Assembly (NCBI RefSeq): GCF_964204645.1
Contig: NC_134031.1
Location: 5,315,001 to 5,379,000 of the forward strand
Direction: 5' to 3'
Length of the DNA stretch: 64,000 nucleotides
From: Tubulanus polymorphus
Lineage: Eukaryota > Nemertea > Palaeonemertea > Tubulaniformes > Tubulanidae
Shown here one piece after another: positions 1-64,000 of this stretch. A program made the position numbers and the translations under genes. Position 1 is the first letter of the stretch. Every line of letters starts with the position of its first letter. Under the pieces are notes generated by a model. The model saw nothing but the letters and a program-made list of their open reading frames with translations. It was not told the origin of the DNA and did not search any database.

Positions 1-954
1 CTGCAGAAATCAACCTGCCCCGAGAGCTGCTGCAGTTTGACTTCCAATATCAACCTACCCTGAGAGGCCAGTTTCGTTTCGATAATACAGAGTTTTCCTA
101 CATTTGCAATCTAGGCTAGGCCTCACGCATGTTACCAAAATGAGTTTAGAAAATGTGTCGAATGTTTTATATTGACGTAATGAGCAATTGCGGCATGCTC
201 TCATCTCTTCGTCACCTCCCATTAATGTGTGAGCAAGCCGATAGCCAGTTTAATTACGATGCGATAAGGACTTTGTTATTTAACACAATTGCATTCATAT
301 TTATTGATGCAAACAATGTATAGAAATACGTATGCAATATGTAACACAAGAAAGTGAAGTGCAAAGAAATTAGAAGAAACATAGCACGTTAATCGTAAAT
401 TATAGATTACAAATAAAAATAGCGCCGCTTGGAATCATATAATTTAATCTTTACAAAAACTTGTATCATCGTTATCATTAATTACCTAACATAGCAGCAA
501 AATTCTAATCCTGAGAATAATTTTCCTTCTTCATTAAGTTATAGATGAATTTTTTTATGATGTTTTGATAAGCAATGTTCCCACAGAGAAAAGTTTTTTT
601 CATTTCTTTATTTCTATGAAAAATATTCAAATTTTTTAATTTGTTTCTGAAAAAAACCAATTCTAATTCTATTTTCTTATATATTTCAACATATTTTGAT
701 TTTAGGTAACTTTTGTTTCCCTATCGTCTTGACTTTTTAGCTGTTTTAGCTTAATATGATAAAAAGCATTTGTATTTCTCAATTTATTTTTATAGAATAC
801 AGCGTAGTCTTCTATTGTATGATCGAAAACTTTAGTTTGAATCTGAATATCCCGATCACCTTGCCACCATTTCAGCTCACTCTGTTGAATGGGTTTTAAT
901 TTTCTATTGATTCAAACGACTGGCCTCTCAGGGCAGGTTCTGGAAAATCTGCAG
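1..954. mobile_element. Non-autonomous element with terminal inverted repeats
   Basis: The first 78 bases (CTGCAG, CAACCTGCCC, CTGAGAGGCCAGT) recur inverted at 918-954 (ACTGGCCTCTCAGGGCAGGT followed by CTGCAG). The left arm holds two offset partial copies of the repeat. The interior is AT-rich with no coding capacity that I can see. The left end may lie outside the window, so no target-site duplication can be judged. This looks like a MITE-like DNA element, but the family is unknown. Confidence 0.5.
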
Positions 955-1325
955 AATGACTCATATGCAAGCACCGGCGAAATAACAGTTTGTGTCATTT
1001 AGTAAGTAAATAAAGGAGGGCTCCGAGAATTTCCAAATCACGGGGGACTATACTGGGGTTAGACCATTCAACCAAAAAGATGATTGCTCCGATAATATCC
1101 AAATCATCTCATTTTATTTTTCCATCGAACACCCGGTAATTAATTTTTCCTTTCGATCACATGCATCCAGAAAACCCGTTATCGCTGCTTTGCAGCTATA
1201 TATTTTATTGTAACCTTGTACAAAGTACAGTACACAAATATCGTTCATGTAATACATAATAATACGTTATATATATACCCAGTAGTTCATAAAACCACAC
1301 TCTTCTAGGATGCATTTTATATAAT

Positions 1326-2756
1326 TTAACCACTTGGTTGTTTTTCCATCTTATCGTCACTGTTTGCGTTTTTCAGGATTTGGGACTTGGCGTATCTCAG
1401 TGTGCGGTCAGCGTAGCCTCGCTGTCGCAGGGAGGTGAACAGTGTCTTGGTGGCCGCGTGGAAGTCAGCGTCGTTATTACAGATTCTCCTGTATCGGAGA
1501 AGCATTTTATACATTTGACCCGATATGTCGATACATCATTCCATAGAAGCTTTGCCAAGAACTTAATCATTTTAATCTTGATGAATCGCAAGCTGGGTTC
1601 TACCTAATTCACCATAGACCATATAATTTGGGGTAGACCGGTTTAGATGTAGTAAATATTTACAAAAACGCAGGTGGTATTTCTCTAAAATAGCAGTTGA
1701 TTCGTAACCCCATATTTCACATGCATGATTGGTTCGACCATAGCATCAAAAAGTTCTAAACCTATGTTTGTATCAAAAGAGTACTGTTGGACCTTTTTCT
1801 AAAACAAAAAATAGAGCTTTATTTGCACTTTCCCCAATTTTCTTTCGACATTTTGCAAATGTACCAGTGTAATTAAATAATATTCCTAAGTAGACAAATT
1901 CGTCAACAACTTCTACTTCTTGTTGGTGTATAAAAAAATTGGTTTTAATCTTGATTTTCTTTTTTGGAATATTAGTATTTTAGTCTTTGCTGGGTTGATT
2001 TTCAATTTCCAAATTCAAGGTCACAATATTCAGACAAAGAATCAAGTGCTAATTGTAGGCCTTCCATCGAGTCAGATATAAAATAAGGGTATCGTCTGCA
2101 TACAAAAGCAAGAAGTCTCAACCAGAAATTTACCTCATCATTATTATCAATACATACACTTTGACAGCCTTTACCCAATAGAAAGTTTTCAAGGTCGTTT
2201 ACATATAGACTAAAAAGAAGTGGGATAGATTATCTCCCTGCTTGAGACCAATATGACTATGGAAAAAACTCGGAATTCCTTCCGTTAGTCGAAACACAAC
2301 ATTTGACGGACTTATACATATTTACTACGATATTGTAAAATTTACCTGTGATTCCGTGGCTATCTAATTTTTTCCATAGTGTTTTTCTCCAGATTTTATC
2401 AAACGCTTTTTCATAGTCAATAAATGCACAGTATAATTTGCGATTTTTACCCAAAAACAAGTCAACAACTGATTTCAGTGTAAATATATGGTCAGTAACC
2501 CCATGTTTCTTACGGAAGCCGGCTTGTATAAGATTTAACAACTGGTTGCACTCTAGAAATTCAGATAATCGACTGTTGACCAGACCAGTAAATAGTTTGC
2601 CTAGACAGCTCGTTAGTGAAATGCCCCAGTAGTTATCTGGGCAATTAGGATCCCCTTTGTTTTTAAAAAGTGGAATTATTGTTGATAGTCCCCAGTCGTG
2701 TGGGTAAATTCCTGAGTCCAAGATTCCTGAGTTCAAGGGATTTTTGGTAGACTTAT
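1326..2756 (-). pseudogene. Decayed non-LTR retrotransposon reverse transcriptase (3' part of ORF2)
   Basis: Read on the minus strand, 2736-2257 encodes a reverse-transcriptase palm and finger segment: a block resembling NYxGISL..CLGKLFT, then QAGFRKKHGVTDHIF, then the catalytic motif A region CAFIDYEKAFDKI. It continues past a frameshift at about 2257 into GLKQGD and then the catalytic motif YADDT near 2095. C-terminal remnants such as VYGELGR lie around 1600. Stops and frameshifts are scattered throughout, so the element is dead. Motif order and wording are those of CR1/L2/RTE-like non-LTR elements. Endonuclease and 5' regions are absent. The last 190 bases (1514-1326) form an open stretch rich in Arg and Tyr that may be the element tail or another fragment. 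Confidence 0.8.
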
Positions 2757-3789
2757 GATCGTTAATGAAGCGATAGAAATATAAATCATTATTCCCTCAT
2801 TGAGGTAGCCCACTGTGTGTGGTCATTCAATAGGTCATTACAATATTTGAAGCCCACTGTGTGTGGTCTAGATGCGGTGTGCCTTCGTGTGTCCTGTTGC
2901 CTGCTGTGTGCGGGCTCGAGGGGTGTGTGCCCTAGGGTCCAATTTTTATGAACCAGAGGCCATGTGCCTATCAGGTTTCCTGTTGTGTATGTGCTCAAGA
3001 TGTTCAGTTGTCAGTTGATGTACCAAATTTCTCCGACCAAATTTCTCCTTGCTTCCCAATACACAAAAGCATTACATAGATAACAGCAGGACCACTGGTA
3101 GAACATGGGTTCGAGGGACCAAATGTCTGACTGGTAAACCATATAAGAACTACGAAAAACGTGTTTCAGTAAGTAATATAGTACGAGTGGACACTCAGAT
3201 TTATTCTGTACACAATGTATAGTTCATTAGTGACAGGTACTGATATTCGCTCATTATTTGTGCTATAGGAACATAATACATGTGTTGAATGCCATGGATT
3301 ACACTGATGATGATAATACTCTTGACATCAGTCGCGACAAGGACCATTTATATAAAGTGTATTATTATACAGAGCAACTCCGAAACACACATCCGAAAAT
3401 TATTGTCAGCATGTATTGGTCCCAGAAAAAAAGAATCCTAAGGCTCCTAAGGTATGAAATGAAATTTACATTTACAAATCATTCCTCATTCCCTCGACGT
3501 TAGAAACAAACAAAGTTATCCCCAATCAGTCGCTTGTCAGGCTGGTTGGAAGATTGTTTCAATGAACCGGAACGAAAATCTCAAATTGTTGCCTTCGATT
3601 TGAACAAAAAATTCTATAGATTCGACCGCCGATCACCGCGCAACTGTACTTCGATTTCCGATTTCAAAATCAAACCCCCTGTTTCGCCCCCGGTAGATAT
3701 CATATTTGTTTTTAACTTCGTATGCAAATATATCCGACTTTGGTGTAGTGTGTACGAATAAGACATTAACCACGTGTGTTAAGGTGTTT
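2757..3789. other. Intergenic, with a short direct repeat and SINE-like fragment
   Basis: No gene is supported here. The 17-base string GCCCACTGTGTGTGGTC occurs twice, near 2808 and 2852. The stretch from about 3515 to 3720 (starting CCCAATCAGTCGCTTGTCAG) matches sequence at 18670-18700 and, inverted, at about 37200-37260, so it is part of a dispersed repeat. Open frames in this stretch are short and have no recognisable protein signature. Confidence 0.5.
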
Positions 3790-4776
3790 TTAGAATCGAG
3801 CAGAGGATTCTCCTAGCTCTAGACTTGTAGTATTGTAAGCGGTGGGCCCCCGAACTTTTCGGTTACAACAGCCGCATAAAACGACCAACTCCTCTCTGAA
3901 CTTCCGTCCGGTAAAACAGTACAGCCAGAAATTGATGGCATAATTCACGTACATCAACATGGCTAAGATAGCGAGGACCAGGGTCGAAATCTGATTAACA
4001 TCTAGTTGTAGGCCCACACTGAACGGAAATGACGTCACGAAAAAAGTGAAATTCGTCGTCACAAGCATTAAGGTGATACTGTTGGTGACCGGTTTTTTCG
4101 AAGTGTTGGTGATGGCTGATGTCTGGGTTTTTCGGCGAGACTCGGCTCGTTTTAGAAAGTAAATGATGACGGCGTTGGAGATGAGAAGTAGCGCGAATGG
4201 CGCTGCACTGGCTATTATTAAGTCTATGTGCAACCAATAGTGGTTCCAGAAATCAGAATAGACCCCCTCACGTTCGTGGCAGAGGCCGCCATGCGTGGCA
4301 GGTGTTCCAATCCGTATTCCATAAAACATATGTGAGTTGATGGCAAGTACAAGAACAATTACCACTACAGAAGCGAAGACCATTCGTTTTCGGGAACAAA
4401 TTATCTTAGCGCGCATCTGAGCGACGACCGATACGCATCTTTCGATCGTGATCAAAACCAACATCCAAGGCGAAGCGTGCACGAAAAAATGAGTAAGATC
4501 TACGTGCGCCACGCACACTAACGAGTTCTCGTCGCGAAAATCGTATTCCAAACGATAATAGAAGATCCATCGCCTCACCAGACTGGTAGCCAAAAATCCT
4601 GAGTCTGAAACTGATAAACAAATGAACAACCAAGCGTAGCTTTTAATACGAAGCCGTTTACCGCTGAATGTTATGATTATCAACGTATTTCCAACTAGAC
4701 CGAATAATAGCACAAACGGCGCCCCATAAACTACGATCTTCCTACCAATCTCATCAGCTGCAGTTAATTCGGCCAT
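3790..4776 (-). CDS. Class A (rhodopsin-like) G-protein-coupled receptor, intronless
   Basis: Single-exon gene of 328 residues with an ATG start, predicted to span the plasma membrane seven times. TM1 (about 15-38) has the GNTLII signature; TM2 (45-66) has LSVSD; TM3 (about 90-115) ends in LITIERCVSV, so the DRY box is ERC. Cysteines before TM3 (LVCVAH) and in loop 2 (GGLCHEREGVY) can form the usual disulphide. TM5 holds PFALLLISNAVII, TM6 has TSFPFSV, and TM7 reads NYAINFWLYCFTGRKFREEL, with NFWLY in place of NPxxY and a helix 8 after it. Cysteines in the tail (LCGCC) could be palmitoylated. The pattern resembles invertebrate peptide or orphan receptors; the ligand cannot be assigned. It is the tandem paralogue of the gene at 5176-6147. 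Confidence 0.9.
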   Translation of the reverse strand: MAELTAADEIGRKIVVYGAPFVLLFGLVGNTLIIITFSGKRLRIKSYAWLFICLSVSDSGFLATSLVRRWIFYYRLEYDFRDENSLVCVAHVDLTHFFVHASPWMLVLITIERCVSVVAQMRAKIICSRKRMVFASVVVIVLVLAINSHMFYGIRIGTPATHGGLCHEREGVYSDFWNHYWLHIDLIIASAAPFALLLISNAVIIYFLKRAESRRKTQTSAITNTSKKPVTNSITLMLVTTNFTFFVTSFPFSVGLQLDVNQISTLVLAILAMLMYVNYAINFWLYCFTGRKFREELVVLCGCCNRKVRGPTAYNTTSLELGESSARF

Positions 4777-5175
4777 TTTCCTTCAAGCGGTTGGTATTCG
4801 TAGACGTTCAATGGATCGAATACGACACTTTATTTACTTTTGAAGGTCCTGCTTGTTCTGCAGTCATATATCCGTCTGTCGATTTGCTGCAATCCCGTAA
4901 AAACCACTGAAATAATGTTACCTAATTATTGCCTTTCGATGACAATTATTACCAGTTTACCATTTGACACTGAATTTTATCGGTTTTTTGTTATGATTTA
5001 TGATCATTATCAAATGCAACATGAATAAATGATTGATCTTAAAATTGTTTTCACCGAATATATTTGTTCAAGCGCCGGTATATACATGCGATGAGATAAA
5101 ATTAATTCCAAAAATCACTTTCATTCTCCGAGACCAATCTCCAAAGCACCCAGAATTAAGACGTAGTGATGTCTT
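4777..5175. other. Spacer between tandem receptor genes
   Basis: About 400 bases between the two minus-strand receptor genes. It should contain the promoter of the downstream copy (3790-4776) and the 3' end of the upstream copy. I see no convincing TATA box and no additional gene. Confidence 0.4.
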
Positions 5176-6147
5176 TTAAAATCGCACTGAGGATTCTCCT
5201 TGTTCCAGGCGTCTTGTAGTATTGTCAGCGGTTGGCACCCGACCTTTTCGACGGCAAAAGCCGCATAAAACGATCAACTCTTCTCTGAACTTCCGTCCGG
5301 TAAAACAGTACAGCCAGAAATTTATGGCATAGTTTACGTAAAGTAACATGGCGAAAATAGCGTGGACCAGAATAGGAACATACTCGTCATCTAGTTGTAG
5401 GCACACGTTGAACGGAAATGACGTCACGAGAAAAATGAAATTTGTTGCGACGAGCATTAAGGTGATGCTGTTGGTGACCGGTTTTTTCGAGGTGTTGGTG
5501 ACGGCTGATGTCTGGGTTTTTCGGCGAGACTCGGCTCGTTTTAGAAAGTAAATAATGACGGCGTTGGAGATGAGAAGTACCGCGAATGGCGCTGCACTGG
5601 CTATTACTAGATCTATGTTCAACCAATACCGGAACCAGAAAACTGCATAGACTCCTTCACGTTCGTGGCAGTAGCCGCTTTGAATGCGTTTCCCATAAAA
5701 CATATGTGAGTTGATGGCAAATACTAGAAACATAACCACTAAAGAAGCGTAGACCATTCGTTTTCGGGAACAGATTATTTTAGCGCGCATCGGAGCGACT
5801 ACCGATACGCATCTTTCGATCGTGATCAAAACCAACATCCAAGGCGAAGCGTGCACGAAGTAATGAGTAAGGAATGTGTGCGCCACGCACACTATCGAGT
5901 TCTCGTCGCGAAAATCGTATCGCAAATGGTAATAGAAGATGGTCCATCGCCTCACCAGACCGGTAGCCAGAAATCCCGAGTCAGAAACTGATAAACAAAT
6001 GAACAACCAAGCGTAGCTTTTGTAACGAAGTCGTTTACTGCTGAATGTTACGATTATCAACGTATTTCCAACTATACCGAATAATAACACAAACGGCGCT
6101 CCATAAATTACAATCATCACCCCAATTTCATCGGTTGAGATTATCAT
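5176..6147 (-). CDS. Class A (rhodopsin-like) G-protein-coupled receptor, tandem paralogue
   Basis: Single-exon gene of 323 residues with an ATG start, clearly duplicated from or with its neighbour at 3790-4776. Shared blocks include GAPFVLLFG and GNTLII in TM1, SYAWLFICLSVSDSGFLAT in TM2, LITIERCVSVVA at the end of TM3 (ERC for DRY), CHEREGVY in loop 2, RRKTQTSA.TNTSKKPVTN in loop 3 and NYAINFWLYCFTGRKFREEL in TM7. Loop 2 is shorter (residues GTPATHGG of the other copy are missing) and loop 3 of the extracellular side differs (LDDEYVPILVHA). It is a membrane receptor expected to couple to G proteins; the ligand is unknown. Similarity also extends to the DNA level across the whole reading frame, suggesting a fairly recent duplication or conversion. 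Confidence 0.9.
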   Translation of the reverse strand: MIISTDEIGVMIVIYGAPFVLLFGIVGNTLIIVTFSSKRLRYKSYAWLFICLSVSDSGFLATGLVRRWTIFYYHLRYDFRDENSIVCVAHTFLTHYFVHASPWMLVLITIERCVSVVAPMRAKIICSRKRMVYASLVVMFLVFAINSHMFYGKRIQSGYCHEREGVYAVFWFRYWLNIDLVIASAAPFAVLLISNAVIIYFLKRAESRRKTQTSAVTNTSKKPVTNSITLMLVATNFIFLVTSFPFNVCLQLDDEYVPILVHAIFAMLLYVNYAINFWLYCFTGRKFREELIVLCGFCRRKGRVPTADNTTRRLEQGESSVRF

Positions 6148-6940
6148 TTCGAGACGTACTTATTACCCGGAGAAAATCTGACTGTTAAGACGTTAAATTC
6201 AATGAATGTTTAGTCCATTATGTCGATGGATATTTCGATGGCACTCACCATGTTTCAAACTCCGCACTGGTTTTTCGATTCTTTCGATTAGAGCGATTCT
6301 TGTTCCAAAGTCGCACTCGTTTCAGTTGTGGCTCATCGAAACATGTGAAAACTTAACGCCGAATATCCCGATCAAAAGCTTCAAATGCGTTTTCACCTGA
6401 TAGATGAAGTAATTACTCTCCTATTAATTGGTGACGCATTTTGAGGAAATTCTATTATTCGTTCTATTGATTCATCGTCAAATCGCGTTCATCCCCCGAA
6501 CAAACACGCGAATTCTAAATACACAAATATTTGATTTGTGATGAAAAATTGCGTTCATAAATAACTAAATCACTGATTCGTTCATCCCCGTTGACGAATC
6601 TCCGAAACGAAGATAAACAAAACATGAAAGGTTATTTAATTTGATAATGTGATTTAACGTCTACCTAGTAACCTGTTATTGTAGTAGATAACAATCATGA
6701 CAAAAGAACAAAAAGCGAGAAAAAAAGAGAGAGAAAATGTTATGCAAATTAGAGTAACAATATATAGCGGTGCATATATGGTTTTCGAGAGTTTGGACTG
6801 AAAAAAATATGATGTAAAGGTATCGTAAACATTGACTAGATTGAACAATTAGTTAAAGCTATTCTTACTAATTACCACAGTACAATTATTGTTTATATAT
6901 CTCATATTTTTTCGTGTGGGCATTTTCGATGAGCAGCACA
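6148..6940. other. Intergenic between receptor genes
   Basis: AT-rich sequence with no supported gene. Short open frames here are low-complexity or unlike known proteins. It should include the promoter of the 5176-6147 receptor. Confidence 0.4.
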
Positions 6941-7179
6941 CAATATATTCAGTTCCATGCGAAATTTTCGTCCCGTAAAACAATATAGCCACAGAAATGT
7001 ACGGCATAATTTTTAACGGCTAACAAAGTCAAAAACGAGTCCGTAAAAAGCAGATAGATAACCGACGGAAATGACGTCACAATAAAGACGAAATTAATCG
7101 TCAGCAACATTAGCGTAATGCAGGTCAGTTGCTGCTTCCGGTTATCAGTCACGCTCGCGGCCATCTTAGATTGCAACAA
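6941..7179 (-). pseudogene. Truncated GPCR pseudogene (TM6-TM7 remnant)
   Basis: The minus strand encodes a fragment that aligns with the end of the two receptors just downstream: a linker with QSKMAASVTDNRKQ, then TCITLMLLTINFVFIVTSFP (TM6, compare SITLMLVTTNFTFFVTSFP) and NYAVHFCGY (TM7, compare NYAINFWLY). A frameshift falls inside TM7; the following frame continues with a FYGTKIS-like match to FTGRKFREEL. TM1 to TM5 are absent upstream and the reading frame dies within 80 codons. It is best read as a decayed third member of the tandem array. Confidence 0.8.
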
Positions 7180-7886
7180 CGCACTAATTCATTCATTCAT
7201 TCAGTAATTCCAGTGTCACGTACTTTTTCCCAAGCATCCACAGGGGCGGATCGGCGCGCACCCCCTATTTTTGCCGTGTAAAGAAATTTTTCAAGCCTCT
7301 GTATACAAAGAACTAGTTTGCTGGATGGAAGCCGCAAATCTCAATTACGTTACGGAGGATTGGCCGAATGTTCTTCACCGAACGAATTAATTTGATTCTG
7401 TCATATTGCTAAAGCTTGCTCGGAATGCACCGCATTGCGTCTATTTTTCTGTTGGAATTTTTCCACGCATGGAATAAACTAAAAAATGCATCCCTTCCAG
7501 AGATGACAACCTTGAACTTGTATACGTACGTATTTTAGTTGTTCATAAAAATCAATTCGCCGCAAAAAGTTATTTCAACCAAAATCGCTTCAGCTATGGA
7601 TATACGTATATTCTGCCCTGTTATTTGAAGCGTGTTTCGTCCTCCCTGCAATTAGAGTAACATCTATACGGAACAAAATAGGCAGCGTACATTGAAATTG
7701 TATATAGATACAAGAGCATGCGTTAGATACAAGAATGGAATGCATTCTCTGTAATTATACACGGAGCGCGCCAGAGAGACCTGCGCGGAGAACCTGCGCT
7801 GATCTGAACCGCCTGAATCGGTTCTTACGGAGAAAACTTCGAATATAGATTACGATCCGTTTTCAACGTAATATCTTAATCCTAAT
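7180..7886. other. Intergenic and promoter DNA of divergent receptors
   Basis: Separates the minus-strand receptor cluster from the plus-strand receptor starting at 7887. No repeat or gene was recognised; a TA-rich stretch occurs near 7690-7720. Confidence 0.35.
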
Positions 7887-9113
7887 ATGAGAAATCTTAC
7901 TTCTAGACCGCCGGGGCTGTTCGTGCCGCCACCGCCGTTTATTAGAGCTTTCGCACAATTCATTCGTAATTACAAGGTTTATAAACGCATCGAATTCGCC
8001 AAAGAATTGTACATATATCCACTGGGAAGCGTGTTTAACTTTCTTACTCTTATTTTACTGATAAAATGTCGCAGATATCAGTCAGTACGTTACACGTTCC
8101 CTTATCTAATATCTCTCGCACTTTCAGATCAGCTTGTCGTGCTGTTGAAATTAAGACGATTCGCCAACACAATGGTTACTTTCATCATCTACGAATTAGG
8201 ATATTACCCAAAATGCAGAAGTTGGATCGCGTTCGAATGTGAAATGGGCAAAGTAACATGTCCGTCAGTTTACTATTATTGGTACTGTTTCTATAGTTCA
8301 ATAGAACGAACGATTCCGATGTGTTTAATCGAGACTTCACTCTACAACCAATCTATTGCTGTTTCTAACTACATTGTTGTCATAATCTCTATCGAACGAT
8401 TTGTCTCCGTTCGTTTTCCCTTTTTTCACATGAAACATTTCGCCGTAACTCGGCGTAGATATGCCATACCCGTTGTCGTTATTTGGTCGCTTTTGTTCAA
8501 CTGCGATTTGTCCATAATCACTAGAATCAGTGTGCAAACACGTGGTTTCACCAACCAAACTTACCCGTTCTATTACTGCAGTAAAAGTGGCGATGACTCA
8601 GTTATTCAGACGTACAGATCTGTCGCGGTGTTCGTTCGGGATATAGTCCCAGCTTTGATTGTAGTTTTAACATCAGTGGCAACTGCTAGAATTCGCCGAG
8701 GGAGTAGAACACGTATTGATGTCTCGTTTAACACTAGCCGTCATACGATTGAAGCCAGTAAAACCTTACTTGTAATAGTTTTTGTCTATCTGGTACTCGT
8801 AATACCGTACGCTTTCTGCGACTGTTGGAATAAGTTGGGAAGTTTGATTTTATTGTTGGCGTTTAAAGTGAATGGCTTCAGAATCAGTGTTAATAGAACC
8901 CCGATCGTTCACTTCTTTACACGTATGTTGTGGCCACTTCTCTCCCGCATATTGACGATTCCTCGGCAGTTTGTATTCTGCATAAATTTTTTCGTATATG
9001 TCACGACGCTGAGAGTTTTCCGACAGAGACTTGTCAGGGGTTTTCGTTGTGAACAAACGCCAAAAGTCCAAATCAATAAAATGTCGCAACAAATCCTGCA
9101 CAAAATAATCTAG
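7887..9113 (+). CDS. Divergent class A G-protein-coupled receptor, intronless
   Basis: Single-exon gene of 408 residues with an ATG start and an N-linked site (NLT) at residues 3-5. TM1 is about 43-65 (GSVFNFLTLILLI), and TM2 about 72-92 contains ISLALSDQLVVLL. TM3 ends IVVIISIERFVSVRFPF, so the DRY box is ERF. TM4 is AIPVVVIWSLLF, TM5 DIVPALIVVLTSV with the helix proline, TM6 TLLVIVFVYLVLVIPYAFCD, and TM7 FVFCINFFVYVTTLRVFRQR with NFFVY for NPxxY. Two loops are unusually long: TM2-TM3 (about 60 residues with five cysteines) and TM6-TM7 (about 45 residues). It is not a close paralogue of the receptors at 3.8-6.1 kb and lies divergently from them. It is probably an orphan or peptide receptor. 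Confidence 0.85.
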   Translation: MRNLTSRPPGLFVPPPPFIRAFAQFIRNYKVYKRIEFAKELYIYPLGSVFNFLTLILLIKCRRYQSVRYTFPYLISLALSDQLVVLLKLRRFANTMVTFIIYELGYYPKCRSWIAFECEMGKVTCPSVYYYWYCFYSSIERTIPMCLIETSLYNQSIAVSNYIVVIISIERFVSVRFPFFHMKHFAVTRRRYAIPVVVIWSLLFNCDLSIITRISVQTRGFTNQTYPFYYCSKSGDDSVIQTYRSVAVFVRDIVPALIVVLTSVATARIRRGSRTRIDVSFNTSRHTIEASKTLLVIVFVYLVLVIPYAFCDCWNKLGSLILLLAFKVNGFRISVNRTPIVHFFTRMLWPLLSRILTIPRQFVFCINFFVYVTTLRVFRQRLVRGFRCEQTPKVQINKMSQQILHKII

Positions 9114-11229
9114 CACCACAATATCAAGCATGTCGTCGATCCACCGAATGTTGATTTTGCAGAAAATGATACATGAAGCAAACATTGATTACCGTTCCAC
9201 CCAATATTCGGGTGGCTCGTTCGGCATTGGGATCAATATGATTCGTCGAAGGTACAGCTGGCATGTCCAGGATTTAAAAAAAAAACATATTTCATGGAAG
9301 CGGATGCATGCGAACTTTGAGATCAATCACCTGATTCATTTTCTTTCTGCTCACATCGGAACAGTTACGGACAGGTTCTTCATCAATTGCTCCCAGAAAT
9401 ATTGAATAAAAATCGGGAGGCTTTTTCGAACGAAACTCACGAAAAAAAGGATGATTGCATTATCTCTTACATATACGGAGTTAAAAAACTTTTCTGGCTG
9501 TGCGAGATGCATCGTATCAACAATAGGATTGACCGGTCGACTGATGTCGCCGTAGGTGCGGCGCTCGTCAGACCTATTTTCCAAAAAAAAAATCAAAATA
9601 AAAATTTTCTAAAAATGCCAAAAAGCAATAAAATTGCTATATGGAAGGGGTCTGGCATAAAATCGTCAGATGTTCTCCGGAGGATCGTAATGAACGGCTT
9701 GGTGTGTAGTTAGATTAGGTCTTATAGACCTCAACTCGGCAGTGGTTGAAAAGGGACAGATGGCAAGATTTGTCCATGGACTCTAGAATCCACGATTTGA
9801 ACGAGGAGTGGAAAAACGTAACAGCCAACAAACGATATCAGAAAAGCGAACGATTTTGAATTCGAGAGACGCATTGGCACATTTATTTTCTCTATGAAAT
9901 TAGCTGACAATTTAACAAACAGTATTTCGATGAAGCAGGCAAAATAACTGGAAGATTCGTGAAATCAGGCACTAATTCCAATGAAAACTCATAGCAACTA
10001 ATAGCACCTTTAAACGTGTGCCAGGCATACATATATATTTATAGAATAATAATATTACGTGTTGTACTTATAGAGGCATGAACATTATGAAATTAGTAAA
10101 AATAGTTAACCAATCATAATATTGATAAATACCTAGATTTCATGCTTAAAACTAATAATAATTTCTGATCAGATATGGAGAAACAAATAACTTAATTAAG
10201 TACTAATCATTATTCGTATTGCATTCAAATTCGTATCGATATCGATTACTATATGTTACGTGGAAATGAAAAAAGCGGCGCATTTTTTCGCTGTTGTTCA
10301 ATTCGGAAAAATACTTCTAATGCCGATTTCGAGATGTCCGTTCAGACGTGATTCATTGCCTTCACCAAATTTTCATTCGAATGAAAGAAAAACTACACTG
10401 CAGCAGCGAGCAGATTTTTCGATGCCCCAAAAAACCTAATCCAAACAACATCGATCCCCCGGGGTTCCTGAAAGTCGAAACATTTCTGAACCACAACGTT
10501 GACTTTTTCTAAGACCAAAAATTGGCAATGAACAAATAGAAGAAATTAGGCGACGTTGTCCAAAATCATCGGCACGTTTCCACTATCGTCGATAGGTACC
10601 TCGCGAATATCGATAAACCCAAGGATTGAATGTTGTTGAATTTTTCATCAAATGCCTCTCACTGTGTAAGGTAAAGGACCCCGTTCCTGTTTGCAGTTCG
10701 AGTCTACAAGTTCTACTTATAAAATAAAAGATTCGCAGATCGTTCCGCGTGAAGATGATACAATTTTCACAGATAGACATTTCTTTAGAATATTCACCAC
10801 GGAATTATCGTATTACATTTCACATTTTACGTAGAAAAAGCTTTAATGTCGTTTGCATTTTCTCAAACTGTTATCACAGTACGCACTATATATTTTCGTG
10901 CTCAAAAGCAATACGCAACACTAGGGACACGTAGACAGCTTGCTTTGCTTCTAATTGCATGAAATAATGGTTTTCCAAAGGGATTCATTTTTTCAAATGT
11001 TAACACAAGTATCACGTGTTTTTCATTCAGTCAACGATATTACATATAAGTGCCCATCCTGCATTCTTGCACAGATTTTGAACATGGTGTTGATGAAACT
11101 ACCGGGATATAAAACCCTGCTTCAGCAGACCGGAAGATGATGTTTTTTATAAATAAGTTTTAATTTAAACCCAAGTGACATTGAATCGAGTAAACCACTG
11201 GCTTCAAGTTAATATCAGTCCGCGCTATA
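9114..11229. other. Intergenic, no gene recognised
   Basis: About 2.1 kb after the plus-strand receptor, probably starting with its 3' UTR. Short open frames show no domain, and codon use is not like the coding exons elsewhere in the window. I see nothing else that can be supported. Confidence 0.4.
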
Positions 11230-11589
11230 AAGCCTAGCGCACATCGACACTGCGATTGGAGACAACTAGTTGCAAGGCAGTTTTCGGCGCATGAGAGGAA
11301 CTGGCTTGATACGATCAGTTGCTTGAATGTGTCGATGTGAGCGAGCTTACGATTGGTAAGCGTCGATCTATCTCCAGTTCCAGCCAGTTGCCCATGTTCT
11401 ACTTTTGAGCAACTGGTTGTACTCAATCGCAGTCATATCCGTCGATGTGCGCGCTCTGGATTTCGACGATCGACACGCGCCATGCAGTTGCTGCAACTGA
11501 CCGGTTGTAACTAGATTTCGATGTGCGCGGGGTAATCGTTCGGTAGCAACTAGTTGTCTCCAATCGCAGTGTCGATGTGCGCTAGGCTT
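11230..11589. mobile_element. MITE with perfect 44-bp terminal inverted repeats
   Basis: Bases 11230-11273 (AAGCCTAGCGCACATCGACA and so on to ACTAGTTGC) are repeated exactly, inverted, at 11546-11589. The 360-bp element has no coding capacity, and its interior carries several degenerate copies of the arm words TCGATGTGCGC and CAACTGGTTG in both directions. Flanking bases suggest a short TA-rich target duplication, which is not certain. Perfect arms imply recent movement or recent fold-back conversion. Confidence 0.85.
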
Positions 11590-12002
11590 AAGACTGTGCA
11601 GCCATTTGTGCAGCGAGGCGAGTACCCAATCGAATTATCAATTTTACCATAGGCTTTATCAACTCAATAATGGCTACGTAAAGTTCCAATTTTCAAATGT
11701 TTGCGCGCTCGGTCTACTGAGGTAGGGGCCAGTGGCAGTTGACTCGCCATCACATTCTCGAATGCCTCATACTCATTATTTCATTATTCGGATGAGAATC
11801 AAGACAATTATCGCCTATTTCATTCAACACCATTAAATTATTCTATTATTCACACCATTAAATCCATATAGTTACCCATTCATAGAAACGTAATCTAATC
11901 TACTGGTGTACTGTAAAATACGAAGTACGAACAACTTGTTTCGATAAGAGGATTTTCCGAATGGATATCATCGGTTCAAATAATATAATAATATATATAT
12001 AT

Positions 12003-12014
12003 ATATATATATAT
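12003..12014. repeat. (TA)n microsatellite region
   Basis: A run of alternating AT of about 28 bases surrounds this point (roughly 11987-12015). Similar runs occur at about 13376-13398 and 13565-13612. Confidence 0.7.
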
Positions 12015-12361
12015 AGCGAGCTGAACGCCCGTTATTTCATATACATATATGTTAAAAGATCACAGATTATGATTGGACATTAATATAGTTGATAATAAGC
12101 GAAAAATACACAACATCACCTCCATTGACCACATATACATGCGTTTAATACTTTACTTCTACAAGAGTACTACACGATCTAACGACGGTAAGGCTCCTTT
12201 TTTCTGCGTCGAAATGTATTCGCTCGGCGTTTACGAAATTTTTACTCGGTATTCAAACGATTTGGCAAAATTTACGAAGTCTAGTTATATACATCGTACT
12301 TAGAGAGTTCGCCATTACCAGTTCGGTACTAGAATATATCTAGGGTAAGTCTCAATTTTAA

Positions 12362-12609
12362 CCCTTTCAGTGCTCGAGATTATTTGAAAATTTTGAAAAA
12401 TTTCACCCTAGTATGTTGAATAACCTGAATACCACCATAGTGTGTCTACACTGCGGTGCAGTGTATTGTTGGTTACTATTATTTCACTATGTTTGACAGG
12501 TGTTGCCATAATCGCACCAATACACCGCACTATACACCGCAGTGCAGTGTACTAGCAAAATCCCTCACAGATTTATACACCGCACTGCGGTGTAGATGCA
12601 CTGAAAGGG
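12362..12609 (+). mobile_element. TTAA-flanked MITE, copy 1 (piggyBac-like target site)
   Basis: The element begins CCCTTTCAGTGC and ends GCACTGAAAGGG, flanked on both sides by TTAA (12358-12361 and 12610-12613). That is the target duplication typical of piggyBac-type transposons. The right half carries palindromic words such as ACACCGCACTGCGGTGT. There is no transposase. Open frames running through the right half here and in the 55.8 kb copy translate to similar peptides (LAKS.TD.YTALRCR), which is a by-product of the shared repeat and not a gene. Confidence 0.85.
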
Positions 12610-12933
12610 TTAACAGGGAGGTAGCCCAGAATAAGGCAGAGTCTCCTACATTTGCAGATGACTCAATTGACCTTACGTCATTAAGGTTTGACCGTACAAC
12701 GACTGCGGCTGGACAGTGAATTCTTGATTGGACGTAAATATTTCGCCGAACTGACCTGATGGCGATTCGGAAAATCGAGTCTTTCCAAGAAAGTCTTGAG
12801 AAAGAAGTGCACAGTATTTAGATTAACACCAAACAGATTTACTTTTGTACCTACTATTCATCGACAAATCTCAGTATCGTAAAGTTCTCATCAGTACATT
12901 AACAATTTTGACGATACATACAGAAAACCCAGC

Positions 12934-13032
12934 GGCCGGTTTTTCATAGACAGGTATTTTCTTTATCCCGGGGGCTAACTCAATTCATTCTCAATTGAGT
13001 TAACCCCTAGGTTAAAGATAATACCAGCACCC
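12934..13032. mobile_element. Near-palindromic foldback MITE, copy 1
   Basis: The arm words GACAGGTATT, CCCGGGGGCTAACTCAATT and their inverses (AATTGAGTTAACCCC, GTTAAAGATAATACC) form an almost complete hairpin. The same palindrome recurs at 19472-19584. A second, smaller inverted pair follows directly (CCAGTTTCACAAAAA near 13031 and TTTTTGTGAAACCGG near 13082). No coding potential. Confidence 0.75.
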
Positions 13033-13379
13033 AGTTTCACAAAAACGTTGCAGGCCTAAATCGATTTTTAGAATTAAACCTTTTTGTGAAACCGGGGCCA
13101 GTACATTAAACCGGCCCTGCTTCATTTGCACGATATCTAAACCGTGCCTGGACTCTGAGAGGCATTTAGCATACAATAAATACTAATTTGTTACGTAAAA
13201 TGCCCGAATCATTGACGGTTTACTATGCAATTATCCGTTCAAAACGACCCTATCTGCAAATATCCCCTGTAGCCCCTTCAAATATCTTTGAAAATATTGA
13301 CGCCAACCGATACCGTACTTAAAATGACTTCACAGTTACACAATACGAATAGAATGTATACAAAATAATAAATAAATAT

Positions 13380-13612
13380 ATATATATATACATATATATG
13401 TCTTACGATGTGATGATATTGCTATATCGACCGGCTTTGAACAGAAATCAAGGCAGATACACGTTTAACGAGCGCGCGGTATTATCATCGACGAAGAGTT
13501 TCGACTTACTGTTTACGTTTCTTAAAACATTTATATCCGAATCAAGAATCAACAAGAATCTATTTACAGAGTACAATCATACATATATCTATATATATAT
13601 ATATATATTTAT
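13380..13612. repeat. TA/TATATC microsatellites
   Basis: Two simple-repeat tracts, about 13376-13398 (TA repeat) and about 13565-13612 (TATATATC-type). An open frame between them runs into the repeat and is not a gene. Confidence 0.6.
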
Positions 13613-14550
13613 ATCTATAGTAGATCTTATCTTGAATAAGTTAGAATTTTACACCTAGTTAGTTTTGAGTGAAACCGAGTCGGTTTGAATTTCAACAAGA
13701 CGCGTGCACGAGTACATTCCCTGTCCGTCAATTTCAACAATAATTCAACCTTCCCTCGTCGGAATGAGTTCGGAACTGAAAAGCACAGTAGTTCTAAATT
13801 CTATATTTTTACATATTTACAGATATTCATACCGGTCTTTCGAACATTTATGAACGAACGAACGCGCACGTTACGATATACCGTCGAGCATATTCAGAAT
13901 CAGAGCTATAACGACGCGGCTAACTCTTAACAATGCAGCCAGAACGCCTCCGATAATCACATAACACAGGAGAGAACGTTTAAACGTTTAAACCTTCCTA
14001 CTCCGATATATTCCTGTGACTTCGACTCATCGTTGCTCCGACTGCCACGGAATAATGTCTATCCGGCCCACGAGCTCCGAGGCAGGCACTGTCTAAATCT
14101 AATTTTGGAGTAAACATCAGTTTATTTTTATTTTGACTAATCTCCAATTTATCAGCTAACAGGCGAAACCGATCATCCGTACATTGGCGATATTTTCACT
14201 TTTTCTAACCGTATTGAGAGATAAAGTTTTTTCCTTACGACAACAACTTTAAAATGTACACGATGAAACTAATTTATATACACCACGACGTTTACACTGG
14301 CAAGCGAGGCTCTGATATTCTAGGCGGGCGATGATGATATCATAATAGTTAAAGCTTTCGACTAATTCTTCTTCGAACAGAAGAATTCAGATCTTGTAAT
14401 AAAACGGCGCGATATTAAGACTGAAGTCGATAACAAACCGAAGATAGACGCGATATATAATTTCTTTTCTCTAAATGCTATTAACATCGAGATTTCCTGA
14501 AATGATAGATTGAGAAAAATATTTTCAGTTTCAACGAAGCGTTTGAACAT

Positions 14551-14953
14551 ACAGTAAACTCTGCCTAAAGTGCAACAGTTGGGCACCATTTTTCTACCAA
14601 ATTAGGTTTGAAGAAAAGCAAAAATCAATGGATGAAAATAGGGAATTATTGAGCCTAATGGCGTCCGAACAGCTTTATTAATTTCTTTTGATCAGACCGT
14701 AGCGAATCTTTGAGGGTTTGCTTCCTTACATGATGTACCAGACATACTACGGCCAATTTAGGTCATGAGTGTACAGAAGTAGTAACATAGGGCCTAATAA
14801 TTCACCAACAGGGATAGAAGATCGATGGTATTGTCTAAAACAGTGTTGTAGGCGAAGAGCCATCATGATTTATCAGTTAAGGTGAAAATTAACAGAAATG
14901 ATGTCACAATTGTACGGCATTACTGAATAGAGCGATTGGGCTGAGTCTACTGT
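14551..14953. mobile_element. TIR element, mariner-like ends, copy 1
   Basis: Ends are ACAGTAAACTCTGCC at the left and GGCTGAGTCTACTGT at the right, inverted with respect to each other. The same end words occur at 25294-25431. CAGTAGACTC-type termini are reminiscent of Tc1/mariner or pogo-like MITEs (inference). It lies just beyond the WDR47 stop codon, so it is probably inside the 3' UTR of that gene. Confidence 0.6.
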
Positions 14954-14991
14954 ATTTTTTGATGCAACGTAAACCGTGTACACTAACCTAT

Positions 14992-29436
<14,445 letters not shown>

Positions 29437-29570
29437 CTTGATTGTTTAATTCGAGAAGGCGGAAAAACGCTTCGTCACCTTCTGCAAATGTTGGAAGATA
29501 AAGATTTCATTGATTATGTTGAAAAACATGTAGACCCAGTGAAAAATATCGATTTTTCGCAAAGCCCCCC

Positions 29571-29682
29571 AGGACCCAGTTCCACAGTTGTGAGTTAGAG
29601 TTAACTCTGAGTTAAAATTAGTTCATTTTGAATGAGTTAACTCTGAGTCAAATCTTAACTCAGAACTGTGGAACTGGACCCA
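29571..29682. mobile_element. Foldback MITE near the WDR47 start
   Basis: Arms AGGACCCAGTTCCACAGTT and AACTGTGGAACTGGACCCAG are inverted, with an inner pair GAGTTAACTCTGAGTT. It lies about 135 bases upstream of the WDR47 ATG, within its promoter or 5' UTR, and could fold in a transcript leader. Confidence 0.75.
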
Positions 29683-31049
29683 GAACTCTATTGGATACAG
29701 CTAACTTGTCTCGTCTTGTAGCGTTCTTTACTATCATTGTATAATTGTGTCATCTTTTATCTAGGTCTTGCTAGAGAAAATAAAATTCTCTACTTCGAAA
29801 AGCTTTTTACATCAACTAGGGCTAACTATGCTCTACGATCATAACTAAACCCCGGGATACTGGCTTGTCTTTGGTCTAAGGATATCTCTCATGTAGCCAA
29901 AGATATTCTGTTGAAATTCTACACAATATTGTGATCTATCATCACTATAAGCCTAGCCCCACTATTCACTTGAATTTCTTCTTAAGTGAAAATACAAATT
30001 ATAACGATGTCCATGATCAAGGTTTCATTTGCAGTTGGAATCCCAGCATAGGGCTTGGTGTTAGATTACAACACGGCGTTAGGTTACTGGTAGGTTAGGA
30101 TTTAGTTTAATTAGAGTTACGATCCAGGTAAGACAAACGTTGTGGGGTCAAAATTTGTAAAAATGGTTATAGTGCTTTAATGAACCATGTACCACACCAG
30201 CCCAGATCACTTAATCATATTGGCAAACAGAGATGGGACACTTCGATTAAAAACACGATTAGGTGTGGTGTGAATAGAATGTGTCACTGTCTGTCAGTCG
30301 GTAGTGTGGTGTGTCACGATTCAATCCTGCTGTTTTTGCCACCCTATTTAGTTACACCCATAACTTATTTGCCAAACAGATTTTTAGTGAAACGTCCACA
30401 ATTATGAACGAATCTAATGGACACGATTACAGTTTGAGACAAAAATCACTCAGCTTGGACCTACCTAGAAATTAAATCTAGATTTTGAGAATAATTTCGT
30501 TCACTTTCTGTTCCATTCACTATTCGGTCGCCATGTTGAATAAATCGAATACACTACAATACGGCCGTGGACTGAGGTAAATAATCTTTCGCCAGCCGGC
30601 CGTATATAAATGTCATAATGGCTTAGATATATGCGTAGACCCCTCCTTGAGCTCAAGGAACATTTTCGGACTTAACGTTATTTTCTCGTTATTATTGTTG
30701 GATTTTCTAATGGCCACAACACGGGTCGGAGAAATAAATCTACGCCGGGATGGCCTGGAACAAATAAAATTATCTTATCTTATGATACTTAAGGGCCCAA
30801 TCATTCACGAAAAAAATCATTAGTTGTTTGGTTATTGTTACCAAGGAAGGAATCCTTTTGCTCCACAGGGGCTGATGGTTTTAGACGTGATTAGTGTGGG
30901 ATTCTCACACTCTTAGCCAACTAGTGGACAGGGCACTGATTACAATTCATTTCAGCAAAGTGGAATGAAAAATTATTGGATATTGGGCAGCACACACTAA
31001 TTGAAAAGGAACAAAATTTAAACGTGTTAATTGAATTCTATATTCATTA
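29683..31049. other. Intergenic between WDR47 and the aprataxin-like gene
   Basis: Holds the presumed WDR47 promoter on the left and the 3' flank of the aprataxin-like gene on the right. I see no further gene. A minus-strand AATAAA (31055-31050) lies 134 bases past the aprataxin stop codon and is a plausible polyadenylation signal. Confidence 0.4.
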
Positions 31050-31188
31050 TTTATTTACAGACATAAATTTCAGTTACAAAAATATCTATCTTAATAGCCA
31101 TATTTATCTTAATAAATGCACCAAAAACAGAAATTTGACACTGTTTCTGCTTAACATTACATGTTTTGTCACTCCAGTACTGCACCTA

Positions 31189-32769
31189 TCACTTGTTGAT
31201 ATGAGTTACAATGTGAGATTTTAATGTTGGCATATTTTTCATTTCTTTGCGACATTTATGGCACCTGAAAATAACATAGAGCTCATTTTCAATCAAACAA
31301 AATAGTTCCTGGATCAAAAATTGGTAGAATGACGATAACGCGTTTTGGGTGTCTCAGAGGTGCTGCCAGGGATGGATCCTAAGCGGCCGCCCCTCCTATT
31401 TTTGCAAGGATAACATTTTCACAACTTGGCTTAAGAAAGTTACACACACACTGTAAATTATTGCCAGTCATTTTTTTGCAAAATTTTCTTGGGAGCCCCA
31501 AAACCCGCTTAAGGACTTTGCGCACCATGTACCAAGTACGTGTATACAGCCAGGCCTCGGATTTTCTGGCCCTCCTCCAATTAGAAATTCCTTGATCCAT
31601 ACCTGGGTACTCCAGATGCAGATTTATACCAGCATAGTTCAAAACTGCAAGATACTGAAACTGGAATTTTACCTTAAAGGTTCTTTGAGGAGTTTTTCCT
31701 GAGTGCTTGTATCAACTGTCACTTTTCCATCAGTTTCTATCATTTTCATTACAGCTTAAAAAGAAAAATATTATACATCAAACTAAAAATAATTACCTAA
31801 TATCATACAGTGGAACCTCATAAACAAAAAGTTCTGTAAATACGAAAGATGTCCGGTTTTCGGTACCTTCTGAATCTAAGAAATAGTCAGTTGTAAATGA
31901 ATTCCAATGTTTTTTCGTTTTCAAACATGGCGAATCGAAGTCTTTGCTGATTACATGTAAATGAACATGGCTGCAAAGATAGAAACATATAATATGACTT
32001 TTTGATGGAATAGAAATGCAATCAAATCTCAATTTTCCATCTTGTCTTTTCACACAATTCCTGATACACTCCCCAAGTTTCTCCTGTACAAACTTTTAGC
32101 TAATTTGCTTGCTCTAAAATGCATACCTCATACTTGGAATTGCGTGATAACCAATTTGAAAATCAGCCTCAGGATCTGTTCTACAAGGCAAAAACTCATT
32201 TTTTGGTATAGATTGTCGATATATCGTTCATGGCTAATATTAGTTATTCTCCAATTTTTGCAGATATGAACGTAACACATACCCCTACCTATCGATCAAA
32301 GCTTTGGCTTCTTTATGCATATGTTTTAACAGTTTCAGATGTTCAGATTTCAGGCTCTTTAAGTTCGCAATACTCATTCTTGGCATCACAAGAAAATGGT
32401 ATTTAGCCTGTAAAAAATAAGAAAAACATTTTATGAACTTTTATTTCTTTTCAGTAAAATCGTTTCAGATGAATATTGCAGTATCAGCAAAATTTCCATT
32501 AGCTTTTCAAAGTTAAAATAATCAATTCTAATTATTAATGACATGAAGAATTTTTTTTTGTTTATCAAAAATTAAAATACTAAATCTAACAACAAAACAA
32601 CCTTCGGGTATTTATCTTTAATTATAACTATTTGTTCGTCTTCTGAAACTACCAATTCCGGGTCATTCATCGAAGCCAGCAAACCTTGTGACCAATGTCC
32701 CGGAGCTTTCTTCGCAGCTGGAGCACGGCTGTCGTTTCCAGTCGCTTTCCTTTTATTTTCGTTGGCCAT
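31189..32769 (-). CDS. APTX: Aprataxin-like HIT and zinc-finger protein, no FHA domain, six exons
   Basis: Aprataxin removes AMP left on DNA 5' ends by abortive ligation. Exons (minus): 32769-32602, 32407-32289, 32180-32127, 31970-31867, 31754-31673, 31264-31189. All are GT-AG with agreeing phases, giving 200 residues. A basic, probably nuclear-targeting N-terminus (NENKRKA, PAAKKA) leads straight into [11 protein letters not shown], then [32 protein letters not shown], and the HIT triad HVHLHV at 115-120, followed by [16 protein letters not shown]. The C-terminal C2H2-like finger is C177-x2-C180 with H193 and H197. The human full-length protein also has an N-terminal FHA domain that binds XRCC1/XRCC4; here the first exon has no room for it. 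The first ATG in frame is at 32769. Confidence 0.93.
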
Positions 32770-33475
32770 TGATGCTGTCACAATAATGTTTTAGTCTGGT
32801 ATACGTCGGTAGTTAGTGTGTCCACTCCAAACTTGCCGAGAAACACTTGCAACGAGTACAATATATGGGAATTTACTTTGTAGAAACTAGATCCTTTAAG
32901 ACCTGACGTAACCTCAAAACGAAATCCTTGGTGGATTAAGCTTTTAATTGGGAAGAAACTACAAATTATGGAAAGTGGTCCTGTAGCTGACAATCTTTCA
33001 AATACAGTTTTGTATTGAATTGTCAGTCCGCTTCGGTTATCCGCTAAGTCTGGTTATCCAAGTTGTTGAATTGAATTGTCAAATTCGGGATTCGAACTCG
33101 ATTTAACTGAAACAGATCTTTGCCGACTGGGATTTATAACCAACCTGGTCAACGCGGAAGTAATGAATTCGTCTTCTGTCAAAAAACTTGTAACTTATGT
33201 CAATTTCACGGTTGCTTTAGCCGTTGGAATCAACCCGTGGATTTAACTCCATTATGGTCTTCGATACTTAACCTATTGTTGGCGTTGCATGTTTATTTCG
33301 AATGTTTGAACGCAGGAGATGTCAGTAGATAACTACCTACCATTTAATTACCAAACATGATGGTAAGTTAAAAATCAGTCGTCACGACAATACGTCGTAA
33401 ATTCAATTAATAGTTATAGTTCACTAGTATTTTCTGTACCGACGTCGACGAGACCTGACGATCAATTTGGTGCGA
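32770..33475. other. Upstream flank of the aprataxin-like gene
   Basis: Probable promoter region. Contains TTATCCGCTAAGTCTGGTTATCC near 33037 and a B box-like GAGTTCGAATCC on the minus strand near 33090 without a matching A box. No gene recognised. Confidence 0.3.
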
Positions 33476-33478
33476 TTA

Positions 33479-33665
33479 AAGAATAGGGGACTATAGCAAT
33501 ATATATGTAGTGATAGTAATCAATTAAGTAATAATAAATATTAGTAATTGATAATGATGATATATAATGATAGTAATGTATATAGTAATTAATGATGATT
33601 AGGGAACTAAACCTAAACCTAACCCTAAACCTAACCCTAATCCTAACCACTAGTCCCCTATTCTT
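33479..33665. repeat. Inverted-repeat element containing telomere-like repeats
   Basis: Arms AAGAATAGGGGACTAT (33479-33494) and CTAGTCCCCTATTCTT (33650-33665) are inverted. Between them lie an AT-rich stretch of ATGATAATA-like words and, at 33607-33649, a run of CCTAAA/CCTAAC hexamers. The open frame through it is repeat-driven and not a gene. Confidence 0.65.
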
Positions 33666-33889
33666 GAATCTTACCATCAATTTTCCGAAGGCAGTTCAGC
33701 CTGGTAAGAGAGTATTGATTTGGAAGTTTTTGAACAGGTCTACCTAACCTACTGAGGAGTGAAAATGAGCAGAGGGTTAGGCCTAAGTCAAGAAGATAGT
33801 TATACATATTTAATTCCCATAATTAATAAACGGAATGCGATAGCTCCGGTTACGGAGGACAGTTTGTGCATGCGCAATAGAGTAAAATT

Positions 33890-33964
33890 CTGACTTTTAA
33901 TATTGGGATTCGAACCCAAACCAAGAAGTAGTGTAGAGCACTTTACCTACTGCGCCACGGCACA
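33890..33964 (-). repeat. tRNA-like SINE head or pseudo-tRNA
   Basis: The minus strand has a good A box (TGGCGCAGTAGG) and a perfect B box (GGTTCGAATCC) at tRNA spacing. The would-be acceptor strands (GTGCCGT and AATATTA) do not pair, so it is not a working tRNA. The sequence GTGCCGTGGC also heads the tRNA-like units at 59.8 and 60.0 kb, hinting at one SINE lineage. Confidence 0.6.
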
Positions 33965-34552
33965 TGACTGACTGGAGGTTGGGTGAATTAATTTATATAA
34001 AGCCTCACCTTACCCTAACCCTATTCCTTCACCCATGCGCGTACGTAGATATAGTGCTAATTCCCCCGTAACTGGAGCCAGTTTGTATTTAATTAGGGGC
34101 CTTTTGTACTGGAGGAATATCATGGGGAAAAGGATAACAATTTTTTTATTGATTCGAATGCTACTGCTTCTTATTTCAACTACTGAACGAATGTAGCCTA
34201 CTTTGTACAGAATCTTCTCTCCCACCTCCCAGGTACAAACAAGTGTGCCTTCTATCAACAATGTTGTTAATCAAATCTGCAATAATTAATCAGATAATTA
34301 ATTTCATGTTGGAGTAATAACTATTCCTATTAATGCGACATCTTTCAGGATAGGTATGAGTCACTCTTGTCTCTTCTCTACATACTGTGATTATTTGACC
34401 ATAGTATTTTGCTGATGGATTTATAAGTACAGCTCTTGAGTCATTGATGCTTACATTACTCAATAATGTAATTTCCCTGAGAACGACAAGGATATTCCCA
34501 AAAGCCTGAACCAAATATAGCTAAGAGGACAACAGAGGTAAACAATCAAGAA

Positions 34553-34975
34553 ACGACTGATCTGTAGGGAACCTGATGGAATGGCTGATCTGTAAGGACC
34601 CTGATGGAATGACTGGACCCTGATGGAATGACTGGACCCTGATGGAATGACCGATCTCTAGGGACCCTGATGGAATGACCAATCTGTAAGGACCCTCATG
34701 GAATGACTGGACTCTGATGGATGGACTGACCGATCTCTAGGGACCCTATCTGTAAGGACCCTGATGGAATGACCGTTCTCTAGGGACCCAGATTGAATGA
34801 CCGATCTCTAGGGACCCTATCTGTAAGGACCCTGATCGAATGACTGGACCTTGATTGAATGACTGATCTCTAGGGATCCTGATTGAATGACCGATCTCTA
34901 AGGACCCTGATCGAATGACTGGACTCTGATGGAATGACCGATCTCAAGGAACCCTGATTGAATAACCAAATAGGA
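34553..34975. repeat. 28-bp minisatellite
   Basis: Tandem array, about 15 imperfect units close to GACCGATCTCTAGGGACCC followed by TGATGGAAT, with some half-units (GACTGGACCCTGATGGAAT). No coding potential. Confidence 0.85.
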
Positions 34976-35784
34976 ATTAAGCTAAACATTTTAGTTAGAT
35001 ATTTTCATCAAGCTGAAACCTGATTTCTTTTTTTAATTATGATAAAATGATTGATTTCATTCATGGCAATCGATTCCGCGTAATACACCTATTGATGGGG
35101 TTCAGCAGTTCAGTGATATATGTGATCCAGCCTCCATTGACAGCAGCCCAACCTGCCTACATCGCTACTCTACGTTTATTGTTAATGTCGCTCGCGCGTG
35201 CGCTGAGTGAGTGCAGACTCTGATTTGTAATTAACCATTCAGGATATCAGCTTATGTCGGTCTCATGATTGTAGTTGACTGTCAACAATTTATGAGCTAT
35301 TACCGCGCATGGATTCATTAATGAAAAATGCAATGCGACTCCGGCGGTGTCTTGTACAAAGGTATGCTCAAACGAAATACTTTTTCTCAAAAAAATTTTG
35401 CAGTACGGTAATTGATATATTATTTCGAATTATTACGCTGTAGTCCTCTCTCTTGGTTGTCTTGAATTCTGAAGCATTTATTGCATGATGTAATGAGGAT
35501 CGTGGAAACTGAATTTTTACAAAAAAAAGAAAAACTTCATCGGTTTGAACTGTTTAATATTTGTTGATTATCTGAATGAATGAATGAAAAAATAGTAGTT
35601 TTCTTCATTGGGCCTCTGAGTGAATATAGCTTAGAATGAACTTAATTAAAATTAAAAGTAACTACTTAAAAGAAATCGTACTCAGTATTGAACTTGAAAT
35701 ATTTTGATGTTCTACTTAAACTTGAATTCAGCTGCTATGCTTGTCATTGTTGGTTTGAATGATTATTCTGTTGTTCTTAAAAAG

Positions 35785-36012
35785 TGTAATGAGAGAAATC
35801 CTGCAATACATTCCGCCAAAAAAAAATTAAAAGTAGAAAATGGTATATATTTCGAGCACTGTTTTTTCGGCTAATAACTATTAGCCATCATCAGGCGTAC
35901 TAAGAACAAAATGAAATTAAAGGAATATTTATACGAGAATCAGACAAAAAGTCCAAGTGAGTAATTTTTCTTTTTTGGCTGAATCTATTGTTGGATTTCT
36001 CTCATTAATCAC
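35785..36012 (-). mobile_element. Foldback element with intact hammerhead-like core, family I
   Basis: Outer arms TAATGAGAGAAATCC (left) and GGATTTCTCTCATTA (right) plus inner AGCCAAAA-type words are inverted. On the minus strand the core is CTGATGA (35894-35888), a seven-base-pair stem II GGCTAAT/ATTAGCC (35886-35869) and GAAA (35868-35865). All invariant hammerhead core bases are present; stem III and the cleavage site are not clear. Lies upstream of the Sfi1-like gene. Penelope-like retroelements are known to carry type I hammerheads of this design; assignment to them is inference. Confidence 0.7.
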
Positions 36013-36242
36013 CTTACACGGATATATTGTGTATCTTCTCGACTCTCGTGTTTTAGGGCCTTTTAGAAACGATGTTTTCACCGCGTAGGATTCGCATCTT
36101 CGCTCGAAATCGTTCCCTCTTTTTCATTCCGTATCTGCAGTTACTATGGAAACTGGTTACAGATTTTCGCGTTATTTCCTGAGATTCGTGATTCATCTCA
36201 ATTAGTGGATTTTATAGTTGGGTGGGGCTGATATGTGAGGTA

Positions 36243-36245
<3 letters not shown>

Positions 36246-36276
<31 letters not shown>
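36246..36276. repeat. (TC)n microsatellite
   Basis: About 16 uninterrupted TC dinucleotides. Confidence 0.9.
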
Positions 36277-36277
<1 letters not shown>

Positions 36278-37532
36278 TGTATACTTCGATCTCTGGGTAG
36301 CTTCCTAATTAGCTCCTATTTTCCGCTCGCTACATGATCACCTGCTTTTCATGTAATTAGAAGTCGAATCTCCACAACTTCTATTGTAAATTCGGTTCAT
36401 TCGAAACTCCTCTTGGATCGTGCTTAACATTTATTGCAATTGCGATGAAATTTCTAATCTATCCATGCGTAATTACATATGTTGAAAATCTGCATGAAAA
36501 GTCTAGATTGAAAATATTGGTATTCATATAGATTTAAATGGACTATAATTTTGAATGTCTTACCAAAAGCTGTTCTTCAGTAGAAGCACGTATATTTAGA
36601 AGACAATAATTTTGAATGTTATGTCAATAAACTGTTCTGCGATAAATATTTTTTCTTCAGATCAGTTTAATATACTGGTTTTGACTTTTGGGCCTCATCA
36701 ATTCAGTTAATTCCTGAATCTATAAAACTGTAGTTGAATTATTTTTCATTATCTTGCTGTAAGGAACCTATTAATTTTTTGTGACCAATCGGAAAAGACA
36801 AAAGGGTGCTTTGTATGTAATGTACAGTAGTCGGTATGATTCTCGGAGAGGGCTGTAATATGAAACAATCAATAGATTCTGAGATCAGATCCATTCATTC
36901 TCCCTCTCCCCGATGGTGTAATCTCTGTGTTGCAGGCGGTGAACTCGGTGGATTATAACGGTTTATCAATATTCATATCTCGTCATAAAAGCGTGCACAT
37001 CTACGAGAAAAAATATTCCGTTCTATTTGGCGTTGTGAGGATTCCACAGTCATTAGATTCTCCGGTCTAATTTTGACTTCAGATTTGGTTCTAGTTTCAA
37101 GCTTTCAAACGATATCTAGGCCTATAGGGGATGATGGTTGTGCTGGAATAGTAGAATCTTTTTGAATCGAAGTAGATAATTGGAAATTTCAGTTCTGATT
37201 TGTATAAACAATATTCCAACCAGCCTGAAGCGGCGAGTGACTGATTGAGGTTAATTCTGTTATTTGATTTCCGATTTTTAAGTCAAATCCCTCGTTTTGC
37301 TCCCAGCAGTTTGTATTAAAGGACACCAAATCAAAATGAATCAGATCAAATCTACCATTGAAACAAACAACAGGGTCAATCCCTATTCTAAGATCAGAAT
37401 ACTAGATTTTCCAAAAGATGACTACTACAACACTTCTTAAATCCTGGATCCTGGGGTAATTTTCGTTCTCAAACGAATTAAAGTCAAGCGCTTAACAGGG
37501 ACCATATATGCTCGAGTATTGTGTTACTAAAC

Positions 37533-37668
37533 GCGAGAAATCCAATAATAAATGTAGCCAAAACGAGAAACTCAGTACGCCTGATGATGGCTAATAGTCT
37601 TCAGCCGAAACGTTGTGCTCTTCTATTCAAGTTTCTCGTTTTGGCTACATTTATTGCAGGATTTCTCG
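37533..37668 (+). mobile_element. Foldback element with intact hammerhead-like core, family I
   Basis: Arms CGAGAAATCC, AAATGTAGCCAAAACGAGAA and their inverses (TTCTCGTTTTGGCTACATTT, GGATTTCTCG) bracket a plus-strand core: CTGATGA (37581-37587), stem II GGCT/AGCC (37589-37592 and 37603-37606), GAAA (37607-37610). The invariant core is complete; the stem III and cleavage triplet are uncertain. It is 345 bases upstream of the first confidently placed Sfi1-like exon, on the same strand. Confidence 0.7.
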
Positions 37669-38013
37669 TGATTATTCATCATACATGGATAATGTGTTTT
37701 TTTCTCGACACATTGTGTTACTACCCGGTGTACGTAGGAATAGGAATCCAGAATATAGGCCTAGTGAAACACTTGATAACAATTTAAATCAGGAAAACCA
37801 TTTATTATCGATACTCGAGTACGAATACGTATTGGAAATTTCAGCTTTACGTCGTTATTTTCGCATTCAGTGTAAAATTACCGTTTTCATATTATATTTC
37901 TGTACTCAATTATCGATTGTGGCAATTATTTTCTAAATGACACTCCATTGACCGGGTTAAATATTGACATTTTTTTTGGTGAAGTTGATGAATTTGCTTT
38001 GTGTTATTTACAG

Positions 38014-41000
38014 AAGAGAAGTTCGTCTACGTCAAGTATAACATCGGAGGAAAGTCAGGGACCGCTGGTTATATCAGAATTGCGACCTATATCACCTATC
38101 GTGACCAGTAAGTATTTTTGTTTATTTCGTTGAATTCTATTTCGCTATATACGTAGATTTTCTGTTTGATACAAAAGTCGTATTCGTACTGTTAATAAAT
38201 CAAAATCTGGCTCAGAGCAAATTAGGAGCTGGACAACCGTTCACATGGGTGCCAAATGTGCGCGGCCAAATTTGGCCTTACAAAAGATGTTGGACCAGGC
38301 CCGAGCTAAATTTTAGCACGGGGGTCAAATTATTGTGTGGGAATTGCTTCAGGTTTTGGAAGTGAGTCGCTTTGCTTAAGCATTGTTTAGTCGACCTATT
38401 AAGTGAGTTGTTTGCATGTGAACATGCTCTTTTATTTGGCCTGGGCCAAATTTGACTCAGACCAGACCTTTGGCTCGTACCTGGAATGGGCTAATTTAGA
38501 ACAGACCGAATCAATGCATGTTTTTAAATCAGCTCACATCGCAAAATACCTTTACTTTCAGGTAATATCCGGTGTCCTCCCTCTCGGACCATCCCGTCAG
38601 TCACCTCTCCCGAGCCTCTACTAGTTAGATCTGAACAACTCGACGAAAGCCTAGGATTTTCCCAAGTCATCGAAGAAAGCTCTAAACTGGCAGCTGGGAG
38701 TTCAGCTGAAACTGAGGAAAAACTGCCAAATACTAGACCCGTGAATCAGTTTGTTTTCAATGCTGACGCTGATTTCCTTCGAGATACCAAATCTCGACTG
38801 CAAAAACTGTTGAAATCGGTGCCGAAATTTGAAACAGAAGAAAAGTCCATAGTTGAGAGAAGCGCGAAAGATCAAAGACCGGAGAAATCAAAGTCTGATC
38901 AAAACAAACATGAACTCGAAATCAGCGCTCGAATCATCGCCGAAGCTCGTGAAAATCTGGCAATACTGACGAATCGAAAATCATCATCGGCGGCATTAGC
39001 AGCGATCGGAGCGTCGCCGAAATCGATTTTAAAGAAAAAGGTCGAAAATTCGACCGAATGTGAAACCGATATTATAGACGACGTTAGATCGACGGTTGAT
39101 TCGACAGTTTCGAAAAATGACGGTCAAAAAGCATTTTCGACTAAGAAAATCTGTGCTCCTGCTTATCTGAAAACTAATTCAGCACCTGCCTATTCCGCAA
39201 TGTCGGTTGATCCTATCGGGTATTCAAAATGTGATCCAGGTGGGGTGGGGTCGAATACGCTTACCAATGGAGATCATTTTCTTGAAGATCGTTTGAAAAA
39301 GATGATGATCTACGATGATAATGATAATATGGGTAGTTGGAATCGAAGGGTAGAACATCTGCGATTGTTTAGGGGTCACGGAAATTCAGTCCATCAGATC
39401 GACACCAGTCGATCTACTGATTCGCGGCGGAACTCGGCGGGATTCCCGGGTAAAACGCCAGCACCACCGCTAGATATGGCAGTCGTCGCCAACGACATCG
39501 AAAAACAACGTTCCCAAATCGACGTCATTCAGAAACATATCGATAAGATCAACCGCGAAATATCGCTGGTCGAGGATTATTATCCGAAAGAGCGACCGAA
39601 ATCGATGGAAACCACGATACTCGATCGTATCGGTAGAATCGACGCCCAGCTGGAAAAGATGAACGACGTCGACGCCGGATACCGCGACGATCGTCATTTC
39701 TCCGAACGCGATTCGAATTCGAAACAGTTTCCGACCGCCGGTTCTAAATGCGTGCAATTTCGGAATCGCTCGAATTTCGATGTATCTCGGTTTCCGTCGC
39801 AGTCCGTCGAATCGGAACCGATTCGCGAAGTCGGTAAATCGGCGGTTGTTTTACTGCGTAAAACAGCCGTGAAAAATGCGGATAAAACAAAGGGTTTTAG
39901 TGATCGGTCGATATCGAGAGATAATATTCTACGAGCTAATCTCGATGAGTCAGCTACAGCTGGCAAACCAACGTTCATACCGAATTTTAGTGATTTAGAT
40001 ATTGCGAAAGCAGCCCCCATTCAGCTACCAATGCCTATACCAAATATTACCGATCTAAATATTGCAGCTCCAGTCCAGAAATCAACGTTCATACCTAATT
40101 TTACTGATCTACATATTGTGAAATCAGCTCCCATTCAGAAACCAACATTCGTACCAAATTCTACTGATTTCGGTTACGCAAAATCAGCTCCCGTTCAAAT
40201 GCTGGCGTTTGTACCAGATTTTACTGATGGTCTCATAGGGAATTTCGAACCAGGAAAAAAGACTGATAAATTGTACGAATTTCAGTCGTCGGACGCGAAA
40301 TCCATTCTGGAAACGCGCAAGACGCGAATCGGTTCTGACGATCGAGTTATCATCGATACGGTGCACCACGCAGGCGTCGCTATTAAACCTCTCGAAAAAT
40401 CCGACCTGATTACGGTGAGCGCGACGAACGGCGATAGTTTTTTCGATCGCGATCGGAACGCGGCGGTCGAGAAAGAAAATGGCGAACGTCGCGAAAAGGT
40501 CGTCGCTAGAAATCTGTTCAATAACGAACCGGAGGAAGCGTCGAACCGGTTATCGGACGTGGTACCGTTAGACGATACGACTGTCGGCGGTTATGACGGC
40601 AATATTGAAGTAGAAACAGATTGGAATAGTTTCGAATTTGAACAGGCGGATCATAGTATAGAACGTGTTCAGTTCGTTACACCTAAGAAAGTTCAGCTGA
40701 AATCTAGAAATACAGTTTTAGATGCGGAACCAATTCAGACGAATTTGATCGCGCGAAATTCACGGGCAACCGAGATATTATCGCACGTACCGCCTAAAAA
40801 GTGGATTATTCCACCTCAATATAGCGGCCTTATCCGAGCGGCGAGGAGAGACAAGGAAATCGTCGATTCGATTTTAGACTCTGATTCAGAAGTTGTCGAG
40901 CTGTTGAATCGTTCGTCCGAGCTACAATCGAGTATTCGATTCTCGCACGATCGTACGCGGTTCTACCGTCCGCTGTCGCCGGTCAAACGACCCGCCGCGA

Positions 41001-44000
41001 TGCACCACCACCGCACCGGTAGACGACATCATCATCGGTCGAGGTCGCTTGAGAAAGTTTTCGAAAATCTCGGCACGGCGAACAACGTGCTGGCGACGTC
41101 GTCGTCACGCGCAAAAATCATCGTCGATCGAATTTTGCGAGACGGAGAAATGTACGAATTGGTGTCGACTGCGGATAGTGAGTACGACGACGATCGGTCG
41201 TTAGTAACGCGCAGTCGTTCGGAACATTCGTTTTCCGATACTTTGTCTTTGACGACGATTAGTCGTTCGGTATCGGAGATTAGCTTATCGACTAACGACG
41301 GCGGGGAATATCGCGCCCACACGGAGGTCGCGACTCGAAAAAAAATGACAAACAGAAAAAGCTCGACGCCGATCGTCCTCAATAAAAAGAAGAATGAAAA
41401 AGTTTGCGCGAGTTGTAAGAAAAATTCGGCAAAGACTCGTCGTCTGCCGCCGCGTAGCGAAAACGATACGACCTCGAACGCGGATCGCTCGAAACGAACC
41501 GACGTCGTCGTAAGCGAACTCGAAAAACGATTTCAGAATCTCTTCCCCGCAAACGTGAAATCCGACGCGAACGGTTCGTGTCCCGATATGAAAGTCATCG
41601 ACAGCGATTCGGTTGAGACGAAGCCGTCGCAATCGGTGCCGACGACTGCCGATGAAAAACGACAATCGAAACGCGCGGACAGTATATTCGAAACGGAAAT
41701 ACTGGACGGATTGAATCCCGACCCGGCCGTGTTGCATAGAATACGCTTGATCGAACTCGTAAGAATCGACGACGACTGCGAACGCCGACATGATTACATC
41801 ATGAAGGTACCAATTTCAATATCCTTGCCAATGTCCACTCCAAGTTTCAATATCCAAGTCAATGCCAACCCGAAGATCCAATTCCAGAGTTGAAAGTTTT
41901 GAATCGTAGAAAAAGTGGAAAATGCACTGGCTTTGATTTCTTCCGACTTAAATCTGAAAGTTTCATTCAGGATTCAGTTCCATCAGAGATAAAAGTTGAA
42001 TAAGAATGGTAAAACTAATTGACAAAATGAACTGACTTTGACGCGTTGAAAAATTTAAATTTGTTCAATGAATTCAACTGTTTTACTGTTATTTACATAT
42101 CTAGAACTGGGTACTGGTTCCTGGATACAGGGGTTGAGACTCAAACCTTAAATGTTTTTATTGTTTACCGGTATTACTGATATGGTTTTAGGTTCGTTTA
42201 TTTCGTCATTGGTTGAGTTACGTGAAGAAACAGCAACAGAAAAAAGAACGGCATCAAAGGTTATTATGATTTTGGCTCGAATCGTCTAGACTCGATATGT
42301 CAAAATTGAAGAGATTAATGTCTTCAAACAAGAAATAACTAAAACAGAGTCAGCCACTTACCTGGAAATCAGGGAAAAGTCCTAGAATTTTCATTTCTTT
42401 AAAAAAGTCATTGGATAGTCAAGGAATTTTGTAAAAAAAGCTTAAAATCAGGCAAAAGTCAGGGAAATTTTTTGTGATTGCTAGATCCCGTGTAAAATCA
42501 AACAGTTTCTGTCTATGTCTTACATATTTAACTGTGATAACTGATTGGATTCTTAGCAGATCAAGTCAGGGAAAACACCACGTATGTCAGGGAATAATTG
42601 GGGAAATAGCAAGTGTCCACCCTGTAGAGTAAACATTACGCGCTGGACTTCCCATATTTCGATTCAAATTGAATGATCCCCTAATAATGCAAAACAAAAA
42701 ATCTTCAAACTATTGCAACTGAAATGTTCACCACTTTAATTGCCATTGTCTGCTGTAATTCAAAATTACCAAACGTCAACGAAAATCACTGGTCTCAATT
42801 GATTCAATTAAGAAGAAGTACCTACCATTTTAATATTTTTCTTAACTAACCGGTATCTAATATCTTTTTAGAGCTGACGATTTTCATCGGCGTCGTCTCG
42901 AGCGGTTTCATTTCAAACGGTGGAAGTCGAGTCTGATATCTCTAGAACAGGAACAATGCGCCGATAGTCTACGCAGATGCCATCTGCTCGTGCGGGGTCT
43001 ACGAGCTTTCAAACAGTCCGTATGGATGAGCAAACTAGAAAACAGTATCCGACTACAGGAAAAACGTCGACGAAGTGCCTCGAGATATTTCTATCTGGTA
43101 GGTTTCGAGTTCTGATACTCTCAAGTGGGAACGCAATCATTTGAAACTAACCTAGAGCCGGGGAAAATGTGTGAATTCTAAATAGGCCAAATTTGACTCG
43201 GGCTTGATCTGGCCCGAATCATCTCTATGCGATCACAGCTTAATCATTAATCTGATGGTTAACTTGAACCCACATTCAAGCAACTGACCCCTGAACTGTG
43301 GAACTGAGTCTTGAAGAATCAGATTTCAATCTGAAACAGTGCATGAGAATCTATGAGTCTTAATTACCAGTTACTACATATCTCTACAGTATAATTCTAA
43401 CCAAAAGCTGGTCTCTGCCTATTAAAGCCAGATTTTCTAAAGCTTCTGCTTGAATAAGGGAAAGGACTAAGTTTGATTTATTTCTATAGACAACTAGTTG
43501 AGTAGTAAACATTAGATGGATAGATAGGTCTATCGTTATTTTTTGTAGTGGCATGGTAAAACTGTTGCGAGGAGACGTCGATTAGCGGAGAAATTTTTCA
43601 ACAAGTGGAGGAAATTTGTACAACGCGCAAAAAGGTAAATCACCTCTGGGCTTTATTTTCGACTCGAAAACTTTCACTTTTTCACCAGCGTTTACTTGAA
43701 AATTGTCGATTCTTTGCAACTTTAGGAAACGGAGCTTGAACGAAAAACGAACTTTTTTCGTGACGAAAAAAGCGTTTATTCATTGGAAAGAATCTTACAA
43801 CGACAAACAACGAATGAACATAGCCTCGATACATCATAGGTATGATTTCTAGATAAAGCAATTAATTTGCTGCACAATTGCTTACAATATCATGGCCCTC
43901 TAAACATTTTTTCCAAGAAAATACTGTGAACTCCTTTCATTTGGGACCGATTCAAATTTTTGTTCACGTTAGGCAATAATTAGAAAGTGGTATTTAATTT

Positions 44001-47000
44001 GCATTCTGTTGAAAATGGTCTAAGATTTATGTTTGAGTTAAAGAGATAATTCGATTTAAAGTATTTGAGTTAGGAGGAAGTAGGACGAGCGCATTGAAAT
44101 CCATGTGACAAAAAACAACTTTCAGCATGCCAAAACAAAACAACAAAATATCCCTTTTAAAACGTACCTTTTCCTTTATGATAAGGCTCTGTTTACTGAA
44201 ATGTATTGTATTTCACAGGTTAATGGAATTGTACAAGTATTTGATGATTTGGAGAGTTTATTCGTCAGGGCGTCAACTCTACTATCAAAATCAAGAAATT
44301 GCCAGGTACAATAGACAAATACGGTAAACTTTGTGAGATTTTAAACTCGTATTAATGATAGTAGTTATTGATTTCCCATTTTGATCACTATCCAGCTGGG
44401 AGAAGTAGATTGTTCATTCACTCAAGTTCAGATTCAGGAAAAATAAAACTGATATGATAAATGGACATTTTTTGTGATTATAGATTACAGTCGGAAAGTA
44501 AAACGATGGATAAAGCTTTCCGACAAATGAAAACAGCCGTCAGAAATAATCGCATTGCTCAAGCGCATTACAGGTGAATGTGAAACCCAAGAGAGAAATT
44601 GCGACCATTTCAGTTCCATAGATCGTGTTACCAGTAGATTTGTCTCCAGTGTCAGAAGTAGCTCACTGTCATTTTTAACTGAGATGGATTTATATCTGGA
44701 ACTGAATCCAGTTTTTCTTCATTCAAAAAAGTCTTAAGTTAGAAATGAATGTTGACATGGGGAATGTTAATTAACCTATTCGCAGCCAGGTACCAATATA
44801 CAATGTACTTCCAGTTCTGTCACCTGGGCCACTACAAATATATTCATACCTAGCTGATTCCTCATATTCACAGTTAGATATTTGCACTCTGACACACAGG
44901 AATAACACAGTTCCTGATTGGCTGGCAATGTGAACAAACTCATCTTCATTCTCAATGCTCAATGGTCAATTTTGAACACGGGCTGACTTTGTAAGCCAAT
45001 GACAACCTGATGACAATGAGTACATGTATATTCATAGTGGCAGTGAACGTGTTAGATATTATCTAATGTGCATTTGAATGAAAAAATCTGAATTCAGTTT
45101 ATATAGTTCCTTTATGACAATTATATTAAACATTGTATTTGATCGATTTAGTAGTTAATGAGGCAGTTTTTGTTTTCTCTTATTTAAGGAATAAACTGAT
45201 GTTGTGTACTGTTACTGAATGGCACAACAGCTGTAAAATATCACGAGCGAGAGATCAACAACTCGGTGCGACAGTAGTTCAACTACGTAGGCGTCATCTT
45301 TTACACTTCGGTCTGAATCTGTGGAGGAAACGATATCGTGAAAAACAAGCTGATCGGTTCCGTCAATCGCGTACTGTCAGGTGAAATTCAGATGGCTCGA
45401 TCAACAGGGAATCTTACCTGACTAGAGGGTCCCTACAGCTTGGTTCCTTAAAAACTCCTAAACATAGAAATGCTTTTAAAAGTGCTTGAAACTACTTTCA
45501 TTTGAGCAAAATTCCCAAAACTCCTTTAAAACTCCTTCATTATGAGATATGAAAATCTAAAAAATTTTGTCTAGTTTGTAGTTGTACAGGTAACTACACC
45601 TAGATCGATACAGTTGGGATCAGGTTTTTTTTTCATTAGATTAGGCAGTTACCGCATTAGAAACTGGGTTTAGTAGGGTAAAGGATAAAAACCACTGAAA
45701 TACCGGTTTATTCAGATAAAAAGTAACAATTAAGTTGGAGTCTCCGGTAATTGGGATATGAAAGTGATGCAGACGCGTCCTGAAAATTTTAAACTTTCTC
45801 CTTGAAAACTCCTTATACCCAAGAATGAAAGATCTTCAGGAACCCTGTATATCGTAACTAATTTCAAAAAGTTCAAAAGTATTCGTGAGGTCTGATTATA
45901 AAGAGTCGCGATGTTTCATGTTTACAGGGTATACTTCGTTAGATGGGGTCAAAGAATCAGCGAACGTGAGGATTTTCGAGCTCAAATTTGCGCGATTCGA
46001 GTTATCGACCAGTGGCGTCGTTACGTGAGAATCCGAGAACAGGAACGTCATAAAGCCACTAGAATCATACAGACGAGTTGGTTACGATTTCTTCTTCTGA
46101 AGTGGAAAGCAAAAACTGTCGAGATATCAAATTTAAAGTACGTGAATACTTTTGTTCTTTGTTGCCATTTGTTTTTAAGGTCTTATGTTAAGAGTTGTAA
46201 TTCCAGAATCAAATATTAACTGATCACTGTATAAGTGGCTCCTGGTTTCATAGACAAAATGTAGATCAATTATATGTATATCTAATTTAGACAAATGGTT
46301 ATCTTCATCACTATGGGACCATTCATACAGCATCTAGGCTAATTGGGGAGGGGGGTTTGAAAAATCAGCATAAATGATGTTCAATGGCAGAGGCAGATCC
46401 AGAAAGGAATTTTGAAGGACTTCGATGTCCACAAAGGTGTACTCCTACACTGAGGAGCTCATTTTGAAGAACTTGTCATGTCTTAATAACACGTATCATT
46501 TTCATTCAGGAAGCAGGTTAGAAATTTACGGCAGGGATGGGTGCACAGGCGGATGCGTCTTGCGTGGTTTACTTGGCTGGTGAAATATGAAAGAGTTCAC
46601 TATACAAGACTCTCTCGTAATCAGTGGTCGATGTATTGCGTAAGAAAAGCAGCGAAACACTGGTTACGAGTGACCAGATGGAAAAAATTAGAAGTCCTAC
46701 ATGAAAGAGCTCGAGTTATGAGAGAACAAACTTATATCAGAGGTAACTTTTCATGAAGGAATTTTTGCATGAAATCAGGGAAAAGTCGGTAATTTGTTGA
46801 GATAGAGCATACATAAAATCAAACAGTTTCCGTCTATGTCTTATGTATTCGACTGTGTTAATTGATTTCATTCTAAGCAAATCAAGTCAGGGAAAATAAC
46901 GTGCATGTCAGGGAATATTCAGAGGGAAAAAAAAGTCAAATATAAAAGTGGCCATCCTGATAATGCAGTATTAAGCTTTTATGGACCTAATTTTTTGAGA

Positions 47001-50000
47001 AAAAAAATGAATACCAGGTATAAAACTACCGGTAATATTCATATTAGAATTTGCTTCTGTATCTGTTCATCCTTTCTTGTAGTTTCATTTACGAAATGGA
47101 AGACAGCGACAGTTGAAAATCGTTGGAATCTACGACGCGCCGATGACTTGAACAAACGCCAATCTCAACGTAGATTACGGAGAATGCTAGACGCGTGGTT
47201 CATCTATACGAAACAATCGCGAACTATCCAGTCGCTTCATACCCGAGTCAGGTGTACAATTCTGACGAAAGCTTTCGACGGATGGCGTTCGCGCGCCGCC
47301 TTAAAGAAAGATCATGATCAGAAACTAAATCGCCGTCAACTCGAAACCCAACGTAAGACGTTCAATTCATGGAGGTAGGTGAAATCTTTATCTTTTCGGC
47401 TTGACCGGTAGACTGATATTGATCTCAGTATTTAGGAGTTAATTAACAAAACCCAAAGTTGATGATTTTACAATTTATTCTGACAGTGTTGAAGTTTTGA
47501 CTAAACCTCATCATCAGATTTTCTGTTTCTCTGATGTTCAAGTGTAGTCAAAACTTCGAAGAAACTGTCAGAATAAATTGTTGAATCATCAACTGTGGGT
47601 TCTGTTCATTGACTTGGCCAGAGCTGCCCACTCATCCTACTTATCAATCTTTGTTAATATTTTGTCGCGAGAAATACTGATTTGATTTGTTTGATGCGTA
47701 CAGAAATATGAAAGTTGTTACTGAGGGTCTTACTGTTGATTACTGATTATTGGGTGATTTGAAAATTTTCCTTCATATATCAATGAAATGTTACTGAAAA
47801 CAAATTTGTTACTGCTAGCACTTTACAGAGGTTGGCAGCCCTGCTGGCTACTGGTAGCTGCAGGGTCCACTTTCCATGAATCAGAATGGCTGAAAGGTTT
47901 CCGATCACGGGTTACATTTTTACGGTATGTTTATTTTTCTTTATCTTTTGCAGGTTAGAGCTACAAAAGCAGAAGATCGCCGGAGACTTTGAGCAGCTCG
48001 TTTTTAACCGTCGTGCCGTAGATATATTCAGAAGTTGGAAATACGTCGTGCAAAGACGAAAAATCGCTCAACAATTCAACATCAGACGCTTACTCAGGTT
48101 ATGCGTGAACGTCTGGAAAATGGAATACGAGATGAGAATTGATAGGAAGGAAATGAGAATCGGAAATCAGGTGATTCTGATTCTTTGAATAACTAAGATA
48201 TTAGACTTGTTACGGTGATACGTGTATATGGTTGTAAGACAGTCTTGAATCAAAACCTTGACTGAACTACTCACCTAGGTCTGGACTGGAGCCAGGACCC
48301 GGTTTCACAGTAGTTAGTTAACCCTTTCAGCGTGTCTACACCGCAGTGTGACTTATAAATCTGTGATGGACATGCCACAGTGCGGTGTATTGATGTTATT
48401 AGCAATTCGTTGTTGTCTATGGAATTATGGCAACACACATCAAACATGCAGAAATATTACGATTGATTAAACACTATATCCGTGTGAAGCTAAGTAGAGA
48501 GAATCCCACAATTATAACGGAAAAACAAAGTCCAAAAATGTAACTGAAGCTAGTAGTTTATTCAACGTTTCAATTATATCCTAATAGTCATCTTCAGGAA
48601 TAATGAATTACAACAAAAATTATGAGATATATAGACAATCCAGAAACAAAGAGACTAATTCAAGTAATCAGAGATGATACAAATTAAAGGAAAATTAACG
48701 TAGAAACAGTACACCTCACCGCAGTATAGACGCACTATAGCCATGTGCCAGTTATACAACGTACTGGGGTCAAATTTTTTTTTTGGGGGGGATTGTTTTC
48801 AAATCATCTCCAGCATTTCAGGGTATTAGTTAGTCGGAACTGAAAATTTAACCTGTATTCCAATATTTCACTTGCAAAAGATTTAGCTGGGTTCTTGTCA
48901 TTTTACAATGTTTGTATCTGTATTTCAGTTGCGCAAACACGTTACGAAGAAAGCTTGTATGAAAATTTGGAAACTAACGACAGATCGACAAGTGCTCGTT
49001 CAGGAGATTATCACTACTCGACTGGATGAAAAACGAAAAGTGCGTTACTTGAAAGTTTACATGCAAAATTGGAAATGCGCATTGCGTAACCAACACACAG
49101 CCAGGTAACCAAACAGTTCCCTAAATACTAATTTATATATCATGCCTCGTCCTTGAATTCTAATTAACTCTGAGATGAATCAATCCCTAAATTGATTTCA
49201 CTATGACTCAGTTCCTCCACAAAGTATTGTCTCATGCTATCAAAGATTTCCTATTGTCATATCCTTCGTCATGAAGATGTGTACTATTCCAAAAAAAAAT
49301 CAGAATTTTGATTATATTTCAAACAAAATTGTCTCTCATGCATTTTTTTACTGCTTGCTCGATGCCGGCTTAAGCCCAAAATAAATAGGTGCATGACGTT
49401 TCCAAAACGTTTTCGAAATGTCATGCGCCGCAAAGGGTTAAGGTACCAGTTTCTTACAAGCTCGGCATTTTTCTGGTCCCTCATCCATTTTCAGTTATAT
49501 GTCCTGTAAAATGGATCAACTTGTAACTTATTTACAAATAAATCATGTGTGATGTGTTAATCATGCCCAATTTCCTATATGTATCTGAAATTGAAAAGGA
49601 AAAATGATAACAATACTGTTTTTTCAATTCAAGTAAATTTCAAGAGAAGAAAACCGTGAACCATTTGAGACACGTGCTGCGACATTGGCATGAGTTATCT
49701 CGTCGGGAAATGAACGACTCGGTTTGCCATCTGAAATCGCGAATCAACGCCGAAGAGCGGAAAATCATCGGCGAAAATCAAAACTCGTCGTGTCGCCGAG
49801 ATTCGGCGATTACGGTTAGAAAAATTTCGGCCGGTTCCTTGAATTCGGATTCGTCGGGTTTTAATACGATCAACGCGCAATCGTTATCCGTGAGTTCTTG
49901 TAGCAGCGATGAATCAGAAGATATATTCTTAACTCCGGAGTCGAGTCCACCCCGAAACGACGATCAACGATTACCTCAACAAACGATGGTTCAATCGAGA

Positions 50001-53000
50001 GAACGTAACTGGAAGGTAATCCATTGAATTCTAAGGCTGTATAAATGTCAGTTATATCATAAGATAAATAGATTTTTTTTTCAGCTGCAGTCTTAGTTAA
50101 GTTCTGCTCACTTTCAAAGATAAAAATTTAACCTTTAAACTGCAAGAAAATTTGTAATCTGTTCATTTCTATAGCTGCTGAGTCTGTTAAGGCTAGCTTG
50201 ACCATGATTTTGGAACTTTTGGGCTGCAGTATCAGTTGAGTACTGCCAACTTCTTATATGAAGTATTATATATTCGCATATCAGAAAGGTTCCATATATA
50301 GACTTACTGGTATATGAAATTTGGTAAATTTTTTACCAAGAAAAAGCCATATCTTAGGCTAATCCTAATCCTAAGGCTAATCCTCCTAATCAGCTGGGTC
50401 ACTTTTGTAAACTGCAATCAAATTTGTAATCAGTTCATTTCTATCGTTGCCAGGTCTGTTATGGTTAGCTTTATCATGATTTAAAAAAACTGTAATGTCC
50501 AGGGTAGATAGGCGGATGGCCCGGTCAACTTTTTTTAAGCTCAACAGAAATGAGAAACAGCCTATCAATTTCTATTGACTATCAAATCCTATTGTCTTGT
50601 GACTTGAATTCATTATTTGATGCGTTTATTTCAGACTGTGATGTTGAATGCGATTACGAGATGGAAGTACTGGCCAGTTAGTGCCGCGTTTCAGCAGTGG
50701 AAACAGTTTACGCGAGTTTCTAAGGTAGCGCGTGCGGTTACGCGATCGCTCGTCTCGCGTCGGTCTGAGAAACTCGTCAGTGACGTGTTCTATAGCTGGA
50801 AATATCAAACACAACTTTCGATAAGAGCGAGGCAACATCGTGTAAGTGTTTCAACATGATATTTCAGTAATTTTGATTCATTCCTAAAGATTTTGAACTT
50901 TTTTTTACTAGACGTACCTAATACTTACCGGTATTGGTATCAATTGATCGTCTGCTTGCAATTTTAACCCTTTCAGTGCTGACCATTTCTTACCTTAAAG
51001 TGCTGGAGATCATTTGAAAATTTTAAAAAATTCAACTCCAGTGTGTGTTGTATAATGGGCACACCGCTATAGTGCATTTGATGGTTACTAATATTTCTTT
51101 CAATAGAGATTTTAGATAATTACTAATTCAACGCATTGCAATGTACATGCGTTCAAAGGGTCCTATTTTATCCCATACGATGTCCTATTTTCTCCGAAAA
51201 TTTTAAGACATCGATGGGTAACAGCATAGAATCGAATGAAATGTACTGAAGAGTGCTAAGAAAGGAAAATTTTTTTGTATCTCGAATCTTATCTCTGTCA
51301 CAGGTGTGTTCATTGTTGAATCCGGCCATCGAGACCTGGAAACAATTCTCCGAATTGCATCACAGAAAATCACACGACAAAAGACTGGCGCGCGATTTCT
51401 ATTCGAGCAGATTGACGAGGGTACATTTCAAAGCGTGGAAGCTCAGAACGACAGAAAGGTTCGACGCAGAGGCGCGAGTCCTCAGCTCGACTAAACCGCT
51501 GACGACTAGAGACGTGGACGTTATGAAGTGGAAAGTCGAGACGTTCCGTCGCCGTAAGAACGAACGAAATTTGACGGAATCGTTTCTCGTCTGGAAAGAA
51601 GAATATTACAAACTTCATCTCGCAAAGCGTCACTGTAATCGTATCTCGTTACGCAGGTCAGCAAATGAAAAGATTTTTTTTTAAGTCCTACTTCGAATTT
51701 AGAATTACTGAAGCAAATTTAGTATTCAATCCATTGTTTATTTTAGGTGTTTTTATGCATGGCTGAATTGTTACGATAGTTATAAATATCTAGAGTCAGA
51801 TCTTATAAGACGATCGGAGAGCCATCAACTCAAACGGGTAAGGGCTCGCGCTCAATTCTTCAATCTGAATTAAACTACTAGAGTCGCGAACTTTACCTTA
51901 ATGAACAAATAACCACGGTTGATGATTAAAACATATATTTTCCGACAGTTTCGAACTTTTGACTAAACTTTATCATCAGAGAAGCCAAGATAACATAATA
52001 ATGGTATACAGTAATTTAAATGGAGATTTCTATTTATAGATTACTATATACCAGCCATCATTATGTTATTTTCGTATCAATGACGATGAAGTTCAGACAA
52101 AACTTCGAAACTGTCAAAATATAAATGGTAATCATGGTCTATTTCGTTTTATAATCCATGATTAAATCATCAATTGTGGGTTTTGCTCATTATTCTGAAT
52201 ACTGAGATTGATACCAGTCAAACTTTACCTTGAAAGTGATACCGTTGATTTGCGAGAGATCAAAGGAATATTTCTTATGGTTCGAATTTTGTAGTTCTTT
52301 GGGGAATGGTATGAACGTACTGAAACAGTTAGGATGGCAGCAAATTTTCACAGATGTAACGAAATACAGAAACTCAGGCCCATCCTGCAATCGTGGAAAT
52401 TGTGGAGTTCAGGTAAAAACCCTGTGTTTGACTTAATTAAGATCCCCTATTTAGAGTGAAGTTAGACAATAACTGATGTTCCTTTCTCAGATTTCATGAA
52501 AAAATCGCCTTAATTTTCATCATTTAAGGAACAAACAATTAAACAATTTTCCTAGGTCGACGTGATGAAAGAGAACGAATGTTTCGGTTGAGGGAGGCTT
52601 CACGACGAAGGACAATTGGAACTGTGTTCACTCTATGGAGAAATAAGATTCAAGTAATTCAACTCGGCGACAAGTATTTCTCTATCGGTCTCATCGACAG
52701 GTAGTTACTTACTAGTTCTATTCCAATATTACGTAAATTACAGGGTAGCCACTTGCCTGAAAATCAGGGAAAAGTCTGGGAAATTTGTTGAGGTTGTTAG
52801 ATCGCACGTGTAATCAAACAGTTTCCTTATATGTTGTACGTATTTGACTGTTGATTGAATGTATTCTTGGCAGATCAAGTCAGGGAATACGTGTATGTCA
52901 GGGAATAGGCAGGGGAAAAGCAAGCCAAATAAACATAGCCAACCTGAATAGAAATATTGTATATTCGTTTGATTGAATCGATTATTATCTTATTCGTGTG

Positions 53001-56000
53001 ATATATTTATAGGTGTTTTCATGATTGGTTGAATTTGACGCGAAAACGAAAACATGATCGAAAATTGTTCGACGACTTCAGAACATTGCAGAGGAAAAGA
53101 AAGGTATTTCGGTAATGTCAGTCAGAAAGTTGGCATAGTTTCTTGAAGTCTTCTTATCTAGAATGCAGATAAGTTGACATATTTGGCAAATCAGACAAAA
53201 CTTAACCATAAATATGAAACACAGAACCTTTACATGTGCAAATGTAATCTGCTGGCTTATGATAACTAGAAATAGGTAAAAGCAAAGATACATAAACAGG
53301 ATAGTTTTTTTGTATTTTTGGTAAAAGGTCAATGGCAGAGGAGTGACATAGGTGACTTGGTGTTTTTCTCTTCATATACGAAGTCACGCTAATTATTTGA
53401 CTATAAGATAGATTTTCAATTAAAATTAACTGACAAGTAGATGTTCTGGTATGATTTGCAGTTGAGATTGGCATTTTCATTTTGGAGAAAACAACACAAG
53501 CTAAAACTTGAGGTACAACATTGGAAAATTGAACAGAGAAACCGGCTGGTGAGATCAGTTGGTCGGAGGTGGAAAGAAAATGCCGAAAATAGACAAATTC
53601 GAAGGGAATACGAACGAACTATCCAGAGACAAGTAAGAAAATTCTTTTAACCCTTTCATAGCTGAATAGTTTATACCTGAAGGTGCTGGGGATGATTTGA
53701 AAATTTAAAGAAATTCCAACCCAGTGTGTTGAATAACGGGCCTTAAGTGCATCTACACCACAGAGCCATATAACTATAGTTACTAATATTTAACTATATT
53801 TGATGATGCTGATGATGCATTTTTTCCGAGACCTGTAGTATGCCGGTGCTAATGGTTTGCCATGCCTGATGGGTATACTTTGGGAAGGGATCATCAATAA
53901 TTAAGAGTTTTTTCAATCAGTCAATTTTCACGCAATTGGTGGTCATCTTAGTCTTGTCAGTCTTCATGCGTTGATGCGAAAAAGGTCAAGCATTTTACCG
54001 AATAGGCACGGTGGTGTCCCAGACCCTAGTTTGTTTTTTTATTTGAAGGTCGTTGAGCATTGGTCCGCATTCGTCCGATCGCGTTTGAAAGTTTCCTGTA
54101 CGGTTCAACGCGTCGCTTGTCGTTGGTTAGAATATACGCAACATTCGCGACATTTAGAAACTCTGGCGGACGATTTCTGTCGTATCAAGTCGGCCATTCG
54201 TCTGAACAAAGCTTTCACCAAATGGAAGCAACATTTCCACAAATATCAAGTCAGCGAATTGATGTATGAAGATAGATTGCAGAAACGGTAAAGATCTTCT
54301 TTTTCGGTCAATTAACCATACAAGTTTTGAAATTGTTGGCAAAAATACAATATTTCATTGAAAATCATTGGCTTGTCTGCATATTTTAACATAAGTTACA
54401 AATTCGTAAATTTCAATCGTAAGACTGGTCTTAAGTTAAATTAGTTAAGCTGGTTTTGGACTGGCCCAGTATCACAAAAATGATTAACTCTTAAATCAAT
54501 TTAAGATAACCTGAACTAATGGAGAATAAATTGATTTTAAAGTTAAACCTTTCTGAGAAAAAAATTAGGACCTGTCTTAACTCTGAAATATGACTACGAA
54601 CTGCGCCCAGGTGTATTTTGAAAAATCTTTACTTCGTGAATGATGGCTTATTAACTTCAGTTTCCTTCTTTCTTCAGCGTCTTCAAAGGTTGGTTGAGAA
54701 TCATCCGGCATCAGAAAAACCTGACGTTATCGCTCGTAGCGTTTCAACGCAAGAAAACTCGGCAGCTAGTAAGTCAGCCCCATTCGAAAAGTAAATGAAT
54801 AAATGAACGATAAGTGTTTTTGATTTTCAATCGGTGTATGTTCTTTCAGCTTCACACGACGTTCAGCGTTTGGCGATCGGAATTCCGTCTGCTGAGATTA
54901 CGAGAGGAAATCGTCAACGATCACATTGACAAACACGATCTGAATTTGCTGCGTCAGGTTATCAACGAATGGCATTCGTTTACAAAACAAAGCAAACAAG
55001 AACGGCGGATATTATCTCGGATTCTCGAGGCATGGAACATATTCGTAAATGGCAAGTATTTCTGATATACCTCGTGGTACTCAGAAAATTGTCTTTCCTT
55101 ATTATGGCTGGGTGGCTGGAATGAAGGAAACATTCGACCAATCACAAAAAGATTCCCACTCACACAGAAAAGTCTTTGAAAAATCTTTTTGAAAGATAAT
55201 GCATTCTGACTGCTTCTTAACTAGCTAAGATCCTCTCACTCGTCACTATAGCCATGGTCATTTACGTAACAAGACATATATCTGCCAGTTGAGGGCACAG
55301 GAAATAAGAAAATATCACTCAGGCCTTCTGTATTGTATACCAGGACTGTATGATAAATATGGCTTGTAATAAGCCAGAGAGAATGGCTGAAGGTCGATCA
55401 AAACATCAGGGTCAACCAAAGATTTGGCTCGACTCTGTTCGGGTGGTCAGGGCAGTTCCCTGTAAGACTGATCTGTAGATTACAGGTTTCTTTTCGTTAC
55501 AGGACAAAAATTGCGCAATGATCTCATGAATAGATTTGTGAGCAATCGATTGGTCGAAAGTACGTTCAATTCGTGGAATAAATCGGCCGAACGGATGAAT
55601 CGGGCTAAAGAACACCATGAGAAAATTGTTCAATCCAGGTATGGTACCAATCCCTGACACTTCATGCTTAGTTCTACAGTTTGGATTTTATTCAAGACAC
55701 AGTTTTGTAGTTACACTGAATCTTATCCTATGCATTCGATTTTGACACTGGATTCTTGCCATTGCGTCGGTTTCATTCTAGACCCAGAGAACTGCAGTTA
55801 TGGGTTGAACATCACTAAGTCCTCACAATAATCTTTATTAACCCTTTCAGTGCTGACTAATTGATACCTTATAGTGCTGGAGATAATTTGAATATTTTTA
55901 GAAATTCCACCCTAGTGTGTTGAATAACGGGAATACCACTATAGTGCGTCTACACCGCGGCCGGTGTATTGTTAGTTACTAATATTTCACTATGTTGTTC

Positions 56001-58477
56001 AGGTGCTGCCATTTTTCAAGAGAGATAATTACTAATTACATCAATACACCGCAGTGCGGTGTACTAGCAAAATCCATCACCGATTCATACACCGCACTGC
56101 GGTGTAGACACACTGGAAGGGTTAATAGCTCTTCATCTGTTTCATATTGTAAGAGTTTTGAAAGCTTGGTTGAACATCGTTCAGAGGAAGCAGCTTCTGA
56201 AAAACCTAACGGCACAACAGCAAAAAACGGCACTATCGTCGGCTTGGCTTCGATGGAAAATCGTATTTCAAAGAGACAGAAGATATAATGAACTAGCTGC
56301 AAAAGTGAGTATCGCAATGAACCAGTTCAATACTAGTCCAATCTATAAATTCGAGGGCTATGTCTTGAGACAACATGACTCAGTATGCATTAGACAGGGT
56401 GACCACGATTCTGGAAATCAAGGGAACTAATTTCTCTTAGGGAAAACAGGGAATTTGATGAAACTCTGGAAAACACAGGGAAACAGTGTTTGTGTTGCTT
56501 GTGTATTTTCCCCGAGAATTGTGTTTTATGGTATAAGAGCATAACCCACAGTTGATGATTTAACAATCTATTCTGAGTTTTGAAGTTTTGACTAAACTTC
56601 ATCAGCGGAGAAATGACAATCATCAACTGTGGCTTTCACTCATTAACATAATAATAATATTTATTTCGCCATGTACATATGCAGTATAAATGATATAAGC
56701 TTATAGATTATAAACAATTAACATACATACACGGCTGGATGCTTGGATGCTTAACAACTCTATTAGTGCCATTCATAAGAACACAGGGAAAGTTCTGCTT
56801 TTACCGCTAAAACAGGTAATTTGTAAATGGATGGATTGTGGTCGCCCTGTGACGTGCTTTCATTTAAGAATTTACGTTATATTCCAAAGTATCCGTTGTA
56901 ATAAATAGATTCGCTGTTCCCAGCGATGTTTGTAGCAAAGAGGTTCCAACTGTAGCGCTTTCTTCGATTCCAGCTGAGGCAGCATCACAGTCAGGAGGTT
57001 CTGCTTCATTACTTCGAGAGCTGGCTGCAGCAGACGTACATCGTGTTATTGTCGAAGGAACAGAATCGTCGCTCGCTACAGACGTCGTTTACTCACTGGA
57101 AATCGCGAGTGAATCCCGCGCAGATTACGCATGATCGGGAACAGAGCTGGGGCGTTTTCGCTAGACAGTTAAGATCGGATAAACAGATTCAAATCGATAA
57201 TATCAGAAAGGCTGTCGGTCATTATCAAACTAAACTCTGGTAAGAAATAATCGATATTCATATTAGAAATCGTACTTCAATCGGGCTCCAAGTTTTTGGT
57301 ACTCTGCAGCTTTCCAAATGTCTCTTAGCTGACAATTTGAAAACTACTGACCAACTAAAACTGCAGTGTCTCCTGGTCTTGACTAAATGTACTTGAAATT
57401 TTTATTTTTAAAGCAAATGGGCGTTTAATGTGTGGCAGAGTAATTGTAACAGCGAGCGTCGTCGCAACGAGTTAGCATTTAAGTATGGACTACGTTGGTG
57501 GAGACTTGCTACTGGACCCGGTAAAGTTTACGAAAAGGTAATAAAGGAACTTTACTGTGTCTTGTCAAATACAGTGGAACCTTGAACTTTGCATGAGAGG
57601 ATGTCGGGCGGCCTAGCTCAGTCAGTTTTGGTATCACATACCTGATATAGGTGATAGAACGACGAGCACAGACTGGCAGCTGAACTAAAACATTGATTTT
57701 CAATCCATTTTACACTGTATTGAAGGATAGCCAAGAAGTCTTCTTTGAATGGGGTGGAATATAGGAAAGTGACTCCATCAGCCTAATTTGAATATTTAAC
57801 ATGTTTCCATGCCTAAATACCATAATTTTTGATGATTTGAAAAAAACTACAGTTGGTAGGCATGGAAACACTTGATTTATTTGAAAAATGGTGTCACTTT
57901 CCTCTAAGACAACCCCATTTAAAGATTTTTCGGTAATCCTTCAATACAGTCAAATGGATTAGAAATCATTGATTTATTTCAGCTGCCTGTCTATGCTTGT
58001 CCTATGTAAACTTTTATCAGTTATCTACTGCCAAAACTAACTGGGCTAGGCCACCTGACGTCCTCTGAAGCACAGTTGAAATAAACATTACTGAATTACC
58101 TCTACTTACACATTGTTGGATCGTTTATTTTGTAGCGTCGCGTGCGGTTGATGAAATGGGCGTGGTGTAAATGGCGTAAACAAGTCATCCGCGAACGAGT
58201 ATCGAGACAGTTCTATCGACGCGGGCAGCTGAGTTTACTGTCGAAAGTTTTCAACGTCTGGCGACAGTCGGCGACGACGTCCGAGACGTCGCGTTCGCGC
58301 GCGCAGATTTCGTTGATTTCGTCGAGCGAATCGGAATTAGCGGCAGCGCTCGAGAGAATGAGGTCGGAAATGAAGTTCGACGCGCCGACCATATTCGTTC
58401 AATCGGCCAGTTCGATCGAAGACGGCGCCGAATCTCCCGACTTGCTCGATCGGTCAATCGAATCAGATGATTTCTAG
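38014..58477 (+). CDS. Giant Sfi1-repeat, centrin-binding protein (SFI1-like), 30 exons
   Basis: Sfi1 repeats form a long helix that binds centrins at centrosomes and basal bodies. Exons: 38014-38107, 38562-41806, 42192-42259, 42872-43097, 43549-43634, 43726-43839, 44219-44305, 44484-44573, 45189-45380, 45928-46137, 46510-46742, 47083-47374, 47954-48170, 48929-49104, 49634-50015, 50635-50841, 51304-51656, 51747-51837, 52295-52412, 52556-52700, 53013-53103, 53462-53632, 54049-54287, 54678-54768, 54850-55051, 55503-55638, 56154-56304, 56974-57239, 57414-57537, 58136-58477. Phases agree throughout; about 2812 residues. The first 1100 are disordered and Ser-rich with a short coiled coil; then about 50 motifs such as FHFKRWKSSL, AFIHWKES, AFQQWKQF, VFNVWRQS. 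A Ser-rich insert (exon 49634-50015) has LTPESSPPR. The initiator is not located. An extra upstream exon at 36936-37034 (phase 0/0) is possible. Human SFI1 is about 1240 residues, so orthology is unproven. Confidence 0.85.
38209..38500. repeat. Dispersed repeat copy in first Sfi1-like intron
   Basis: Contains GTTGGACCAGGCCCGAGCTA and GGGCCAAATTTGACTCAGAC, matching copies at 15497-15764 and 23131-23340. Confidence 0.55.
39965..40230 (+). repeat. In-frame 60-bp tandem repeat encoding a 20-residue unit
   Basis: Inside the large second exon of the Sfi1-like gene, five successive units encode variants of KPTFIPNFTDLxIAKSAPIQ. Units 1, 3 and 4 are 20 residues, unit 2 is 18, and unit 5 is diverged. 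Flanking sequence is non-repetitive. The unit could be a short linear binding motif array; function unknown. Confidence 0.85.
42350..42624. repeat. CAGGGTGGCCACTT-type repeat in intron
   Basis: Starts GTCAGCCACTTACCTGG and ends AAGTGTCCACCCTG. Interior words AATCAGGGAAAAGTC and ATCAAACAGTTTC recur at 46752-46960 and 52741-52951. Non-coding. Confidence 0.7.
44772..44990 (-). repeat. Dispersed repeat, copy 2 (partner at 17.2 kb)
   Basis: Inverted relative to 17155-17362, with CACATTGCCAGCCAATCAGG and AGAACTGGAAGTACA on the minus strand. A 63-residue minus-strand open frame through it is a by-product. Confidence 0.6.
46752..46960. repeat. CAGGGTGGCCACTT-type repeat in intron
   Basis: Shares AATCAGGGAAAAGTC, ATCAAACAGTTTCC and a terminal AAAAGTGGCCATCCTG with the family. 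Located in the intron before the exon 47083-47374. Confidence 0.65.
47441..47611. mobile_element. Foldback element, hammerhead-like, family II, copy 1
   Basis: Arms AAAACCCAAAGTTGATGATT and ATCATCAACTGTGGGTTCTG are inverted, with inner CAATTTATTCTGACAGT. The minus strand carries CTGATGA (47517-47511) followed by a TTTAGTCAAAACTTC stem II region, but GAAAC has decayed to CAAC; the plus strand has CTGATG (47531) and GAAAC (47561-47565). Both cores look damaged. Lies in an intron of the Sfi1-like gene. Confidence 0.55.
48322..48833 (-). mobile_element. TTAA MITE, inverted copy interrupted by a nested hammerhead-like element
   Basis: The left end TTAA-CCCTTTCAGCG and following CTACACCGCAGTG match the right half of the family in inverse orientation. 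The matching left half resumes at about 48715 (GACGCACTATAG, CATCTCCAGCATTTCAGGG). Between about 48487 and 48715 sits foreign sequence starting AGAGAGAATCCCACAATTAT. Its minus-strand core is CTGAAGA (48597-48591, position 7 may be any base) and GAAAC (48571-48567). The hammerhead-like element is therefore younger than the MITE. Confidence 0.65.
50968..51160 (+). mobile_element. TTAA MITE, internally deleted copy
   Basis: Left end TTAA-CCCTTTCAGTGCT is intact; the right end AAAGGG is followed by TCCT in place of TTAA. The palindromic right half is missing. It lies in the intron between exons 50635-50841 and 51304-51656. Confidence 0.65.
51901..52193. mobile_element. Foldback element, hammerhead-like, family II, copy 2
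   Basis: Long inverted arms (ACCACGGTTGATGATT at left, AATCATCAATTGTGGGTTTT at right). The minus strand has the full set CTGATGA (51979-51973), GAAAC (51952-51948) and a GTC triplet (51946-51944); the plus strand has a second, less perfect core with GAAAC at 52107-52111. Stem II is weak in this copy. Lies in the intron just before exon 52295-52412. Confidence 0.6.
52741..52951. repeat. CAGGGTGGCCACTT-type repeat in intron
   Basis: Begins CAGGGTAGCCACTTGCCTG and ends with the inverse-like ATAGCCAACCTG. Interior matches 42350-42624. Confidence 0.7.
53651..53889 (+). mobile_element. TTAA MITE, degraded copy
   Basis: Left end TTAA-CCCTTTCATAGCTG, then GTGCTGGGGATGATTTGAAAA and AGTGTGTTGAATAACGGG as in the family. 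The right end is poorly preserved (GGGAAGGGA). It lies in an intron of the Sfi1-like gene. Confidence 0.6.
55842..56121 (+). mobile_element. TTAA MITE, best-preserved copy in the Sfi1-like gene
   Basis: Starts CCCTTTCAGTGCTGAC and ends CACTGGAAGGG, with TTAA on both sides (55838-55841 and 56122-56125). Internal palindromes CACCGCAGTGCGGTGT and CACCGCACTGCGGTGT are intact. Its right end is 32 bases from the first base of exon 56154-56304, so little more than the pyrimidine-rich acceptor separates them. Confidence 0.85.
56395..56850. mobile_element. CAGGGTG-TIR element with nested family II foldback
   Basis: Ends CAGGGTGACCACGATTCTGG and GGATTGTGGTCGCCCTG are inverted. Inside, 56537-56644 is a family II foldback (arms ACCCACAGTTGATGATT and AATCATCAACTGTGG) whose minus strand has CTGATGA (56605-56599) and an AGTTTAGTCAAAACT stem II, but CAAAAC in place of GAAAC. 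It fills most of the intron before exon 56974-57239. Confidence 0.7.
57608..58070. mobile_element. Large foldback filling the last Sfi1-like intron
   Basis: Left words GGCCTAGCTCAGTCAGTTTTGG, CACTGTATTGAAGGAT, AAAGTGACTCCATCA and TGTTTCCATGCCTA all recur inverted on the right (GGCATGGAAACAC, GGTGTCACTTTCC, ATCCTTCAATACAGT, CCAAAACTAACTGGGCTAGG). The centre is near 57835. The arm ends resemble a tRNA A box (GGCCTAGCTCAGT). Intron 57538-58135 is little more than this element. Confidence 0.8.
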
Positions 58478-59760
58478 GTTCCTCCGCTTTGCAATAATAT
58501 AACAAACTCAAATTATAACCGTCCAGTATTGAAATGTGATTAATCGCCCTGAGGTTGGTTTTTCATAGAGCGTGTCACAGTTTAACTGCCATGGGTTAAC
58601 TTACCCGTTCAGTGCGAAGATAATTTAAAGATTTCTAAAAATCTCACCTGAGCGTGTTGTATGATAGGCATGCTACTTTGATTTTATAGACCGGGTTTAA
58701 CATAGATCTCGAGCTAAAACTCCAAGACCGAGACGAGTTTGTACATGTAGTAAGAATGGGTTAAACTGAACAGGTCTGAATGCTGCACTCAATTCGATAG
58801 TTGAGTTAGCTTTAGCATAAAATGAAAAACCGGTTTATAAAATTGGCCATTGATGTTGACAAGATAAGAAGACCATGAATCCAGAGATTTGGTCAGCTGA
58901 AAAGATTGCCAATTCCTAAGTGGTGATGAAGCTATGGCAATGGGTTAACACAGTGGGCTAGAATTGAAACTAGATCAACAACAAGACGTTATGACAAAAA
59001 ATTCACCAAATCTGATCTGTAAAAGTTCACTTATCACGCATGTGTTGAGATTGAAAATGATTTTGTTGTTAATAGTTTTCTATAGTTTTCGCATGTGTTC
59101 ATTTTTATATTCGTGCAATATATTTTGTCGATAGAATAAAATAAACGTTGAATTTTGCAGAAATCGATGTTTTTATTACGATGTATGTTTTCGTACCGTG
59201 TTCACGTGATTCATCCACAGGGATTGCTCTCAAAATAGACCCAGAAAAGCTAATAAATTCACCAACAAAAAAAAAACTAGAAGGATATATAAATTGAATA
59301 GATATTCTTTCTTTCACCTGAAAAAGTTGACAATAAAATTTACAAATATAGATATTCCAGCCGGTAGCGTTCTAGTTAAATGCAATAGATACATGTATAG
59401 AAAATACACTAACAAAATGCAAGTAAAATACTTCCTTCATCGGAAGCTGGAACAAATGACATGCGACTGATGGAATGGAGACTGCCATGTTAACTAACCA
59501 AACAAGCATTTCCCTTTACAAAGCATTGAAATGAAATGTGATTGGCTACAGAATATCATGAAATGAAAGACGCGAATAGCTGTACATTCAGCCTACTAGA
59601 GCAGTTTCTTTCCTATAAGGAGTGCAAAAACATGGAGTGACAAAATTCTTAAAATACAAATAACAAGAAGTGTTTTTAGGCTAAAAAAAATTGATAGCTT
59701 GTTTCTCCACTCTGGTGAGCTTACAAGTTGATGCGACCGGCCGCCTATCTACAGCCTATG
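58478..59760. other. 3' flank of the Sfi1-like gene
   Basis: Begins with the presumed 3' UTR. A truncated TTAA MITE copy occurs at about 58613-58676 (CCCGTTCAGTGCG). Inverted words near 58690 and 58840 (TTTATAGACCGGGT and ACCGGTTTATAAAA) may be another decayed foldback. No further gene is recognised. Confidence 0.45.
59135..59145 (+). terminator. Candidate polyadenylation signal of the Sfi1-like gene
   Basis: Two overlapping AATAAA hexamers (59135-59140 and 59140-59145), about 660 bases after the stop codon at 58475-58477, with T-rich and TG-rich sequence around them. Confidence 0.55.
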
Positions 59761-60100
59761 GCAGGGATTCGAACCTGATGGCATCGCTTCACTCAGCCAC
59801 GGCACGAAACCTTGCCACACTAGACCGGGTGCGCAGGTTTACCGCAGGAATTGCGACACCAATCAGATTGCTCCTATAATCGCTGATGAACTATCAATGG
59901 GAAAACTCGGGCTGAAGTAAACCGGGATATCTGATTGGCTAATAATGTCATCATCTAAGCCGCGCATGTAGCTGAGCACTCGGTCTAGCGTGGCATGGTT
60001 TCGTAGCGTGGCATGGTTTCGTACCGTGGCAATCTCGATGCCATCAGGATCGTATCCCTGCCGGGGCGAAGGATGAGGATCGATATGAAAGAAAATCGCC
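59735..60100. repeat. Inverted pair of tRNA-like units
   Basis: At 59761-59800 the minus strand reads GCCGTGGCTGAGTG then GGTTCGAATCC (A and B boxes). At about 60020-60065 the plus strand has CGTGGCAATCTCGATGCCA then GGATCGTATCCCTGCC, the same unit inverted. CGTGGCATGGTTTCGTA is repeated in tandem at about 59986-60025. Each unit is followed by a CCAATCAGAT word. The pair forms a palindromic element of about 350 bases. Confidence 0.6.
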
Positions 60101-60729
60101 CGCGATCCACATGCAATCTATTACGGGTAATCGGCTAACTTTTCATAATAATTTATATACATGATTTGGAATCAAAATAATTTATCATACATTATTATCA
60201 TCATTAAAACATTTCTACTAATTAAATCGGCAAATAAATTCGATATCACATTTTCATCCGAACACAATCAAAATATCAACGAAGGAACCGGCCTCCGATT
60301 GAGCAATATTTCAAATCACTTTAATTTTCTACGATAACAATCAACGCTTTAATATTTTCCATAATTACAGTAATTCATTACCACCACTTCTACATACTTC
60401 TACATTCAGTTAATCAATTAACTGTTTTAGAAACGGGCACATTTTCAGGGTCCGATCTAAGCACTTGTCCGATTGCCCGGGACAAGTATATTCTCATCAG
60501 AGCAAGTAGGTTATCATTATCACTTATCCCCCGGGCTGGTGCAATTTTATGTCACAAAGCTTTTTTCCCACCTGACACAACGGATGATAGTGCCACCAAT
60601 CGGACTGCCTGTGTAGGGCAAGTAGCTTTTGGAGGGGGCAAGCGAAATTTCAGATATGCTTGCCCCCGGGCAAGTGGCTATCATTCCTTAGATCGGACCC
60701 TGATTTTTCTAGAATTCTAGAATCTAAAT

Positions 60730-63607
60730 TCATTTCAAATCCGTTACTTTAACGTACATCGTCTTGATCATTTCCTTGTCGAGCGTCTGGCCGCTGTTTC
60801 GTGCGTGCATTTTCAGGTGCTTCATCAAAACGAAATGCCGGCCGAACGTTTTACCGCAGAGGTTACACTTGTACGGGCGTTCGCCCGTGTGCGAGCGCTC
60901 GTGGCGCTTGCACGTCGTCTGCGACGCGAACGTCTGCCCGCAGAAGTTACACGGATACGGTTTCTCGCCGGAGTGCACGCGCACGTGGTTCTTCATGTTC
61001 TGCTTCAGCGAGAATTTCTGCTTGCAGATGTTGCACTCGAACAGCGAGTCGGCGTGCTTCGCCTGCACGTGTTCGAGCAACGCCGATTTGTCGCCGTCGA
61101 ACGGAAGTTCGCAGTATTTACAGAATATCGCCGCCGCGCACGTATGCTTCGATTTCCCACCCGTGACGCCGTTAATCTCCGCCGCGCAAGCGTCGCAGTT
61201 CGCGTTCTTGTTTCGATGCAATCGATGCGTTTGATAATGACTTGTCAACGCAGCGCTCGAGCCGAATTTCTCGTTGCAGAACTTACACGCCATCGCGGCA
61301 GTCGCCCTAGACGACGAGGACGACGTGTTCTTTTCCGTGGCAGTCGACGCTGTGTTTTTATTGACGGACGAATGCGCCAGCATATGAATATGCAACCGAA
61401 CACCGGTGGAAACTTGCTGCTTACAAATCGGGCAAACGTAGACGACTTTGCCAGCCTTTTCTTGCGCATAGACTTTCATGTGTTTGCACTGGTCGTACGA
61501 GCATCCGCATTTCTCGCATATATTCGCGTGTTTCGCCAGGTGATCGCTCAGGTGGCATTTACGCAGGAACGTTTTGCCGCATTCGTCGCAAGCGAACGGG
61601 CGTTCGCCGGTGTGCGTTCGTTTGTGCTTCATCAAAAGGTCGTTACGCGTGAACGTCAAGTCGCAGTACTCGCAGTTGAACGGCTTGTGTTCGAGGTGTA
61701 CTTTCGTGTGGCGCTTCGACGCGGTTTTCGTCTTGAACGTTTTCTTGCACAAGTTGCACTGGAACAAACGCTCGGCGGCAATCTCGGTGACGTCCACCGC
61801 CATCGTAGAGGGCGCCGCCGACATCGATGATTCGATGTTCATCTCGCGGTTTTCCGTGCTGCTGCTGCGTCGCTGTCGGCGCGTGACCGACGAACCGCCG
61901 ACGTAATCGGCGACCGGTCCCAGAATTTCGCCCCTCAAATGCATCTCCGACACGCTTTTCAAATCTTTCACGATCTCGTTCAACGCCTGGGTCTTCGATT
62001 TCGTCGTCTCCGCGTCGCCGCTCGAAAACAAACCGCCGCCGACGTTGGTCGTCACGTTTTTCGAATCTTTTTTCGCTGGTAAACCCAACTGCAGATATTC
62101 ATTTCGGTACGTCGCGTGATTCGTCGCGGAATAGTTCGCGTTCACGCTACTAGATGGAGCCATCGAATTAGGCTGGAATAAATCGGCGTTCAGCGCCAAT
62201 GAGGAAAAGTCGCCGTTGCTCGTAGAATACGGTGTAAATTGACCGTTAAGATTATAGTCGGTAGAATTCGCCGGTAATTGGAACCTGTTGTACGTGTTTT
62301 CAGGTTCAGCAGTCGTAGTAGCGGTATTGGAATAAATATTCGTATTTTGTCCGGTATCGATATAGTTGCCGTTACTCGCGGCGAAGACTCCTTCGTTACT
62401 GGTCGCGGGGATATACGAATTCAACGGAGCGTGATACTGCTGTAAGTGACAGCTTAAATCGTTCGCGTTCGCGAACAAGATTCCGCAAACCAAACACATC
62501 AGATTGTCGTCCGATTGTTGATGATAAGCTAGATCGGGGCCGATGTCTAATTCGGTGTAATTATTATTCGCAGTTGTTTGGGCGTAACTCGGCTGTGAAT
62601 AAGCAGCGGCCGTCGCCGCCGGCGTTGCGTGTCCCGTATAGAAATTATTTGCGTTCTGCAACAACGAATCGATTTGTTGCAGAAGATTATCGGTCGCGTT
62701 CGCCCCCGCCGCCGTCTGCTCATCGATGACGGCGTCGGGTATCGGAACGAAGCCGTCGTGCGCCGACGACGCGAGGAACTCTTGCTCGACTATATTCAAA
62801 TTATTCGCGTTGTTGTTGATGAAGGCCTCTGCGAATCCGATCAAACCAAAGTCGACTTCGTCCACGGCGCCTTTATTCGTCGGTTTCTTTCGATTTTTGC
62901 GCGACGGAGCAATTTTTCGGCGTTTTCGACACAAGCTCAATTCTTGTTTCGGTATCAGTTCGTAATCCTGGTTTATTGATCGCAACAGTTTTCTCTTGAT
63001 CCCGCTGGCGCTGCCGGTTGGTTTTTGTAGATTCTGCGGCGCTGCGTTCTTCGTTTTCAATCGACCGGAAAATCGTTTTGGCGAGTATTTCACCGGGTCC
63101 AATGACTGTAGTAACTTTCGCTGGAAAATAACAAATGACGTCGTTAAATATTCCTCTGTCAGTTTAAGATTTAAAGACAAGTAAAACCAGAAAGAAATAC
63201 AGAAGAACTACAGTTGAACTCGCTGAATTTAGATTTTCAATCCAGATTTTCTATACAACATTTCATAGTGGCAATGGTAGCAGAACATGCAAAGGATTTT
63301 GTGTTTACTTGGTCTATACAGTAACAGACGCTAAGCTAAACACAAAATTCGGTCAGCTTGTATTTTCCAATTCAATTTAGTTATTTGGATGAGTCGTCAT
63401 CATATTGTGATAATGATGATCCCAAATACGATGACTAAAGCGAGTTATTCGTAACGAACTTACTTTAAGAAGCATCGGTTGTTTCGGCGAAAGCAATATT
63501 TTGTGAATCGGTTTCTTTTTCGATTCGGACGCTTTTTTTGGTTCATCTTCGCTGTCCGTGTCTTCAACTTTAACGCAAGACAACTTCTTCGGAGTCGCGC
63601 TCTTTCG
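60730..63607 (-). CDS. C2H2 zinc-finger protein with ten fingers, 5' end outside window
   Basis: Probable nuclear DNA-binding regulator. Two exons are visible: 63607-63464 (48 codons, phase 0/0) and the last exon 63120-60730 (797 codons with stop). Both begin with Arg-Lys after a consensus acceptor. The first is acidic and basic by turns (KVEDTDSEDEPKK, SESKKKPIHK). The last exon starts with Lys/Arg-rich patches (KRKLL, RKRRKIAPSRKNRKK), has a Gln/Asn/Thr-rich middle with one isolated finger (CLVC, near 62490), and ends with nine fingers (61760-60790). Several are joined by canonical linkers (HTGERPFACDECGKTF, HSGEKPYPCNFCGQTF, HTGERPYKCNLCGKTF). A Cys-rich stretch NICEKCGCSYDQCKH between fingers is unusual. 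The protein ends MIKTMYVKVTDLK. The orthologue was not recognised. Confidence 0.88.
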
Positions 63608-64000
63608 CTGAAAAAACACGATCGAATTCAAACAGCTTAAGTCAAATGTTAAAATTTTAGACCAGAAAAGAGAAAACTTGATCGATTCTTATAAAACTGG
63701 CTAACAAACCATTAGCACCAAATTGACAAGTTTTTTGGGCCTCAACACTATGTTTTAATAAATTTCAATAGCAGGCCTATATAAGTTACCAAAGATTAAA
63801 ATAATGATAATAATAATAAATATGTCATTTATATAGTGCAGGTATCCTAAACAGAGTCAAGTTATTAGCCCTTTTCATTAAATTGGTATTATTACCCCCA
63901 GCCTTTAACTCTATTCTATGTATCAGTCATCTCTCCCTGGGGAGAAGTAACACCGAGCGGCTAACAAGCGTTCAGGAGTCATCTATCAATGAGGATAAGT
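63608..64000. other. Intron of the zinc-finger gene, open to the right
   Basis: AT-rich sequence upstream of exon 63607-63464, with no exon recognised. An ATAATAATAATAA stretch occurs near 63803. Confidence 0.4.

What the first reader, a model, noticed from the sequence alone, without database searches (positions are those of the whole stretch)
35785..36012. Small inverted-repeat element carrying an intact hammerhead-like core (family I)
The minus strand contains CTGATGA, a seven-base-pair stem II (GGCTAAT/ATTAGCC) and GAAA in correct order and spacing, framed by inverted arms that would extend stem I. This is how type I hammerheads look in Penelope-like retroelements, but no reverse transcriptase is nearby. 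It may be a non-autonomous, self-cleaving mobile RNA element.
Basis: partly seen in the sequence, partly recalled or inferred. Interest (0 to 1): 0.85.

Follow-up and report, generated by a model that had tools for sequence, protein, structure and literature searches.

The report
Broken Penelope retroelement end with ribozyme
The small inverted repeat is an old, damaged leftover of a common jumping gene (a Penelope-like retroelement) whose RNA carries a hammerhead-ribozyme-like motif; the motif is real and present in thousands of copies in this animal genome, but in this copy the cutting site is destroyed, so the copy itself is ordinary.

Summary
The arms and the CTGATGA / 7-bp stem / GAAA block exist, but the core is not intact: an extra U sits between A9 and stem II (true of the whole family), and the family's CGTTGC after GAAA reads AAACAGTGC here, so the cleavage site is gone. 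The element (35787 to ~36045) is a decayed head-to-head pair of pseudo-LTRs (pLTRs) of a Penelope-like element (PLE). Long copies of the same repeat encode a reverse transcriptase and GIY-YIG endonuclease; one locus (L039) is a near-identical tandem with an open 817-aa frame. The motif occurs about 2,680 times exactly in the genome (reversed control: 2), in several pLTR families, with covarying stems I and II. At least four more copies lie in the window; one 1.5 kb away keeps the cleavage site and a 12-bp target duplication. It is therefore a PLE insertion product, not a separate self-cleaving element. Two regularities go beyond the copy: in 23 of 23 resolved pairs exactly one arm carries the PLE 'tail', and 5' ends pile up at a TATA/initiator start at the ribozyme's 5' edge, not at its cleavage site. 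This suggests uncleaved RNA is the usual template.

The parts
35787..36045 (.). Whole element: decayed head-to-head pair of PLE pseudo-LTRs (pLTRs)
   Evidence: Alignment to other genomic copies and to the PLE locus L039
35787..35965 (-). Left arm: pLTR in minus orientation without tail, 3' end at 35787 (+106 counted from C3 of the hammerhead motif), running past the inferred transcription start
   Evidence: blastn to L005, L003 and L016 pLTRs, 75-79% identity
35852..35901 (-). Hammerhead-like motif, degraded: CTGATGA-T-stem II-GAAA kept, CGTTGC replaced by AAACAGTGC
   Evidence: R1 covariance model 42.0 bits, E 6.8e-11; alignment to relatives
35901..35901 (-). Inferred PLE transcription start (initiator-like TCAGT in relatives, TTAGT here)
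   Evidence: 5'-end pile-up of copies and Inr/TATA spacing in relatives
35926..35933 (-). TATA box TATAAATA of the pLTR promoter (about 32 nt before the inferred start)
   Evidence: Sequence; same box at -31 in families C, D and W
35963..36045 (+). Right arm: 3' part of a pLTR in plus orientation, 5'-truncated at about +62, so without the hammerhead
   Evidence: blastn to L005 85%, L039 85%
36008..36045 (+). PLE 'tail' (extension at the 3' end of one of the two arms)
   Evidence: Alignment with L039 and L010 tails; 23/23 pairs have exactly one tail
37530..37713 (.). Second head-to-head pLTR pair with preserved hammerhead motif at 37574-37620 (+)
   Evidence: R1 58.4 bits, E 4.1e-16; blastn to L039
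37518..37529 (+). Left 12-bp target site duplication ATTGTGTTACTA of the second pair
37712..37723 (+). Right 12-bp target site duplication ATTGTGTTACTA of the second pair
48443..48711 (-). pLTR of a second PLE family (B) with hammerhead motif at 48558-48604
   Evidence: 84% identity to L034; R1 56.5 bits
24665..24874 (.). Inverted copies of a third pLTR family (E) with partial motif at 24753-24785 (-)
   Evidence: 93-95% identity to L063; R1 27.8 bits
20312..20415 (-). Degraded pLTR fragment with motif at 20369-20415
   Evidence: R1 40.9 bits; blastn to L039, L005 and L026

Best explanation
The element is an old insertion product of a Penelope-like retroelement: two partial pLTR copies joined head to head. 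Shown: the same repeat ends long copies that encode RT and GIY-YIG; the pLTR holds a minimal hammerhead-like motif with covarying stems; sibling inverted pairs have 11-15 bp target duplications, variable internal breakpoints and exactly one tailed arm. Inferred: the PLE promoter (TATA about -31, initiator) starts transcription 6-7 nt before the hammerhead core, so the motif forms the 5' end of the RNA. The PLE protein cuts both target strands, each cut end primes cDNA at one of two internal start sites (tail or no tail), the cDNAs run toward the RNA 5' end, and the two are joined head to head. In this copy the cleavage site is destroyed, so it is not expected to self-cleave.
For: 62 places match the window element genome-wide with only 40 of 547 candidates scored. 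Long copies carry PLE RT and GIY-YIG frames just upstream of the motif. L039: 817-aa frame with RVT_1 E 4e-12 and GIY-YIG E 5.5e-6, tandem units 99.7% identical, a 100% identical inverted pLTR, frame starting inside the pLTR. Exact motif pattern 1344 + 1336 hits against 2 + 0 control. Covariation score 0.440 against 0.165 +/- 0.016 shuffled; 9 of 11 pairs change on both sides. Head-to-head 31 against tail-to-tail 2; one tail per pair in 23/23 resolved pairs. TSDs of 11-15 bp on many sibling pairs, including window 37518-37723. Matches published PLE anatomy: head-to-head inverted pLTR, 31-bp tail on one of them, TSD (PMC3846280); two internal RT start sites bounding the tail, both strands cut and extended, hammerhead in the pLTR (PMC11167929).
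Against: No target duplication was found for this copy; at 20-25% divergence it may have decayed, but insertion is shown only for siblings. No phylogeny placed the RT within the PLE clades. Transcription start and dual priming are inferred from DNA alone. The left arm runs beyond the inferred start, so its RNA began upstream or by read-through.
Confidence: 0.92

Rival explanations
1. A discrete non-autonomous, self-cleaving mobile RNA element (metazoan retrozyme type) that amplifies by itself through circular RNA.
For: Short size, hammerhead-like motif, no RT in the window. L010 and C1:24263759-24264038 share the same internal junction at 88% identity, and L010 aligns to the finding across the junction, so at least some short copies may have been recopied or share a preferred breakpoint.
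Against: Internal breakpoints vary between copies; the repeat is part of autonomous PLEs. Metazoan retrozymes are direct tandem repeats with canonical hammerheads with tertiary contacts (PMC7229834); here the motif is minimal and the layout inverted. Rfam Hammerhead_1 finds nothing above threshold genome-wide. This copy lacks a cleavage site.
Confidence: 0.04
2. A MITE-like terminal-inverted-repeat DNA transposon that happens to contain a hammerhead-like sequence.
For: Inverted ends of about 40 bp.
Against: In resolved pairs the two ends are never the same length: one has a 36-bp tail and the other does not. TSDs are 11-15 bp and variable; breakpoints are internal and variable; long copies encode RT + GIY-YIG and no transposase was seen.
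Confidence: 0.01
3. A chance hammerhead look-alike in AT-rich DNA.
For: Rfam reports nothing at threshold.
Against: About 2,680 exact motifs against 2 in the reversed-pattern control, strong covariation, and none in Markov sequences.
Confidence: 0.01
4. The decayed remnant of a once full-length PLE that lost its body by deletion, rather than a short insertion from the start.
For: No TSD at this copy; it is old; its left arm reaches beyond the usual start site.
Against: Many sibling pairs lacking the ORF keep perfect TSDs and so were inserted short. L010, which is flanked by a degenerate possible TSD, aligns across the same junction.
Confidence: 0.15

Closest known systems
Penelope/Poseidon-type PLE pLTRs (Adineta vaga Pen families, PMC3846280; Anolis PAc, PMC11167929)
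   Same: RT + GIY-YIG frame, partial tandem units, head-to-head inverted pLTR, 30-40 bp tail on one arm, target duplication, TATA and initiator-like sequence in the pLTR, hammerhead in the pLTR near the ORF start
   Different: TSDs here are mostly 11-15 bp against 8-10 bp quoted for A. vaga; pLTR-only inverted pairs are very numerous; the ORF does not start at stem II as in PAc (an in-frame stop lies inside stem II here)
Minimal type I hammerhead motifs of PLEs (Cervera and de la Pena 2014, known here only through later papers)
   Same: Minimal motif without a proper helix III and without the usual loop-loop contacts, as described in PMC6155905; CUGANGA, stem II and GAAA conserved
   Different: Near-constant extra U after A9. 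Whether other PLE motifs share it could not be checked because the 2014 paper is not held
Metazoan non-LTR retrozymes (PMC7229834)
   Same: Small, AT-rich, type I-like hammerhead, no coding capacity in the short form
   Different: Inverted instead of direct tandem, minimal instead of canonical hammerhead, physically part of an autonomous PLE
Rfam RF00163 Hammerhead_1
   Same: Order of core blocks and stems I and II
   Different: No score at threshold; no stem III loop; extra core nucleotide

Membership tests
Penelope-like elements (EN-containing) | RT and GIY-YIG endonuclease in one frame in the family's long copies | tested here: met
   L039 817-aa frame: RVT_1 4e-12, GIY-YIG 5.5e-6; decayed frames upstream of the motif in L015, L019, L022 and L026. 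Not present in the window copy.
Penelope-like elements (EN-containing) | pLTRs from partial tandem arrangement | tested here: met
   L039 tandem unit of 2857 bp, 99.7% identical
Penelope-like elements (EN-containing) | Head-to-head inverted pLTR with tail on one arm | tested here: met
   31 head-to-head against 2 tail-to-tail; 23/23 one tail; the finding's copy has it
Penelope-like elements (EN-containing) | Target site duplication | tested here: inconclusive
   Met for many siblings and for window 37518-37723; none detectable at the finding's copy
Penelope-like elements (EN-containing) | RT placed in the PLE clade by phylogeny | not tested
   Only Pfam matches and anatomy were used
Type I hammerhead ribozyme | Conserved core CUGANGA ... 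GAAA directly flanking stem II | tested here: not met
   Extra base (nearly always U) after A9 in all families; other core letters conserved
Type I hammerhead ribozyme | Cleavage triplet (U16.1-H17) after stem III | tested here: not met
   Lost in the finding's copy; present in relatives as CGTT|G or CGTC|G
Type I hammerhead ribozyme | Stem III | tested here: not met
   Only ACGU between GAAA's last A and the cleavage site; no loop possible in a monomer. Minimal PLE motifs are described as lacking helix III (PMC6155905)
Type I hammerhead ribozyme | Stems I and II maintained by compensatory change | tested here: met
Type I hammerhead ribozyme | Rfam gathering score | tested here: not met
Type I hammerhead ribozyme | Self-cleavage of the RNA | not testable with these tools
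   needs a cleavage assay
Metazoan retrozyme | Direct tandem repeats of 170-400 bp with canonical hammerhead | tested here: not met
   Inverted pairs, minimal motif

The most novel reading that the evidence does not exclude
In PLEs the hammerhead motif forms the extreme 5' end of the transcript, and the RNA that becomes new DNA is the uncleaved one. Each target cut primes two convergent cDNAs that obligatorily use different internal start sites (one tailed, one tail-less), so the two halves of the integration machinery act as a coupled, asymmetric pair. The ribozyme would then serve something other than making the template, for example removing the capped 5' end of mRNA or resolving read-through arrays.
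Probability: 0.35. Interest if true: 0.55.

Novelty: new member of a known kind. Interest (0 to 1): 0.33.

Why it matters
The copy itself is ordinary. The genome it sits in holds thousands of PLE ends with motif, promoter, tail and target duplication in many families, which makes an open question testable from sequence: whether PLE hammerheads cut the RNA before it is copied back into DNA. The pile-up of 5' ends at the promoter start instead of the cleavage site argues that they usually do not. This agrees with the in vitro finding for Anolis PAc that catalytic mutants insert normally (PMC11167929).

Tried and rejected
Rfam at gathering threshold and at loose E-values gave no hammerhead for the window copy, for well-preserved relatives, or genome-wide with RF00163; the family departs from the model, so this does not refute it. 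A footprint of ribozyme cleavage (5' ends at +35/36) was looked for and not seen: one arm near +33 (L008), none among 26 arms of loci between +30 and +49. A regex with many errors timed out. The primary paper on PLE hammerheads (msu232) is not held. Rfam mir-4662 and mir-305 matches in L070 were rejected: they are the palindrome made by two head-to-head pLTRs.

Full report
What is in the sequence. The minus strand at 35852-35901 reads AGTACGC-CTGATGA-T-GGCTAAT-AGTT-ATTAGCC-GAAA-AAACAGTGCTCGA. The inverted arms are 35787-35826 and 35968-36007, 40 nt, 88% complementary. There is one extra base, T, between A9 and stem II. And the bases after GAAA do not give a cleavage site. Rfam reports no hammerhead in the window or in this stretch at loose thresholds.

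It is a repeat family. A genome search found 62 matching places while scoring only 40 of 547 candidates. Their consensus reads CGCCTGATGATGGCTAAYAGTNNTTAGCCGAAACGTYGC. Against it, the finding's copy has AAACAGTGC in place of CGTTGC. The exact pattern CCTGAWGA-N13..28-CGAAACGT occurs 1344 + 1336 times, against 2 + 0 for the reversed pattern, in at least five stem II families. An alignment of 33 distinct members, without the finding's copy, supports stems I and II: 9 of 11 pairs change on both sides, covariation score 0.440 against 0.165 +/- 0.016 in shuffles and at most 0.184 when slid. A model built from it finds the finding's copy at 42 bits and four further instances in the window at 58.4, 56.5, 40.9 and 27.8 bits. 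The best of these, at 37574-37620, has the cleavage site that the finding has lost.

What carries it. Several relatives have, just upstream, decayed frames with RT motifs followed by a GIY-YIG domain. L039 (G000:C1:15221001-15229000) is a young complete case: tandem units of 2857 bp, 99.7% identical, each pLTR with the motif; an inverted pLTR identical over 151 bp; and an 817-aa frame that starts inside the pLTR and matches RVT_1 (4e-12) and GIY-YIG (5.5e-6). This is the anatomy of Penelope-like elements as described for Adineta vaga (head-to-head inverted pLTR, 31-bp tail on one of them, TSD, TATA and initiator; PMC3846280) and Anolis PAc (hammerhead in the pLTR, two internal RT start sites bounding the tail, both target strands cut and extended; PMC11167929).

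What the finding is. Mapped on pLTR coordinates with C3 of the hammerhead as +1, its left arm runs in minus orientation from +106 to about -51 or slightly beyond, and its right arm in plus orientation from +62 to about +140, tail included. So it is a head-to-head pair of partial pLTRs, 35787 to about 36045. No TSD is detectable here and it differs from relatives by 20-25%, so it is old. Sibling pairs show how such things arise: most younger pairs have 11-15 bp perfect duplications directly at their ends, among them the pair at 37530-37713 in this same window, with ATTGTGTTACTA at 37518-37529 and 37712-37723. Breakpoints between the arms differ from copy to copy, so these are separate integration events and not one amplifying short element. 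One pair of loci (L010 and C1:24263759) does share its junction at 88% identity, and the finding aligns across the same junction. A minor amount of recopying or a preferred breakpoint is therefore not excluded.

Two regularities. First, of 31 head-to-head pairs, 23 have both outer ends resolved, and all 23 have exactly one arm ending at +97..+112 and one at +130..+148. The loci, chosen by the hammerhead and not by the tail, behave the same way. The literature says the tail is present on one of the arms; the strictness here is a measurement. Second, 5' ends of arms with at least 88% identity pile up at -13..-3: 20 of the 27 that break within -100..0, p about 2e-14 against uniform. These loci were partly chosen for containing the motif, so the test concerns only positions upstream of it. 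An independent exact count in family C agrees: 74 copies from position -6 onward, of which 54 keep 7 more bases downstream but only 15 keep 7 more bases upstream (Fisher p 1.4e-10). The position coincides with an initiator-like TCAGT or TCATT, 31-33 nt downstream of TATAAATA or TATATATA in families B, C, D and W. No pile-up exists at the expected cleavage site +35/36.

Mechanism, shown and inferred. Shown: family identity, structure, covariation, TSDs, tail asymmetry, 5' pile-up. Inferred: transcription starts 6-7 nt before the hammerhead, so the motif is the 5' end of the RNA; reverse transcription starts at either of two internal sites and runs to the RNA 5' end; both cut target strands are extended and the two cDNAs are joined head to head. 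On this reading a pLTR-only insertion is the expected product when synthesis starts in the first pLTR of a transcript. The templates appear to be uncleaved RNAs, in line with the PAc result that catalytic mutants of the hammerhead do not change insertion (PMC11167929).

Alternatives. A retrozyme is unlikely: the layout is inverted instead of direct tandem, the motif is minimal, and it is part of an autonomous element. A MITE is excluded by the unequal ends and the coding copies. Chance is excluded by the counts. Origin by loss of the body of a full-length copy remains possible for this one old copy.

Limits. Host unnamed; no RNA data; no RT tree; the primary paper on PLE hammerheads could not be read, so whether the extra U is general among PLE motifs is not settled here. 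Breakpoints are BLAST ends, good to a few bases.

Verdict. Observation partly confirmed, interpretation partly supported; a damaged copy of a known kind of element, of modest interest, in a genome that could answer a mechanistic question about PLE ribozymes.

Noticed in passing
window 37518-37723: A second head-to-head pLTR pair, 1.5 kb from the finding, with preserved cleavage site and a perfect 12-bp target duplication; a better object for a cleavage assay than the finding.
   Followed up: yes
window 48443-48711, 24665-24874, 20312-20415: Three more PLE pLTR remnants with hammerhead-like motifs, from other pLTR families.
   Followed up: partly
L039 (G000:C1:15221001-15229000): Recent PLE array: 99.7% identical tandem units, open 817-aa RT-GIY-YIG frame, identical inverted pLTR.
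   Followed up: partly
head-to-head pairs listed: 23 of 23 resolved pairs have exactly one tailed and one tail-less arm.
   Followed up: partly
pairs: When one arm starts at the initiator the other is often short, with its 5' break at about +53..+92; this second cluster is unexplained.
   Followed up: no
L040 (G000:C4:50001-58500): A different GIY-YIG-containing element (820-aa frame) with a second frame upstream and a 2,987-bp direct repeat; it has no copy of the pLTR motif.
   Followed up: no
window 2257-2796 (-): Fragment of a LINE-like reverse transcriptase (RVT_1 E 1.9e-11), 33 kb from the finding and not a PLE relative by tblastn.
   Followed up: partly
L024:2441-2518 (-): mir-87 microRNA precursor above the Rfam gathering score; suggests a protostome host (from general knowledge of the family).
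   Followed up: no
L070:1507-1587: Rfam mir-4662 and mir-305 matches (E about 1e-7 and 6e-5, below gathering) are produced by the palindrome of two head-to-head pLTRs and are not microRNAs.
   Followed up: yes
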